From: Rikenellaceae bacterium
Lineage (GTDB): Bacteria; Bacteroidota; Bacteroidia; Bacteroidales; Rikenellaceae
Assembly (NCBI GenBank): GCA_015059685.1
Contig: SUZW01000001.1
Span: forward strand, 103,603-167,602
DNA length: 64,000 nt
Direction of reading: 5' to 3'
Shown here: positions 1 through 64,000 of the stretch, piece after piece
How the letters are laid out: every line of letters starts with the position of its first letter
Numbering within the stretch: the stretch's first letter is position 1
Program-made: the position numbers and the translations under genes
Notes under the pieces: generated by a model
What the model was told of the DNA's origin: nothing
The model's database searches: none
What the model saw: the letters and a program-made list of their open reading frames with translations, nothing else

Positions 1-3000
1 CTCTTTGTCGTTCAATGCATCGCAAGTAATCACCTCTGGCTTGCCCTTTTGGACTACATTGAATGTCCAAGTCTTTGAAGGCTGTCCCTCCATAGAGGCG
101 GTAATGGTAACGGTAGTATCGCGTGCGGAACTATCATTTTTGAGTGCGGTGTAGGTCAATTTATTTTGAGCCTTATCGAACTCGAATGAAATCCAATTAT
201 CCACAGCCACAGCCGAGATGTTCCAATCGCCTACATAGTTGAATTCAACTGTGTCGATAGGGGTTGCCTCAGTAGTAGCCTGCTCAGGAACAACTACGCT
301 CTTCGGAACGGTTACATCGGCAGGTATTACTGGTATTTCGCCCTTAACGCCTACAAGACGATAGAGGCAAACAGCCTGCTTTGCAGTTTCGCCACTATAG
401 AAGTAGTTGGAAGTTGGCTCACGGTAGTATATCTTGTAGTCCGTATCGCCAATAGTTGCCACACCATCTTCAATTGAGATTGCAAACGATGTATCAGCAT
501 TGACATAGGCTTGATTTTTGAGGTAATACGATGATGTCTTGTTCAAGAGCAGGAAGCCCTTATTAACTGCATCGTAGAACGCAAATGTACCCACTGACGA
601 GCCGTTTGCCAACACCAAAGTCTGAACATCGGCAGTTGGAGTGATATAGTAGTTACCCAACTTGGTAACAGCAACTGCACTACGACGGTCGCTCGAAATA
701 GTTGTACTCATTGCCACATCGTAATCTTTGGCAGCAATAATTACCTGGTCGTTAGCCTCGAGTGTCGAAGCGTCAGTAACCAACTCCCAAGTGTTGCCCT
801 TTGTGGTGTCTGCGCTCTGAACAACGGTAACCGAAGTTGAGAGAATGTTATCGGTGAAGGTTACAATAGCCTGACGAGGTGCGCCATCGTTAGCCTCGAA
901 TGTGAGTGTTGCCTCCTCTGCGTTAGCGGTGTATGCCACCTCTGCTCCGCTTCCAACCACCGAGCAAGAGATATCGCCGGCAGGCTCCAAAGTTCCACGC
1001 TTTGTGAGGGTAAGTTTCACGCTACCACCCTCATAGCCAACGAGGTCTTTCTCTGCGGTAGCCGAGAAGTTGTAGTAGCCCTTGCAGATAGCGCGTGCGC
1101 TGCTCGAACCACCAGTTTTTGCGCCAGATACAGCCGCTACAATAGTAACAGCATCGCCAACTTCGATATCGCTATTCTCGATGAATAGAGAGCCATTGGT
1201 CATATCAATATACTTGAAGGTTGCTACATTGCCGTTAGCATCAGCAATAGTGGTGCTACCCGCTTCGCTTGTTGCCTTCTTGGTAAGAATACCCGTAACC
1301 TCGTACTCAACATTTGGATCTACCGGTTTTTCGATAAACTGCTCAACGGTAACCTTTACAGGTGCGCCCTTCTGAACAACATTGAATGTCTTTTCTTGCG
1401 TCTCCTCGCCATCGTGAGAAGCTCGGATAGTCACAGTTGCATAACGCACCTCGTTAGGGTTTGCATCTGCTGTGTATTTGAGAACGCCATCTGCATAGTT
1501 GAGTTTGAGCCACTCGGCACTGCTCGAAACCTCGATAGCCCAATCGCCAACATAGGTAAATTCAACGCCCTCGAACTCCTGAGCCTCAGCAACTCCTCCT
1601 ATCGGAACTACAACATAATCAGCCTTATCTTCTGTATCAGGAACAGAGATTACAGCGTCAGCAGTAGGTACAGTCTCCTTCTTGCCTACCCACTTGTAGA
1701 TGCAGACATCATCGTGCTTTGCAGCGTCAATATTTGCAGCGTCAATACAAACGAAACGACGATATCCCTGGTTTGTTGTATTGTTAGGATTATAGTGGTA
1801 GAATTTCAACAATACATTATCAAACTCGCTCTCCTTTGCCTCGATAGTGGCTACACCATCAGTAACCGAAATCTCGAATGCCGAGTTCTTCGATGGATAT
1901 GCCGAGAGTTTGAGATAGTTGTCGGTCCCTGCGTTAGTAAGATATCCATTCTTTGTATCGCCCTCATAATCTACACCATTGTAGAAGTCGAATGCAGCCT
2001 TGCTTGCATCCTGCTTCGAGAGTATCAACGGCTGTACCATATACGAATACTTGCTCTTGTCGGTAACGACTGGGTGGTAGAGGTAGTCGCCCACCTTAAC
2101 AATATCGGTAGTATACGATGCGTAAAGGAAAGTAGTTGTACTGTTGCAACCCAAAACAAAGTTGTTCTTCTTCGCTGCAATAGTTACAACATCGCCCGCT
2201 TCAAGTGTCGAAGCATCACGAACAAGTACCCACTTCCCGCTTGGCTCTACGCCCTCCAAATTTACGCTAAAGAGGGTAACCATACCCGCCTCAAATACAA
2301 GCGACTTGCCCTCGGCAATACTGCCCTGCTTAACAAAGAGATGCTCATTGGTAAGAACAACAACGCTATAAGTGTTGCCTGCAACAAGAGTCTCGGGCAA
2401 CACGGTGAAATATACATCGGTCGAAGTTGTAGCAACCGATACGGTGCTAACACACTCCTTTACACTAAATGCGTGTGGGTCCTCGAGGTTTGCGCTGATG
2501 CTACCTGCAAGGTTCTTGCCATCGGCTGTAAATATCACCTTCTCGACCTGCTCGCCCTCGGGGAGATTTTTGATAGTCATCTTGGCAATAGCAGCCAAAC
2601 GGGTGAAACGCAATGGCTGTGCCTCGGTAGGCTGTGCGTCGGTTACAACCGGCATCGACACCATAAGGTCGGCGTTAGGGTCGTAAGAGGTCGCTGCTGC
2701 GTTCTGCTCTGCAGGCAAAGTGAGAACTGCCTCGCCGAGGCTGGTTGCCGAGTCAAAAGCTGCTTTTGGATAGACAGCAACATATTTATACTCTGCTTTG
2801 CCAGGGTTGATGTTGAATGTAGCGTCGATATACGCCTTCTCATCAACCTTGCTGTACTCTACCGATGTAGCCTCGGCAAGTGTCTCGGTCTGCTCGAGAA
2901 CGACAAAATCCTCGTTCTCACTCCACGAAAATAGTGGTGTGTCGCCCGTAGTATCTACCGATGTTCGTGCCTCGTCGGAGATAAAGTTGATAACAACACT

Positions 3001-3105
3001 ACTCTTTATGTCCTCGTTTGTGACCTCCTCAAAACTATTTTGGCATGCTGTAAGACCCATTGCAGCTGCTGCAACGACGGTCAAAAGTTTCATCATCTTT
3101 TTCAT
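1..3105 (-). CDS. Large secreted lipoprotein, fimbrillin-like N-terminus plus BACON-type/Ig-like repeats; C-terminus runs off the window
   Basis: Minus-strand reading frame open from ATG at 3105 (MKKMMKLLTVVAAAAMGLTACQNSFEEVTNEDIKSS...) to base 1; lipobox LTAC; repeats ending in ..DVCIYKWVG / ..AVCLYRLVG. Not in the ORF track because it has no stop inside the window. Confidence 0.85.
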   Translation of the reverse strand, partial: MKKMMKLLTVVAAAAMGLTACQNSFEEVTNEDIKSSVVINFISDEARTSVDTTGDTPLFSWSENEDFVVLEQTETLAEATSVEYSKVDEKAYIDATFNINPGKAEYKYVAVYPKAAFDSATSLGEAVLTLPAEQNAAATSYDPNADLMVSMPVVTDAQPTEAQPLRFTRLAAIAKMTIKNLPEGEQVEKVIFTADGKNLAGSISANLEDPHAFSVKECVSTVSVATTSTDVYFTVLPETLVAGNTYSVVVLTNEHLFVKQGSIAEGKSLVFEAGMVTLFSVNLEGVEPSGKWVLVRDASTLEAGDVVTIAAKKNNFVLGCNSTTTFLYASYTTDIVKVGDYLYHPVVTDKSKYSYMVQPLILSKQDASKAAFDFYNGVDYEGDTKNGYLTNAGTDNYLKLSAYPSKNSAFEISVTDGVATIEAKESEFDNVLLKFYHYNPNNTTNQGYRRFVCIDAANIDAAKHDDVCIYKWVGKKETVPTADAVISVPDTEDKADYVVVPIGGVAEAQEFEGVEFTYVGDWAIEVSSSAEWLKLNYADGVLKYTADANPNEVRYATVTIRASHDGEETQEKTFNVVQKGAPVKVTVEQFIEKPVDPNVEYEVTGILTKKATSEAGSTTIADANGNVATFKYIDMTNGSLFIENSDIEVGDAVTIVAAVSGAKTGGSSSARAICKGYYNFSATAEKDLVGYEGGSVKLTLTKRGTLEPAGDISCSVVGSGAEVAYTANAEEATLTFEANDGAPRQAIVTFTDNILSTSVTVVQSADTTKGNTWELVTDASTLEANDQVIIAAKDYDVAMSTTISSDRRSAVAVTKLGNYYITPTADVQTLVLANGSSVGTFAFYDAVNKGFLLLNKTSSYYLKNQAYVNADTSFAISIEDGVATIGDTDYKIYYREPTSNYFYSGETAKQAVCLYRLVGVKGEIPVIPADVTVPKSVVVPEQATTEATPIDTVEFNYVGDWNISAVAVDNWISFEFDKAQNKLTYTALKNDSSARDTTVTITASMEGQPSKTWTFNVVQKGKPEVITCDALNDKE

Positions 3106-3120
3106 AGTCCAATAAATTTT

Positions 3121-3273
3121 TTAGAGTTCAACTTCATCATTGATGTAGCTGGAGCCTTGTCCTGCTTCACCGATGTTACCATAGTCGGAGCTCTGAAAAA
3201 AGCCCCTCTCAACCTCCAACTCCTCGACCTCTATCGCAGGAGTTGAATACCTGTTTTGTAATAATTTTTTCAT
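3121..3273 (-). CDS. Short 50-aa peptide MKKLLQNRYSTPAIEVEELEVERGFFQSSDYGNIGEAGQGSSYINDEVEL
   Basis: Complete ATG-to-TAA frame 15 bp upstream of the BACON protein start; motif shared with the peptide at 53485-53661. Confidence 0.7.
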   Translation of the reverse strand: MKKLLQNRYSTPAIEVEELEVERGFFQSSDYGNIGEAGQGSSYINDEVEL

Positions 3274-3321
3274 AACTAACCTAAAATTTATTTATAATTA
3301 AGTTTGTGTCTGTTTTGTAGC

Positions 3322-5967
3322 CTACTCTTTCCACTCGTCAGGCATTGTGGCGTAGTCGGTCAAGCCTGTGCAGCCCTTGAAACAAGCTGCGTGAGCACTC
3401 TTTGAGCTTGGTACACGAGGGAAATCTTCACCCTGTACTCGCTCGTAGAGGTGAACCTTCTCCTCGCCAATAACGGTGTAAGGGCTCTCGCCTGTCAATG
3501 ACTTGCAGCCCTCGAAGCAACCGTTTATAGAGCTAATACGGCACACCGTGTCGAACAATCCCGCAGGAAGGCTCGTCAATGCCGAACAACCCTTGAAGCA
3601 ATTTGCAAAGGTTACGCTTGTGGTCGTTGTGCCGATAGCAGAGAATAGCTTTTCGGGCAAGGTCTCGAGTGCGGAACAGCCCAAGAATGCCTCCTCGAAG
3701 GTCTGAATTTTAGGGTTGCCTGCAAACAACTTCTCCGGAACGGCTTTGAGCGCAGTGCATCCCGAGAACATCCTATTTACATAAGCGAGGTTTGCGCACG
3801 AAGCCAAAAGATTTTCAGGCACGCTCTCCAATGCAGTACAACCGGTAAATGTGCCGGCAAAGTGTGTGGTTGCGGTGTTGTGTGCGAACAACTCCGCAGG
3901 GAGTGATTTCAACGATGTGCAACCCTCGAAGGTCTGCGTAAAGCGCAACTTCGCTGCACCCAGCGGCTTGAACAAATCGGCAGGGATACTCTCCAACTTC
4001 GGACAGAACGCAAAGAGTTGTGTCATCTTTGTAATTGTTGTTACCTCGGGGAAGATAGAGCCTTCAACGCTCTTCAACTCGGGACAACCATAGAAAGCAC
4101 CCTCGAAAGATGTTGAGTCGGCCTCTGTGCAGGTAACGAACAGACCCGCAGGGATACTCTCGATGCCCGAGCCAACAAAAAGACAATCCATACCGTCGGA
4201 TGCAAGTTCCGTAACATGATCGAAGAGGGTAGCAGGCACGGTTTTGAGGTTTTTGCACTCCGAGAAGAGGTAGGAGTAGTTCGCCAAGTCGTAATCTCGT
4301 ACCTCGTCGAACAGCTCCACAGGAACGCTCTCCAAAGCGGTGTTGGCAAACATATACTCAAACTCGTAAGCTGCCTTCATACCTGCCAACAAGCCGGCAG
4401 GAATGGTGCGCAACGAGGTGCAGTCGGTAAAGCAATAAGGGAACGACTTTGCTGCGGTCAAGCCCTCAAAAACGCCCGCCTCGATATCGGTAAGCGAGGT
4501 GCAGGTGTGGAAGACAGAGCCGACGGTCTTAACATTCGATAAACCTTTGAAGATGCCCTTTTTGATGCTCTGAACACCAGTGAGGCTGAAAAGATACTCC
4601 AAGTTGGTTACATTGGTACAGTTCTCGAACATCGCCACAGGTATCTCGGTAAGCGATACACAGCCCGAGAACATATACTTAATGTTGGTTGCCGAGGTGG
4701 CAGCCTTCATAAAGTTTGCAGGGATAGTCTTGAAGTTTGTACAAGCGAAGAATAGACCTTCGTAGTTTGTAGCTGCGCTGTTCTCGGCAAAAATCTTCTC
4801 CGGAACGGTGGTGATAGCGGTAGTTCCGAAGATATATTCAAACCTTGTGATGTTCGGACAGTTGCTAAACAACTTCTCAGGTACAGAGCGAAGCTTTCCA
4901 TTCGAGATAGCGTTGGAATTTTCGAGGTTGGCAGGGTAGCTGTTAAGGTAGTTGCCCGAGTTTATCTTCAACGCCTCGTTGGTAATCTTATAGTCTGTTC
5001 CCGTACCGTAGAAAGCAAAGTACATCTCCTCTGCCAACGGATTGTTGGCAAAGAGGTTTTCGGGAATTTCGCTGATAGAGGCGGTGTAGCGGAAGCAGTT
5101 CGAGAACTTCTTGGCCTCCTTGGCGTGCTGGAACAACCCCTCGGGGATAGACTTTAGCTTCTCGCAACCGAGGAATGCCGCCACAAACGAGCCTACATCT
5201 TCGAAGGAGCCTGCAACATCGGCAGGGATAGACTCCAGGTTGATGCAGCCCTTACACATATTGGCTGCATTCTTGTAGCCCATCTTGCCCCACGAGTGGA
5301 TGCGCTTCAGCTCGGGGCAGATACTATCTTCGTAGGCAAACTCGAGGTTGTGGATATCCTCGCCCGAGATGACAATGGTGTACAAACCCGGCTCGGCATA
5401 CTCCTTATATACTCGCTGACTCTCGTAGGTTGCAGGTTCACTGCCATCGCCCCAATCTACGGTCATCTTGCCACCATTTTGGTAGGTCAAGATTGGTGCA
5501 GCAACAACCTTTTGATTTGCCTCGGTGGTCTCAACCTCGTAGATAAGCTCCTCGGTGTCGGTACCAATCTGCAACACATTAATCGAGGCCTCGGCAACAT
5601 TCTCCTCTGTGCCTACTTTTACGGTTATCGACCCCTTGCGCTCGAGTTTGTCGATGCTCTCGCTGAAGGTTACAACCAAGTTGTTGTTGGAACGCTCGGC
5701 CGAAAACCACTCCTCGCCCGAGGTGGTAATCTCCCACTCCCAGTCGGGATTGACATCTACGACAACGCTCTCCACGGCACCATCGTAGTCCGCAACAACA
5801 TAGTTGCTGCCAAATTTGATATAGGCCGGCTCGGTTGGGGTGGTTGGATTAGAGGGTTCCTCTGTGTTCCCCCCCCCACCATTTGGCTCCTCTGTACCAC
5901 TGTCAGGCGTGCACGATACGGCAAACGCAACAAATAGTACTACATAGAGTAAATTCTTGATTTTCAT
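3322..5967 (-). CDS. Surface lipoprotein with BACON-like N-terminal domain and BspA/DUF285-type repeats (..GCTALESVPENLF..)
   Basis: 881-aa ORF, signal peptide/lipobox LLYVVLFVAFAVSC, many ~24-aa repeats 'F.GC..L..IP..LF'. Confidence 0.85.
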   Translation of the reverse strand: MKIKNLLYVVLFVAFAVSCTPDSGTEEPNGGGGNTEEPSNPTTPTEPAYIKFGSNYVVADYDGAVESVVVDVNPDWEWEITTSGEEWFSAERSNNNLVVTFSESIDKLERKGSITVKVGTEENVAEASINVLQIGTDTEELIYEVETTEANQKVVAAPILTYQNGGKMTVDWGDGSEPATYESQRVYKEYAEPGLYTIVISGEDIHNLEFAYEDSICPELKRIHSWGKMGYKNAANMCKGCINLESIPADVAGSFEDVGSFVAAFLGCEKLKSIPEGLFQHAKEAKKFSNCFRYTASISEIPENLFANNPLAEEMYFAFYGTGTDYKITNEALKINSGNYLNSYPANLENSNAISNGKLRSVPEKLFSNCPNITRFEYIFGTTAITTVPEKIFAENSAATNYEGLFFACTNFKTIPANFMKAATSATNIKYMFSGCVSLTEIPVAMFENCTNVTNLEYLFSLTGVQSIKKGIFKGLSNVKTVGSVFHTCTSLTDIEAGVFEGLTAAKSFPYCFTDCTSLRTIPAGLLAGMKAAYEFEYMFANTALESVPVELFDEVRDYDLANYSYLFSECKNLKTVPATLFDHVTELASDGMDCLFVGSGIESIPAGLFVTCTEADSTSFEGAFYGCPELKSVEGSIFPEVTTITKMTQLFAFCPKLESIPADLFKPLGAAKLRFTQTFEGCTSLKSLPAELFAHNTATTHFAGTFTGCTALESVPENLLASCANLAYVNRMFSGCTALKAVPEKLFAGNPKIQTFEEAFLGCSALETLPEKLFSAIGTTTTSVTFANCFKGCSALTSLPAGLFDTVCRISSINGCFEGCKSLTGESPYTVIGEEKVHLYERVQGEDFPRVPSSKSAHAACFKGCTGLTDYATMPDEWKE
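5869..5877 (-). repeat. G9 homopolymer (C9 on + strand) in the coding region just after the lipobox
   Basis: ggttcc ccccccc acc on the + strand; encodes NGGGGN. Confidence 0.9.
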
Positions 5968-6196
5968 AGATTTGTATTAGTAAATTTGATGTTTCTTAAC
6001 TTGTTAAAATGTTGCCCAAAGATTATCTAAGGATAATCCGCCTAAAACGCATTACGCTGTTTTTCTTGAAATAGATTTTGTAACTCTATCTACTATAACA
6101 AGTTGCGAATATATGGATTTTTTTGCAACTTCAAAAGTAATTACTTAATTTTTTAATTTATTTGCTATTAAAACCCAATTTTAGGCCTATCAGATT

Positions 6197-6226
6197 TTGG
6201 TTTTATGAATAAAATAGCTACCTTTG
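6197..6226 (+). promoter_or_regulatory. Bacteroidetes-type promoter TTG-N19-TACCTTTG
   Basis: TTG at 6197-6199, TACCTTTG at 6219-6226, 19-bp spacer. Confidence 0.6.
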
Positions 6227-7089
6227 CTTCTAGTGAAAGAGAGCCCATTTTCGGGCTATTATTTTGCAAACAAATTATACCCGATGAAATTATGTTGCTG
6301 CACAACGAAGTTGTGTCATTTGGTGTTGTGCCCAATGAAGAGGTCTTCTTCACGATAGGTGTAGTCTATGAGGGGACAAAGAGAGTATATTGCCGAGGCA
6401 AGCAGTATTGTTTTGCCTCGGGCGACCTCTTTTGTGTAGGGCGGGAGTGTTGCCGTGTTGAAAATATCCCATCGAAGCACTACCCCTACAAAGAGGTTGT
6501 TATAACCTTCTCGTTTGAGGAGCTGCAGCAACTAACTCCTTGGTTTAATGACCTTATTGCGGATAATAGGTTGCGCCAAAGTGCGCATGACATAGGACCC
6601 GTTGCCGGTTGCGAGGCCGATGCGGCTGTACTCGGTATCTTCAACGCTCTCCGCCAAAGCCCTCTCCCGCCTTCGTTTACCAAGCGGCAAGGCATATTGA
6701 AGATGCTGTCGGATTATACCGACGGCATGGTTCTGCGTGTGGCGTTAAGCAATCTCGACAGCCGTAATCTCCTCCTAAACAATGTGGTGCGCAACAACCG
6801 CTTTCGACATGCAACTATCGATGATTTGGCCGAGCAGTGCCACTGCTCACGAAGCAGCTTCAAGGAGTTGTTCCACAAGCACTACGACACATCTCCCTAC
6901 CACTACTTCCTCGAACAACGCCTCGAGAAGGCGCAGTCGCTGCTGACGGGCTCATCCTGTTCGATATCGGAGATAAGCGAAATATGCGAATTTAACAGCC
7001 CTTCACACTTCGCCCGCATCTTCCGTTCGTACTTTGCGTGTTCGCCAAGCGAGTATCGCAGGCAACAACAACTCAAAAAGTGGTTATAG
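6205..7089 (+). CDS. AraC-family transcriptional regulator (true start probably ATG 6292)
   Basis: C-terminal double HTH: ATIDDLAEQCHCSRSSFKELFHKHYDTSPYHYFLEQRLEKAQSLL..SEISEICEFNSPSHFARIFRSYFACSPSEYRR. Confidence 0.9.
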   Translation: MNKIATFASSEREPIFGLLFCKQIIPDEIMLLHNEVVSFGVVPNEEVFFTIGVVYEGTKRVYCRGKQYCFASGDLFCVGRECCRVENIPSKHYPYKEVVITFSFEELQQLTPWFNDLIADNRLRQSAHDIGPVAGCEADAAVLGIFNALRQSPLPPSFTKRQGILKMLSDYTDGMVLRVALSNLDSRNLLLNNVVRNNRFRHATIDDLAEQCHCSRSSFKELFHKHYDTSPYHYFLEQRLEKAQSLLTGSSCSISEISEICEFNSPSHFARIFRSYFACSPSEYRRQQQLKKWL

Positions 7090-7170
7090 AGGTTGTTTTA
7101 CCCCACAAAACAGCCTATGCAAACAAATTGCATAGGCTGTTTAATATGTTGATATATTGGTAGATATGTG

Positions 7171-9321
7171 TTAGTTGCTGAACGAGAGCTTATCCTTTGC
7201 AACATCTATGATAATCGGCTTCGACTTGTCGATTACGGCGGCAAGAATACGCTTCGACAGCTCGTTTACGACCTCTCGCTGAATGACTCTCTTTACAGGT
7301 CGTGCGCCATAAGCTACATCAAAACCTGCGTGGGCAATCCAGCGTCGGGCGTTGTCGGTAACACGCATCTCCACGCCCACATCTTTGAGCATTTTATAGA
7401 CCTTGGCGAGTTGTATATCGACAATCTCGGCGATATTCTTTTCGCTGAGAGGCTCGAACATCACAATCTCGTCGACACGGTTCAAAAACTCGGGCTTCAG
7501 CTCTCGTTTCAGCATCTCGACAACCTCACGACGGGTCTGCTCGACAACCTCGGTTGTAACATCGCCACCATTTGCCATAGCCCTCGAGAACTGCTCCTGA
7601 ATAAGCTGTGCGCCCATATTCGAGGTCATTATGATTATCGTGTTGCGGAAATCGACCGTGCGCCCCTTGTTGTCGGTCAGACGACCATCGTCGAGCACCT
7701 GCAACAATATATTAAAGACATCGGGATGAGCCTTCTCGATCTCGTCGAGCAGCACCACCGAGTATGGTTTGCGTCGCACCGCCTCGGTGAGCTGTCCGCC
7801 CTCATCGTAGCCCACATATCCCGGAGGCGCACCAACCAAGCGCGATACAGCGTGTCGCTCCTGATACTCGCTCATATCTATGCGGGTCATCATATTCTCG
7901 TCGTTGAAGAGGAACTCGGCCAAGGCTCGAGCCAACTCGGTCTTGCCGACACCCGTAGAGCCGAGGAAGATAAACGAGCCGATAGGTCGTCGAGCATCGG
8001 AGAGCCCTGCACGAGAGCGTCTTACGGCATCGGATACCACGGCTATAGCCTGCTCTTGTCCGACGACTCGGGCGTGGAGGGCCAGCTCCATATTGAGCAG
8101 TTTTTCACGCTCCGAGGCCAACATTCTCGACACAGGAATACCTGTCCAACGAGATACAACCTCGGCTATATCTTCGGCATCGACCTCCTCCTTTATCATC
8201 GAGCCTCCGTTGGCTGTCGCCTCCTCCAATCGGCCTTTTAATTCAGCGATATTGCGCTCCGCCTCGACTATCGAGCCGTAGCGTATCTCGGCAACCTTGC
8301 CGTAGTCGCCCGTGCGCTCGGCCTGCTGTGCCTCGATTTTGAGCTGCTCGATACGCTCCTTCTTCTGCTGTATTTGGCGCAAGATATCACGCTCGCTCTC
8401 CCATTTGGAACGCATCGAAGAGGCCTTCGCCTTCATCTCTCCAATCTCCTTGTCGAGGTTCTTGATACGCTCCTTGTCCCCCTCACGGCGTATCGCCTCA
8501 CGCTCGATTTCGAGCTGACGGATACGACGGTCGAGGTTGTCCAGCTCCTCGGGCACGGAGTTCATCTCGAGGCGCAGTCGTGATGCCGCCTCATCGACCA
8601 GATCTATAGCCTTGTCGGGCAGGTGTCGCGAGGTGATGTAGCGGTGCGAAAGCTCCACGGCCGAGACAATTGCCTCATCCTTGATACGCACCTTGTGGTG
8701 GTTTTCGTATCGCTCCTTCAGACCTCGAAGGATGGATATCGCATCCTCCATCGTAGGCTCATCGACCATAACTTTTTGGAAACGACGCTCGAGGGCCTTA
8801 TCCTGCTCGAAGTACTTTTGGTACTCGTCGAGTGTTGTTGCTCCGATGGTGCGAAGCTCGCCACGGGCAAGGGCAGGCTTGAGGATATTTGCGGCATCCA
8901 TAGCTCCGCTTGTCTTACCTGCACCCACGAGAGTATGTATCTCGTCTATAAAGAGTAACACCTCGCCCTCGCTCTCGATAACCTCCTGTACGACCATCTT
9001 GAGTCGCTCCTCAAATTCACCTTGGTACTTTGCTCCGGCGATGAGTGCGCCCATATCGAGCGAGAAGAGTCGCTTGGTGCGTAAATTCTCGGGTACATCG
9101 CCATCGACAATACGGTGGGCTATACCCTCGGCAATGGCGGTCTTTCCTACGCCCGCCTCACCTACGAGTACTGGGTTGTTTTTTGTGCGTCGGGAGAGGA
9201 TTTGCAACACTCGTCGTATCTCCTCGTCACGACCGATTACAGGGTCCAACTTACCCTTTTGTGCCTGTTCGTTGAGGTCTATCGCATAGCGTGATAGAGC
9301 CTCGTGTTTTTGATTGTTCAT
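7171..9321 (-). CDS. clpB: ClpB-type disaggregase lacking the N-terminal Clp_N domain
   Basis: 716 aa beginning at ..[39 protein letters not shown]; two AAA+ domains and ClpB coiled-coil middle domain. Confidence 0.9.
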
Positions 9322-9459
9322 AATTTATTAGCTTTGTTTTTGTTTTCTGTTTTCCGAACTATCAAATCTTTTGCCAAGCGGTTTTGGGTGCCGTTTTGGC
9401 GGTTTGAGGTGACACAAGTGGCAAAAATTGTGACACAAGGGCGACATTTTGGCTGAAAG

Positions 9460-9492
9460 TTGGCAAGAAATAGACAAAGTTTATTAACTTTG
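9460..9492 (+). promoter_or_regulatory. Candidate promoter for dnaX (TTG-N22-TAACTTTG)
   Basis: TTG 9460-9462; TAACTTTG 9485-9492, just upstream of ATG 9502. Confidence 0.4.
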
Positions 9493-9501
9493 TGGCCAAT
9501 T

Positions 9502-11283
9502 ATGGAGAAGTTTATCGTATCGGCTCGAAAGTATCGCCCTGCCACCTTTGCAAGCGTGGTGGGCCAAAACCACATCACCTCGACGCTCAAGAATGCCATC
9601 GAGCGTGGTCAGTTGGCACACGCCTATCTCTTTTGCGGACCCCGAGGTGTCGGCAAGACCACTTGCGCCCGCATCTTTGCGAAGGCCATAAACTGCCTCT
9701 CGCCAAATGGTGCCGAGGCGTGTGATCAGTGCGACTCGTGTCGCTCGTTCAACGAAAATCGCTCGCTCAATATCCACGAGCTTGATGCTGCATCGAACAA
9801 CTCGGTCGAGGATATCCGCCTTCTTATTGAGCAGGTGCGAGTTCTGCCACAGATAGGTCGCTACTCGGTATTTATCATCGACGAGGTGCACATGCTCTCG
9901 GCAGCAGCCTTCAACGCCTTCCTCAAGACGCTGGAGGAGCCTCCGCAGCACGCCATATTTATCCTCGCCACAACCGAGAAGCACAAGATTATACCAACCA
10001 TCCTCTCCCGTTGTCAGATTTACGATTTCAATCGTATTCGTGTGGAGGATGCAGTGGGCTATCTCCGCTATATCGCCCAGAGTGAGGGTGTGGAGGCCGA
10101 CGAGGAGTCGCTCAACCTTATCGCACAGAAGGCCGATGGCGGTATGCGTGATGCTCTGTCGATGTTCGACAAGGCGGTGTCGTTCTGCGGTGCGAAGTTG
10201 GAGTACAAGGCTGTGGCAGCGACCTTGAATGTTCTCGATTACGAAACATATTTCCATTTTACGGAGTTGCTCCTGCAGGGCGATTATGTAAATGCTCTCT
10301 TGGAGTATGATGCAGTGCTTACAAAGGGCTTCTCGGGCCAGATATTTATGGCGGGCTTGAACCAACACTTCCGTGACCTGATGATGGCACGAGGGGCGGG
10401 TATATCGCTTATAGAATATACGGGCTCGTTGCTCGAGAAGTATCGTACGCAGGCGGCAAAGTGTGACGGAGCCTTCCTCTTTGGAGCTATATCGTTGCTT
10501 ACCGAGGCCGATTCGAAGCTTCGCACGGCAACATCGCAACGACTTCTGGTTGAGCTCACGCTGATGAAGATTGCAGCGCTCGGCCAAAAAAAAAACGATG
10601 ATTTAGAGCTGCCCACGCAGACAACCTATCAGCTGCCAAACCTAAACGAAGCGCCACAGGTGACGGTTGTCGCAACGCCAACCACGCAGGCGCAACCACA
10701 GGCGCAACCACAAGCCGAGGCTAAATCGGAGGCACCGGCACCACAACCGGCACCACAACCGGTATCGCAGCTTATCGCAGAGCCTGTTGCTCCGACCGCA
10801 TCGCAACCAACCTCACAATCGACACCACAACGCAGAGCAAGTCGCTTGGGTGGGTCGTTGCAGGATATAATGGCGCAGGTGTCGGCTCCAACGGAGGGTG
10901 AAGGTAACCCATTGGAGGTGATGATAGATCCCGAGAGTGAGGCAAAACTCAACGCTGCGAAGGAGCAGATTGTGAAGCGTATGTGCGACGAGCGAGCACG
11001 CTTTGTGTCGGCATTCGAGAATATCCGTTTCGAGGGCAACACCGTGATTTTGGCGGTACCGACAGATGGCTTGCGTGACGAGTTGCTCGGTATGCGTTTC
11101 GAGATTTTGAAATCTATAGTCGAGATAGCGGGGATAAAGGGTATCCTCGAGATGACTATCGAGGTCAAGGATATAGAGTTCAAGTTGAAACCCGTGAAGC
11201 TGGAGGATCGTGAGGCTCACATCCTCAAGTTGGCCCCCGAGATGGGCTACTTGGCACAGCTTTTTGACACGATGAACGAGTAG
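9502..11283 (+). CDS. dnaX: DNA polymerase III subunit gamma/tau
   Basis: MEKFIVSARKYRPATFASVVGQNHITSTLKNAIERGQLAHAYLFCGPRGVGKTTCARIFAKAINC; Pro/Gln-rich linker and tau C-terminus. Track start 9460 is upstream of the likely promoter. Confidence 0.95.
   Translation: MEKFIVSARKYRPATFASVVGQNHITSTLKNAIERGQLAHAYLFCGPRGVGKTTCARIFAKAINCLSPNGAEACDQCDSCRSFNENRSLNIHELDAASNNSVEDIRLLIEQVRVLPQIGRYSVFIIDEVHMLSAAAFNAFLKTLEEPPQHAIFILATTEKHKIIPTILSRCQIYDFNRIRVEDAVGYLRYIAQSEGVEADEESLNLIAQKADGGMRDALSMFDKAVSFCGAKLEYKAVAATLNVLDYETYFHFTELLLQGDYVNALLEYDAVLTKGFSGQIFMAGLNQHFRDLMMARGAGISLIEYTGSLLEKYRTQAAKCDGAFLFGAISLLTEADSKLRTATSQRLLVELTLMKIAALGQKKNDDLELPTQTTYQLPNLNEAPQVTVVATPTTQAQPQAQPQAEAKSEAPAPQPAPQPVSQLIAEPVAPTASQPTSQSTPQRRASRLGGSLQDIMAQVSAPTEGEGNPLEVMIDPESEAKLNAAKEQIVKRMCDERARFVSAFENIRFEGNTVILAVPTDGLRDELLGMRFEILKSIVEIAGIKGILEMTIEVKDIEFKLKPVKLEDREAHILKLAPEMGYLAQLFDTMNE
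10586..10595 (+). promoter_or_regulatory. A10 slippery tract, predicted programmed slippage/frameshift site
   Basis: ggc cAA AAA AAA AAc gat gat tta; 11 A gives ..cga TGA, 9 A gives ..acg atg att TAG. Confidence 0.6.
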
Positions 11284-11316
11284 AAAGTTAAACAACAAAA
11301 TATAGTTAGAAAAGAG

Positions 11317-12615
11317 ATGAGTAGAAAGAATTTTGTAGAGGAGTTGCAGTGGCGAGGTATGATCCACACGATTATGCCCGGTGCCGAGGAGCAACTCGCA
11401 AAGGAGATGACAACGGCTTACCTTGGTATTGACCCTACGGCAGACTCGCTGCATATCGGTCACTTGGTGGGCGTGATGATATTGAAGCACTTGCAGATGT
11501 GCGGACACCGCCCAATCGCCTTGGTCGGAGGTGCTACGGGAATGATTGGTGACCCTTCGGGTAAGTCGCAGGAGCGCAACCTGCTGAACGAGGAGGCTTT
11601 GCGCCACAATCAGGAGGCTATCAAGGCACAGTTGGCTCGTCTTATCGACTTCGACTCGGATGCCGAGAATGCAGCCGTGATGGTGAACAACTACGACTGG
11701 ATGAAGGAGTTTTCGTTCCTCGATTTCGCCCGTGATATCGGTAAGTGCATTACCGTAAACTATATGATGGCCAAAGACTCGGTCAAGAAGCGTTTTAATG
11801 GCGAGGGCGATGGTATGTCGTTCACCGAGTTTACATATCAGCTCTTGCAGGGTTACGACTTCCTGCACCTCTACCAGACTATGAACTGCAAGTTGCAGCT
11901 TGGTGGAGCAGACCAATGGGGCAACATCACCACGGGTACGGAGCTTATTCGTCGCAAACTCGGCTCGGAGGCGGAGGCATTTGCTATCACCTGCCCACTT
12001 ATCACAAAGGCTGACGGCACGAAGTTCGGCAAGACCGAGAGTGGCAATGTATGGCTCGATGCCCGCTACACCTCGCCATACAAGTTCTATCAGTTCTGGC
12101 TCAATGTTAGCGATGACGATGCAAAGCGTTACATCAAGATTTTCACTCTGCTCGACCGTGAGACTATTGAGAAGTTGATTGCCGAGCACGACGAAGCACC
12201 ACACTTGCGACTCTTGCAGAAGCGTTTGGCCGAGGAGGTTACAACGATGATACACTCTCGTGAGGAGTACGAGAAGGCTGTCGAGGCTTCGCAGATACTC
12301 TTCGGACAATCTACATCGGAGGCGTTGCATCGCCTCGATGAGCAGACCCTGTTGCAGGTCTTCGATGGTGTTCCGCAGTTCAAGGTGTCGAAGGAGGAGT
12401 TGGGTTGCTCGTTTATCGACCTCTGTGCCGAGAAGTCGTCTATCTTCCCATCGAAGGGTGAGTGCCGCAAGATGATACAGGGCGGAGGCGTGTCGCTCAA
12501 CAAGGAGAAGGTGACCGACATTCAGCGCACCGTAACTGCCGAGGATTTGATTGCCGAGAAGTATATCTTGGTGCAGCGAGGTAAGAAGAACTACTATCTT
12601 GTAATTGTTGAGTAG
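11317..12615 (+). CDS. tyrS: Tyrosyl-tRNA synthetase
   Basis: ..[55 protein letters not shown].. Confidence 0.97.
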
Positions 12616-12977
12616 TGAGCGCAAAATTATATACAATCGAGTTGGAGGGTATGGATTTCCACGCCCTCCATGGTTGTTACGAGTTGGAGCGACAGACAGG
12701 AAGCCACTTCGAGGTGTCGTTGCGCATCACAGCCGAACTGGGAACGGTTGCCGATGATGACGATGTGACGAAGGCGGTGAACTATCTGACCGTATATGAG
12801 GTGGTGCGTGAGCAGATGGGGCGCACGCAACACACCATCGAGCGAGTAGCGCAAAATATCATAGATGCTCTGCACGAGCGTTTTCCGCAGATTTGCGAAA
12901 CGGAGTGTCGGGTGACAAAGGTTGCCCCACCGCTTGGAGGTAAGGTGGCGCGAGTGAGCGTAATACTTCGAGGTTAA
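12615..12977 (+). CDS. folB: Dihydroneopterin aldolase (GTG start overlapping the tyrS TAG)
   Basis: IELEGMDFHALHGCYELERQTGSHFEVSLRI..; 120 aa. Confidence 0.88.
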   Translation: MSAKLYTIELEGMDFHALHGCYELERQTGSHFEVSLRITAELGTVADDDDVTKAVNYLTVYEVVREQMGRTQHTIERVAQNIIDALHERFPQICETECRVTKVAPPLGGKVARVSVILRG

Positions 12978-13004
12978 TGGGGGATTAGGTTATTTGGGTT
13001 TATA

Positions 13005-14309
13005 ATGAGAGAAGGAAATAACAACTCTTTTGGTAGTAAGATAGGCGCAGTATTGGTTGCTGCTGGCAGTGCGATAGGCTTGGGTAGTATTTGGCGTTTT
13101 CCCTATATCGCAGGCGAGAATGGCGGTGGAGCATTCGTGTTGCTCTACCTCGTTTGTGTGTTGATACTCGGCATACCTGTTATGTTGTCGGAGTTTGCTA
13201 TCGGCACACACACCCGCAAAGGCCCCGTGAAGGCCTACGAGCAGTTCTCAAAGTGGTGGAAACCGCTTGGCTACAACAGTATCATCGTTTCGACGCTCAT
13301 TTCGGGCTTCTACTACATTGTGGCGGGTTGGTCGCTCTACTACTTTGTCACATCGATTGATGGTACGCTCTACTCGGGTGAGGAGTTTCACTCGATATTC
13401 GAGAGGTTTACCTCGTCGTGGAAGGAGCCGTTCTACACGATGCTCTTTATCCTGATGACTCATATCGTGGTGGCACGAGGTGTCCGCAAGGGGTTGGAGC
13501 GCACGGCAGAGTGGGTTATGCCCATTCTCTTCGTGATGCTTATAGCTATGGCTCTGCGCTCGGCAACAATGGAGGGTGCTGCCAAAGGCTACGAGTTCCT
13601 CTTTAAGCCCGACTTCTCGAAGGCTTTTACCGTGAAAACCATCGTAAGTGCCATAGGTCAGGCGTTCTTCTCACTCTCGATAGGCTTGGGCTGCCTCATA
13701 ACCTTCGCATCCTACTTTAAGAGGGGGACAAACCTCTCGACTACAGCGTGGTCGGCATCGTTGATGACCTTCTTTGTGGCGGTGCTGTCGGGTATGGTTA
13801 TCTTCCCTGCGGTGTTCAGTGTCAAGGGGTTGGAGCCGACACAGGGCCCGACACTTATCTTTGAAACACTACCTTTCGTGTTTAAGGATATGGCGATGCC
13901 GGAGTTTTGGTCGGCCGTATTCTTCTTGTTGATAGCTTTGGCTGCCTTGACCTCGACAATAACATTTCACGAGGTTATCACGGAGTATTTCCAGGAGCAC
14001 CACAACCTCACCCGACAAAAGGGTGCTGCCATATCAACAGCGATAGCCGTTGTGTCGGCAATATTGTGTCTGTGGTCGGGCAAGATTTTCGACTTTTTCG
14101 ATATGATTACAGCCGATGTGCTGATGCCACTCGGGGGTCTGCTGACCTGCATCTTTGCCGGGTGGGCGTTTAAGCGTGCCGACTTCCGCAAGGAGATTTC
14201 AAACAATGGCACTCTGCGTGCGCCACTCTTCGGGCTGCTGGTCTTTCTGCTGAAGTGGGTTGCTCCGATGCTTATAGGTACTACCTTTATATATAATTTG
14301 ATATTTTAA
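13005..14309 (+). CDS. Sodium-dependent transporter, NSS family
   Basis: GSKIGAVLVAAGSAIGLGSIWRFPYIAGENGGGAFVLLYL. Confidence 0.95.
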   Translation: MREGNNNSFGSKIGAVLVAAGSAIGLGSIWRFPYIAGENGGGAFVLLYLVCVLILGIPVMLSEFAIGTHTRKGPVKAYEQFSKWWKPLGYNSIIVSTLISGFYYIVAGWSLYYFVTSIDGTLYSGEEFHSIFERFTSSWKEPFYTMLFILMTHIVVARGVRKGLERTAEWVMPILFVMLIAMALRSATMEGAAKGYEFLFKPDFSKAFTVKTIVSAIGQAFFSLSIGLGCLITFASYFKRGTNLSTTAWSASLMTFFVAVLSGMVIFPAVFSVKGLEPTQGPTLIFETLPFVFKDMAMPEFWSAVFFLLIALAALTSTITFHEVITEYFQEHHNLTRQKGAAISTAIAVVSAILCLWSGKIFDFFDMITADVLMPLGGLLTCIFAGWAFKRADFRKEISNNGTLRAPLFGLLVFLLKWVAPMLIGTTFIYNLIF

Positions 14310-14406
14310 CGCATATTTTTGTTGAGTAGGCTCGAAGAGATGAGTTTTTTGCATAAATTTGCGGCCGTTAGTAGAAGTTATTTAGGTTTATAAATTATTT
14401 TGGTAT

Positions 14407-16926
14407 ATGAGAAAGATTTTTTATTCAATCGCAGTGCTGGCGACAATGTTTGTTGTGTCATCGTGCGAAAATGATGGAGTAGGCAATGGTGGCGACGATG
14501 TTGTTGCTGTTGTTGCAACGCTCGAGAATGGTCGTCGATGGAGCATTGGCGACGAGGTGATTATAAATGGTGGCAAGTACACTGTAAATGAAGGTGAAAG
14601 CTCTACCACCATTATAGGCAATGTTGATGCAGCCGACAAATATTGCGCAGCATACGATATCGGCAATGGCTCGATTGTGGGCACCACGCTCAACTTTGAG
14701 GTTGCCTCTGTGCAGGGCCCTGCCTTGTCTATGGCAAAGCCGATGGTGGCATCGAACACCAAACCGAACCTGGTGTTCAAGAACCTCCTCGGAACATTGA
14801 GTCTGTCGGTATCGGGTAGTGGCACTATTACCCGTGTTATTGTAAGCTCACCCGAGGCACCTATCGCAGGAAATGGTAGCGTAGAGATCGACTTCTCGGG
14901 CTCACCCGTTGTCACGATGGGTAGCGATGGTGCTCGTTCCATCACGGTAGATTTGGGCGAGGGCGTAGCACTTCCTGCATCGGTAGATCTGAATTTGCCT
15001 GCAAATATTTATGCCGGACTTGTGGTTACAATCTATGGCACCGACAACGAGGTTATGAGCGCAAAGAGCCTCTCGGCAGTAGAGGTATCTCGTGGCGAGG
15101 TTGCCACGGTCAATGTGGAGTACACTCCAGATGCAGAGGCTCCGACCTATCTTACAGCAACATTGGAGGCTGACGCTGATGGCGTGGCTCACACTTGGTT
15201 GTCGAACTCGGTGTTGTATGTGAATGGCGTTCCTGCACAGATTGCAGGAGGCGTAGGCACAGCAAATGGTGAGTTTGGCCCTGTGTCGAGTGCCGACACC
15301 TACTATGTATCGACCTCGTCGGCTTCGGCAAATGGTTTGAGTGGTCAGGCTTTGCGTACCGCTATCCCTACTACGCAGCGTTATGGCGCAGCTCTCTCGA
15401 CCTTAAACCCTGCCGTGGGTAAGACAACCTCGAATGAGGTGGCATTGAGCTACCTTGCAGGTGGCGTAAGTGTTGAGGTTGCAGGTCCGCATATTCTGCG
15501 TACCGTAACCCTCTCAGGTATGAATAATCGTCGTCTTAGCGGCAATGGCGTTGTCGATTTATCGACCTCGACAGCCCGCCTGTCGTTGAATTCGGATGCA
15601 TCGAAGGATATAGTTGTTGATTGTGGCACTGCGGGTGTAAATATCGAAAGTGGTGCAACATTCCGCTTCGTCTTGCCTGCCGACAACTACGCTGAGGGCT
15701 TTACCCTCTCGTTGGTTGATGCCAACGGACAGACCTTCTCGGCAGAACTTGCAGGTGTCGCTGTTGAGCGCAACAAGATTGCAGCCTTGGAGAAGGTTGA
15801 GTGGGAGAGTGCGCAGGGCGATGGCAACAACCTCAGCAAACTCGGCTACTCGAACTGCTATATGGTTCACATGGAGGGCGACTACACCTTCAAGACTCGC
15901 AAGGTGGATAACACCGCTATCAACAACATTGCCAAGGCCGATTGGTTGTGGGTTTCGGTTGTTGAGGGCAAGAGTGGCAACGCTCTTATCTCGAATGTGA
16001 AGTATGAGGATGGTACAATCAGCTTTACCGCTTCGGCAGAGAAGGGTAACGCCTTGATTGCCGCATTCGATGGCGAGGGTAATATCGTATGGTCGTGGCA
16101 TATTTGGCTTACCGATATGCCTGAGGTTTATGACTACCAGAACAACAGCATACCACAGAGTGGCGGTTTGACAGATGGCTACTACTGTATGGACCGAAAC
16201 CTCGGTGCTACTTCGGCAGAGTTGCTCGGTGGCTACGAGACATTTGGCCTCTACTATCAGTGGGGTCGTAAGGACCCATTCATAGGCGATAAGCAGGAGG
16301 AGCGTAAACGCGATACCGAGGCTGGTGGTTGGAAAGATGTTGTACCGGCATTTGGCAATGGCTCACAGCTCACAATCTGCAATAGCGCATATTCGCAGGC
16401 ACAGTGGGTATCAACGGCTACATCCGATGAGATAGGCACAATAGAGTATGCTACGGCACACCCTATGACATTCCTCCACACAGGTACCGGCAGTAAGTCA
16501 AATTGGCGAGCAAAATCAACCCTTACATCTGACGAGATGTATGATGCCGACAAGAATTTGTGGCGCCCATTCCAAAAGAGTAACTACGATCCGTGTCCAG
16601 TGGGTTATCAAGTGCCTCGTAGGGCTATGTGGGTTAGCTTGGTAAGCGAAAACAGTGTACATACCGAGTATAAGGGTTTTGTGCACACCACAGACCTCGG
16701 TGCAAAGGTATGGTATCCATCAGCGGGCTATCGTAGCGCACACCCTGCTGACTTGGGCTCGCTGATGAGTGTGCAGAACGATACAGGTTTCGTAAAGATA
16801 TGGTCTTCGGAGTTGGAGGTTGCCGAAAGTTCGTACTGTTTCACCTTCGACTATCCAATGTTCTACGCAGGTCAGGGTGCAAACTGGGGCCACGGCTACA
16901 ATGTAAGATGTGTTAAGGCGTACTAA
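14407..16926 (+). CDS. Fimbrillin-like lipoprotein with C-terminal FISUMP domain
   Basis: Lipobox MFVVSSC; C-terminal YYCMDRNLGATSAE..GLYYQWGRKDPF..WRPFQKSNYDPCPVGYQVP. Confidence 0.85.
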   Translation: MRKIFYSIAVLATMFVVSSCENDGVGNGGDDVVAVVATLENGRRWSIGDEVIINGGKYTVNEGESSTTIIGNVDAADKYCAAYDIGNGSIVGTTLNFEVASVQGPALSMAKPMVASNTKPNLVFKNLLGTLSLSVSGSGTITRVIVSSPEAPIAGNGSVEIDFSGSPVVTMGSDGARSITVDLGEGVALPASVDLNLPANIYAGLVVTIYGTDNEVMSAKSLSAVEVSRGEVATVNVEYTPDAEAPTYLTATLEADADGVAHTWLSNSVLYVNGVPAQIAGGVGTANGEFGPVSSADTYYVSTSSASANGLSGQALRTAIPTTQRYGAALSTLNPAVGKTTSNEVALSYLAGGVSVEVAGPHILRTVTLSGMNNRRLSGNGVVDLSTSTARLSLNSDASKDIVVDCGTAGVNIESGATFRFVLPADNYAEGFTLSLVDANGQTFSAELAGVAVERNKIAALEKVEWESAQGDGNNLSKLGYSNCYMVHMEGDYTFKTRKVDNTAINNIAKADWLWVSVVEGKSGNALISNVKYEDGTISFTASAEKGNALIAAFDGEGNIVWSWHIWLTDMPEVYDYQNNSIPQSGGLTDGYYCMDRNLGATSAELLGGYETFGLYYQWGRKDPFIGDKQEERKRDTEAGGWKDVVPAFGNGSQLTICNSAYSQAQWVSTATSDEIGTIEYATAHPMTFLHTGTGSKSNWRAKSTLTSDEMYDADKNLWRPFQKSNYDPCPVGYQVPRRAMWVSLVSENSVHTEYKGFVHTTDLGAKVWYPSAGYRSAHPADLGSLMSVQNDTGFVKIWSSELEVAESSYCFTFDYPMFYAGQGANWGHGYNVRCVKAY

Positions 16927-16946
16927 TAATAGAGAGAATAGAAGAT

Positions 16947-18437
16947 ATGAAAAATATATTTTTAGCACTCGCTTGTGCAGCACTTGTGTTGTTGGCACCA
17001 GCCTGCAACAATGTAAACGGCGGTGATGATAGCAACAACAATATCACCCTCGAGGTTGCTCCCGAGAAGGTTGTATTTACTGCGGAGGGAGGCGTTGAGG
17101 CTGTTACAATCTCAACAAATGGAGATAGCTGGGACTTTACCAACGCCACTTCGTGGCTTGAGGTCTATGCCAATGGCTCGGAACTTACGCTTGTGGCTCT
17201 CGACTACTATGGCAAGGTTAATCGTAACGGTGAGGTTGTGGTTATAGCAACCAAGGGAGCCGATTTTGTAAAGAAGAGCATCGTTGTAGAGCAGGTGGCT
17301 CCGGGTGGGTCGTCGTCGGATGGTGATGCGAATTTCGAGTGCGAGGTGTTCAAGCAGATTGTGCTCGACTACTACGACCAGAATAACGATGGCTCATTGT
17401 CGGCCGAGGAGGCAGCAGCTGTGACCGACCTAACCCTCACATACGAGGAGAATGGCGAATATGGCAAGATAACCTCGCTCGCCGGTATCAAGAATTTCAA
17501 GAACCTCGTAAATCTCGATTGCGACTACAATGCCATCTCCAAGCTCGACTTGAGTGGTATGGAGAAGTTGGAGTATGTTGATTGCAGCCACAACACTATT
17601 GAGGAGATTAATCTAAATAACTGCCCTAATTTGAAGTGGTTGTATGCGAATATGAACAGCGTCAGCACGCTTCATCTCGATGGTTGCAATAAGCTGATGA
17701 CCTTACAGGCATATAAGAATAGTATTAGCAGCCTTGATGTTAGTGGCTTGCAGGATTTGGAGTACTTCGATTTAATGTTCAACACATTGACCGAGGTGAG
17801 ATTTAACGATTGTCCGAAGTTGAAAGTTGCATCACTGGGCAATAATAAGCTTATGTCATTGGAGTTGAAGGGTTTGCCGGCGATGTACACTTTGGGCTGC
17901 TACTCGAACAATATCTCTTCGCTCGATCTCTCGGAGTTGCCGAACCTCGAAATGCTCGAATGTTACAACAATAATATCTCTTCGCTTGACCTCTCGAAGA
18001 ATGCGAAACTTGCAACGCTGACTTGCCAAAACAACCTTATCAGCGAACTCAATATCGAGGGCTGCTCGGCATTGAAGAAGCTCGACTGCGAAAACAATCG
18101 TTTGAGTGGAACACTCGACACTTCGGCATATCCAAAGCTCTACTACCTCTATTGTGGCGGAAACAACATTTCGGAGTTGGTGATAAATAACAATACGGCT
18201 CTCACTGATGTAGATTGCGCAAATACACAGATTACAGCGTTGAATATATCGTCGCTTGTGGAGCTTACCTCGCTCAAAGCAAATGATTGCCGCCTTGTGG
18301 AGTTGGACGCAAGCAACAATCTCAAACTCGAAACGCTCTATTTGCAGGGCAACCCACTTACCAAGTTGGTGCTTGCAAACGGCCAGAGCATCAACGATTT
18401 GAAACTCGATAACCACGATGTGATTGAGTATAAATAG
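16947..18437 (+). CDS. Leucine-rich-repeat surface lipoprotein with BACON domain and EF-hand/dockerin-like motif
   Basis: Lipobox LAPAC; YYDQNNDGSLSAEEAAAVTDL; repeats ISSLDLSELPNLEMLECYNNN. Confidence 0.85.
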   Translation: MKNIFLALACAALVLLAPACNNVNGGDDSNNNITLEVAPEKVVFTAEGGVEAVTISTNGDSWDFTNATSWLEVYANGSELTLVALDYYGKVNRNGEVVVIATKGADFVKKSIVVEQVAPGGSSSDGDANFECEVFKQIVLDYYDQNNDGSLSAEEAAAVTDLTLTYEENGEYGKITSLAGIKNFKNLVNLDCDYNAISKLDLSGMEKLEYVDCSHNTIEEINLNNCPNLKWLYANMNSVSTLHLDGCNKLMTLQAYKNSISSLDVSGLQDLEYFDLMFNTLTEVRFNDCPKLKVASLGNNKLMSLELKGLPAMYTLGCYSNNISSLDLSELPNLEMLECYNNNISSLDLSKNAKLATLTCQNNLISELNIEGCSALKKLDCENNRLSGTLDTSAYPKLYYLYCGGNNISELVINNNTALTDVDCANTQITALNISSLVELTSLKANDCRLVELDASNNLKLETLYLQGNPLTKLVLANGQSINDLKLDNHDVIEYK

Positions 18438-18489
18438 ACCCTTCGCATCGTTAGAACAGGAGCTATATAAATATAATTAGAGTTCTGTA

Positions 18490-18532
18490 AATGAGGCCGA
18501 CCAAAAAGTTGTTTTGGTTGGCCTCTCTTTTG
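18490..18532 (+). terminator. Candidate intrinsic terminator after the LRR gene
   Basis: gaggccgaccaaaa agttg ttttggttggcctc tctttt. Confidence 0.6.
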
Positions 18533-18580
18533 CGAAGAAACGGGGCTTGCTCACAGATTTACAAAATATGGTAATGCAGC

Positions 18581-18650
18581 CAAAAACACAAGCAGACGAC
18601 TTAAAAAAGTCGTCTGCTCTGCAATTTTGGAGGTCTGAAGCGGATTCGAA
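18581..18650 (-). repeat. Partial copy of tRNA-Cys 3' end plus its downstream hairpin
   Basis: cagacgacttaaaaaagtcgtctgctctgca..gaggtctgaagcggattcgaa, repeated at 18828-18898. Confidence 0.75.
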
Positions 18651-18878
18651 GCAAGGGCATAGCCCGCGCTCGCGGGGATACCTATTTGCACAGACGCAGT
18701 CGAGCAATTATATAAAATATCCCCGCAACCCTGCATCCAAAGGTGAGCAATACGCTAACCGTAGCAGAGCAGCAGCCGTAAGGCTGTGAGGGAGTTTTGG
18801 TGGGTGGGAGCTTGCTCACAAACCCACTAAAACACAAACAGACGACTTAAAAAAGTCGTCTGCTCTGCATTTTTTTCG

Positions 18879-18949
18879 AGGTCTGAAGCGGATTCGAACC
18901 GCTGTACGAGGTTTTGCAGACCTCTGCCTAGCCACTCGGCCATCAGACC
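18879..18949 (-). tRNA. tRNA-Cys (anticodon GCA)
   Basis: RC GGTCTGATGGCCGAGTGGCTAGGCAGAGGTCTGCAAAACCTCGTACAGCGGTTCGAATCCGCTTCAGACCT; acceptor GGTCTGA/TCAGACC pairs, T-loop TTCGAAT. Confidence 0.93.
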
Positions 18950-19087
18950 ATTTCCGTTATTCGGTCTGCAAAAGTACAAACTTTTTTCCAAATTCCAAAA
19001 TTTTTCAAATTTTTGTTGCGAAACTTCGCTTTTAAGTTGAAATTCATTCGGTTGAAGTGCAATATCGTACCAGATTATCGAACAAAA

Positions 19088-19287
19088 GAAGGGACTCGAA
19101 CGGCGTCAGCAGCCGAGAGCAGACCGAAGGGAGGTTGTTTCAATCGAAGATTGTCGGGATTGATGGGCGCTGTGGCGAAAATTTTTTTAGACACAATCGC
19201 ACAACAATCACGAGTATTTGCGTAGCAAACAACAACCGACCATAGACAAGTCAGCCGAGGCGCCACAAGCTGACCGAGTCCCTTTAT
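19088..19287. repeat. Imperfect inverted-repeat region whose ends resemble the tRNA-Leu 3' end
   Basis: agggactcgaac near 19090 and cgagtccctttatc near 19276, both matching tRNA-Leu T-arm/acceptor sequence. Confidence 0.5.
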
Positions 19288-19325
19288 CAAACGAAAACCG
19301 AGCAGAAAAATCTGCTCGGTTGAAG

Positions 19326-19407
19326 TGCGGATAAAGGGACTCGAACCCCCACGCCTCTCGGCACCAGATCCTAAGTCTGGCGTGGCTACCAATTACACCA
19401 TATCCGC
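19326..19407 (-). tRNA. tRNA-Leu (anticodon TAG)
   Basis: RC GCGGATATGGTGTAATTGGTAGCCACGCCAGACTTAGGATCTGGTGCCGAGAGGCGTGGGGGTTCGAGTCCCTTTATCCGCA; anticodon loop CTTAGGA, variable arm present. Confidence 0.93.
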
Positions 19408-19519
19408 CTTTGTGTGGGTACAAAGGTAGCCATTTTTTTACAATTCGCAACCTTGCTCACTCTTTTTTAGGGAAAATTCGCACAAAAGTGCTAAATTTGC
19501 ACAATATTAGAGAATTACC

Positions 19520-21076
19520 ATGCCCAAGATTGTAAATCTAACACTCTCGCCCAAGCAGGCATCCGATGTGAAGCACTATGCTCCGTTGGTGGCTCGTGAG
19601 TTGCGTATCAAGGAGAGCGACATTGCGCTGTTGCGCATTGTCAAGCGTTCGGTAGATGCAAGGCGTGGAGCCTTGAAGGTAAATCTCTCGCTCGAGGCCT
19701 ATATCGACAACGAGGAGCAACCGGCACCCCTCCACTTCGATTATCCGTCGGTGGTGGGTAAGCCCGAGATAATCATTATTGGCGCAGGTCCTGCGGGGTT
19801 GTATGCGGCATTGCGGCTTATAGAGCTGGGTCTGAAGCCTATAATCTTCGAGCGAGGCAAGGAGGTTGTCGAGCGAGGCAAGGATATAGCGCAGATACAG
19901 CGCAATCAGGGTGTCGATCCCGACTCGAACTACGCCTTTGGTGAGGGCGGTGCGGGAACATTCTCCGATGGTAAACTCTTCACACGCAGCAAGAAGCGTG
20001 GCGACTACAACCGTGCTTTGCAGCGTCTTGTTTTCCACGGTGCTTCGCCCGAAATATTGTACGAGGCACATCCGCATATCGGTTCGGATCGCTTGCCACG
20101 CATCATTGCGAGTATGCGTGAGGCTATTCGTGCCGCAGGTGGCGAGGTGAACTTCGGAAGTCGTGTCACGGAACTTATCGTCAAGGGTGGCAAGGTACAG
20201 GGTGTTGTGGTGGGCGACACAAAGGTTGAGGCACAGGCGGTAGTTATTGCTACGGGCCACTCGGCACGAGATATATACTATATGTTGCATCGCAGCGGTG
20301 TGCGACTCGAGGCGAAGCCATACGCTATGGGCGTGCGCATCGAGCATCCGCAGCAGTTGATAAACAATATACAGTACCACCGTTCTGCCGATATGGAGTA
20401 TCTCCCTGCAGCGTCGTACTCGCTTGTGCAGCAGGTGGGTGGTAGAGGTGTCTATTCGTTCTGTATGTGTCCGGGAGGCTTTATTGTGCCGGCAATGACC
20501 GACGAGAGTGAGTCGGTGGTGAATGGTATGTCGCCTTCGCATCGTAACTCCCCATACGCCAACTCGGGCTTCGTGACCGAGATTAGGGCGGAGGATTTTA
20601 CTCACCTCACGGAGAGATATGGAGCCTTGGCGGGTCTGGTTTTTCAGCAGCAGCTGGAGCAAGCGGCACGAGAGCAGGCTCCCGAGCATCAGATGGCTCC
20701 GGCACAGCGTGTGGCGGACTTTGTGGCGGGTCGCAGGTCGGCATCGTTGCCGAAGGCGTCGTATGTACCGGGCCTTGTGTCGTCGAGGTTGGATGAGTGG
20801 ATGCCGCAGTTTATGGCTACACGACTGCGTGAGGCTATCTCTATCTTCGACAAGAGGATGAGGGGCTACATGACAAATGAGGCTGTGGTCGTGGGTGTGG
20901 AGTCGAGGACTTCGACACCTGTGCGCATACCTCGTGATAGGGTGTCGTTGCAACATCCCGAGGTGGAGGGGCTCTATCCTACGGGTGAGGGTGCAGGTTT
21001 TGCAGGAGGAATTATATCGGCTGCGCTCGATGGTGAGCGTGTAGCCGAGAGCATAGCAGAGATAGTAAAGAGATAG
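19520..21076 (+). CDS. FAD-dependent oxidoreductase/dehydrogenase of the COG2509 type
   Basis: PEIIIIGAGPAGLYAALRLIELGLKPIIFERG..SDGKLFTRSKKRGDYNRALQRLVFHGASPEILYEAHPHIGSDRLP. Confidence 0.85.
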   Translation: MPKIVNLTLSPKQASDVKHYAPLVARELRIKESDIALLRIVKRSVDARRGALKVNLSLEAYIDNEEQPAPLHFDYPSVVGKPEIIIIGAGPAGLYAALRLIELGLKPIIFERGKEVVERGKDIAQIQRNQGVDPDSNYAFGEGGAGTFSDGKLFTRSKKRGDYNRALQRLVFHGASPEILYEAHPHIGSDRLPRIIASMREAIRAAGGEVNFGSRVTELIVKGGKVQGVVVGDTKVEAQAVVIATGHSARDIYYMLHRSGVRLEAKPYAMGVRIEHPQQLINNIQYHRSADMEYLPAASYSLVQQVGGRGVYSFCMCPGGFIVPAMTDESESVVNGMSPSHRNSPYANSGFVTEIRAEDFTHLTERYGALAGLVFQQQLEQAAREQAPEHQMAPAQRVADFVAGRRSASLPKASYVPGLVSSRLDEWMPQFMATRLREAISIFDKRMRGYMTNEAVVVGVESRTSTPVRIPRDRVSLQHPEVEGLYPTGEGAGFAGGIISAALDGERVAESIAEIVKR

Positions 21077-21080
21077 GAGT

Positions 21081-21971
21081 ATGTTTTCGATAATAGTATG
21101 TTCGATACGGCCAAATGAGGCGGAGGCGTTGCGACAAAATATCGCTGCGACGATAGGTGATGTGCCCTTTGAGATGATAGCCTACGACAATCGTGGCACG
21201 GGTAAGGGTATTGCCGAGGTCTATAACGAGTGCGCAGCACGGGCCAAGTATGACCTGCTCTGCTTCGCCCACGAGGATATCGAGTTTCGGAGCGAAGGCT
21301 GGGGTCGAGATATAGCCTCGAAGCTCGAAGAGGTGGGCACGGGCGTTATAGGTTTTGCGGGTAGCACCTACAAGTCGGCATACCCTACGGGGTGGCTCTG
21401 CACACGCCGTTGGGGTGTGAGGATGCACTATGTGCAGGGGCGAGGAGAGGGTGAACACCTCTTCGATGACAACCCCGACAAATCCTACTACTCGGAGGTC
21501 GTGTCGCTCGATGGCTTGTGCCTCTTTGTGCACCGCAGAGTGTGGGAGGAGGTGCGCTTTGACGATGAGCTGCTGCGAGGTTTTCACTGCTACGATGTCG
21601 ATTTCACGATTGCCACGACGATTGCGGGCTACCGCAACTATGTCTGCCACACGCAGCTTGTGAAACATCGCTCGTCGGGTGCCTACTCCTATGATTGGTA
21701 CCACACAAACCTCGCCATGCACGAGAAGTGGAGCGACTTCCTGCCACTCTATGTGGCGATGCCGTCGGTGCGTGAGTGCGAGGATCTGGAGCGTCGAGCC
21801 GAGGCGGAGGCGTTGCGTAAGGTTATGCAGCACGGGATGTTCGAGGTGTGCAGCTGGGGCGATATTGTGGACTATATTGCTCGTTATCCGCTGAAATTTG
21901 TATCTTACAAACTATTTGCACAGACGATTAAATATCGTCTTCGTGCGCTACTAAAAGGGGTAAAACGATGA
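21081..21971 (+). CDS. Glycosyltransferase (family 2-like)
   Basis: MFSIIVCSIRPNEAEALRQNIAATIGDVPFEMIAYDNRGTGKGIAEVYNECAARAKYDLLCFAHEDIEF. Confidence 0.8.
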   Translation: MFSIIVCSIRPNEAEALRQNIAATIGDVPFEMIAYDNRGTGKGIAEVYNECAARAKYDLLCFAHEDIEFRSEGWGRDIASKLEEVGTGVIGFAGSTYKSAYPTGWLCTRRWGVRMHYVQGRGEGEHLFDDNPDKSYYSEVVSLDGLCLFVHRRVWEEVRFDDELLRGFHCYDVDFTIATTIAGYRNYVCHTQLVKHRSSGAYSYDWYHTNLAMHEKWSDFLPLYVAMPSVRECEDLERRAEAEALRKVMQHGMFEVCSWGDIVDYIARYPLKFVSYKLFAQTIKYRLRALLKGVKR

Positions 21972-22729
21972 AGGTCAAGGTTGTTATACCGATATATAGG
22001 GAGCTCACTTCGTTGGAGAGAGCGTCGCTGCAACAGACAAGCCGAGTATTGGCTGCCTATCCTATCGAGGTTCTCTACCCCGAAGGTATGGATATAGAGG
22101 CTCTCGTGGGCGGTGTGGCTTCGCTGGAGTGCCGAGCTGTCAGCGAGGAGTGGCTTGGCCGACGAAATGGTATTGCGGGCTACAATAGGATGTGTCTGTC
22201 GGAGGAGTTTTACGCCATGTATGCCGACTACGACTATATCTTGATATGCCATACCGATGCGTGGATATTTCGAGATGAGTTGCAGGAGTGGTGCGAGAGG
22301 GACTACGACTGCGTTGCTGCGCCATGGTTGCGCCGACCGATATACAACCTTCCTCTCGTGAAGCAATATATGGCGTGGCGAGCCAAACGAGCGACAAAGC
22401 CTACACGCCAGATTTTGTATGGCAAGGTCGGCAATGGCGGTCTGTCGTTGCGTAAGGTTGCCTCGTTTATGAGGGTGTGCAGGGAGGAGAAGGCGACAAT
22501 AGATTGCTTCAATGCCGAGTCACATCACCTCTATAACGAAGATGTATTCTGGGCTACGGTACCGCATGACTTTCGCTATCCCGATGCTATGGAGGCCTTG
22601 CACTTCGCTATCGACACACATCCTCGCTACTGCTACAAGCTGTTGGGCGAGAAGCTCCCTTTTGGTTGTCACAGCTGGACCAAGCCGAAGTTCTATCGCT
22701 TCTGGCACAAAATAATAGAGGTGGAGTAG
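21968..22729 (+). CDS. DUF5672-like putative glycosyltransferase
   Basis: YDYILICHTDAWIFRDELQEWCERDYDCVAAPW..GNGGLSLRKV..NEDVFW; ATGA overlap with upstream gene. Confidence 0.75.
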   Translation: MKVKVVIPIYRELTSLERASLQQTSRVLAAYPIEVLYPEGMDIEALVGGVASLECRAVSEEWLGRRNGIAGYNRMCLSEEFYAMYADYDYILICHTDAWIFRDELQEWCERDYDCVAAPWLRRPIYNLPLVKQYMAWRAKRATKPTRQILYGKVGNGGLSLRKVASFMRVCREEKATIDCFNAESHHLYNEDVFWATVPHDFRYPDAMEALHFAIDTHPRYCYKLLGEKLPFGCHSWTKPKFYRFWHKIIEVE

Positions 22730-22763
22730 TGCTCCACCTCTATCTGTGTTGTAGCGCAATCTG

Positions 22764-24101
22764 CTAAATAATTCCCTGCTCAAGCATCGCCTGTGCGACC
22801 TTGAGGAAGCCGGCGATATTTGCACCCTTGACATAGTTGATGCGGTCACCCTCGTCGCCCGCCTTGACGCAAGCCTCGTGGATAGACTGCATAATGTAGT
22901 GCAACTTCTCATCAACCTCGGCTGCCGACCACGAGATATGCATTGCGTTCTGGGTCATCTCCAAGCCCGAAGTAGCTACGCCACCTGCATTCACCGCCTT
23001 ACCCGGAGCGAACAAGATGCGAGCCTTCTGGAACGCTGCGATAGCTTCAGGGGTACAACCCATATTCGATACCTCGGCAACGCACCATGTGCCATTTGCG
23101 AGCAACTCCTCGGCATCAGCACCTGTCAGCTCGTTCTGGAAAGCACAAGGGAGTGCGATGTCGCACTTCACACTCCAAGCCTTCTTGCCCGGAACGAATG
23201 TGGCATCCGAGAACTTCTCGGCAAATGGAGCAACAATATTGCGGTTCGAAGCACGAAGCTCCAACATATAGTCAATCTTCTCATCGTTCATACCGTTAGG
23301 GTTGAGAACAACACCATCAGGTCCCGAAATAGCGATAACCTTTGCGCCCAACTCGGTAGCCTTCTTCGCTGCACCCCAAGCCACATTTCCGAAGCCCGAG
23401 ATAGCAACCGTTGCGCCCTTCAACTCCTTGCCTGCACGGTGGAGCATATGCTCAACAAAATACAAAGCTCCAAAGCCCGTAGCTTCAGGACGAATAAGTG
23501 AACCACCCCAAGTCAAGCCCTTGCCTGTCAAGACACCTGTGTTGTATTCACGAGCCAACTTCTTGTACATACCGTACATATAGCCAATCTCACGACCACC
23601 TACGCCTACATCGCCAGCAGGAACATCGGTGTCAGGGCCGATATTCTGCCACAACTCCAACATAAAGGCCTGGCAGAAACGCATAATCTCGGCATCGCTC
23701 TTGCCTACAGGATCGAAGTCCGAGCCACCCTTGGCTCCACCCATAGGGAGGGTTGTCAATGCGTTCTTGAAGGTCTGCTCAAAGCCGAGGAACTTCAACA
23801 TCGAAGGGTTTACAGCCTTGTGGAAGCGGATGCCGCCCTTGTATGGACCAATAGCCGAGTTGAATTGGATACGATAGCCGAGGTTGGTCTGTATCTCGCC
23901 CTGGTCATCAACCCAAGTTACACGGAAAGTGATGATGCGGTCAGGTTCGACCATGCGCTCAACAATCTTCGCCTTCTCAAATTCGGGGTGCTGGTTATAG
24001 ACCTCTTCGATAGACTCCAAAACTTCGCGTACTGCTTGCAAGTACTCGTTCTCACCTGGGTGCTTCTGCTCCAGGTTGAGCATAATGTCATTAACCTTCA
24101 T
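22764..24101 (-). CDS. gdhA: NADP-specific glutamate dehydrogenase
   Basis: GYRIQFNSAIGPYKGGIRFHKAVNPSMLKFLGFEQTFKNALTTLPMGGAKGGSDFDPVGKSDAEIMRFCQAFM. Confidence 0.97.
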   Translation of the reverse strand: MKVNDIMLNLEQKHPGENEYLQAVREVLESIEEVYNQHPEFEKAKIVERMVEPDRIITFRVTWVDDQGEIQTNLGYRIQFNSAIGPYKGGIRFHKAVNPSMLKFLGFEQTFKNALTTLPMGGAKGGSDFDPVGKSDAEIMRFCQAFMLELWQNIGPDTDVPAGDVGVGGREIGYMYGMYKKLAREYNTGVLTGKGLTWGGSLIRPEATGFGALYFVEHMLHRAGKELKGATVAISGFGNVAWGAAKKATELGAKVIAISGPDGVVLNPNGMNDEKIDYMLELRASNRNIVAPFAEKFSDATFVPGKKAWSVKCDIALPCAFQNELTGADAEELLANGTWCVAEVSNMGCTPEAIAAFQKARILFAPGKAVNAGGVATSGLEMTQNAMHISWSAAEVDEKLHYIMQSIHEACVKAGDEGDRINYVKGANIAGFLKVAQAMLEQGII

Positions 24102-24302
24102 AATTTTCTGTAAATTTAGCGATTTACTATCTTTTAACTTGTTGTCTTTGTGTTATCTTTTCCGTAGAGGAGGCGTTTATGCTTTTTGTCGCTACTTTCA
24201 GCGCACCCCCCTAACGACCCTAACGCCTCTAACGACCCTAATCCTCCTTGCGCCATCTCTCGTCTAAAAACTACTCACTACTCTCTACTCACTACTCACT
24301 AA

Positions 24303-24983
24303 TTAAATCTCCACCAAGTTGTGTTTTATGGCATAGACCACCAGGCTTGCCGTGTTTTTCGAGCCTGTCTTCTCGAGAATGTTGGCTCGGTGGGCATCGA
24401 CCGTGCGCTTCGAGATGAAGAGCGAGTCGGCAATCTCCTGTGTCGATAGACCTCGGCAGATGCCGAGCAAGACATCAACCTCACGCTCCGACAGAGCATC
24501 GGTGTCGTCACGACGACGCAGTGCGCTCGAGAGGGTCTGCATAACCTCCTTGCAGAAGTACTCCTCGCCTTCGCTCACAGCCTCGATAGCGGCAAAGACC
24601 TCCTCAATCGAGGAGTCCTTCATCAAAAAGCCCTTGGCACCCGCCTCGACCATACGGGAGTAGTAGTTCTCGTCGCCGAACATCGACAGGCATATAATCT
24701 TGAAGTTGGGGTTGCGCTCCAACGCCAACATCGTGGCTTTGTCACCCGACATCTGGGGCATAGCAATGTCCATAAAGACTATATCGGCCTCCACGGCCTC
24801 GGCATTTTCGAGGAACTCCGTGCCGTCACCCGCCTCGGCAACCACACGACAGCCGTGCTGACCATCTATAAGTCTGCGAAGCCCATTGCGAAATAGGGCG
24901 TGGTCATCAACCAACGCTATCTTAAGCTCTCTTGCCACCTCTTTTACGCTGTTTTTTAACCTCCTCACGATGAACCGAAACAC
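24303..24983 (-). CDS. NarL/LuxR-type response regulator (true start probably internal, near IALVDDHALF)
   Basis: Receiver domain plus C-terminal ALSEREVDVLLGICRGLSTQEIADSLFISKRTVDAHRANILEKTGSKNTASLVVYAIK. Confidence 0.93.
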   Translation of the reverse strand: MFRFIVRRLKNSVKEVARELKIALVDDHALFRNGLRRLIDGQHGCRVVAEAGDGTEFLENAEAVEADIVFMDIAMPQMSGDKATMLALERNPNFKIICLSMFGDENYYSRMVEAGAKGFLMKDSSIEEVFAAIEAVSEGEEYFCKEVMQTLSSALRRRDDTDALSEREVDVLLGICRGLSTQEIADSLFISKRTVDAHRANILEKTGSKNTASLVVYAIKHNLVEI

Positions 24984-25917
24984 CTATTACCGCTGTAGCG
25001 TGCATACCGTGTCCCTTTTGGCTCGTGATATCGAAGGAACCATTTAGTGAGTCTATGCGTGATACGATATTCGACAAGCCCATACCGCAATCCATCATTG
25101 CCTTTGGGCGGAAGCCTCGGCCGTTGTCCGAGTAGTCGAGTTTGAGAGCATCGCCCTCAAACGATAGCGATAGGCTTATAATCGAACACCCCGAATGTTT
25201 CAACGAGTTGTTTATCAACTCACACACAACACGATACAGGATAACCTCGATATCGCTATCGAAACGCTCCTTGCGCATATTCGTGGCGAAGCGTATATAG
25301 ACCTTATGCAGCGACAGGATGCGTGAGATGAAGCTCTTGATACCCTGCGCCAGGCCGAAGTCCATAAGTATCTGTGGCGACATATTGTTCGATATCTCTC
25401 GTACCGAGCGTATCGCTTCGTCTATAACATAGCGTGTGTTTTGCAGTATCTCGTTCTGCTCGTCGGTGAGGTTGTCGGTAGGAAGTGCCGTGAGCGACAT
25501 TCGTGCCGACGAGAGCAGAGGTCCCATGCCGTCGTGCAGCTCCTTGGCAAAGTTGGAGCGTGAACGCTCCTCGGTGCGCAGCACAGCGGTCATAATGCGC
25601 TTGTTGAAGAGTGAACGCTGATAGTTTAGGCGGTCGATGTAGTTTACAAGTCGGTTGGCAAAGATTACCGCCAAGACGATACACAACGAGGCGACAATAT
25701 CGAGTGTGATGTATAGACTGCTATCTATTGTGTAGCCTCGGCGAGAGAACATCTGTATGATGTGCTGTGCAAAGGATACAGCGAAGCCCACAATGCACAA
25801 TATCCATATAGCATTATACTTTGTGCGACGCACGAGGTGTACGGCAAACCCCATCGCAACAAGTTGAATGATGGTTAAGACAACCATTATGATGATGAAG
25901 CCGACACTCAATTGCAT
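24922..25917 (-). CDS. HisKA_3-type sensor histidine kinase
   Basis: RTEERSRSNFAKELHDGMGPLLSSARMSL..ELINNSLKHSGCS..LDYSDNGRGF; overlaps response regulator. Confidence 0.92.
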   Translation of the reverse strand: MQLSVGFIIIMVVLTIIQLVAMGFAVHLVRRTKYNAIWILCIVGFAVSFAQHIIQMFSRRGYTIDSSLYITLDIVASLCIVLAVIFANRLVNYIDRLNYQRSLFNKRIMTAVLRTEERSRSNFAKELHDGMGPLLSSARMSLTALPTDNLTDEQNEILQNTRYVIDEAIRSVREISNNMSPQILMDFGLAQGIKSFISRILSLHKVYIRFATNMRKERFDSDIEVILYRVVCELINNSLKHSGCSIISLSLSFEGDALKLDYSDNGRGFRPKAMMDCGMGLSNIVSRIDSLNGSFDITSQKGHGMHATAVIGVSVHREEVKKQRKRGGKRA

Positions 25918-25937
25918 ATAAAGCCTATTTTTTGGGG

Positions 25938-26708
25938 TTACAACAACAATTCCAACTCTTCGAGTTGCCTATACTCTGTCATATCGACCTTTATAGGCAC
26001 CACAGCAACATAGCCATTAGCCAAAGCCCACTCATCGCTCTCCTCGGCCGCAGGCTCCGCATTTTGGAAACCGCCCGTAAGCCAGAAGTATTCACGGCCG
26101 TGGGGGTCGGTGCGGAGGAAGAACTCCTCTCGCCAAAAACCACGAGTCTGCCTCGATATGCGCACACCCTTAATCTCTGCGAGAGGTATATTCGGAACAT
26201 TGACATTCAGACAACAAGGCAACGACACTCCCTTCTCGAGAACCTTCCCAACAATCTCTACGCCATACTTCACCGCACCCTCGAAATCTGCATCGGGGTC
26301 GTGGTCTGTGAGCGAGAGTCCGATGCTCGGGATGTTGTAGAACGAGGCCTCGATAGCGGCTCCCATCGTTCCGGAGTAGAGGACATTTATGGCGGCATTC
26401 GAGCCGTGGTTTATGCCCGAGATAGCCAAATCGACCTTCTCGTTGGTGAGGAGATAGTCGAAAGCCATCTTCACGCAATCTACGGGTGTGCCATTAAGGG
26501 CGTAAACCGTTACTCCCTCCTCGTCACGCACCTTGCGGAGGCGGAGTGGGTTGTAAATCGTTATGGCTTGGCTCATACCACTCTGTGGTGCCTCGGGTGC
26601 AATGGCTATAACACGACCAAAGTGGCGTGCCACCTCTATGGCTGCCTCAAAACCCTTCGAACGATAGCTGTCGTCGTTGGTTAGAAATATCAATCTCTCC
26701 CTATTCAC
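25938..26708 (-). CDS. surE: 5'/3'-nucleotidase SurE
   Basis: LIFLTNDDSYRSKGFEAAIEVARHFGRVIAIAPEAPQSGMSQAIT..DLAISGINHGSNAAINVLYSGTMGAAIEA. Confidence 0.96.
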   Translation of the reverse strand: MNRERLIFLTNDDSYRSKGFEAAIEVARHFGRVIAIAPEAPQSGMSQAITIYNPLRLRKVRDEEGVTVYALNGTPVDCVKMAFDYLLTNEKVDLAISGINHGSNAAINVLYSGTMGAAIEASFYNIPSIGLSLTDHDPDADFEGAVKYGVEIVGKVLEKGVSLPCCLNVNVPNIPLAEIKGVRISRQTRGFWREEFFLRTDPHGREYFWLTGGFQNAEPAAEESDEWALANGYVAVVPIKVDMTEYRQLEELELLL

Positions 26709-26852
26709 ACCAACAAAGGTAATGATTTATCAAGAATATCAAAAATATTGAAAATATTTTTTGCATTTTCTGCCACAAAAAAGGTAGTGTCCAAAAATTT
26801 TTTTGGACACTACCCCTACGGTTAGACAGCCTCTTTTTGTGATGCGTCGTTT

Positions 26853-27257
26853 TTAGAATGGCAGATCATCTACCGCAACTCCGCTTGCCTCGGGCATTGC
26901 CGGTTCTGCAGTTGGCATCGGAGCCATCTCTGCACTCGGCATCGGAGCAGCATAGTTTGTTGTAGGTTGCTCGGCAATATGAGCCACCTCTTTTGGCTTG
27001 GCGCTGCGTACATTTATATCGGTGTACCAGCGACCGTTGTACTCTCGTGAGTCGATATCGAACGATACGATATACGAAGCTCCGACTACGAGGCGGGCCA
27101 CCTCGTCACGCTTGTTGAAAAACTTTACGCACGCCTTGCGTGGGTAGGGTGAGCCTGTCTGCACCTCGAATACTACATCTTGGCGGAACCACTCGCCACG
27201 AGCCGATGTGCCGCTTGTCTCGGGCAACACCTTGAATACTATTCCTTCAAACTCCAT
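26853..27257 (-). CDS. DUF3127-like protein
   Basis: MEFEGIVFKVLPETSGTSARGEWFRQDVVFEVQTGSPYPRKACVKFFNKRDEV. Confidence 0.8.
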   Translation of the reverse strand: MEFEGIVFKVLPETSGTSARGEWFRQDVVFEVQTGSPYPRKACVKFFNKRDEVARLVVGASYIVSFDIDSREYNGRWYTDINVRSAKPKEVAHIAEQPTTNYAAPMPSAEMAPMPTAEPAMPEASGVAVDDLPF

Positions 27258-27373
27258 AATTATATATTTTTTTACTCTTTGCTTCTGTGCTCTGCAAAGG
27301 TAGTAAAAATCCTACAATGAAAAAGCCTGCCGGCAACTTTTTTGCAGGCAGGCTTGGTGGTGATTGGGCAGAG

Positions 27374-27661
27374 TTACTTGTCGCGTCGTTTTTCGATTTG
27401 GCGTTTTATGGCATCGAGGGCCAAGTCTATAGCCTCCTCGAATGTGCGGGCTCTCTGCTCGGTAAGGATGTCGTTGCCCGGCACATGGAGTGTTACAAGT
27501 GCCACTTTATTACCCTTTTCGTTATCCTTATCCAACTTAAATACAACATCAACGCCTGTTGCGCTATCCTCGAAGCGCTCCAATCTCGACATCTTTTTCT
27601 CTACAAATTCGATAAGCTGCTTGCTCGCATCGAACTTCACTGATTGAATGTTAACCTCCAT
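27374..27661 (-). CDS. hpf: Ribosome hibernation-promoting factor/RaiA family
   Basis: MEVNIQSVKFDASKQLIEFVEKKMSRLERFEDSATGVDVVFKLDKDNEKGNKVALVTLHVPGNDI. Confidence 0.88.
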   Translation of the reverse strand: MEVNIQSVKFDASKQLIEFVEKKMSRLERFEDSATGVDVVFKLDKDNEKGNKVALVTLHVPGNDILTEQRARTFEEAIDLALDAIKRQIEKRRDK

Positions 27662-27689
27662 AGTACAAATAATTTTAAGGTTTATAAAT

Positions 27690-27813
27690 TAAAATTGTTC
27701 TGATTGGTAAATTTTGCACTGCACTTCGGTAGCCAAACTCCTCACATAGGCCTACTATGCTGCGGGTTTGTCTCCTCGTTTAGCACAAAATTTCCTCAAT
27801 CATCTCCAATTTT
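27690..27813. repeat. Dispersed palindromic intergenic repeat, copy A
   Basis: aaaattgttctgattggtaaattttgcac...ctcacataggcctactatgctgcggg...gcacaaaatttcctcaatcatctccaatttt. Confidence 0.75.
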
Positions 27814-27944
27814 GTTATTGGCAATTAGCCATTAGCCATTGGCCATTAGCTTTTTTAGTTCTCCACTCTTCACTCTTTACTCTTCACTCTTCACTCTCCA
27901 CTTGTTTCGTTTAATTGTCAATTCGTCAATTGTCAATTGTCAAT

Positions 27945-28853
27945 TCACCTATGCGGGTGTGCTTTTTTGTACGCCTCTTGTAGTTGTGTTATGCTATTGT
28001 GTGTGTAACATTGTGTCGTCTTGAGCGACGAGTGCCCCATCAGCTCCTGTATCTCTCGCATATCGGCATCTCGGTTGAGCAGATGTGTAGCGAAGGTGTG
28101 TCGCAGTACATGGGGCGACTTCTTGCCCTGCACATTTGCCTCCATAAGTTGTCGCTTTACAATGCGTTGCACGGTGGAGCGTGAGAGCACTGTGCCACTC
28201 TCCGACACTATAAGTGGCGACTGTGGCAGGATACTCAAGCCGTTCGCTTCGAGGTTTGCCACATAGCTCTTCACTCGCTGTCCCATCTCCGGCAGTATCG
28301 GTATCACACGGTGCTTATCACCTTTGCCTCGTATGCGCAGCACGGAGTAGTTGTCCGAGAAATCACCAACACGCATACCACACAACTCGGCAAGACGGAT
28401 GCCACAACTGTAGAAGAGCGCAATTATTAACGCATCACGCTGCTCTCGCAGTGCGTGGTTCGTGCTCTTTTCGCGGATGTTGTCGAGCAGGTCGGCCATG
28501 CGTGACTCGGGCACAAAGTTTGGTAGCTTGCGTGCAGTGCGCAGTGAAGATATGCGGGTAAATATGTCGTGTGTAATGTGGTTGTGGTGACGCAGGTAGC
28601 GGTAGAAGCTACGCAATGACGACAACTCACGGTTCATCGAGGCGGCACTAATCTTGTCGTGGTCCATACGGTACATTATCCACTCTCGAAGATCCTCGAA
28701 CGACACTTTGCACAAATCAACACTCTCGACATCGACACCAATGCGGGAGGCGCACCACGCAGCAAAGGTCTCAAGGTCGTGCCGATAGTTGCGCACGGTG
28801 AGCGCAGAGTAGCGTCTTTCGGCCTGAATGTATGAAATGAACGCATCGATCAT
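27945..28853 (-). CDS. XerC/XerD-family tyrosine recombinase
   Basis: SYIQAERRYSALTVRNYRHDLETFAAW..FYSCGIRLAELCGM..KKSPHVLRHTFATHLLNRDADMREIQELMGHSSLKTTQCYTH. Confidence 0.92.
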   Translation of the reverse strand: MIDAFISYIQAERRYSALTVRNYRHDLETFAAWCASRIGVDVESVDLCKVSFEDLREWIMYRMDHDKISAASMNRELSSLRSFYRYLRHHNHITHDIFTRISSLRTARKLPNFVPESRMADLLDNIREKSTNHALREQRDALIIALFYSCGIRLAELCGMRVGDFSDNYSVLRIRGKGDKHRVIPILPEMGQRVKSYVANLEANGLSILPQSPLIVSESGTVLSRSTVQRIVKRQLMEANVQGKKSPHVLRHTFATHLLNRDADMREIQELMGHSSLKTTQCYTHNSITQLQEAYKKAHPHR

Positions 28854-29008
28854 AGTCGTACCATATTAAAAAAATCGATAGCTACAGAGTTGCCATACCA
28901 CCAACCCTACACAAATATAGGAAATAAAAATGACAAAAACAATAATCTGTCCGGTTTTTTGAGCCGGACAGATTATAAAAAGTTGTAATTTAACAATAAT
29001 TCCTCCAA

Positions 29009-30256
29009 CTACTTCGCCATGGCGAACTCGAAGCCTTGATACCTATCCCACTCGCCTCGTGTAAAGTCGGGTATCTCGACGGGTGCTCCACCCGCCAGTG
29101 CCGACATCTCGGTGAGCTCCACGAGTGATGACCACTCCACAGCGTCGTACACATCCATATCGAGTGGCAATCCGTTGCGCAGGCAGTATATGAGGCGGCT
29201 ATCCATCGTGTAGTCTATCCATCGTGTGCCACACAGCTCCACGCCCTTGGCCTTGTAGGCCTCGACAAATGGGTGGCGATACCTCTCGGCAAGAACCAGA
29301 CACTCCTCGCCTGCAAGTACCTCTCGACTATTTGGTGCAAAGGCGGCGTATGGCACGGGGTACTTCTGTATGTAACCCTTTGTGCCACTCAATAAGAATG
29401 AACGACTGTAGGGGCGTGGCAGGGCGATGCAGTGCTGCAGCATAATGGTGCGCCCCTTCTCGGTTGTTATTACCGAGGTGTTCATCGTGCCACGGAACTC
29501 TTCGGCCTTGCCTACACCGCGCGACGACATCGACACAAGGCTCTTCATCCTATCGCCACGATGCAGCCCGAGAGTGAGTGCCACGGGGCCAAGTCCGTGT
29601 GTGGGGTAGAAGTTGGCGATATGTGTGGCCATATACTCCACCTGCCAATTCTTCCAACGACGATGACCCTGGTCATTCGAGGATATACGCTCCCGTAGGT
29701 CGTGTATGTATGATGCCTCGGCATGAATTATATCTCCCAAAAGCCCCTCTTTGGCCATATTGAACGATGCCAGCTCGAACTCGTCGTAACAGCAGTTCTC
29801 GAGCATTATGCAGTGTCGCTGCTTGCGCTCGGCAGTATCCACCAACCGCCAGCAATCCGCTACCGACATGGCTGCAGGGACCTCCAATGCCACATGTTTG
29901 TCGCACTCCATTGCGTAGATAGCAATCTCGGCGTGGCTCAGCCAGTCGGTGCTGACATAGACCAAATCTACGCTGTCGCTCTCGCACATCGCCCTCCAGC
30001 CCGCTTCACCGAGGTATGTTTTTGGCTTTGCTCCTCCCGCCTTCTCCACAATTGCCACCGAAGCGTCGAGGTTGTCGTCGATAAAGTCACATAGAGCCAC
30101 TACCTCTGCTCCCTCGATATGGGCCATACGGTTTACCGCAAGTTGTCCTCTCGCCCCCACACCTATAAAGCCTATGCGGACACGCTCCATCGGTGCGCAT
30201 CGAAATTTCAACATGCTCTGCCGGTTTGCACTTACGGAAGAAGAGTTCTGTTGCAT
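29009..30256 (-). CDS. Gfo/Idh/MocA-family oxidoreductase
   Basis: VRIGFIGVGARGQLAVNRMAHIEGAEVVALCDFIDDN..CDKHVALEVPAAMSVADCWRLVDTAERK. Confidence 0.88.
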   Translation of the reverse strand: MQQNSSSVSANRQSMLKFRCAPMERVRIGFIGVGARGQLAVNRMAHIEGAEVVALCDFIDDNLDASVAIVEKAGGAKPKTYLGEAGWRAMCESDSVDLVYVSTDWLSHAEIAIYAMECDKHVALEVPAAMSVADCWRLVDTAERKQRHCIMLENCCYDEFELASFNMAKEGLLGDIIHAEASYIHDLRERISSNDQGHRRWKNWQVEYMATHIANFYPTHGLGPVALTLGLHRGDRMKSLVSMSSRGVGKAEEFRGTMNTSVITTEKGRTIMLQHCIALPRPYSRSFLLSGTKGYIQKYPVPYAAFAPNSREVLAGEECLVLAERYRHPFVEAYKAKGVELCGTRWIDYTMDSRLIYCLRNGLPLDMDVYDAVEWSSLVELTEMSALAGGAPVEIPDFTRGEWDRYQGFEFAMAK

Positions 30257-30498
30257 TGTTGTCGCTTTTTTGATGTTACAAATATAGGTATTTTTTGTCT
30301 ATACTCGCTCTTTTTCGACCAAAAAGAGAGTGTTAGCACCGCCTGTGACTACAGAAAAAGGCGAGAGGTGGGATTTGTGTTATCGAAATTCAATAATATT
30401 ATTAAAATATTTTATTTTTATAATATGTTGAAAATCAGTGAAGTGTGGGTTTTGCTAAAATAAAACTAAAAAATAATTAAAAAAATTTAATTAAAAAC

Positions 30499-30529
30499 TT
30501 GCACAATCAAAAAAAAGCCATTACCTTTG
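30499..30529 (+). promoter_or_regulatory. Bacteroidetes-type promoter TTG-N20-TACCTTTG
   Basis: TTG 30499-30501, TACCTTTG 30522-30529. Confidence 0.65.
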
Positions 30530-30536
30530 CACTCGA

Positions 30537-30672
30537 AGTTTTAAGGTTCATTTTTAGGTTAGTAGTTTTAGGTTGGTTGAGGAAATCGGAAGGTTGCGAC
30601 AATGGGTCGCTAAGACTGCGGGAGGTGCTCTCTCGTGAGTCGAATTACCTCCGAAGACCTCATTTTTTGTTT
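30537..30672 (+). ncRNA. Candidate structured non-coding RNA (three-way junction, terminal T-run)
   Basis: Closing stem GAGG/CCTC, TCGG/CCGA, AGGT/ACCT; hairpin GCGAC-AATGG-GTCGC; hairpin GACT.GCGGGAG-GTGCT-CTCTCGT.AGTC; followed by cattttttgttt; promoter upstream; no plausible ORF. Confidence 0.6.
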
Positions 30673-30794
30673 AAGACCAATTAAAAGGGTAATTTCTGCG
30701 TTACACTCGAGCGAAAAATGCTCACATACACAAAGTATGCTCCGCTTTTTCGTTATTCGTAGGCCTTGAAATTCCTCCTTTTAATTGGTCTTAA
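30671..30794. repeat. Dispersed palindromic intergenic repeat, copy B
   Basis: ttaagaccaattaaaagg...gctcacatacacaaagtatgctccgc...ccttttaattggtcttaa. Confidence 0.75.
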
Positions 30795-30847
30795 ACTGTT
30801 TAATAGCCCCTTCTATGTCGCATTTGATTTAGCGGCCCCTATTGTGG

Positions 30848-31609
30848 TTACTCCACAACGCTGATATCATCGAGGGCGAAGTATGCCGGATGCGGGAACT
30901 CACCATTGCCGTTCCACTGCACATCGAACTTCACCTTGCTGACCTTGCCCAAGCCCATGAGGTTCCACTTCTGCCACCCATCAAAGGTGCTCTTGCCTCC
31001 CCTATAGAGGTAGAAATCGAGCGAAGCGCCCTCAATCTCGTTGCTGTCGCCATCGAGTGTATAGCCTGTGGCACGCACCCATACATCTTCGGTTGTCAGT
31101 GCCGGAATAGGGTAGGTGCCGGTAAGTCCATCTTTGGCCATGGCATACGAGTAGGCGGTGTGGGCCACCCAGGCACTCTCAATTTGGCGTGGCCCATTTT
31201 TGAAGAATATCTGTGATCGACAGTCGCCATAGGCGTTGTAGCCGTGGCATACCACGCAGTTTTTGCCCGAGTGCGCCCCTTCGGTAAATACGGTAAGTTG
31301 CGACGAGGCGGTATTTGCCGTGGTGTGGTCGGTGGTGTAGTACGATGATACAGCTACGCCTCCGCCCCAAAACATATTGTCACCATAGGTGTTGGTGAGT
31401 TCGCTGCCGAGGTCTGTTGCCTCGTCATACCAGCTGTATCCATTGCCACTATAGAGCAGCTCACCCATATATTGAGGGCTATCGACCAACGCATCCCAAT
31501 AGCTCCCCTCAAAGTCGAGCGTTACACACTTTGTATCATTGCCATTATTACCGTCGGTGCAGGCAAGCAGTGTAGCTCCGAACAACAATATCAAAACAAT
31601 CTTTTTCAC
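30848..31609 (-). CDS. DUF4465-like lipoprotein
   Basis: Lipobox FGATLLAC; FEGSYWDALVDSPQYMGELLYSGNGYSWYDEATDL..WGGGVAVSSYYTTDH. Confidence 0.85.
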   Translation of the reverse strand: MKKIVLILLFGATLLACTDGNNGNDTKCVTLDFEGSYWDALVDSPQYMGELLYSGNGYSWYDEATDLGSELTNTYGDNMFWGGGVAVSSYYTTDHTTANTASSQLTVFTEGAHSGKNCVVCHGYNAYGDCRSQIFFKNGPRQIESAWVAHTAYSYAMAKDGLTGTYPIPALTTEDVWVRATGYTLDGDSNEIEGASLDFYLYRGGKSTFDGWQKWNLMGLGKVSKVKFDVQWNGNGEFPHPAYFALDDISVVE

Positions 31610-31662
31610 GATATACTATATATTATATATTATTGCTTCAGCCTTAATTGTCAATTGTCAAT

Positions 31663-33207
31663 TTATTTGTGTTGTCCCCAACCTTCACGGTCGAGGGTGC
31701 GGTAGTTTATCGCCTCGGCAATATGAGCTGCGGAGATATGCTCCTCGCCTGCGAGGTCGGCTATGGTGCGGGCAACCTTGATTATGCGGTCATAGGCTCG
31801 AGCCGAGAGGTTTAGTCGCTCCATAGCTCGCTCCAACAGGGCTCTCACATCGGCCTGCAGAGGGCAGAATTTGCGTAACATAGCCGAGTTCATCATGGCG
31901 TTGGCGTGTATCGAGGTGCCGTTGAAGCGTTGCAGTTGCACCTTGCGTGCCGCCACAACACGCTCTCGTATCGTGGCACTCGACTCCTCCTGTCGCTCGG
32001 CATTTATGTCGGCTATAGGTACGGGTGTAACCTCGATGTGCATATCTATACGGTCGAGCAGAGGTCCCGAGATACGGGAGAAGTAGCGGTGTATGGCAAA
32101 TGGCTGACACGAACACTCCTTGGTCGGGTGGTTGTAGTAACCGCACGGGCATGGGTTCATAGCCGCTATAAGGGTAAAGTTTGACGGATACTCCACGCTA
32201 TATTTTGCTCGAGATATCGTGATGCTTCTATCCTCCAAAGGTTGTCGCAACACCTCCAAGACATTGCGGCCAAACTCGGGCAGCTCATCGAGGAAGAGTA
32301 TGCCGTTGTGGGCAAGACTCACCTCTCCGGGTTGGGGCGACTGACCACCGCCAATGAGTGCAACTTGTGAGGTGAGGTGGTGTGGAGCCCGAAAGGGGCG
32401 TGTGGTGAGTAGTCCCACCGTGTCGCTCAACTTTCCGGCTACGGAGTGTATCTTTGTCGCCTCGACAGCCTCCTCCAAGGTCATCGGTGGCATAATCGTA
32501 GGCATACGGCGTGCCAACATCGTCTTACCCGAGCCGGGTGCGCCTATCATCAGCACATTGTGCCCTCCTGCAGCGGCAATCTCGAGGGCGCGTTTCACAT
32601 AGCCCTGACCCTTGACATCGGCAAAATCTTCGGCAAAGGGAGCTGCAACAGCCTCCTGCTCGGCAAAGGTTGTGCTGTGCGTAGGGGCTATATCTATATC
32701 GCCATTGAGGTACTCCACGACCTCTCGAAGTGTCGCAACGGGGATAACCTCGACCCCCTCTACGATAGCGGCCTCGTGTGCGCTCTCGGCAGCTACGACG
32801 ATACGGTTTATGCCCGCCTCCTTGGCCATAACGGCAATGGGGAGGATGCCTCGCACCGACTTCACGCCACCATCGAGCGAGAGCTCTCCTACGAACATCG
32901 TGTCGGCAAGGCGTGTGTCCAAGACTTGAGATGTTGCTGCGAGGATACCCACCGCAATGGGGAGGTCGAAGCCCGAGCCCTCTTTGCGTAGGTCGGCAGG
33001 GGCAAGATTTACCACAACCTTGCGGGCTGTCATTCTACACTGCGAGTTCTCGAAGGCGGAGCGAATACGCTGCTCACTCTCCTTCACGGCATTGTCGGGG
33101 AGTCCGACGAGGAATAGACCTATGCCACCCCCTGCGACATTAACCTCGACATCGACTTTCACCGCCTTGATGCCTACGATGGCACCTGCAAAACACCTTA
33201 CAAACAT
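31663..33207 (-). CDS. YifB-family Mg-chelatase-like AAA ATPase (ComM-like)
   Basis: VEVNVAGGGIGLFLVGLPDNAVKESEQRIRSAFENSQ..GGHNVLMIGAPGSGKTMLARRMPTIMPPM..FRAPHHLTS. Confidence 0.95.
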   Translation of the reverse strand: MFVRCFAGAIVGIKAVKVDVEVNVAGGGIGLFLVGLPDNAVKESEQRIRSAFENSQCRMTARKVVVNLAPADLRKEGSGFDLPIAVGILAATSQVLDTRLADTMFVGELSLDGGVKSVRGILPIAVMAKEAGINRIVVAAESAHEAAIVEGVEVIPVATLREVVEYLNGDIDIAPTHSTTFAEQEAVAAPFAEDFADVKGQGYVKRALEIAAAGGHNVLMIGAPGSGKTMLARRMPTIMPPMTLEEAVEATKIHSVAGKLSDTVGLLTTRPFRAPHHLTSQVALIGGGQSPQPGEVSLAHNGILFLDELPEFGRNVLEVLRQPLEDRSITISRAKYSVEYPSNFTLIAAMNPCPCGYYNHPTKECSCQPFAIHRYFSRISGPLLDRIDMHIEVTPVPIADINAERQEESSATIRERVVAARKVQLQRFNGTSIHANAMMNSAMLRKFCPLQADVRALLERAMERLNLSARAYDRIIKVARTIADLAGEEHISAAHIAEAINYRTLDREGWGQHK

Positions 33208-33219
33208 CCTTGAAATCTG

Positions 33220-34743
33220 TTAGAATGGGGCAAACTCGTCGTTCGTGGCACTCTGCAACGCAGATGGTGCGGCACCGAAGTCACCGCTTGCAATCTCCTC
33301 GTACTGTACGCCTCCACCCGTAGTGGCGATGTTGTCCCAGTTGGTAAACTTCGCCTGGTCCTTGAGGAAGCGGAGCTTCACATCGGTAACGGCACCGTTA
33401 CGGTGCTTGGCGATGATAATCTCGGCAAGACCCTCCACAGGCTCCTCACCCGGGGCTGCCGTGAAGCCGTAGTACTCGGGGCGGTGGATAAATGCCACGA
33501 TATCGGCATCCTGCTCGATGGCTCCCGACTCACGAAGGTCGCTGAGTTGTGGTCGCTTCGAGCCACCACGCGACTCGGTAGCACGGTTCAACTGCGAGAG
33601 GGCGATAATCGGAACATCCAACTCCTTGGCGATACCCTTCAGGGTACGAGATATGAAGGCCACCTCCTGCTCGCGGTTACCCTTGTCGCCCTGTCCCGAG
33701 GCGGTCATCAGCTGTAGGTAGTCGATGATGATAATTTTGATGCCGTTGTTGGTGTGCAGACGACGCACCTTCGAGCGGAACTCGAAGATTGAGAGTGCCG
33801 GAGTATCGTCGATATAGAGTGGAGCCATACCGAGTGGCTTGGTGTTTGTCTCGAGGGTCTTCCACTCCGAAGGCGAGAGCTTACCGCTACGGATAAGGTT
33901 GCCCGACAGACCTGTCTCACCGACGATAAGTCGAGTCATCAGCTGTGTCGAGGACATCTCGAGCGAGAAGAACGCCACGGGTGCCTCGTAGTCGATAGCC
34001 ATATTTCTTGCCATCGTAAGCACAAAGGCTGTCTTACCCATCGAAGGGCGGGCTGCCACGATAATAAGGTCGGAGGGTTGCCAACCGAGGGTGATATTGT
34101 CCAACTCGGTGAAACCCGTGCATACACCGCTATAGCGAGAGTCGTTCTTCGAGGCCTTCTCAATCTGCAAGATTGTGCGACGCAGGATGTCGCTTGCATT
34201 CTGCACCGAGCGTTTTACATAACCCTCGGTAATCTTCAACACCTCGCTCTCGGCATAACCGATAAGCTCGTTCACATCTATGGCACTGTCGTAGGAGCGT
34301 CGTTGTATCTCGGTTGAGGCCCGTATCAACTCACGCTGAATATGCTTCTGGGTGATGATGCGGGAGTGGAACTCGATGTTGGCTGCGGTACCGACCTGTT
34401 GTGTAAGTTGTGCGAGGTAGGTAGGACCACCCACCTTCGTAAGCTCTCGCTTCGACTTGAGCTGGTTTGTTACGGTATAGAGGTCGATAGGCTGCTGTGC
34501 TGCCGACAACTCGTTTATGACACGATAGATAAGACGATGTTCCTCTCTGTAGAACGAAGCCTCGGTGAGGTACTCCTGCACCTCGGTAATCTTATCTGCT
34601 TCGAGCATTAAGGCTCCGAGGACCGCCTCCTCAAGCTCCACGGCTTGTGGCGGTGTCGTTCCTGCCAACTCCGGTACCAGCGCCTCGATGGCGGCACTAT
34701 TTCGTGACTGCTTATTGTATTCTTTTGCCATAGTGTTGAACAT
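33220..34743 (-). CDS. dnaB: Replicative DNA helicase DnaB
   Basis: PPQAVELEEAVLGALMLEADKI..GWQPSDLIIVAARPSMGKTAFVLTMARNMA..ALSQLNRATESRGGSKRPQLSDLRESGAIEQDADIVAFIHRPEYY. Confidence 0.97.
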   Translation of the reverse strand: MFNTMAKEYNKQSRNSAAIEALVPELAGTTPPQAVELEEAVLGALMLEADKITEVQEYLTEASFYREEHRLIYRVINELSAAQQPIDLYTVTNQLKSKRELTKVGGPTYLAQLTQQVGTAANIEFHSRIITQKHIQRELIRASTEIQRRSYDSAIDVNELIGYAESEVLKITEGYVKRSVQNASDILRRTILQIEKASKNDSRYSGVCTGFTELDNITLGWQPSDLIIVAARPSMGKTAFVLTMARNMAIDYEAPVAFFSLEMSSTQLMTRLIVGETGLSGNLIRSGKLSPSEWKTLETNTKPLGMAPLYIDDTPALSIFEFRSKVRRLHTNNGIKIIIIDYLQLMTASGQGDKGNREQEVAFISRTLKGIAKELDVPIIALSQLNRATESRGGSKRPQLSDLRESGAIEQDADIVAFIHRPEYYGFTAAPGEEPVEGLAEIIIAKHRNGAVTDVKLRFLKDQAKFTNWDNIATTGGGVQYEEIASGDFGAAPSALQSATNDEFAPF

Positions 34744-34816
34744 TTATCCAACAAAAGTAATCTTTTTTCTGGCGTTGTGCAACCTCTTTGGTGCGAGGTA
34801 GTGTTAAAAACTATGT

Positions 34817-34836
34817 TTATAACATAGATGTTATAA
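34817..34836. promoter_or_regulatory. Perfect 9-bp inverted repeat TTATAACAT-AG-ATGTTATAA
   Basis: Read directly; between comF stop and dnaB start. Confidence 0.3.
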
Positions 34837-34899
34837 CAGAAAAAGCCCTCTCGTATATCTCTGGGCTGTTTATATCTTTTGAAAAACTTGCCTCTCGAC

Positions 34900-35628
34900 C
34901 TATCTCTTAAATGAGTGTTGCGATACTGCGAGTGTCGCTATACTGATGCGTACATCTCCCTCGCAGGCTGCGATGATAGACTTGGCACACGAGAGTATCG
35001 TAGCTCCCGTTGTTAGCACATCATCGACCAAGAGTATATGCCGTCCTCGCAACCTCTCGGGGTGCAATACGGTGAATATATCTTCGACATTCTTCCACCT
35101 ATCACCCCTGCGCTTGCGGGTTTGACTCTCGTTGTAGCGAGAGCGACGCACCGAGCGTGAGTCACACTCGATATTCATCGCACGAGCCACACCGAGTGCC
35201 AACATCTCCGATTGGTTGTAGCTGCGCCACATACGCCTCAGAGGGTGCAGGGGTATGGGTACAACAATATCTATTTCGTTGAAGTTGGGGCTGTAGAGGA
35301 GATTTTTGCCGAGCCAACCACCCATCTTCTTCGCCAAGAGCCACTGCCCCGAGTACTTGAAGCGATGCACCACACCTCGCCAATCACTATTTTCGATAAA
35401 CCAGTAGAGCGAGGCTGCATCTTCGATGGGGATATATCCGCTGAAGAGCTGCCACACAATATTCTCCTTCTCGTTGGCGAAATTTGTTGTCGGAATACGC
35501 TGTAGGCAGACAAAGCAGATATCCTGCTCTTCATGCCCGAGCGTTCCACCGCAAATTATGCATCGCGGAGGAAATACCAACGATAAGATATCGTCGCAAA
35601 CACTCCAAATATCGCTAAATATCGACAT
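34900..35628 (-). CDS. comF: ComF-family phosphoribosyltransferase
   Basis: PPRCIICGGTLGHEEQDICFVC..VVPIPLHPLRRMWRSYNQSEMLALGVARAMNI..RHILLVDDVLTTGATI. Confidence 0.93.
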   Translation of the reverse strand: MSIFSDIWSVCDDILSLVFPPRCIICGGTLGHEEQDICFVCLQRIPTTNFANEKENIVWQLFSGYIPIEDAASLYWFIENSDWRGVVHRFKYSGQWLLAKKMGGWLGKNLLYSPNFNEIDIVVPIPLHPLRRMWRSYNQSEMLALGVARAMNIECDSRSVRRSRYNESQTRKRRGDRWKNVEDIFTVLHPERLRGRHILLVDDVLTTGATILSCAKSIIAACEGDVRISIATLAVSQHSFKR

Positions 35629-37819
35629 CGCAGATTATGGTTACACCCTTGGCCTTGCCATCCGTGCGCAGCTTGGCAATCTCCTCACGAAGTATAGCCT
35701 TGGCTCGGGCATAGGATGCCTCGGTCTCTATTTTGAGTAGTAGCTCCACACGATGCTCACCTCGTACACGGTCGATAAGAGGTGTCACAGGGCCGAGCAC
35801 TCGTCGTGCAAAGCGGTTTCGCAGTCGCTCTCCGAGGGATATCGAGGCCTCGACCAACACTCCGCTGTTGTGGCTACGCATCATGATACGCACTATGCGT
35901 GTGTATGGCGGGTAGCCGTAGCGTTTGCGCTCGTTGAGGAGGCGTGTCGCCACCTGCTCGTAGTCACCGATAGAGGAGTATATATGGTGCTCCGGTTCGG
36001 AGGTTTGGATAATCACTTCACCTCGCTTATCACGCCTGCCGGCACGCCCTGCAACCTGCATCAGAAGTTGCCAAGCTCGCTCCTCGGCACGGAAACTCGA
36101 TGCCGTGAGCAGGTTGTCGCCATTGAGAATGCCGATGAGTGTGACATCGGCAAAGTCGAGCCCCTTCGATACTATTTGTGTGCCGACCAAGATATCCGCT
36201 TCGTGGCGGGCAAAGGCTCCGATAATGCGGTTGTAGGCCGTAGATGATGTTGCCGTGTCGCCATCAAGACGCAGCACCCGAGCCTGCGGAAACAGCTCTG
36301 CCACAGCCTCTTCGACACGCTCCGTGCCAAAGCCCATAGGGCGCATCTCGCTCTTGCAGTTTGGACACAGCGTAACCTTCTCCTCCGAGTACCCACAGTA
36401 GTGGCACACGAGACGACCCTGGTGTTGGTGTGCTGCGAGGGCGACATTACAACGAGGACAGCGTGCCGAGAAACCGCACTCGGGACACTCCATATAGGGT
36501 GAGTAGCCTCGTCTGTTTTGGAATAAAATGACCTGTTCACCTCGCTCCAACCGCTCGTTTATGGCATCTACGAGCACCTTGTTGAAGTGGCGTTTGCGCT
36601 CGTTACGCTTTACATTGCGCACCGTGTCGGATACGATAATTTCGGGCATCTCGACACCACCAAATCGCTCCGAAAGATGTGTGTAGGCATACTTCCCGGA
36701 GAGGTGGTTGGCGAAGCTCTCGAGCGAAGGCGTAGCACTTCCCAACACACTCTTTGCCTTATACATCGTGGCCAGCATAATAGCCGTATCACGGCCATTG
36801 TAGCGAGGATTTGGCTCGGTCTGCTTGTAGCTCGAGTCGTGCTCCTCATCTACGATGACAAGACCAAGTCGGTCGAGTGGCAGAAAGAGTGCCGAGCGTG
36901 CGCCAACAATAAGGTTGCCCCCGTTCGATGAGATGAGGTCGGTGTATATCTTGGTGCGTTGCACAGGTGTAAGCTTCGAGTGGTAGGGTGTCACGCCCTC
37001 ACCAAAGAGTCTGCGCAGACGCTCCACAAGTTGTGTCGTGAGCGATATCTCGGGAACAAGGAACAATACATCGTTTCCCTTGGCGAGCTGCTCCTCGATA
37101 AGGTGGGTGTATATCTCGGTTTTTCCCGAACTCGTAACACCGTGAAGTAGTGCCACGCTCTTTGTCGAAAGCCCCTTGCGCAGCTCCTCCAAGGCTCGTT
37201 GTTGCGCCTCCGAAAGGGTAGGAAGAAGAGTCTTTGTGCGGGCTATATCCCTCACAAAATCACGCTCTCCCCACTCCGTGAAGCCCGCTTTGCAGAGGGC
37301 ATTGAGGGTTGTGGCATCGACATCGAGTGCCGAACGGGCAATCTCCCCGCCTGCGGCTACGAGAGCCTCGACTACGCTGTAACGCTTTGGCGCACGGCGT
37401 TGCAACTTTGCCATCGCTTCGTCGTTGCAGGCCTCCTTTACGAGGCGTAGCGTACGCTCTCGCTTGGGAATATATGGTGTAAACTCCTCCTCACACCGAG
37501 CCTTTGCCTTGATGGTCGAGGGTAGTGCCACACGCATAACCTCACCGACATAGCACATATAGTAGTCGGCCACCCACTCCCAAAATCGCATCTGCAACTC
37601 CGTGAGCAGGGGTTTATCATACACGACAGCCAATATGGGCTTTGCCGTTCCGCTTCGTGGTGGGATGTCGTGGAGTCGCCATACAATGCCTGTATAGACG
37701 CTCTTTTTGCCGAATTGTACCGCCACAGCATCCCCTACACGAACCTCCATTGCCTCGCCTACGGCAAAGGTATAGGCAGGTTGTGCCAACGGTAGAACTA
37801 TGTCGGCATAACGGCTCAT
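35615..37819 (-). CDS. priA: Primosomal protein N' (PriA helicase)
   Basis: VALLHGVTSSGKTEIYTHLIEEQLAKGNDVLFLVPEISLTTQL..CPECGFSARCPRCNVALAAHQHQGRLVCHYCGY. Confidence 0.97.
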   Translation of the reverse strand: MSRYADIVLPLAQPAYTFAVGEAMEVRVGDAVAVQFGKKSVYTGIVWRLHDIPPRSGTAKPILAVVYDKPLLTELQMRFWEWVADYYMCYVGEVMRVALPSTIKAKARCEEEFTPYIPKRERTLRLVKEACNDEAMAKLQRRAPKRYSVVEALVAAGGEIARSALDVDATTLNALCKAGFTEWGERDFVRDIARTKTLLPTLSEAQQRALEELRKGLSTKSVALLHGVTSSGKTEIYTHLIEEQLAKGNDVLFLVPEISLTTQLVERLRRLFGEGVTPYHSKLTPVQRTKIYTDLISSNGGNLIVGARSALFLPLDRLGLVIVDEEHDSSYKQTEPNPRYNGRDTAIMLATMYKAKSVLGSATPSLESFANHLSGKYAYTHLSERFGGVEMPEIIVSDTVRNVKRNERKRHFNKVLVDAINERLERGEQVILFQNRRGYSPYMECPECGFSARCPRCNVALAAHQHQGRLVCHYCGYSEEKVTLCPNCKSEMRPMGFGTERVEEAVAELFPQARVLRLDGDTATSSTAYNRIIGAFARHEADILVGTQIVSKGLDFADVTLIGILNGDNLLTASSFRAEERAWQLLMQVAGRAGRRDKRGEVIIQTSEPEHHIYSSIGDYEQVATRLLNERKRYGYPPYTRIVRIMMRSHNSGVLVEASISLGERLRNRFARRVLGPVTPLIDRVRGEHRVELLLKIETEASYARAKAILREEIAKLRTDGKAKGVTIICDVDI

Positions 37820-37838
37820 CGTGTGGGTGTGGAGAGGC

Positions 37839-38612
37839 CTATGCGATAATCAACTCGATACCCATCGACTCAACCATCTCGCGCATCTCCTTCGAGATAC
37901 CATCGTCGGTGACGATTATATCGACCTCCTCGAGTGGAGCGATATGGCCAAAGCCACGACGACCAAACTTTGAAGAGTCGGCCAGCACGACAGTCTTTGA
38001 TGAAGCGTCAATCATCTTGCGTGAGAGTTGCGCCTCCTCGATAGTCGATGTGGTGATACCGAACTCGGGGTCTATGCCATCTACTCCTACAAAGAACTTC
38101 GAGCAGACCATATACTTCAGTGCGAGGCTGGCATTTTCGCCCAAAGTCGAGAACGACTTTTTATAGACACGGCCTCCGAGCTGCTCGACACTGACATTCT
38201 CCATCTCGTTGAGCAGGGCCGAAACCTTCAAAAATGGTGTCACCACATTTATCGCCTGCTCGGTCTTCGAGTTGCGTATAACCTCGGCAAGAGCATAAGT
38301 TGTCGAGCCTGCCGATATCATTATCGAGTCGTTGTCGCACAACAACTCCGCAGCTCGTGCAGCGATACGCTCCTTCGCCTCACGGTTGAGTAGGCTCTTG
38401 GTCATAAGGTCACGATCTGCGATGTGCGGATTGGCCAATCGTGCGCTACCATGAACCTTGTAGAGCAGACCTTTGCTCTCTAAAATCTTAACATCGTTAC
38501 GAATTGTAACCTTCGTAACGCCCAGCTCCTCGGCTACATCGGTGATACGGATAAATCCATACTCGTTCAACTTGTCGAGAATGTACTTGTGTCTTTCAGC
38601 AATACTTAACAT
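37839..38612 (-). CDS. DeoR-family transcriptional regulator
   Basis: MLSIAERHKYILDKLNEYGFIRITDVAEELGVTKVTIRNDVKILESKGLLYKVHGSA. Confidence 0.93.
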   Translation of the reverse strand: MLSIAERHKYILDKLNEYGFIRITDVAEELGVTKVTIRNDVKILESKGLLYKVHGSARLANPHIADRDLMTKSLLNREAKERIAARAAELLCDNDSIMISAGSTTYALAEVIRNSKTEQAINVVTPFLKVSALLNEMENVSVEQLGGRVYKKSFSTLGENASLALKYMVCSKFFVGVDGIDPEFGITTSTIEEAQLSRKMIDASSKTVVLADSSKFGRRGFGHIAPLEEVDIIVTDDGISKEMREMVESMGIELIIA

Positions 38613-38741
38613 AACTCTTTTTGCTTTTAGCTATTGACCTTTGGTCTTCACCGCTGCGCTTCGGCATAGTCTGCAAGCAGCCTCTGCTCTCAGCTTAATC
38701 GCGGCGGTGGCCATTAGCCATTAGCTTTTTTATTTTGTTTT

Positions 38742-41630
38742 TTAATGTGCCATTAACCAATTCTCACCCACGCCACACTCGGCTGTAAGTGGTATAGAGA
38801 GCGTGGCTGCCCCCTCCATCTCCTCTTTCACGATGCGCTCGACCACCTCACGCTCCGAGCGTAACATATCGACCACGATTTCATCGTGTACCTGCATTAT
38901 GATTTTCGAGCGAATACCCTCCTCGGCAAAGCGCCTCGAAACCCCCACCATTGCCAACTTCATAATGTCGGCTGCGGTACCCTGTATAGGGGCATTTATG
39001 GCGTTGCGCTCGGCCAAAGCACGAGCCGTAGCGTTGCGGGAGTCGATGTCGGCAAGGTAGCGACGACGACCAAATATGGTCTCGACAAAGCCCTTCTCTC
39101 TCGCCTCGGCAACGACTCTGTCCATATAGGCTTTGATGCTTGGGTATGAGTCGAAGTACCCCTCGATAAGGGCCTTGGCCTCACTGCGAGGGATGCGCAG
39201 TCGTTGGCTCAATCCAAATGCCGAGATTCCATATATGATGCCGAAGTTTGCGGTCTTGGCACGACGACGCTCCTCGGAGGTCACCTCCTCGATGCTCTTT
39301 TTGAAGATGCGGGCGGCCGTAGTTGCGTGGATATCACGCCCTTCACGGAAGGCCTCGCATAGAGCCTCGTCGCCCGATAGGTGTGCCATGATGCGTAGCT
39401 CGACCTGCGAGTAGTCGGCCGACAGGAGTTCGTGTTGCTCGTCACTTGGTATGAACGCCTCACGAATAGGTCTTCCGATGTCGTCACGAATAGGTATGTT
39501 CTGCAGGTTAGGGTTTGTCGAAGAGAGTCGCCCTGTAGCCGTAACAGCCTGATTGTACGAGGTGTGTATATGGCCCGTTGCAGGATTTATCAGCGATGGC
39601 AGAGCCTCTATATATGTCGAAAGCAACTTCTTGACACCTCTGTATTGCAGTATCAAATCCACAACCTCGTGCTCACCTGCAAAGCTCTGCAGATACTCCT
39701 CGTCGGTGCAGAACTGCTTGGTCTTGGTCATCTTCGGCTTGTCGGTGATGCGCATCTTGGCAAAGAGCAATTCACCAAGCTGTCGGCTCGAGTTTATGTT
39801 TATCTCTCGCTCGCCCGATACGGTCCGTATCTTATCCTCGATAGCGTTAAGTTGTGCCGAGAGAGTTGCCGAGTAGGCGTGCAGTGACTCGCTGTTTATG
39901 GTTACACCCTCCCACTCCATATCGGCCAATACATCTATGAGAGGTTCCTCGATGGTGCGGTACAGTTTTAACAACTCTCCCTCCTTCTCGACAAGCGGAA
40001 GCAGGGTGTGGTAGAGTTGCAGCGTTACATCTGCATCCTCGGCCGCATACTCCGATATAGGTTCCAAACCTACCATGTCCATCGTGAGCTGCTTGGCCCC
40101 CTTGCCTATAAGCGTCTCGATGGATATAGGCGAGTAGTTGAGGTATCGTTCTGCCAGGGCATTCATGTTGTGTCGTGACTCGGCATCGAGCAGGTAGTGC
40201 ATCAACATTGTGTCGTTCTTCTCGCCCGCAACACGAATACCGAGTGTGCGGAGGAAGAGTATATCGAATTTCATGTTCTGTCCGACCTTGGCAATCTTTG
40301 CGTTCTCGAACAGCGGGCGTAGTATCGAGGCGTATTCGCTCTCGATATCGTTGCGAGGTCGTCTGTCTTGGTTGTGCCCGAAAGGTATATACCACGCCTC
40401 GTGTGGCTTTATGGCGAGCGATAAGCCCACTATGCGGTCGCCAAAGATGTTGAGCCCCGAGGTCTCGAGGTCGAAGCAGAAGAGTGGCTCTTTTTCCACC
40501 TCTGCAACAACCTTGCGTAGCTCTTCGGCCGTGAGAACAGTCGTGTAGTTATGGGCCGTAGTCTTGCTGGTTGCAAACATCACCTCTTCGACTTGGCTCT
40601 CAACCTCTACGCTCTCGGCTGCGGGTGTTGTCGTAGCAAACAGAGCATCGAACATCGAGCCCTGCCCCTCCAACGAAGCCTTCTTCAGAGCTGCCGACTT
40701 TGCCCTCGCCATATTTGCAAGTTGTGTCTGCGGAGCCTGCTTCGGTATGGATAGATCCTCGGCAGGGGCGAGGTTTGTGAGGTCGGCAAGGAAGGCCTTG
40801 AAGTCGAGCTCGGTGTACAATTCACGCAGTGCATCTATCTTCGGGCGGCATACCGTCAGAGCCTTCTCGTCAAAGGCGATAGGTACATCAAGACGAATTG
40901 TGGTCAGCACCTTTGCCAATCGCAGACGCTCCTCGTTTTCTCGTATGTTTGTGGCTGTCTTACCCCCAATCTTATCGACATTGGCGATGATGTTTTCGAC
41001 CTCACCATAGCTCTGCACCATCTTGCATGCACCCTTCTCACCTACACCGGGTACACCCGGGATGTTGTCCGACGAGTCGCCCCACAGGGCCAAGATATCA
41101 CGCACAAGCTCGGGGCGGTCGATGCCATATTTTTGGCGAATAGCCTCCTTGTCGATAATCTCTATGCCATCCCCCTTCTGCTTGTAGAGGTAGCGGTGCT
41201 CGCCCACGAGCTGGCCATAGTCCTTGTCGGGCGTAACCATATAGACCTCGTAGCCCGCCTCCTCGCCCTTCATGGCGAGTGTTCCAATAACATCATCAGC
41301 CTCGAAGCCCTCGACCTCCAACACGGGGATGCACATCGCCTCGACGATACGCTTCACATAGGGCACCGACTTGATGATATCCTCGGGCGTAGCGGGGCGG
41401 TTGGCCTTGTACTCGGGGAAGATGTCACGACGAAAACAGCCTCCCTTCGGGTCAAATGCCACACCAAGCAGGTCGGGCTTCTCGCGTTTTTGGATATCTC
41501 GCAAAAACTTCGTGAAACCAAAGACAATCGAGGTGTTCATACCCGCACGATTGCGCATAGGACGCCCGATGAAGGCGTAGTAGTATTTGAAAATCAACGC
41601 ATACGCATCGACAAGGAAAAGTTTTTTCAT
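38742..41630 (-). CDS. polA: DNA polymerase I
   Basis: 962 aa; 5'-nuclease domain, 3'-5' exonuclease-like domain, polymerase motifs LSADYSQVELRIMAHLSGDEAL and IIMQVHDEIV. Confidence 0.97.
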   Translation of the reverse strand: MKKLFLVDAYALIFKYYYAFIGRPMRNRAGMNTSIVFGFTKFLRDIQKREKPDLLGVAFDPKGGCFRRDIFPEYKANRPATPEDIIKSVPYVKRIVEAMCIPVLEVEGFEADDVIGTLAMKGEEAGYEVYMVTPDKDYGQLVGEHRYLYKQKGDGIEIIDKEAIRQKYGIDRPELVRDILALWGDSSDNIPGVPGVGEKGACKMVQSYGEVENIIANVDKIGGKTATNIRENEERLRLAKVLTTIRLDVPIAFDEKALTVCRPKIDALRELYTELDFKAFLADLTNLAPAEDLSIPKQAPQTQLANMARAKSAALKKASLEGQGSMFDALFATTTPAAESVEVESQVEEVMFATSKTTAHNYTTVLTAEELRKVVAEVEKEPLFCFDLETSGLNIFGDRIVGLSLAIKPHEAWYIPFGHNQDRRPRNDIESEYASILRPLFENAKIAKVGQNMKFDILFLRTLGIRVAGEKNDTMLMHYLLDAESRHNMNALAERYLNYSPISIETLIGKGAKQLTMDMVGLEPISEYAAEDADVTLQLYHTLLPLVEKEGELLKLYRTIEEPLIDVLADMEWEGVTINSESLHAYSATLSAQLNAIEDKIRTVSGEREININSSRQLGELLFAKMRITDKPKMTKTKQFCTDEEYLQSFAGEHEVVDLILQYRGVKKLLSTYIEALPSLINPATGHIHTSYNQAVTATGRLSSTNPNLQNIPIRDDIGRPIREAFIPSDEQHELLSADYSQVELRIMAHLSGDEALCEAFREGRDIHATTAARIFKKSIEEVTSEERRRAKTANFGIIYGISAFGLSQRLRIPRSEAKALIEGYFDSYPSIKAYMDRVVAEAREKGFVETIFGRRRYLADIDSRNATARALAERNAINAPIQGTAADIMKLAMVGVSRRFAEEGIRSKIIMQVHDEIVVDMLRSEREVVERIVKEEMEGAATLSIPLTAECGVGENWLMAH

Positions 41631-41675
41631 TATTAGCCATTAGCTGTTGGCCATTAGCCATTAGCTTTTTATTTT

Positions 41676-42125
41676 TTAGTTGTCAATTGCAAACCACTCG
41701 GCATACGAGGTTGCGGTTTCGTGCAGACGGAGTGAATTGAGCTGCACATTCGTAGGCAAAGCCCTCTGCAGACGCTCGGCAAAGTCCGAGAGCATATTCT
41801 CGCAGGTCGGCTGGTAATCGACTACCACCACATTTTTGAACTTCTCACCGAGCGAGGCTATAAGTGCTGCATTCTGCTCCGAGCCACGCACCACAAACGA
41901 GTGGTCCAACCTATCGACAATCTCGCAATTTACGATGCGTTTCAAGTCGCCAAAGTCCATCACCATACCCAGCTTTGGATCGCTCTCGCACTGCGAAGGT
42001 TCGCCCACCACCGTAACAAAGAGGCGGTAGGAGTGGCCGTGTATCTCTCGACACAGACCATCGTAGCCATCGAGGGCGTGTGCCGACTCGAAAGAGAACT
42101 CCTTGGTAAGTCTTATCCGTGCCAT
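41676..42125 (-). CDS. queD: 6-carboxytetrahydropterin synthase/PTPS family
   Basis: FSFESAHALDGYDGLCREIHGHSYRLFVTVVGE. Confidence 0.88.
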   Translation of the reverse strand: MARIRLTKEFSFESAHALDGYDGLCREIHGHSYRLFVTVVGEPSQCESDPKLGMVMDFGDLKRIVNCEIVDRLDHSFVVRGSEQNAALIASLGEKFKNVVVVDYQPTCENMLSDFAERLQRALPTNVQLNSLRLHETATSYAEWFAIDN

Positions 42126-42140
42126 ATCACAAAATCTCCC

Positions 42141-42614
42141 TTACTTGTCGAGGTAGTCGATGTGTGGCTCACGCTGGAACATCTCGTTCAGCGAGATGTA
42201 GGTCTGCGTACTTGTAACCCCCGGAATACGCAGGATATTGTCGAAGATGGTGTGCATCAAGTGCTCGTTATCCACGCAGTAGAGCTTCACCATCGCCGTA
42301 TATGTACCCGTGATGAAGTGGCACTCTACAACCTCGGGGATAAGTTTCATCTTCTTGGCCACCGAGATACTCATCATCGGATCCTGAATACGAAGGTTTA
42401 CAAAGGCGCAGACATCGAAGCCGAGCATCTTCGGATCGACAATCATACGGCTGCCGAGGATAACTCCCTCGTCCTCCAACTTCTTGATGCGCTGGTGTAT
42501 TGCCGCACCCGAGATACCACACGCACGGGCTATCTCCAAGTATGGCATTCTTGCGTTCTTAACCAAGAACTTCAGAATTTTTCTATCCGTAGCATCTAAT
42601 AACTCTTTGCTCAT
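42141..42614 (-). CDS. Lrp/AsnC-family regulator
   Basis: LLDATDRKILKFLVKNARMPYLEIARACGISGAAIHQRIKKLEDEGVI. Confidence 0.95.
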   Translation of the reverse strand: MSKELLDATDRKILKFLVKNARMPYLEIARACGISGAAIHQRIKKLEDEGVILGSRMIVDPKMLGFDVCAFVNLRIQDPMMSISVAKKMKLIPEVVECHFITGTYTAMVKLYCVDNEHLMHTIFDNILRIPGVTSTQTYISLNEMFQREPHIDYLDK

Positions 42615-42743
42615 AACTCTATTTTTTGGGCTATTAGCCGTTAGCCATTAGCCATTGGCTTTTCAAATTAAATGTAAAATTAAAAATTGCTATGGGTGTT
42701 AGAGATTAGAGAAAACTACTCACTACTCTCTACTCACTACTCA

Positions 42744-43931
42744 CTATTTCAGTACGCCTAACTGTTTGCCGACCTCGACAAATGCCGCCACACAACGCTC
42801 CAACTGCTCACGGGTGTGGCCTGCCGAGACCTGCACACGGATACGGGCCTGTCCCTTCGGAACAACAGGGTAGTAGAAGCCTGTTACGAAGATACCCTTC
42901 TCCTGCAATGCAGCAGCAAACTCCTGCGAGAGCTTCGCATCGTAGAGCATAACGGCACAAATTGCCGATACAGTAGGTTTAATATCAAATCCTGCTGCCA
43001 ACATCTTCTCACGGAAGAATGCCACATTCTCAACCAAGCGGTCGTGATGTTCGTTGCTCTCCTCGAGCATCTTGAACATCTCGATACCTGCACCCACAAC
43101 TGCCGGTGGCAACGAGTTTGAGAAGAGGTAAGGGCGAGAACGCTGACGCAACATATCGATAATCTCCTTGCGACCCGTTGTGAAACCACCTACAGCACCA
43201 CCAAACGCCTTGCCAAGGGTACCCGTGAGGATATCGACCTCGCCACGCAGGTTGTACAACTCGGTGATACCACGACCGGTCTTGCCCAACACGCCTGCCG
43301 AGTGGCACTCATCGACCATCACCAAAGCGTGGTACTGCTTCGCCAAACGACAAATCTCGTCGAGTGGTGCGGCATTGCCATCCATCGAGAATACACCATC
43401 GGTTACGATTATGCGGAAACGCTGTGCCTGCGCACGCTTCAGGCAATCCTCCAACTGCTCCATATCGGCATTGGCGTAACGATAACGCACCGCCTTGCAG
43501 AGGCGCACACCATCGATAATCGAGGCGTGGTTCAACGAGTCCGAAATAATTGCATCCTGCTCGGTGAAGAGTGGCTCAAAGACACCTCCGTTGGCATCGA
43601 AACAAGCGGCATAGAGGATGGTATCCTCCGTGCCAAAGTAGTCGGCAATGGCCTTCTCGAGCTCCTTGTGGATATCCTGACAGCCACAGATAAAGCGCAC
43701 CGACGACATACCGAAACCACGCTCGTCCATCGTGCGCTTCGCAGCCTCGACGAGGCGAGGATTGTCCGACAAGCCGAGGTAGTTGTTGGCGCAGAAGTTA
43801 AGGCACTCCTTGCCGGCAACCTCTATGGCGGCTCGCTGTGGCGAGCATATTATACGCTCGGTCTTGTAAAGACCGGCATCTTTGATAGATTGCAACTCTT
43901 GTTCGAGATGCGCTTTGAAATCTCCGTACAT
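42744..43931 (-). CDS. kbl: Glycine C-acetyltransferase (2-amino-3-ketobutyrate CoA ligase)
   Basis: CLNFCANNYLGLSDNPRLVEAAKRTMDERGFGMSSVRFICGCQDIHKELEKAIADYFGTED. Confidence 0.95.
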   Translation of the reverse strand: MYGDFKAHLEQELQSIKDAGLYKTERIICSPQRAAIEVAGKECLNFCANNYLGLSDNPRLVEAAKRTMDERGFGMSSVRFICGCQDIHKELEKAIADYFGTEDTILYAACFDANGGVFEPLFTEQDAIISDSLNHASIIDGVRLCKAVRYRYANADMEQLEDCLKRAQAQRFRIIVTDGVFSMDGNAAPLDEICRLAKQYHALVMVDECHSAGVLGKTGRGITELYNLRGEVDILTGTLGKAFGGAVGGFTTGRKEIIDMLRQRSRPYLFSNSLPPAVVGAGIEMFKMLEESNEHHDRLVENVAFFREKMLAAGFDIKPTVSAICAVMLYDAKLSQEFAAALQEKGIFVTGFYYPVVPKGQARIRVQVSAGHTREQLERCVAAFVEVGKQLGVLK

Positions 43932-44150
43932 AATTATCTGGTTTTAAGTTGTTTACATTCGTTGTAACCGTCAAATACGGATATATTGCTTACAAATTAT
44001 AAGTAATACTCCACGCAAAGATATGATTTTTGTTGTAAAAAATCGCCTTTTCTCCCAATTTTTTCTTTCGCAACTTACAATTTCAAACAAAAAATGTGGG
44101 TATCCAAAACAGTTGGACACCCACAACAATGCGCTATTAAGTAGTAAATA

Positions 44151-45416
44151 TTACTTGCGAATAGCAGCTACACCTGGCAACTCCTTACCCTCGATGTACT
44201 CGAGCAAAGCGCCACCACCGGTCGAAACATATGATACCTTGTCAGCCAAGCCGAACTTGTTGATACAAGCTACCGAGTCACCACCACCGATGAGCGAGTA
44301 AGCACCATTCTTCTGTGTAGCCTCAGCGATAGCCTCTGCTACGGCACGCGAACCGGTCGAGAACTTGTTGATCTCGAATACGCCTACAGGACCATTCCAG
44401 AGGATAGTCTTGCACTTGAGGATCTCCTCACGGAAGAGTTTCTTACCCTCCTCGGCGATATCGACACCCTCCCACTCTGCAGGGATATCCTTAACAGGAG
44501 CAGTCTTGGTGTTTGCCTCCTCGCTGAAGTCGTCGCAAACGAGAGCATCTGGCGACATTACGAACTCGATGCCCTTTGCCTTGGCCTTTGCCAAGATGTC
44601 GAGAGCTACAGGGAACATATCTGGCTCGCAGATAGACTTACCTACATTGCCACCGAGAGCACCTGCGAAGGTGTAGGTCATACCGCCACCGATAATAATC
44701 TTGTCAACCTTCTCCATCAAAGTCTCGATAATGGTAATCTTGGTCGAAACCTTCGAGCCACCAACGATAGCTACGAATGGGCGCTGTGGGTTCTGCATCA
44801 TAGCGTCAACGGCTTTCAACTCGTTCTCCATTACATAGCCGAACATCTTGTCGTGTGGGAAGTACTCGGCGATGAGAGCAGTCGAAGAGTGAGCACGGTG
44901 AGCAGTACCGAAGGCGTCGTTGATGTAGCAGTCAGCATACGAAGCGAGCTTCTTCACAAACTCCTTCTGTGGACCCTCTTTGAGAGCCTTCTTTGCAGCC
45001 TTCTTCTCCTCGTCGGTTGCATCCTCTGCCAAGCCACGAGGCTTACCCTCCTCCTCGGCATAGAAACGGAGGTTCTCGAGCAACATAACCTCGCCCATCT
45101 TGAGGTTAGCAGCCATCTCGGCAGCCTTCTCGCCCATGCAGTCACCTGCGAACATCACCTTCTCGCCCAAACGAGCCTCGATAGCAGGGATAATCTGCTC
45201 CAACGAGAACTTGGGATCTGGGTTCTTCTTTGGACGACCGAGGTGCGACATAAGAATTACGGCACCACCCTTCTCCAACACCTTCTTGATGGTTGGAATA
45301 GCGGCACGAATACGAGTGTCGTCAGTAACCTGTCCCTCGCCATTGAGAGGCACATTGAAATCTACACGGATAATGGCACGCTTGCCACTAAAATCGTAAT
45401 TGTCAATTGCAAACAT
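44151..45416 (-). CDS. pgk: Phosphoglycerate kinase
   Basis: [53 protein letters not shown]. Confidence 0.98.
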
Positions 45417-45609
45417 AGTGTTTTGTCTTTTAAGAAATTATAGTGATTGTTATTTAATTCACACTTCCAACGGTGCAAAGATAGTAAAAAGATAGTAAAA
45501 AATTAAAATTGGGGGCGAAAATAGTAGCTCTATCTAAATAGTGTTACTCTTTTGTGATAGCGTTGTTAGGTATAAATACCTATCTTTCGTCGATTTTCGA
45601 TGAAAATGG

Positions 45610-45639
45610 TTGCGGTTTTTCAATTCTTTATTATCTTTG
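45610..45639 (+). promoter_or_regulatory. Bacteroidetes-type promoter TTG-N19-TATCTTTG
   Basis: TTG 45610-45612, TATCTTTG 45632-45639, 19-bp spacer. Confidence 0.65.
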
Positions 45640-45679
45640 CGTTGGAAAAAATGGATAAAACCTTATAAAAAACTTAAAT

Positions 45680-46951
45680 ATGGTAGATATTTTTGACAGA
45701 TTAGAGCGAAACACCGGTGGACCTATTGGTCAGTATATGCAGAATGTACACGGCTACTTCGCATTCCCTAAATTGGAGGGCGAGATTGGTCCTCACATGC
45801 GCTTCCGTGGTAAGATGATGCTCAACTGGAGCCTCAACAACTACCTCGGTCTTGCCAACCATCCCGAGGTGCGTCAGGCAGATGCTGCAGGAGCTGCAGA
45901 GTTTGGTATGGCTGCCCCTATGGGTGCCCGTATGATGAGTGGTCAGACCAAGTATCACGAGCAGTTGGAGCGTGAGTTGGCCGAGTTCGTAGGTAAGGAG
46001 GATGCCTTCCTCTTGAACTTCGGTTATCAGGGTATGATTTCGATTATCGACTGTCTGCTCACCCCTCGTGATGTTGTTGTCTATGATGCAGAGGCACACG
46101 CTTGTATCATCGACGGTCTGCGTATGCACAAGGGCAAGCGTTTCGTCTATGGTCACAACGACGAGGCTTCGCTCCGCAAGCAGTTGCAGCACGCTACCGA
46201 CCTCGCCGAGGAGCAGGGTGGTGGTGTTCTCGTGATTACCGAGGGTGTATTCGGTATGAAGGGTGACCTCGGCTTCCTCGATGTTATCGTGAAGGCCAAG
46301 GAGGATTTCAACTTCCGTCTCTTGGTTGATGATGCTCACGGTTTCGGTACTATGGGTCCTGGTGGTCGTGGTACAGCGGCACACTTCGGTGTTACCGAGG
46401 GCGTAGATGTGTTGTTCAACACCTTCGCAAAGTCAATGGCAGGTATCGGAGCATTCGTTTCGGGTCCACGCTGGTTGATTAACCTCTTCCGCTACAATAT
46501 GCGTTCGCAGCTCTATGCAAAGTCGTTGCCTATGCCGATGGTTATCGGTGCGTTGAAGCGTTTGGAGCTTATCCGTAACCACCCTGAGTATCAGGAGAAG
46601 TTGTGGGAGATTACCCGTGCTTTGCAGTCGGGCTTCAAGGCTAACGGCTTTGATATTGGCGTTACCCAGTCGCCTGTTACCCCTGTATATATGAAGGGCG
46701 GTAACGAGGAGGGTACCAACCTCATCGTCGATTTGCGTGAGAACTACGGAGTATTCTGCTCGATAGTTATCTACCCTGTAATTCCGAAGGGCGAGATTAT
46801 CTTGCGAGTTATCCCTACCGCAGCTCACACCATGGAGGATGTTGAGTACACAATCAACGCTTTCAAGGCTGTGCGCGAGAAGTTCGAGCGTGGCGACTAT
46901 GCCGCTATGCCTATTCCAATGAAGGCAGATCCGGAGTTCAAGGTACGATAG
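45680..46951 (+). CDS. Alpha-oxoamine synthase family enzyme, candidate serine palmitoyltransferase
   Basis: LNWSLNNYLGLANHPEVRQADAAGAAEFGMAAPMGARMMSGQTKYHEQLERELAEFVGKED..VDDAHGFGTMGPGGRGTAAHFGV. Confidence 0.82.
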   Translation: MVDIFDRLERNTGGPIGQYMQNVHGYFAFPKLEGEIGPHMRFRGKMMLNWSLNNYLGLANHPEVRQADAAGAAEFGMAAPMGARMMSGQTKYHEQLERELAEFVGKEDAFLLNFGYQGMISIIDCLLTPRDVVVYDAEAHACIIDGLRMHKGKRFVYGHNDEASLRKQLQHATDLAEEQGGGVLVITEGVFGMKGDLGFLDVIVKAKEDFNFRLLVDDAHGFGTMGPGGRGTAAHFGVTEGVDVLFNTFAKSMAGIGAFVSGPRWLINLFRYNMRSQLYAKSLPMPMVIGALKRLELIRNHPEYQEKLWEITRALQSGFKANGFDIGVTQSPVTPVYMKGGNEEGTNLIVDLRENYGVFCSIVIYPVIPKGEIILRVIPTAAHTMEDVEYTINAFKAVREKFERGDYAAMPIPMKADPEFKVR

Positions 46952-47053
46952 TCACTTCGACAATAAAAAGATATACCAGAGGCAAATGTCTCTGGTATAT
47001 TGTTTTTAGACAAACCACTTCTAATGCCCCGCAGCATACTCGACAGTAAAATT

Positions 47054-47167
47054 GTTAAATAAGTGAGGGGATTTTGCGCTAAACGAGAAAGCGAGTCCGC
47101 AGCATACTTGGCGTATGTGAGGAACTCGCTTATCGAAGAGCAGTGTAAAATTCACCGCTTATTTAAC
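47054..47167. repeat. Dispersed palindromic intergenic repeat, copy C
   Basis: gttaaataagtgaggggattttgcgc...ccgcagcatacttggcgtatgtgagga...gtgtaaaattcaccgcttatttaac. Confidence 0.8.
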
Positions 47168-47172
47168 ATTTT

Positions 47173-47730
47173 TTAGACGGTCATAATCTCCTTCTCCTTC
47201 TTCTCAAAAGCAGCATCTACCGCCTTATTGAACTTCTCGACGAGCTTCTGTACCTGTGCCTCGCCATCTTTGCCCTCGTCTTCAGGCATACCCTCCTTGG
47301 TCGCCTTCTTGAACGCCTCGACAGCGTCACGACGGGCGTTGCGCAACGATATGCGTGCGTTCTCCGCCTCGGCCTTCGACTGCTTCACGAGCTCCTTACG
47401 ACGCTCCTCGGTGAGAGGCGGCATCGAGAGGCGAATGCTCTCGCCATTGTTCGATGGTGTGAGTCCGATGTTCGAGTCGATGATAGCCTTTTCGATGATG
47501 CGGATCATATTCTTGTCCCACGGCTGAATGAGGACAGTCTTTGCATCGGGTACGGTGACACTCGCCACGCCCGATACGGGAGTTTGCGAGCCGTAGTAAT
47601 CTACGAAAACGCCATTCAAGACATTTACCGAGGCCTTACCTGCACGAATATTCGACAAGGTCTCCTCCAAGAAATCGACAGCCTTCTGCATACGGGCAGT
47701 TGCGTCATTCAAGATTGTTTTAGTATCCAT
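47173..47730 (-). CDS. frr: Ribosome recycling factor
   Basis: AVDFLEETLSNIRAGKASVNVLNGVFVDYYGSQTPVSGVASVTVPDAKTVLIQPWDKNMIRIIEKAI. Confidence 0.97.
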   Translation of the reverse strand: MDTKTILNDATARMQKAVDFLEETLSNIRAGKASVNVLNGVFVDYYGSQTPVSGVASVTVPDAKTVLIQPWDKNMIRIIEKAIIDSNIGLTPSNNGESIRLSMPPLTEERRKELVKQSKAEAENARISLRNARRDAVEAFKKATKEGMPEDEGKDGEAQVQKLVEKFNKAVDAAFEKKEKEIMTV

Positions 47731-47790
47731 AGTATAATAATTTAGTTTTTTTCGCCATTAGCCATTAGCCATTAGCCATTGGCTTTTTGA

Positions 47791-48363
47791 TTACTTCTTT
47801 ATCTCTTTTTCAATCAGTTTGATGAGCTCTGCAAACTCCGCCTCGTCGTAACCCACACTCGCCTTTACGACCTTTCCCTGCTTGTCGATAAGGAAGTTGC
47901 GAGGGATGTAGGTTTGTGCATACTCGGCATAGACACGACCATCCGTGTCGAGTCCCATAGGGAACGAGTAGCCCATCCTCTCACGAAATGCGGCCACGGT
48001 AGCCTTTTTTTCGCCTCGCGACACGGGCAGAAATAGAAAATCTTGGCCTTTGAAGCGGTCGATAATCTCCTTCTGCACTCTCGCCAACTCCGCACGACAC
48101 GGAGGGCACCAAGTCGCCCAGAAGTTCAACAAAACGACTTTGCCTTTGAGGTCGGCAAGCTTTACGGTCGAGCCGTCGAACATCTCGACCTCGAAGTTGG
48201 GAGCCTGCATACCATCCTTTACGAGCGTAGCCTGCTCGGGTGTTGGGCGTTGCTGTGCTGCTGCGGGTGTAGGGTAGAGCAGTATAAATGCCGCTATCAC
48301 AACCACCAATATCAGCATCATCGCCAATATCCAATTACTCTTTTTTTGATGTCTTCGTGCCAT
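47791..48363 (-). CDS. TlpA-like thioredoxin-family protein
   Basis: LADLKGKVVLLNFWATWCPPCRAELARVQKEI. Confidence 0.92.
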   Translation of the reverse strand: MARRHQKKSNWILAMMLILVVVIAAFILLYPTPAAAQQRPTPEQATLVKDGMQAPNFEVEMFDGSTVKLADLKGKVVLLNFWATWCPPCRAELARVQKEIIDRFKGQDFLFLPVSRGEKKATVAAFRERMGYSFPMGLDTDGRVYAEYAQTYIPRNFLIDKQGKVVKASVGYDEAEFAELIKLIEKEIKK

Positions 48364-48479
48364 AATTTTTTGCTTTTAGCCATTAGCCATTAGCCCTTGG
48401 CTTTTATTATTTTATGTTTGATTTAGCCATTAGCTATTAGCCATTAGCTTTCTCTCGTCTCTCGTCTTTAGTCTCTCGT

Positions 48480-49187
48480 CTATTGATGTACTACCGTTCC
48501 GATATTTTCGCCCTGGAGGACCTTCATTAGATTGCCCGGGGTGTCCATATCGAAGACGATGATATTCAAGCCATTCTCCTTGCAGAGCGTGAAGGCTGTC
48601 ATATCCATAATCTTCAAATTTCGTGCATAAATTTCGTCGAAAGTTATCTCGTCGAACTTTGTTGCTGTAGGGTCTTTCTCGGGGTCGGCTGTATATACGC
48701 CATCTACACGAGTGCCCTTGAAGAAGCCGTCGGCCTCGATTTCGATGCCACGCAGTGCCGATGCCGAGTCGGTCGAGAAGTAGGGGTTTGATGTTCCGCC
48801 ACCTATGATAACGACATAACCCTCACGGAGATACTCGAGAGCCTTGTCCTTCGAGTAGTACTCGCCTATAGGCTCCATACGGATCGAGGTCAGCACCTTG
48901 CACTTTACCCCCTCGTCGATGAGTACCGCCTGCAATGCCAACGAGTTGATTATGGTTGCCAACATACCCATCTGGTCGCCTTTCACACGGTCGAAGCCAC
49001 GCTTTGCCCCCTGCAAGCCACGGAAGATGTTTCCTCCGCCAATCACGATGCCTATCTCGATGCCGAGTGCCTGTGCCTCTTTGATTTGCTCGGCGTAGAT
49101 GCGTGCCTGCTCCATCGAGATGCCGTACTTTTGCTCCCCCTGTAGCGACTCGCCACTGAGCTTGAGAAGTATTCGTTTGTATTTCAT
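48480..49187 (-). CDS. pyrH: UMP kinase
   Basis: MKYKRILLKLSGESLQGEQKYGISMEQARIYAEQIKEA; track start 49277 is an upstream extension. Confidence 0.96.
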   Translation of the reverse strand: MKYKRILLKLSGESLQGEQKYGISMEQARIYAEQIKEAQALGIEIGIVIGGGNIFRGLQGAKRGFDRVKGDQMGMLATIINSLALQAVLIDEGVKCKVLTSIRMEPIGEYYSKDKALEYLREGYVVIIGGGTSNPYFSTDSASALRGIEIEADGFFKGTRVDGVYTADPEKDPTATKFDEITFDEIYARNLKIMDMTAFTLCKENGLNIIVFDMDTPGNLMKVLQGENIGTVVHQ

Positions 49188-49352
49188 AACTCTACATTTT
49201 TTCAATTCTACTACAAATATATAAAATAAAATTGAAAAAACAAAAAAGCCAATGGCCAATGGTCGATAGCAAAACAAGATGGGTATCGTTTTCGATACCC
49301 ATCTGCTTTGTGTGTTCCTGTTTTTTTAGAAGTTATGGAACTCCGCCCACCG

Positions 49353-49474
49353 AAAATCGTAAATGATTGAGGGAACTTTGTGCCAAGCAAAAAAATCGCC
49401 CCGCAGCATACTTGGCGTATGTGAGGAGCGATTTATTGAAGATTGGTGCGAAATTCACCAATCAGAACGATTTT
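49353..49474. repeat. Dispersed palindromic intergenic repeat, copy D
   Basis: aaaatcgtaaatgattgagggaactttgtgcc...ccgcagcatacttggcgtatgtgagga...ggtgcgaaattcaccaatcagaacgatttt. Confidence 0.8.
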
Positions 49475-50588
49475 AGAACGCTAAAAATGCGTTCCAATCA
49501 TTACTGCTCTCCGCTGTTACCTCTACCGTGTCGGGGAGGTTTCCGAAGAAGTCGAAGCCTGTCCACTGCTCCACCTGATCGACCGTTACGGCGTAGTTGG
49601 TGTAGGCGTCGGAGTAGGCCTTGTTTTCAAACCAAAAACCGACTGTCGATGCCGATGTTACCGTGCCACTGCTGTTGGTCTTCACCTTCAACGCTACTTT
49701 GTAGAAGTAGTTTGGTATCGGCACATCCTTGGTGTCGTCGGCTGCCTGAATGTAGGATACAGACTTTGTCTCGCCCACCTTCGAGAACGCCACACCCGTT
49801 ACGATGTAGATTGTCTCGCCACTCTTTGCCTCGCTCTGCAATGCGTCTTCGAGGTTGCTCCACACTCCGCTGTTGAAGCTGTTTTGCACCTGCGGTACCG
49901 AGTTGGTAACGTAGAAGGTCTGCTTCTGCATCTCCTCGTTTCCGTTGCGCGAGGCGTTTGGAATAAGGTGTCCGCGTGAGTATGTGTCGCCCTCGTAGGA
50001 GTGGTCGCAGAGGTTTACCTGCTCACTTTCGTCGATAAGTGGGTTGTAGTACCACTTCGACGGGCGTGACAACGAACCCATGTGGCTCGACGAGAGCGGA
50101 TAAGCCACCCACATCGAGGTATAGGTTGAGTTGTCGTAGTAGGCGGTGTAGTTGCGCACACCACTCGCATTGACCTTCAACTCCACCGCATTAGGATAGA
50201 GCCCATTGGTGTCCTCGGCCGGCAATTCGAGCCAACTCTCGGTTGGCATCACCTTTGGCGTTGTCAGCGTTGTCGAAGCCGATGTTACAGCCGTGCCGTT
50301 TGTGGCGGTGCAAGAGGCATATACGGTATATGCCGTGTCGTACTCCAACTCCACATTGCTCACTTGGGCGTATGTCTGCGTTGTGCCTACATTGCAGGTC
50401 GCAGATGTTGTGTGCGAGGAGCTTGTGAAGTGGAAAGTTACATCGCCGTTAGAGATATATTCGGGACTCTCCACCATGCAACCCGCCCACGCCAAAGTGC
50501 CGTTAAGCGAAGCCGATATGTTAGTTAATCCCGGGGTAGGGTCCGTGGCAGGAGGGGTTACTTCCCCTCCTGTTCCACTACCCGAAGA
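49473..50588 (-). CDS. DNA/RNA non-specific endonuclease domain with N-terminal fibronectin/Ig-like domain; no own ATG/signal peptide, preceded in frame by a TGA
   Basis: ..YSRGHLIPNASRNGNEEMQKQTFYVTNSVPQ..VWSNLEDALQ; frame open back to TGA at 50589-50591. Track ORF starts at TTG 50495. Confidence 0.8.
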   Translation of the reverse strand, partial: SSGSGTGGEVTPPATDPTPGLTNISASLNGTLAWAGCMVESPEYISNGDVTFHFTSSSHTTSATCNVGTTQTYAQVSNVELEYDTAYTVYASCTATNGTAVTSASTTLTTPKVMPTESWLELPAEDTNGLYPNAVELKVNASGVRNYTAYYDNSTYTSMWVAYPLSSSHMGSLSRPSKWYYNPLIDESEQVNLCDHSYEGDTYSRGHLIPNASRNGNEEMQKQTFYVTNSVPQVQNSFNSGVWSNLEDALQSEAKSGETIYIVTGVAFSKVGETKSVSYIQAADDTKDVPIPNYFYKVALKVKTNSSGTVTSASTVGFWFENKAYSDAYTNYAVTVDQVEQWTGFDFFGNLPDTVEVTAESSNDWNAFLAF

Positions 50589-53471
50589 TCAGTTAAGTTT
50601 ATAGAGCTGAATTGCCTGCTGTCCTGAATATGAACTACTCTTGTAGTAGCGGAAACGAACCTGATTTGAAGCAGAGTTGTATCGCAAATATGCACCGCCA
50701 GTACCCTTAATTGTTATATCGTCTGCACTTGCAAATGCAATTGTGTTGTTAAGTGCTGTAGCACTCTCATCGAGTTCATTTGAGTCTGTGCTTCTTCCGA
50801 TATATTTGCCGCTTGCCGATTTGATAGAGTAGTTTGCATCACCGCTCTTGGCAATGGTAAATGCAATAGCTTTCATTGCATCGGTTGCCTCAATCTGATT
50901 GTTGCTAATTGTAACGGTCTTTGTGTTACCGACAGCGTCGAGAGTCGCAAGACTACCATCAAATGCCACCTTGCCGGTCTCGTAAACGATAAGGTATGTA
51001 CCACTCCAATCACTTGGTGTCGAAGTAACCTTAACGAAGTGTGTGCCTCCCTGCTCTGGCTCATCGCCACCACCGGTGTTGCCGGCAGCCTGCGAAATGG
51101 TTACGGTCTGGCTCTCTGCACCCTCGTATGAGAGTGTTACAGTTGCCTCACGCGCTGCACCTGTGTTCTCGTCAACATAGAAAGTTACATCTGTGCTGCT
51201 AACCTCAAAGCCATGAACCCAAGTCTGATTAGCCGAAGCGGTTACGCTCTGACCAACAACAGGGTTTGTAATGGTATAAGTGATAGTTGGAACATCACCC
51301 GCAGCTGCAACATTAATAGTAGTAGCCGAAGTTACAGCCAATACCGGAGCAGGGGTCTCTGGTGTCTCGCCACCCTCGCTGCTACCGCCATAAGTTACGG
51401 TAAGAGCATCAAGGTACACCTTAGCCGAAAGTTTCGCAATTACTACACTTTCAACTGCAGTACTATATTCAATAGTTACCTTATCGCTACTTACAGTAAC
51501 TGTTGCTCCGCTTGGAGTGCCAATTGAAGAGTTCAATGCATTTGCATAAGAGCTGCTATTTGCATCAAATACAATCTTTGTGATATTGCTTGGTGCAGTA
51601 ACTGTGATTGAAGAACCAGAGTATAAACGAACTGGATTCGAATAATTTGCTACATTTGATGAAGCACTTGCCTTGTTGTTTACGAATGTAATACCATCAT
51701 TTGACCAAGTCTGCTGGTTGTTATCCTGGCTAAGACGCTGTGCGGTGCTTGCAAACGATATTGTTCCTTCTCCGGACACTACCTCGCCAGCAGCCTGCTT
51801 CTTGTTCTGCGTAATAGTGAATGTAGTAGTAACATTCTCATAGTCTGCCTTTGTAGCAGTTACATTTACAGTTGCTGTACGCTCCTCAGTCTCGCTCTCG
51901 TTAACAGTTGCAGAGAAGGTAATCTTGCCATCAGCATAAGCGAGGTCCGACACCCAAGTATCATCGGTAGTAGCAGTGATTGCCCAACCGTCGCTATTGG
52001 TTGTAGTAACAGCAACCTCGCCACTTGTTGCATCGTGTGCGATAACTGCATTAGCAACCGAAAGGGTGATTGCAGGATCCTTTACAACATACTCGCCAAC
52101 AAGCTTGTAGATGCAGATATCCTGCATACCACTGCTGTAGCAAGAGAAACGAGGATTACTGTTGTTGTATTTCACAATGTTTCGAGTGTTTGAACCCTGT
52201 GCAGTAACAGTTGCAACACCATTCTCGCCAATAGTGATAGCAAACGAAGCGTTCGCATCTATAGTTGTCTGTGACTTCAAGTTGTTGGAACTCGAGCTTG
52301 CTGCATAGAGATATTTGTTATCCGAAGTCTGGAATGCGAATGTACCCTCAACCGAACCCTCTACCAGGGTGAGAACCTCTACGGTAGAATCAATCTCGAT
52401 AGTGCTGTTTTCGTTCTTGGTGATAGCAACAGCATCGCGGTAGTCGCCATTCTGCTTACCCATAGCCACATTGTAGCCCGCTGCAGCAATAACAACCTTA
52501 TCACCAACGGCCAAGCCTGTGATGTTAGGAACGAGGTTGTAGGCGTTGTCCACCCACTCGATAGTCTCAATCTCCTCTACATTATTCGTGTCGAGCGATA
52601 CATTCAAAGTAGTAACCTTACCCCTTGCCAAGTCGATATCTTGCGACAAAGTAATCTCCTTTGTGATTGTATAGCCCTCGGTCTGAGCATTGAAAGTGAG
52701 TTTTGAACCCGAAGCCAAAGTCTGTGGATAAACAATAATATAGGTTGCGTTTGCATTGTCCATCTCATACTGAGTAGCCTCGGTGTAAATTGCGGTTACG
52801 GTATTAGATTCTCCATAATACAAGCCCTCTTCCTCGTTGAGTTTCTGATTTACGACATCAAGATACACACGACCGGTAAGGTTTGACGCTGCAGTCATAG
52901 CAAGCGTTTTCACATGCTGACCAGCCAAAGTAGAGGTATTATCCTTCAATACAACCTTTACAATTGCACCCAAGCGAGCAAACTCCAAATCCGAGAGTTG
53001 GTTACCCTCTGCATCGAGTGTTACAGGCTTTGCAATCATAATATCAGCCTTACCATCAAACGAAGTTGCAGTAGGAGCCTGCTGAGTAGGTATATCTACC
53101 TTTGCTCCCAAAGCTGCGATACCATTCGTTGTGTATGGATAGTAAACATAGAGAGTGTTAGACAAAGCGGTAGTACCTGTAAAGGTTGTTATAGTCGCAC
53201 GCTCTGTTGCATCATTAGTCAAATAATAGTTGTCTGCATCTTTCTCTTGTGCAGTATAAACACCAATCATATCGCCTACGCTCCAATATGGAGTTGTTCC
53301 CTCCAACTCGGTACGATTTTCAGATACAACAGTTGGTTTGTCTGCTGTAAGGGTTACCTTTACGAGGTTTGTGTCACCATTAACGGTTGTGTCGTTAAAG
53401 TTGTTCTCGCACGATACGAGAGCAGTTGCTGCAACTGCCCAAAGCATCATTTTTGTAAAAATCTTCTTCAT
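50589..53471 (-). CDS. Large secreted lipoprotein, fimbrillin-like N-terminus and BACON repeats
   Basis: MKKIFTKMMLWAVAATALVSCENNFND..; BACON-like segment TTNSDGWAITATTDDTWVSDLAYADGKITFSATVN; ends ..SGQQAIQLYKLN*. Confidence 0.85.
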   Translation of the reverse strand: MKKIFTKMMLWAVAATALVSCENNFNDTTVNGDTNLVKVTLTADKPTVVSENRTELEGTTPYWSVGDMIGVYTAQEKDADNYYLTNDATERATITTFTGTTALSNTLYVYYPYTTNGIAALGAKVDIPTQQAPTATSFDGKADIMIAKPVTLDAEGNQLSDLEFARLGAIVKVVLKDNTSTLAGQHVKTLAMTAASNLTGRVYLDVVNQKLNEEEGLYYGESNTVTAIYTEATQYEMDNANATYIIVYPQTLASGSKLTFNAQTEGYTITKEITLSQDIDLARGKVTTLNVSLDTNNVEEIETIEWVDNAYNLVPNITGLAVGDKVVIAAAGYNVAMGKQNGDYRDAVAITKNENSTIEIDSTVEVLTLVEGSVEGTFAFQTSDNKYLYAASSSSNNLKSQTTIDANASFAITIGENGVATVTAQGSNTRNIVKYNNSNPRFSCYSSGMQDICIYKLVGEYVVKDPAITLSVANAVIAHDATSGEVAVTTTNSDGWAITATTDDTWVSDLAYADGKITFSATVNESETEERTATVNVTATKADYENVTTTFTITQNKKQAAGEVVSGEGTISFASTAQRLSQDNNQQTWSNDGITFVNNKASASSNVANYSNPVRLYSGSSITVTAPSNITKIVFDANSSSYANALNSSIGTPSGATVTVSSDKVTIEYSTAVESVVIAKLSAKVYLDALTVTYGGSSEGGETPETPAPVLAVTSATTINVAAAGDVPTITYTITNPVVGQSVTASANQTWVHGFEVSSTDVTFYVDENTGAAREATVTLSYEGAESQTVTISQAAGNTGGGDEPEQGGTHFVKVTSTPSDWSGTYLIVYETGKVAFDGSLATLDAVGNTKTVTISNNQIEATDAMKAIAFTIAKSGDANYSIKSASGKYIGRSTDSNELDESATALNNTIAFASADDITIKGTGGAYLRYNSASNQVRFRYYKSSSYSGQQAIQLYKLN

Positions 53472-53484
53472 AGCATTGCAGTTT

Positions 53485-53661
53485 TTAGAGTTCATAAGAA
53501 TTACCGTTTTCAATAGCTCCCGCAGCACCCTCATTTCCGTATGTCAAATCGGGGTTCTGCGACACAAAGAATCCTGCCTCGGCTTTCACGAAGCAGACCT
53601 CGACAGTAGGTGCGGCATAGCCCCCTTCCGCAAGGTTTTTCATAAGGTCTAATTTGTTCAT
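53485..53661 (-). CDS. Short 58-aa peptide MNKLDLMKNLAEGGYAAPTVEVCFVKAEAGFFVSQNPDLTYGNEGAAGAIENGNSYEL
   Basis: Complete ATG-to-TAA frame directly upstream of, and possibly overlapping, the start of the BACON protein; motif shared with 3121-3273. Confidence 0.72.
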   Translation of the reverse strand: MNKLDLMKNLAEGGYAAPTVEVCFVKAEAGFFVSQNPDLTYGNEGAAGAIENGNSYEL

Positions 53662-53884
53662 AATGAGTTTGTTAAGTATTAAATAAATAAAAAAATCGAA
53701 TTCTTCTCACTAACCAAGGCGCAAAGGTACGCAAAAAATGCTGAAAAACAGCACATTCCATAGCTTTTTTTGAAACTTTTTTTGCTCTTTTTCAGGAAGT
53801 TGCCCCACAAGGGCTATGAGAGGGTGTTTTTTGTTGAGAGCAGAGAGCAGAAGCGCAAAATGCCGAATTGACAATTTGTAATTC

Positions 53885-54145
53885 TCACGGTACGGGATCG
53901 TACCCCGAGCCGCCCCACGGATGACAGCGAGCGATGCGCTTGGCGGCAAGCCAGCACCCCTTCAGTGGGCCATATTTGCGGATGGCCTCCAACGCATATT
54001 GCGAGCAGGTGGGGGTGTAGCGACACGCTGCGGGGGTGTAGGGCGAGATACATCTTTGGTAGAAGCGTATCAGCCCGATAAAGGGGAGTGCCACGACACG
54101 ACGACAGCTACTGCGCAAGCTTCTCCAAAATTCGTTTTGTGGCAT
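53885..54145 (-). CDS. yidD: Membrane protein insertion efficiency factor YidD
   Basis: [62 protein letters not shown]; start estimated at MPQNEFW. Confidence 0.93.
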
Positions 54146-54470
54146 TTTCGATGGTTTTATAGTCGAGCACCTCCTTCGAGGAGTAGATAAGCGCAACTTG
54201 CAGATAGCGAGCGTCGTGGCTCTGCATAACTATCTGTTTATTAAGGCGGTACGCCTCACGCATACGGCGGCGCACGGTATTGCGTTTATTGGCTCGTTTC
54301 AGAAATTTCTTGGGTGTAGAGAAGAGCACCTCGGCACCCATCTCCTCGGCCGCCTCGGCATAGACCATATAGCGCAGAGGGTAGATAAAGCCACCCTTGC
54401 CCTCGGTGAAGAGGCGGCGTATAGCACCAAATGAATGGAGCCTCTCGGACTTATGTAGGGTTGCTGACAC
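54108..54470 (-). CDS. rnpA: Ribonuclease P protein component
   Basis: [56 protein letters not shown]. Confidence 0.93.
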
Positions 54471-54491
54471 CTCGGTTATTCGGATTTGCGG

Positions 54492-55337
54492 CTACTTCTT
54501 GCGACTCTTCTTGGCGAGGCGGTTCTGCTGTGTGCGCAAAAACTCCTCCTTGGCCTCGTTGCTGCTGAAGACCACATCCTCGACAGCCTTGCCCTTGCGT
54601 ACCTTCTGTATATAGAGGTCCACGGCCTTGGCGAGAGATGGAGCCTCGGGCGATGGGGCAGCGGCTTTGACACTTATATTGCACTCGGTGGCCTTCTTCA
54701 GTGTGCCCTCACCAAAAGTTGCGATGACAGGCATATTCTCGGGTGCGACCTTCTCGCAGATGCTCTTCACATCCCATGGCGAGTAGAGCAGCACCATATC
54801 GTAGGAGCAGAGCTCCTCGGCCGAGATGTCGGTAGCGACGGTGCGGGCCAAGATGATTGGCGAGTAGTTGATATTCAGGCGTGTAAGTGCCTCGGGTATC
54901 TCGGGCTTGTGTGGCTCCGAGAGCGAGAGCAGGAACTTCTCCGACTTATTCTTCACGATAAGCTCGATAAGGCCCTGGAACGAGCCATCGGCAAACGAAA
55001 TCTTGCGCTTGCGATAGACGATATACTTCTGCAGGTAGAGGGCGATGCTCTCGGTCGAGCAGATATACTTCATCGTCTCGGGAACGGTGATGCGGGCATC
55101 TTCGCAGATATGGAAGAAGCTATCTATCGTGGTACGGGAGGTGAAGATCACCGCCGTATGATCCAAGATTGTAATTCGCTGACTACGAAACTCTTTTGGG
55201 GTAACGCCGATAACCTTAATAAGCGGGTTGTAATCGACCTGAACGCCGAGTCTTTGTGAAATTTCGTAGAAAGGTGACTTCTCTACGATTTTCGGTGCAG
55301 GTTGTGCAACGAGAATTTTGCTAACGGTATTGCTCAT
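54492..55337 (-). CDS. hemD: Uroporphyrinogen-III synthase
   Basis: ..DHTAVIFTSRTTIDSFFHICED..YSPWDVKSICEK..VIATFGEGTLKKATE. Confidence 0.8.
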   Translation of the reverse strand: MSNTVSKILVAQPAPKIVEKSPFYEISQRLGVQVDYNPLIKVIGVTPKEFRSQRITILDHTAVIFTSRTTIDSFFHICEDARITVPETMKYICSTESIALYLQKYIVYRKRKISFADGSFQGLIELIVKNKSEKFLLSLSEPHKPEIPEALTRLNINYSPIILARTVATDISAEELCSYDMVLLYSPWDVKSICEKVAPENMPVIATFGEGTLKKATECNISVKAAAPSPEAPSLAKAVDLYIQKVRKGKAVEDVVFSSNEAKEEFLRTQQNRLAKKSRKK

Positions 55338-55356
55338 ATTTCAAATTTTCCATCTT

Positions 55357-56118
55357 TTACCACTCTCCACGCACGATTGGAGCGACCAACAGCGACAATG
55401 GGAGAATTTCCAGGGCGCAAAGATACAAAAACCAATGGAAAATAGAAACTCTTTGGGCTCGAAAGAGCAAAAAAGTCTCTTTCAAGAAGAAAAAAATCGT
55501 TATCGAACATATTGAAAATAAGGCATAAAGCGCCACAGAGGCCACTTTATCGCCACCGAGAAGCATAACTAAAATAATTGGCGAGGCAAGCAACATCGTG
55601 CAACCGAAATTCAACATCTTGATATGCCAAATCTCGTTGCAGAATTTTTTGGCTCCGCCCACAGCACCTATAGCATTTATCAGCCCATACTCGGCAAGAA
55701 TGGTGGCCGATATCGCCCCTGCCGACAGGATGCCGAGGCTCCAGCTGTTAAACTCCAGAAGTGGGGACATCAGCGGTCGCACACCCTCCAGCACTGTAAA
55801 TCTGACAACGAGCAGCGAGAGCAGAATAACGCCACTCACGCCCAAGACAATCTCGATATTACGAATTTCGGCAGCGAAGATATGGGTGCTTGGTCGCTTT
55901 GTGCGAGGGCTTACTATCGACAGCAGAATATGGAGAAAAACCTCGTAGTAGCGCACCAAGGCAAAAATCAGAAACAGAGCCACCACCGCCACCGCCACCT
56001 GGTAGGCGATGCCGAGTGATGCAATGCCGAGCGACGCTTCGGCTGCCTCCTGCGCAGCAAGGTGGCTTGCCGTGCCGAAAAGCTCCTCGGCCGATATGGT
56101 ATGTTGCAGCTCGTTCAT
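55357..56118 (-). CDS. DUF4271-like membrane protein
   Basis: Multi-pass hydrophobic protein directly downstream of the histidine kinase and upstream of hemD. Confidence 0.75.
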   Translation of the reverse strand: MNELQHTISAEELFGTASHLAAQEAAEASLGIASLGIAYQVAVAVVALFLIFALVRYYEVFLHILLSIVSPRTKRPSTHIFAAEIRNIEIVLGVSGVILLSLLVVRFTVLEGVRPLMSPLLEFNSWSLGILSAGAISATILAEYGLINAIGAVGGAKKFCNEIWHIKMLNFGCTMLLASPIILVMLLGGDKVASVALYALFSICSITIFFFLKETFLLFRAQRVSIFHWFLYLCALEILPLSLLVAPIVRGEW

Positions 56119-56121
56119 TCT

Positions 56122-57294
56122 CTATGCCCGTTTCAGTGTTATGCGGAAGCGGCTACCCTTGCCGACCTCCGACTCCACGACCGCAATGCGACCGTGGTGG
56201 TACTCCTCGATGATGCGGCGTGAGAGCGAGAGCCCCAAGCCCCAGCCTCGGGTCTTGGTGGTGTAGCCCGGCTCGAAGATGCTCTTCCACTTCGACTTCG
56301 GGATGCCCTTGCCCGTGTCGGCAACATCGACCCACGCATTTTTTGCGTCGGAGCCGATGGTGACCACGATTTGTCCGTGTCCTTGCAGCGCATCGAGCGA
56401 GTTTTTCATCAAATTCTCCACCACCCACTCGAAGAGAGCGACATTTATCTTTGCCTTCACCTCGTCGATAGCCAGGCCGTTGTAGTCGAGAGTGACATTG
56501 CGAGGTATGCGCTTGCGGAAGTACATTACCGACTCTCCGACAGCCTCGTTGAGCGACCTGACAGTGAGTGGGGTGTCGGAACCAATCTTCGAGAAGCGGT
56601 CCACAATCTTCATCAGATGTGCCAAGTCCTTCTGCATCTCATCCACGGCCATCTGGTCCACGGGTTGCTCACGGAGATACTCTATCCAGCCGAGCAGCGA
56701 CGAAGTCGGTGTGCCGAGCTGGTGTGCAGTCTCCTTGGCGAGGCCTACCCATATACGGTTCTGCTCGCCCTGCTTGACCGAGCGAAAGACGATGAAGCTC
56801 ACCAAGACGAAGACCACGATGATAAACATCTGTATGTATGGGAAGATGTAGAGCGTGCGCAGGGTCTGGGAGTGGCCGTAGAATATGATGTGGTTGTGGG
56901 CGTTGGTCCACCAAAACTTCACCACTATCGGGGTGTTGTCCTTCGACATTCGTTGCAACACACGGTGTAGCTCCTTCTCGTTGTTCACGACCTCCTCGGA
57001 GATGAGATGGTGCGAGATAACACGGAGGTTCTCGTCAGTAATAATAAAAGGTATATTGTTGCGGTTGTTGATGATGGTTGCGATGAGCGGGTCGTTCATG
57101 TAGTCCCCCATAGCATCACGGTTTACCCTCTCCATGGCTGCCGCCCACAACTCCACATCGTGCTTCTCCTTCTCCCGCAGAGCCGAGGCCATGCGGTTGG
57201 TCATGATGAGCGAAGCGACGATAAGTGTCGTAGCTATGACGAGAATTACAAGACGCCCATTCTCGAAGATCCTATTTTTGAGGCGGCGCAACAT
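56122..57294 (-). CDS. Sensor histidine kinase
   Basis: VGLAKETAHQLGTPTSSLLGWIEYLRE..VVENLMKNSLDALQGHGQIVV..VADTGKGIPKSKWKSIFEPGYTTKTRGWGLGLSLSRRIIEEYH. Confidence 0.95.
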   Translation of the reverse strand: MLRRLKNRIFENGRLVILVIATTLIVASLIMTNRMASALREKEKHDVELWAAAMERVNRDAMGDYMNDPLIATIINNRNNIPFIITDENLRVISHHLISEEVVNNEKELHRVLQRMSKDNTPIVVKFWWTNAHNHIIFYGHSQTLRTLYIFPYIQMFIIVVFVLVSFIVFRSVKQGEQNRIWVGLAKETAHQLGTPTSSLLGWIEYLREQPVDQMAVDEMQKDLAHLMKIVDRFSKIGSDTPLTVRSLNEAVGESVMYFRKRIPRNVTLDYNGLAIDEVKAKINVALFEWVVENLMKNSLDALQGHGQIVVTIGSDAKNAWVDVADTGKGIPKSKWKSIFEPGYTTKTRGWGLGLSLSRRIIEEYHHGRIAVVESEVGKGSRFRITLKRA

Positions 57295-57304
57295 CTATCA
57301 AATG

Positions 57305-58963
57305 CTATTTGCGTGCAGTGTCCTGCGAGGTTGTTATGCGCTTATACTCGGCTGGGTTCGAGAGGAGTGCCACGGCCTCGTTTATCACCTCGTCGCCCGA
57401 TAGCGAGTTGGCAATAACGCCCTCGGCATAGGCGTAGCGCAGTACGATATTGGTGTTGATGCTCTCGATAATCTCCTTGCGGAAGGTCTCGAGGTTGCTC
57501 AACTTGTCGTCTTTGAGTCCTCGGTCTATCGCCTCGAGGCTCTCCTCGAGGGATGTGTTACGCTCCGAGGCGAGGGCCTTGCGCAGCCTCTCGAGGGCTA
57601 TGCGTGACTCGGATTTGTACGGTATATCTCGCTCCATAACCATCTTCACGAAGTCGGCATAGTCGTTGTCATTTATCGAGAAGGTGCGCACATCTATCTT
57701 GTCGGCATTATGCTTGCGGATATAGTCGTCGCCATAATCCTCGATGATGCCCATAAGGTAGAGCGTCGCAGCAAAGTTGCTGATATACTTCGTCGGCACA
57801 ACCTTGTCGGGCATAACACCTCCGCCATCATAGACCTTGCGACCTCGTGAGGTCTTGAACTCTCCGATGAGCGAGTCTGCCACAGACTCGGCACGCCCCT
57901 CCTTCGAGTAGTTCAACGCCTGTATGCAACGCCCCGAAGGGATGTAGTACTTGCCCACCGTAATCTTTGCGAAGGCGTTGTAGCCGAGAGGTGCCGTGCT
58001 CTGCACCAAACCCTTACCGAAGCTGCGTTGTCCGAGCAGCACACCTCGGTCAAGGTCCTGTATTGCTCCCGCCACGATCTCGGCAGCCGAGGCGCTGTTG
58101 CCGTTTATCAGGACCGCCAATGGCGTGTCGGGAAGCAGAGGCTCGTACTCGGTGCGGAGCTGTCGTGTTGCCATACCTCGGCCTCGGGTCTCAACCACCA
58201 TGGTTCCTTTGGGTACAAAGAGTGAGAGCACCTTTATTGCGGAGTGCAGAAGGCCTCCACCGTTGTTGCGGTAGTCGAGGATAAGCGACTTCAGCTCACC
58301 CTCGCTTTGTAGGCGAAGTATTGCGGCCCGCATATCGTCGTAGCACTTGTCGGTAAAGTCTGCGTGGCGGATATAACCCACCCCGTCGGCAACATAGCCG
58401 GCGTAGGTTATGCTCGGAATGGCGATGCGTCGTCGTCTGATTTTACACTCCACGGTTGCACTGTCGAGCAGCTTTTCGATAGTCACCCTGACAGTGGTGT
58501 TTGGCTCACCACGCAGTCGCTTGCTTATATCTTCGACATTTGCTCCACGCATCGACTCTCCGTTTATGGCTACAATCTTGTCGCCCACCTTGAGCCCCAC
58601 CTCGTCGGCAGGTGAGCCCTTGTATGGCTCGGCAATGATTACGAAGTCGCCCTTCTTGCGTATGAGCGCACCGATACCGCCATATCGGCCCGTCGTCATC
58701 GTCTCGAAGTCGGGCATATCCTCCTCGGGGATAAACGAGGTGTAGGGATCGAGCTTCGATGTTATGCCGTCGGCACCGTTGCGCATCATCTCGTCGGCAT
58801 CGACCTCATCGACATACTCGGTGGCTATGGCCCGCATCAAATTGACCATAATCTCCATATTGCGCCCCAGACCGGCATCGTTGCGTGTGGCGAAGATGCC
58901 ACCTGCAACCACCAAAGCAAGTGTCGCAACAAGTAGTGTGTATTTTATAAATTTACGCTTCAT
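57305..58963 (-). CDS. S41-family C-terminal processing peptidase
   Basis: PDZ domain GSPADEVGLKVGDKIVAINGESM; catalytic NGNSASAAEIVAGAIQDLDRGVLLGQRSFGKGLVQ. Confidence 0.95.
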   Translation of the reverse strand: MKRKFIKYTLLVATLALVVAGGIFATRNDAGLGRNMEIMVNLMRAIATEYVDEVDADEMMRNGADGITSKLDPYTSFIPEEDMPDFETMTTGRYGGIGALIRKKGDFVIIAEPYKGSPADEVGLKVGDKIVAINGESMRGANVEDISKRLRGEPNTTVRVTIEKLLDSATVECKIRRRRIAIPSITYAGYVADGVGYIRHADFTDKCYDDMRAAILRLQSEGELKSLILDYRNNGGGLLHSAIKVLSLFVPKGTMVVETRGRGMATRQLRTEYEPLLPDTPLAVLINGNSASAAEIVAGAIQDLDRGVLLGQRSFGKGLVQSTAPLGYNAFAKITVGKYYIPSGRCIQALNYSKEGRAESVADSLIGEFKTSRGRKVYDGGGVMPDKVVPTKYISNFAATLYLMGIIEDYGDDYIRKHNADKIDVRTFSINDNDYADFVKMVMERDIPYKSESRIALERLRKALASERNTSLEESLEAIDRGLKDDKLSNLETFRKEIIESINTNIVLRYAYAEGVIANSLSGDEVINEAVALLSNPAEYKRITTSQDTARK

Positions 58964-58983
58964 TATCCCAAATACCCAAATTC

Positions 58984-59469
58984 TTAAATCTCGCCCGCCT
59001 CTCTGCGGTGCTTGTTCTTGATGTATCGCTCGGCATCGAAGGCGAGGCGCACCGAGAGGCTTCGCAAACCCTGCACCTCAATTTGAGTGCCGTTCTGACG
59101 AACTACCACCTCATCTTCGAAGAGCCTTATCAGTCGGCGTACCCCTTTGGCACGGTAGTGCAACTCTGTGTCGCTGCCCGCGACCAACTCCATACCTGCC
59201 ACCTCGGCTGCCATATTCAACTCTTCGCGGTCTGCAACGATGCTGCCCTCGAAGCTACGCTTGGCGAAGCCGAAAATCGGATATGTCGCTGCCAAAAGTA
59301 TGGTTACGACCACCATCGACCACCCTCTCCATGTCGAGAACAACAACTCCCAACGCTGCCCGAATGTTACCACCGAGTGCTCCGAGTAGTGCATCAACGC
59401 CATCATCGCTACATATAAAACGCACAGGGCGACCAGATATTTTGCCGAACGAATAATGTATTTCTTCAT
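58984..59469 (-). CDS. Hypothetical membrane protein
   Basis: 161-aa ORF with two N-terminal hydrophobic segments, collinear with neighbours. Confidence 0.65.
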   Translation of the reverse strand: MKKYIIRSAKYLVALCVLYVAMMALMHYSEHSVVTFGQRWELLFSTWRGWSMVVVTILLAATYPIFGFAKRSFEGSIVADREELNMAAEVAGMELVAGSDTELHYRAKGVRRLIRLFEDEVVVRQNGTQIEVQGLRSLSVRLAFDAERYIKNKHRREAGEI

Positions 59470-59694
59470 AATTTTTGGTTTTTAACTATTAGCCATTGGC
59501 TTTTTACTTTTTGTGGCAACGAATGGCAACGAATGGCAACGAATGGCATTCGTTCGCTACGCTCACTTAATGACAAAGAATGATAACAACCTTCTCCGAC
59601 CTGCCATTCAGCAGTCGTCAGACTGCGAATGCCATTCAGAGCTGAAAGCTCGAATGCCATTAAATGCCATTTTTGTTGTCGCACGACAAATTCG

Positions 59695-60573
59695 TCAATT
59701 CTCAATTGAAAGTATTGCCTCCGCAATACTCTCCATCAACCATTTTGGTGTTGAGGTAGCACCGCAGATGCCTACGCTGTCGGCTTCCTCGAACCACCCT
59801 CGTTGCAGCTCTCCCGCCTCCTCGATATTGTAGGAGCGTTCATTTGTCTGGCGACAGATGTCGTACAACACCTTGCCATTACTCGACTTGCGACCGCAGA
59901 CAAACACTACAACATCGTGTTGCGAAGCAAACTCTCGCAGATGCTCCTCTCGTGAGGATACACGCCTGCATATAGTATCGTCGGCCGTGAGCATATCTTC
60001 GCTCGGCAGTCGCTTACGCATAATCTCGGCCAGGCGATTGAATTTCCCGACACTCTGGGTTGTCTGCGACAGGAAATATATCGGGCGCAAGAAGTCTATC
60101 TGCTCCAAATCCTCTTCGCTCTCCACTACGATAGCCGCCTCATCGACCTGTCCGGTCAGACCGACCACTTCGGCATGACCACGCTTACCGAGGATAACCA
60201 CCGTGCCTCCGCACTCCTGCATCTTGCGATGTGCCTCCTTGACCTTGCGTTGTAGTGCTGCGACTACGGGGCATGTCGCATCTATAATCTCGATGCCGTG
60301 CTCTTTGGCGAGGGTGTAGGTGCGAGGTGGCTCGCCATGCGCACGAATTAACATCCGTTTGCCGGCTATGGTTGGTATATCTTCGTGCGAGATGGTCCGT
60401 AAACCCAATGCCTCGAGTCGTTGCACCTCAATACGGTTGTGTACAATATCTCCCAACGAGGCTATAGCACCCGTTTGCAACGCCTTCTCGGCCTCGTTGA
60501 TTGCCCTTACAACCCCGAAACAAAACCCCGAATTTATATCAATCTCAACACGCATATTCTTGCTTTTAGCCAT
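59695..60573 (-). CDS. ispH: 4-hydroxy-3-methylbut-2-enyl diphosphate reductase
   Basis: VEIDINSGFCFGVVRAINEAEKAL..MLIRAHGEPPRTYTLAKEHGIEIIDATCPVV..FVCGRKSSNGKVLYDICRQTN. Confidence 0.95.
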   Translation of the reverse strand: MAKSKNMRVEIDINSGFCFGVVRAINEAEKALQTGAIASLGDIVHNRIEVQRLEALGLRTISHEDIPTIAGKRMLIRAHGEPPRTYTLAKEHGIEIIDATCPVVAALQRKVKEAHRKMQECGGTVVILGKRGHAEVVGLTGQVDEAAIVVESEEDLEQIDFLRPIYFLSQTTQSVGKFNRLAEIMRKRLPSEDMLTADDTICRRVSSREEHLREFASQHDVVVFVCGRKSSNGKVLYDICRQTNERSYNIEEAGELQRGWFEEADSVGICGATSTPKWLMESIAEAILSIEN

Positions 60574-60645
60574 TGGCCATTAGCCATTGGCTTTTTTATT
60601 TTTTTAGCTAATGGCTAATAGCTAACAGCTAATAGCCCAATGAGT

Positions 60646-61353
60646 TTAAGCGAGTGCTTCTTGTACTCGCTTAAACTCATTGTCAAACCACTCCATCTGC
60701 TCCTCGACAGTCATATAGCTATTGTCGAGAACGATGGCATCTTCGGCTTGTTGCAGAGGTGACACGGCACGACTCATATCGGCCTTGTCGCGCGATACGA
60801 CATTCTCGAGCACCTCCTCGAACGACACCTTGTCGCCCTTGGCCGTGAGTTCTGCGAAGCGACGCTCGGCACGCACCTTCGCATCTGCTGTCATAAATAT
60901 CTTCAGCTCGGCATCCGGAAATACCACCGTGCCGATATCTCGCCCATCCATCACTACACCTCGCTTGCGCCCCATCTCCTGTTGCATAGCCACGAGCTTC
61001 TCTCGCACCTGCGGGATAGCACTCACGGGGCTCACGCAGTTCGAGACCTCGATGGTGCGTATCTTGCCTTCGACCAAGTCGCCATTGACATAGATGTCGC
61101 TTGCCCCACGAAGAGGGTTGAAGCGGAAGGTGATGGATATATCGCCAAGCTGCTTGATTATGGCCTCCTCATCGACTATGCCCGAGCGTATGGCTCCATG
61201 CTCGAGAGCGTAGAGTGTTACGGCTCGATACATTGCGCCTGTGTCGATGAAGATGTAACCAAGACGCTGTGCAATGCTCTTGGCAAATGTGCTCTTGCCA
61301 CACGACGAGAAGCCGTCGAGGGCGATGATGATCTTTTTAGCTGGTTGCTCCAT
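60646..61353 (-). CDS. cmk: Cytidylate kinase
   Basis: IIIALDGFSSCGKSTFAKSIAQRLGYIFIDTGAMYRAVTLYAL; start set at MEQPAKK. Confidence 0.96.
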   Translation of the reverse strand: MEQPAKKIIIALDGFSSCGKSTFAKSIAQRLGYIFIDTGAMYRAVTLYALEHGAIRSGIVDEEAIIKQLGDISITFRFNPLRGASDIYVNGDLVEGKIRTIEVSNCVSPVSAIPQVREKLVAMQQEMGRKRGVVMDGRDIGTVVFPDAELKIFMTADAKVRAERRFAELTAKGDKVSFEEVLENVVSRDKADMSRAVSPLQQAEDAIVLDNSYMTVEEQMEWFDNEFKRVQEALA

Positions 61354-62044
61354 TTGGTATAACAGTAGTAAGTATGGTGATGACACCGAGGAGTCCTATT
61401 ACAACTCCTGCGATGCGGTTTATTGTTGCCATGTGGTGTGGTCGGAAACGACGACGGAAGAGGTTTATCAAGAGTGTGAGCAAGAACCACCAGATGACGG
61501 CTCCGGCCAAGAAACCTGCGATGATAAGAAGGCTCGACGATATCGAGGCTATATCTCGTGAGCCGTCGTGCGAGGCTACACCGAACATTGCAAAAAATGC
61601 AAGCAGATATGGTACGACTGTGACGAAGTTTGCCATCGTGAAGCCGAACATCGAGACAAAATCTCGCCAGGTGGAGTCTGTGCCGGCACGGTTGCGCCTG
61701 ATTTGAGGTGAAGGCTTCTGAAAAAATATCACAACACCCACCACGATAACGAATATACCACCCAAAAGCGATATGATGTAACTATACTTTTCGATTTGAG
61801 CCTCCAGCATTGCGTAGAAGAAGAAGGCGATGATAGCCATCAGTGTGTCGGCACACGCTACACCCAAACCCGAGATGAAACCGGCTCTACGCCCCTTGCT
61901 CAAGGTGCGCTGAATACACAATACGGCAACGGGTCCCACCGTTATAGAAGAGGCGAGGCCTACGGTCATACCACGCAGCAAGATGTCGATAGTTGTCAGA
62001 AACATATCACTTGTTAGTTGCGATTTAGGCAAACTATACCGCAA
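61337..62044 (-). CDS. LysE-family translocator
   Basis: GMTVGLASSITVGPVAVLCIQRTLSKGRRAGFISGLGVACADTLMAIIAFF. Confidence 0.88.
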   Translation of the reverse strand: MRYSLPKSQLTSDMFLTTIDILLRGMTVGLASSITVGPVAVLCIQRTLSKGRRAGFISGLGVACADTLMAIIAFFFYAMLEAQIEKYSYIISLLGGIFVIVVGVVIFFQKPSPQIRRNRAGTDSTWRDFVSMFGFTMANFVTVVPYLLAFFAMFGVASHDGSRDIASISSSLLIIAGFLAGAVIWWFLLTLLINLFRRRFRPHHMATINRIAGVVIGLLGVITILTTVIPNGATS

Positions 62045-62203
62045 AGATAGAAAAAAATATCAAACAATAGCCAATATTGCAGATTATGATTTTACACATA
62101 GTGTGCCGATATTCACTCTTTGTTGATAACTTATTGAGGGAAAGGGTGGAATAAAACGATTAAAAATATATATTTGTAACACTTAAAAATACACTTACAG
62201 AAG

Positions 62204-62503
62204 ATGAACGAGAATAGATCACAGGGATTAGACCTTGAACTCGATGCCGAAGTGGCACAGGGTCACTACTCGAATTTGGCGATTATATCACACTCCACAT
62301 CGGAGTTTATCCTCGACTTTGCCGCTATTTTGCCGGGCTTACCAAAGGCGAAGGTTAAGAGTCGTATCATTCTCACTCCCGAGCACGCCAAGCGTCTTTT
62401 GATGTCGTTGCAGGATAATGTCGCCCGCTACGAAACCAATGTTGGTCGTATCGAGATACCGCAGCAGCAAGCGCCGATAGGATTCTCGCAAAAGTTAAAC
62501 TAA
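62204..62503 (+). CDS. DUF3467-like protein
   Basis: AEVAQGHYSNLAIISHSTSEFILDFAAILPGLPKAKVKSRIILTPEHAKRLLMSLQDNVARYE. Confidence 0.88.
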   Translation: MNENRSQGLDLELDAEVAQGHYSNLAIISHSTSEFILDFAAILPGLPKAKVKSRIILTPEHAKRLLMSLQDNVARYETNVGRIEIPQQQAPIGFSQKLN

Positions 62504-62626
62504 AAATCGTTCTGATGAGTTCTTTTTGCACAAGCCTGCGGAGAGCAAAATGCTCACATACGCTTAAGTATGCTCCGCTTTTGCTCCCTGGCCTCGCACA
62601 AAAATAATCTCATCATAAGCGATTTT
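62503..62626. repeat. Dispersed palindromic intergenic repeat, copy E
   Basis: aaaatcgttctgatgagttctttttgcac...gctcacatacgcttaagtatgctccgc...gcacaaaaataatctcatcataagcgatttt. Confidence 0.8.
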
Positions 62627-62632
62627 AGGCAG

Positions 62633-62691
62633 GAATGGTTCTGATTGGCTCTTTGTTTGTCACAAAAATAGCTCAATCATTGACGATTTTC
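62633..62691. repeat. Shortened derivative of the same repeat lacking the central core (copy E2)
   Basis: ggttctgattggctctttgtttgtcacaaaaatagctcaatcattgacgatttt. Confidence 0.55.
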
Positions 62692-62734
62692 ACTACGAAT
62701 TGAGAGGGTAGAGTAAAAAATCTCTATCCTTTTT

Positions 62735-62866
62735 TGCGCTCGGGGTTTGGGGCGCCATTGTGAGATGGTACAAGAAAATAGTAGTGAGCCGAGTCGAATT
62801 TATTCGAGCAAAGGAACACTACTATTTTCTTGCAATAACTACCGTAGGCTGTTATCCAAACCCCGC
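62735..62866. repeat. Nested palindrome
   Basis: outer GGGGTTTGG/CCAAACCCC; middle CAAGAAAATAGTAGTG/CACTACTATTTTCTTG; inner TCGAATTTATTCGA. Confidence 0.75.
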
Positions 62867-62942
62867 AACAATAGTGAAAAACGGAGTTTTTCCAAAGTTT
62901 TTTGGGCGACTTTCTTTCAAAAAAGTTGCAAAGAGAGGAGCG

Positions 62943-64000
62943 TTACTCCTCCAATCGGATAATATTTGCTCCGATGGCGTTCAAGCGACCCTCGATATCG
63001 CGATATCCTCGGTCTATCTGGTCGATATTCTGAATTGTACTTACGCCCTCGGCACTCATTGCTGCAATCAGCAACGCCACACCCGCACGAATATCGGGCG
63101 AAGACATCTTCGCCGCACGAAGTTGGTGCTGGTGGTCCTGACCTATTACGGCAGCACGGTGAGGGTCGCAAAGGATAATCTGCGCACCCATATCTATCAA
63201 CTTATCCACGAAGAAGAGGCGGCTCTCGAACATCTTTTGGTGAATTAACACCGTACCCTTTGCCTGTGTCGCCACAACGAGGAAGATAGACAAGAGGTCA
63301 GGTGTCAGACCCGGCCAAGGAGCATCGGCAATGGTCATAATCGAGCCATCAATAAAGCTCTCGATGCGGTAGTGGTCTTGCTGTGGGATATAGAGGTCAT
63401 CGCCTCGTCGCTCCATAGCGATACCAAGGCGTGCAAACTGCGCAGGGATAATGCCGAGATTTTCAAACGACACACCCTTGATGGTAAGTTCCGAACGGTT
63501 CATCGCAGCCATTCCGATAAAGCTACCAACCTCAATCATATCGGGCAACATCGTGTGCGTAGTGCCTCCGAGCGACTCCACACCCTCAATTTCGAGGAGG
63601 TTCGAGCCTACGCCCGAAATCTTTGCTCCCATACGGTTGAGCATCTTGCACAACTGCTGCAAATATGGCTCGCAGGCTGCGTTGTAGATTGTGGTCTTGC
63701 CTTTGGCAAGCACGGCTGCCATAACGATATTTGCCGTACCTGTAACCGAAGCCTCGTCGAGCAACATATATGTACCCTTCAACTCCTTCGCCTTGACGGT
63801 GAAGAAGGCCTCGGCTGCATCGAAATCGAACTCTGCACCGAGCTTTTGGAAGCCGATAAAGTGGGTGTCGAGTCGGCGGCGACCGATTTTATCGCCACCC
63901 GGCTTTGGAATATAACCCACACCGAAACGAGCCAACAGCGGACCTACAATCATCACCGAGCCACGCAGACGGGCGCAGCGGTTGCGGTAGTCATCGCTTG
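62943..64000 (-). CDS. murA: UDP-N-acetylglucosamine 1-carboxyvinyltransferase; N-terminus beyond the window
   Basis: ..[78 protein letters not shown]; frame open to base 64000. Confidence 0.95.
   Translation of the reverse strand, partial: [351 protein letters not shown]

Follow-up and report, generated by a model that had tools for sequence, protein, structure and literature searches.

The window analysed here, which is the whole 64,000-nucleotide stretch of Rikenellaceae DNA, contains two copies of a short open reading frame (ORF), both on the minus strand and both lying immediately 5' of a lipoprotein gene. The two copies, their segments and their flanking genes are as follows.

1–3105, minus strand: BACON-domain surface lipoprotein (Pfam BACON, 6.7e-7), beginning with the ATG at 3105, 15 nt 3' of copy 1; the protein is 1380 aa in the genome, and the gene is cut by the window edge (full gene in L197).
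3121–3273, minus strand: peptide copy 1, 50 aa, probable RiPP-type precursor (translation; family HMM, 44.7 bits).
3190–3249, minus strand: conserved, leader-like segment of copy 1, residues Y9–S28 (YSTPAIEVEELEVERGFFQS; motif statistics from 149 distinct members, and pN/pS).
3124–3189, minus strand: variable G/D/E-rich tail of copy 1, residues 29–50, candidate core (composition and tail pN/pS).
3322–5967, minus strand: BspA-type LRR lipoprotein, 881 aa (Pfam LRR_5, 1.4e-10), 48 nt 5' of copy 1.
50589–53471, minus strand: lipoprotein 3' of copy 2, 960 aa from the ATG at 53471, with a 13-nt gap (lipoprotein-type N-terminus).
53485–53643, minus strand: peptide copy 2, 52 aa from MKNL (family HMM, 37.0 bits); an in-frame ATG at 53661 would extend the peptide to 58 aa.
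53560–53619, minus strand: conserved, leader-like segment of copy 2, residues Y9–S28 (YAAPTVEVCFVKAEAGFFVS; motif statistics).

Copy 1 translates exactly as given in a preliminary description of this DNA, and the second copy that the description reported, with the same motif and likewise 5' of a lipoprotein gene, is also present. A family profile made from relatives, with all copies of the window's own genome left out, picks exactly these two ORFs from the window; the best score reached by the same profile in 20 shuffled windows is 11.1. The peptide itself has no match in Pfam or NCBIfam, and searches of PHROGs, Pfam, NCBIfam and PDB yielded no confident family for it. Its usual neighbours are the fimbrillin, BACON and BspA lipoprotein genes of Bacteroidales; the peptide itself carries no signal peptide or lipobox, and shows no similarity to these lipoproteins. 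Bacteroidetes-type promoter patterns (TTTG-N17-23-TAnnTTTG) occur six times in the window where 0.93 are expected, for example at 6196–6226 (plus strand) and 26714–26743 (minus strand). None of the six directly precedes either peptide.

The preliminary description took the two copies to be a two-member family. The family is in fact far larger: the window's genome holds 12 matches to the profile (11 of them strong), and there are hundreds in the genus, where the peptide occurs in 140 of 180 genomes with up to 24 copies in each. With absence defined throughout by a score threshold, the wider sets gave 13 positive genomes among 394 of the order and 3 among 389 of the class (the window's genome counted in). 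Several other families of Bacteroidales contain members, and the named matches include Alistipes, Phocaeicola massiliensis, P. faecalis, Bacteroides rodentium and Mediterranea massiliensis. Judging by these names, the genus to which the window belongs is probably Alistipes. A further peptide–lipoprotein pair lies on a short contig labelled Lachnospiraceae (L164), which is probably a Bacteroidales contaminant. A phage origin was considered and rejected, since viral contigs contain no relatives of the peptide.

Comparison of the members reveals two distinct parts. Firstly, the front of the peptide follows the consensus Y-x-x-P-x-[VIL]-E-[VI]-x-E-[VI]-x-V-E-x-G-F-[AS]-x-S. Among 149 distinct members, the tyrosine is conserved in 98%, the proline in 100%, the glutamate at +13 in 97% and the glycine at +15 in 97%; within the GFAxS part, F, A and S are found in 92%, 74% and 94%, respectively. 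Secondly, the consensus is followed by a variable tail (median of 17 residues in the same members), which is rich in G, D and E, has almost no cysteine, and in half of the members carries a tryptophan among the last four residues. The two parts also differ in their rate of change, with a pN/pS of 0.27 in the conserved segment versus 0.53 in the tail. The family is thus, as in RiPP precursors, genetically encoded with a conserved, leader-like front and a variable, core-like end. Two divergent peptides, MKQKRSYEVPRTELV... (L239:14865–15044) and MKKEYIAPLTEKTEV... (L249:9707–9892), were seen between Wzc and a fimbrillin-like lipoprotein, in polysaccharide loci with PqqD, nucleotidyltransferase and kinase genes; the profile applied here probably captures just part of the superfamily.

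The family evolves as protein-coding sequence. Across 19 independent pairs, substitutions fall on codon positions 1, 2 and 3 in the ratio 103/95/227 (p = 2e-17), so that synonymous change exceeds non-synonymous change, as the preliminary description had anticipated for a genuine peptide. That copy 1 is a chance or artefactual ORF might be suspected from its shortness and from the lack of a Pfam or NCBIfam match, but this reading is rejected, with a probability that we put close to zero: the score of the independent profile lies well above that of the best shuffle, the third-position excess is strong, and the ORF is conserved in hundreds of loci.

We next consider the genes beside the peptide. 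Where the next gene starts within 80 nt of the peptide, it encodes a lipoprotein N-terminus in 122 of 128 cases, compared with 54 of 410 other genes of the same loci (lipoproteins being called by pattern rather than by a trained predictor). The median gap from peptide to next gene is 22 nt. Neighbour families, where recognised, are fimbrillin-like, BspA LRR or DUF4465. These counts bear out the earlier expectation of homologues 5' of similar lipoproteins, and they support a real, conserved peptide family that adjoins surface-protein genes and is probably co-transcribed with them. The expected position 5' of a surface-protein gene holds for both window copies, but not for several paralogues of the same genome, which follow a lipoprotein gene instead: the C17 and C2 copies lie 3' of a lipoprotein with no lipoprotein after them, and C29 shows the same order. 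In another part of the genome (C12; L193:2205–10547), two large lipoprotein genes flank a family peptide, which is located 3' of a gene that looks SusD-like by sequence. Five 12-kb loci (L184, L190, L118, L172 and L187) contain at least two family peptides each, most of which adjoin a lipoprotein gene. Each product probably works with, or on, one particular surface lipoprotein.

Two simpler explanations could account for such an arrangement. The first is that the ORF is a cis-acting leader, the translation of which merely couples or attenuates expression of the downstream lipoprotein. The short, conserved gap to the next start fits this, as does the lack of a terminator between peptide and lipoprotein gene. 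An attenuator or coupling leader should, however, always lie 5' and be largely free in sequence; here, selection acts on the amino-acid motif, and a purely cis-acting role is unlikely because the C17, C2 and C29 copies follow a lipoprotein. The second explanation is that the peptide is an unmodified small protein, a cytoplasmic partner or chaperone of the adjoining lipoprotein, and that any co-occurrence with modifying enzymes is indirect. The strong enrichment of lipoproteins among the next genes is what this would predict. Both explanations must also be weighed against the distribution of a set of enzymes, described below.

Within the genus, a PqqD protein (PF05402) occurs in 138 of 180 genomes and agrees with the presence or absence of the peptide in 172 (135 with both and 37 with neither), while an HPr-kinase-like protein occurs in 133 and agrees with the peptide in 167 (130 and 37). 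All disagreements between the peptide and the PqqD or kinase fall in genomes that are less than 90% complete; they include three incomplete genomes with PqqD and kinase in which the peptide was not detected. Among the better genomes, 54 have peptide, PqqD and kinase, and 16 have none of the three. A ParE tree of 109 genomes requires at least 11 changes in the state of the peptide (gains or losses) on supported branches. Of 11 independent pairs, 10.9 show PqqD changing with the peptide and 10.3 show the same for the kinase, never in the opposite way (p about 0.001–0.002). Elsewhere in the order, in other families, 10 of 12 peptide-positive genomes carry the kinase (E<1e-50), versus 4 of 68 peptide-negative ones. 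Some kinase-positive genomes of the order are without a detected peptide.

All five enzymes are present in the window's genome, unlinked from the peptide and at three loci: (i) ABC exporter–kinase–S26 peptidase at C9 (L257), (ii) PqqD at C19 (L219), and (iii) NTP_transf_5 at C33 (L258). This scattering is typical of the genus, while in other genera the genes form one-operon clusters. The arrangements observed are:

L242: peptide–kinase–S26–PqqD–nucleotidyltransferase–ABC, on one strand.
L174: the same gene set as L242.
Phocaeicola massiliensis (DSM 17679; L117) and P. faecalis: peptide–1086-aa lipoprotein–PqqD–nucleotidyltransferase–ABC.
L227: S26–kinase–ABC–PqqD, divergent from peptide–lipoprotein.
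L249, a polysaccharide locus: PqqD–nucleotidyltransferase–kinase–Wza–Wzc–peptide–lipoprotein–OmpA–S26–ABC.

The enzymes are thus tied to the precursor both by operons (L242, L174, L117, L227) and by co-loss in the genus. A cis-acting leader leaves unexplained its co-loss with unlinked PqqD and kinase genes, or its operons with them, and we regard that explanation as improbable. The chaperone explanation is likewise unlikely: it accounts neither for the shared operons and the at least 11 concordant gains or losses, nor for the lasso-like leader described next. Of the three roles first suggested for the peptide, secretion or processing accords best with the data: the family is found together with a lasso-type recognition protein and kinase, and in some genera peptidase and exporter genes belong to the same operon as the peptide. 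A role purely in translation coupling is a poor fit, given the copies that follow a lipoprotein gene.

The first hint of a lasso link was a weak match of two members to the paeninodin lasso-precursor model. Published lasso precursors carry a YxxPxL motif (as defined in PMC10368454) in a leader to which a PqqD-type B1 protein binds; for some of them, phosphorylation by an HPr-kinase-like enzyme and further modification by a nucleotidyltransferase have been described (PMC10368454, PMC8498205, PMC7533575). In an hhalign comparison of the family with published lasso precursors, the YxxPx[VIL] stretch aligned over 15 columns (E = 1.8e-4), and a lasso profile reaches at least 8 bits in 22% of members versus 0.07% of shuffles. 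The front of the peptide carries a leader motif of the YxxPxL type, with the near-invariant tyrosine and proline given above and [VIL] at +5 across the 149 members.

The proteins that travel with the peptide point in the same direction. Against PDB sequences, the PqqD profile matches TfuB1 (1.1e-8) and also TbiB1. The six best fold matches of the predicted P. massiliensis PqqD (pLDDT 79.6) are all lasso B1–leader complexes (5v1u, 5v1v, 6jx3), so that the protein, a PF05402 match with a modelled beta3–alpha3 fold like that of B1, appears to be a stand-alone RRE of the lasso B1 kind. In the kinase of the window's genome, residues H140, G155, G158, G160, K161, S162, D180 and D181 form the pattern H-15-G-3-G-2-GKS...DD, which is the one published for BsfK and marks a lasso-type kinase; its database matches are weak (ScmC/HprK-related), and its single-sequence structure prediction has a pLDDT of 35. 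The nucleotidyltransferase is of the NTP_transf_5 type, the S26 protein is similar to both signal peptidase I and the nickel-SOD maturation protease, and the exporter resembles MsbA/PglK-type ABC proteins. PqqD itself has a further setting: a genus-wide operon of metal-uptake-like genes combines it with a small Cys/His-rich membrane protein, a TonB receptor and a heavy-metal-associated protein (L219:7868–11551; L220–L230). Since the sole PqqD of most genus genomes lies in this operon, it may serve another substrate or have a second role.

Is the peptide, then, a genuine lasso peptide precursor? The YxxPx[VIL] leader, the lasso-B1-like PqqD, the lasso-type kinase, the nucleotidyltransferase and the ABC exporter would all suit one, but we consider this very unlikely. 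None of the 180 genus genomes yielded the lasso protease B2 (PF13471), for which control genomes were positive, and the clusters that were inspected contained neither a recognisable B2 nor a recognisable lasso cyclase. The family lacks the Thr(-2) (or Ile/Val) reported in lasso precursors, the conserved residues of this region being the E at +13 and the G at +15 (each in 97% of 149 members), and an acid at core positions 7–9, counted from G, is found in only 98 of the 149. The lasso peptide class is therefore rejected, and the likeness is confined to the steps of recognition and tailoring.

We consider it likely, with good though incomplete confidence, that the ORF encodes the precursor of a RiPP-type system with lasso-type recognition, a kinase, S26 leader removal, ABC export and a lipoprotein partner. 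The best reading of the data is that the precursors are matured in trans, by lasso-type recognition and tailoring without the lasso protease. The leader, from Y9 to about S28, would bind the lasso-B1-like PqqD encoded elsewhere in the genome, and PqqD would present the precursor to the HPr-kinase-like enzyme of the lasso-kinase type. The kinase would phosphorylate the precursor, with the near-invariant serine of GF-[AS]-x-S as the probable target, and the NTP_transf_5 nucleotidyltransferase may extend this mark by attaching another group. Leader removal would then fall to a soluble, S24/S26 signal-peptidase-like enzyme, which may cut at the G-x-A box: in most members this box obeys signal-peptidase rules, but the two window copies match poorly, reading GFF here. 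The dedicated ABC exporter would take the acidic, G/D/E-rich product out, where the lipoprotein made alongside may act as surface partner, anchor or receptor.

Most probably, then, the ORF supplies the precursor of a previously undescribed peptide that is modified, exported and produced beside surface lipoproteins. We lean, with less assurance, towards the view that Bacteroidales have here a new class of RiPP, consisting of linear peptides that are phosphorylated and possibly also nucleotidyl- or sugar-modified. These would combine lasso-type recognition with an S26 leader peptidase, and a single shared enzyme set would serve at least 12 scattered precursors, each paired with its own surface lipoprotein. 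Literature searches of openly licensed full texts found no description of such a system. If correct, this interpretation would (i) add a previously unlisted modified-peptide system to common gut bacteria (Alistipes, Phocaeicola, Bacteroides and relatives), (ii) provide a case in which enzymes of lasso-type recognition and tailoring operate with no lasso protease, and (iii) tie small, unannotated ORFs to the large and poorly understood repertoire of fimbrillin/BACON lipoproteins. It is directly testable, because named cultured species such as Phocaeicola massiliensis carry the genes.

Three known systems come closest. The phosphorylated lasso peptides (the paeninodin, pseudomycoidin and BsfA systems) share the YxxPxL-like leader, a stand-alone PqqD/RRE close to B1, a BsfK-pattern kinase, an NTP_transf_5-type nucleotidyltransferase and an ABC exporter (PMC10368454, PMC8498205, PMC7533575). 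Unlike them, the present system lacks the transglutaminase-like B2 in the 180 genomes and a recognised cyclase gene in the inspected clusters; it has an S26-type peptidase instead, and many precursors scattered beside lipoprotein genes. The double-glycine/PCAT RiPPs of Bacteroidales (PMC10352776) come from the same order and likewise have short precursors with a conserved front and a variable end, but the family described here has no GG motif, its inspected clusters show no radical SAM protein, YcaO or peptidase-containing transporter (PCAT), and its exporter resembles the MsbA/PglK type. Finally, the kinases weakly match the NCBI models for 'HprK-related kinase A' and SynChlorMet ScmC systems, with scores far below the cut-offs; compared with these systems, the one described here has in addition the precursor, the S26 peptidase and the pairing with lipoproteins.

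Follow-up and report, generated by a model that had tools for sequence, protein, structure and literature searches.

The described systems closest to the locus analyzed here are the Linear Polyphosphorylated Peptides (LPPs), products of the lpp system of Paenibacillus alginolyticus (PMC13381572, Nat Commun 2026). This system includes the RRE LppB, the HprK-like LppK, the SpI-like LppS (with the residues S29, H68 and D93), the NTP transferase LppN and the exporter LppD; the leader of LppA conforms to the consensus YxxPxVLxHQxIxFETxxS and is cut after the Thr, and the Ser is phosphorylated (PMC13381572). The YxxP element is the RRE-binding motif of LPP leaders and of most lasso peptide leaders (PMC13381572, PMC12710340), and in LppB the residues N33 and D70 hold the leader Pro and Tyr (PMC13381572). 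The LPPs are said to be restricted to Bacillota, and their biological role is unknown (PMC13381572).

Here, we consider a short minus-strand gene in a 64,000-nucleotide stretch (hereinafter the window) of contig SUZW01000001.1 from a fragmented, 1.8-Mb genome assembly of a Rikenellaceae bacterium (GCA_015059685.1), an Alistipes-type gut organism. The features of this locus are listed in Table 1. We propose that the encoded peptide is probably one of about a dozen scattered LPP-like RiPP precursors that would undergo maturation in trans and be expressed together with lipoproteins of the fimbrillin/BACON type, a reading that rests on the co-occurrence with processing enzymes, the gene clusters found in other families, the YxxPx[VIL] leader and the pairing with lipoproteins. 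The initial annotation had identified the gene pair, with an open reading frame and a translation identical to ours (58 amino acids, with another in-frame ATG at 53643 as an alternative start), but had seen neither the RiPP-type leader nor the dedicated processing and export machinery encoded elsewhere in the genome.

Alignment of about 52 codons of the window peptide with four orthologues from other genomes of the genus (L005-L008) yielded dN values of 0.25-0.37 and dS values ranging from 0.76 to saturation, and the differences concentrate at third codon positions (for example, 8/11/24 by codon position in the comparison with L005). This third-position-biased change, together with dN well below dS among the five orthologues, indicates that the window peptide is a real protein under selection. 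Single-sequence search of 100 further genomes of the genus retrieved orthologues with 56-76% identity.

The peptide belongs to a family with the signature YxxPx[VIL]E...ExGFxxS followed by an acidic tail, which is present in 11-12 copies in the genome of the window (12 profile matches at E <= 1) and in up to 22 copies in its relatives. A single-sequence search of the window's genome recovered two more copies in addition to the 3273-3121 peptide; the kinship of the latter with the 53661-53485 peptide, originally proposed from an alignment, is substantiated by E values of 9.7e-4 for a single sequence and 2.3e-15 for the profile. In an alignment of 48 members, no substitutions occur at Tyr15, Pro18 or Glu28, and Gly30 (47/48), Ser34 (46/48) and Phe31 (40/48) are nearly invariant, with hydrophobic residues alternating between the conserved positions in a beta-strand-like pattern. 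All 48 members carry a net negative composition in their final 20 residues, with a mean excess of 4.8 acidic residues; the tail is variable, and the C-terminal residue is mostly Trp, Leu, Phe or Tyr. By analogy with LppA, the Ser of the ExGFxxS motif is a candidate phosphate acceptor. Neither the peptide nor any of the 48 members produced a significant match in Pfam or NCBIfam; the only NCBIfam signal, a weak one (E = 0.068), links one of the 48 members to the paeninodin lasso family. A search of open-licence papers found no description of a peptide/fimbrillin pairing or of an Alistipes RiPP family. Thus, the existence of a conserved, apparently unnamed family beside a downstream surface protein, as suggested initially, is borne out.

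Table 1. Features of the peptide locus and of related loci (window coordinates unless a contig locus is given)
Feature	Position	Strand	Basis or comment
Candidate LPP-like RiPP precursor, peptide gene	53485..53661	(-)	58 aa + TAA; translation, third-position-biased divergence, family profile
YAAPTV leader motif, residues 15-20 (YxxPx[VIL]), predicted RRE-binding	53602..53619	(-)	Y and P invariant in 48/48 members
ExGFxxS motif, residues 28-34, predicted peptidase/kinase region	53560..53580	(-)	conservation; role by analogy with FET|xxS of LppA
Acidic variable C-terminal tail, predicted core or mature peptide	53488..53559	(-)	tail composition; putative core role
Overlapping ATG, incidental	53493..53495	(-)	not conserved among orthologues
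TACCTTTG, -7 box match	53722..53729	(-)	sequence; ~60 nt upstream of peptide ATG
Partner gene, 960-aa fimbrillin-like lipoprotein (MKKIFTKMMLWAVAATALVSC...), one BACON segment	50589..53471	(-)	conserved start; PF13004
In-frame continuation past TGA: Ser/Gly linker + DNA/RNA non-specific endonuclease domain	49473..50588	(-)	PF01223 E 4.4e-39; same frame
Second family member, 50 aa	3121..3273	(-)	15 nt upstream of fimbrillin-like lipoprotein (start 3105, runs off window)
Near-identical family copies (VLNSYSAP...), window's genome	L062:7021-7179, L063:6706-6864, L064:5576-5722, L065:6337-6483		

In at least 60 of the 80 non-redundant members, the peptide gene is directly followed by a lipoprotein gene, with a median gap of 17 nt; this count is based on a strict signal-peptide pattern, and L033, L037 and L045 look like additional cases that it missed. 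For most of the remaining members, a long gene ends 20-86 nt before the peptide gene. Of the four near-identical VLNSYSAP copies in the window's genome, three are preceded, at a distance of about 40 nt, by genes for related large lipoproteins (755-1398 amino acids) and the fourth is at a contig end. Since some members follow rather than precede surface genes, the peptide is positionally tied to such genes without being a leader in the strict sense. The window also contains a gene for an 881-aa lipoprotein with BspA-type LRR and PARCEL repeats (3322-5967, minus strand), which ends 49 nt before the 3273-3121 peptide gene, so that this peptide sits between two surface-protein genes.

The overlapping ATG at 53495, inside TATGAACTCTAA, does exist as initially noted, but it is incidental and not conserved: of the four orthologues from other genomes, L005 retains it, L006 and L007 have TACGAA in its place, and in L008 the ATG falls into another frame. 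In contrast, the MKK start of the lipoprotein at 53471, 13 nt past the TAA of the peptide gene, is kept in all five orthologues. Given that three of the five orthologues have no in-frame overlapping ATG, and that members also occur downstream of surface genes, including the three copies in this genome, coupled translation through this codon is not supported. The TACCTTTG sequence upstream of the peptide gene matches the Bacteroidetes -7 box consensus, TAnnTTTG. No clear -33 box accompanies this match; it was not recovered by a combined -33/-7 scan with one mismatch allowed, and a sigma-70 consensus scan was uninformative.

The BACON label given to the downstream protein holds for a single internal segment (51786-52085), which, when scanned alone, matched PF13004 at E = 1.7e-5 with a score of 25.1 bits against a cut-off of 25, whereas the whole protein has no match in Pfam. 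One of 10 homologous lipoprotein N-termini matched Mfa_like_1 (E = 2.3e-9); structure prediction for the N-terminus from two sequences reached a pLDDT of 37 and was not used. The partner genes are of the same general kind as the Mfa/Fim-type fimbrillin lipoproteins of Bacteroidales but differ from these in being paired with a peptide, an association for which we found no report in the literature searched. The C-terminal domains of the partner lipoproteins vary, with the BACON segment and the in-frame nuclease being the version found in the window. The nuclease continuation starts immediately past the TGA at 50591-50589 and has no evident start codon or signal peptide of its own. This combination of a fimbrillin/BACON-type lipoprotein, a TGA, a linker and an in-frame Endonuclease_NS-type domain was observed in three species: the window, L349:3322-4440 and L352:2538-3782, with the nuclease being 87% identical in G047 and 35% identical in G005. 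It could reflect stop-codon readthrough, a silent cassette or decay.

Genes for the candidate processing enzymes are present in the genome of the window but are dispersed, as are the precursors, rather than forming one cluster with them, and across the genus the enzymes are not adjacent to the peptides. An ABC transporter gene is located directly upstream of genes for an HprK-like kinase and an SpI-type peptidase (L274:5114-8107); the only PqqD gene maps to another contig (L084:7868-8137; PF05402, E = 9.7e-14) and an NTP_transf_5 gene (PF14907, E = 6.1e-43) to a third one. The kinase (profile E = 3.8e-75) retains an intact P-loop GESGTGKST and the DD motif, and shows weak NCBIfam matches to HprK_rel_A. 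The peptidase matches TIGR02228 at E = 4.9e-9, below the cut-off of that model, and keeps Ser47, His85 and Asp100; its family profile matches SEC11 structures. A structural model of an Alistipes PqqD orthologue (pLDDT 82.6) gave as its best matches 5v1u (E = 5.6e-4) and 6jx3, that is, the TbiB1 and TfuB1 RREs solved with bound lasso leaders. The Alistipes PqqD proteins share a conserved Asn and a conserved Asp that seem to correspond in position to N33 and D70 of LppB, with TfuB1 as the aligned reference, and the LppB structure entry 9x8z matched profile A5 at E = 5.2e-5. Database records assign the close relatives of this PqqD gene to Alistipes sp. or to metagenome bins of Rikenellaceae, most of them from ruminants. 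In several species, the lone PqqD gene keeps its neighbours (L084:7868-11551, L289, L290 and L292), namely genes for a small Cys/His-rich protein, a large outer-membrane-receptor-like protein and a small heavy-metal-associated-like protein.

A survey of four components in 81 genomes of the genus, with profile A3 built partly from system-bearing genomes, detected the peptides in 69, PqqD in 67, and SpI and HprK in 66 each. All four are absent from 11 genomes, several of which are 97-99% complete and which may represent one clade, and the exceptions to the co-occurrence are mostly incomplete assemblies. With the 81 genomes taken as independent, the Fisher test gave p = 3.5e-10 for peptide/PqqD and p = 1.3e-9 for both peptide/SpI and peptide/HprK. 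The genomes are in fact not independent; it is the clusters identified in several other Bacteroidales families that provide independent support. Family members were found beside processing enzymes at L057 and L074; at the latter locus (G119), 38 nt separate the member from a downstream operon encoding an HprK-like kinase, a signal-peptidase-like protease, PqqD, NTP_transf_5 and an ABC exporter, with no lipoprotein gene. In G358 (L094), a peptide and a lipoprotein are embedded among the same five enzyme and exporter genes along with polysaccharide-export genes, and in G330 (L125) a peptide and a lipoprotein precede an HprK-SpI-PqqD-NTP_transf_5-ABC operon.

NTP_transf_5 alone turned out to be too broad a marker, also occurring in lasso-type and polysaccharide loci, and SpI-containing clusters were therefore used for the survey of the order. 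Among 295 genomes of the order, 17 contain an SpI-type gene beside NTP_transf_5, 14 contain the peptides and six contain both (Fisher p = 3e-5), the NTP_transf_5 loci having been collected in two rounds, of which the first was chosen partly for the presence of peptides and which together cover nearly all NTP_transf_5 matches. Two further types of loci came to light. In G357, five short peptides with an EYQxPEL leader and Ser/Cys/Gly-rich tails are encoded in tandem (L144:9651-10764, minus strand) next to a region with ABC, NTP_transf_5, SpI-like, HprK and PqqD genes, and possibly constitute another RiPP precursor array in Bacteroidales. Short peptides with a WxxPx[LIV] leader are encoded near HprK and PqqD, often with an extra large gene, at L133, L136, L137, L145, L148, L152, L178, L179, L183, L194 and L212; these Bacteroidales loci have the appearance of gene clusters for lasso peptides of the paeninodin type.

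The system of the window resembles the LPP system in combining the same five protein types (a discrete RRE, an HprK-like kinase, an archaeal-type SpI peptidase, an NTP transferase and an MsbA-like exporter) with a precursor that has a conserved YxxPxV leader, a conserved Ser near the leader end and a variable C-terminus, and in its links to polysaccharide loci (here, at L093 and L094). It differs from that system in that the host belongs to Bacteroidota and in that the numerous precursors of Alistipes-type genomes (up to 22) are scattered, separate from the enzyme genes and found in pairs with surface lipoproteins. When the LPP consensus is compared with the 48 members, the YxxPx[VIL] element, the near-invariant Ser and a Glu preceding the predicted cleavage site are present, whereas LxHQ and FET are absent, ExGF taking the place of FET, and the Ser is at position 20 counted from the Tyr as opposed to 19 in the LPP consensus. 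A single gene cluster, found in G119, G358 and G330 but not in the window's genome, is a trait of the described LPP examples rather than of the chemistry. Because the leader consensus is matched in part and the single-cluster organization is missing from this genome, we do not file the system as an LPP; the claim supported, by analogy, is that it would work like an LPP system.

An alternative interpretation would make the peptide gene a cis-acting leader cistron, the translation of which only sets the translation or transcription of the lipoprotein gene, by coupling or attenuation, with its sequence mattering little in trans. The closeness of the lipoprotein start (median gap of 17 nt), the location of the peptide gene as the first cistron after the TACCTTTG box in the window and the overlapping ATG in the window and L005 fit such a role. 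Nevertheless, we deem it distinctly unlikely, given the strong constraint on the amino acid sequence, with Tyr, Pro and Glu invariant and Gly and Ser nearly so, the variability of the overlapping ATG, and the members that reside downstream of surface genes (the three copies in this genome included) or beside processing enzymes (L057/L074); moreover, the co-occurrence with PqqD, SpI and HprK would be left unexplained.

The tight pairing with lipoproteins and the acidic tail with its mostly aromatic or hydrophobic end are also compatible with an unmodified small partner of the lipoprotein, such as a chaperone or anti-aggregation factor, in which case the co-occurrence with PqqD, HprK and SpI would reflect shared ancestry only, and the co-occurrence statistics do indeed take genomes as independent of phylogeny. 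We regard this as unlikely because no signal peptide is apparent on the peptide, whereas its partner carries a lipoprotein signal, because members cluster directly with RiPP-type enzymes in several other families, and because the leader motif matches a characterized RRE ligand motif. Among RiPPs, the precursor of a true lasso peptide, that is, a macrolactam, deserves consideration: paeninodin-type systems share with the one described here a discrete PqqD/B1 RRE, an HprK kinase, an NTP transferase and a [Y/W]xxPx[L/V/I] leader, the PqqD protein resembles lasso B1 proteins, one of the 48 members weakly matches the paeninodin model, and W/YxxP peptides occur beside HprK and PqqD at other Bacteroidales loci. 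However, Tyr replaces Trp in the leader, the peptidase is of the SpI type, the penultimate Thr that is conserved in lasso leaders is missing, and inspection of the ABC-HprK-SpI operon and of the PqqD gene (L084) revealed no macrolactam synthetase (cyclase)/B2 candidate within or beside the operon or beside the PqqD gene; a lasso precursor thus seems highly improbable.

Under the LPP-like scheme that we prefer, the YxxPxV stretch of the leader would bind the single PqqD-type RRE as an added strand, the HprK-like kinase would phosphorylate the near-invariant Ser34 of ExGFxxS, the archaeal-type signal peptidase would cut near Glu28-Phe31 (ExGF), and the co-encoded MsbA-type ABC exporter would export the acidic tail, all by analogy with the characterized systems. 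Every precursor gene probably shares a transcript with the gene of its own surface lipoprotein, which in the window is of the fimbrillin/BACON type, and the cell surface is therefore the most likely place for the product to act, together with this lipoprotein; the link could be that of a ligand, a subunit or a decoration, or possibly only co-regulation. More tentatively, one central machine might mature many peptides, each acting with its own surface lipoprotein, rather than yield a free secreted natural product; the peptide would then possibly be a cognate ligand, subunit, decoration or maturation factor of the lipoprotein.

If this proposal is correct, machinery of the LPP kind would be widespread in gut Bacteroidota, with up to about 20 substrates per genome, and an abundant, unnamed family of small proteins of Alistipes-type bacteria would be explained. 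Scattered precursors of this type escape RiPP mining by gene cluster. The pairing with fimbrillin-type lipoproteins would offer a first testable clue to the function of such peptides.
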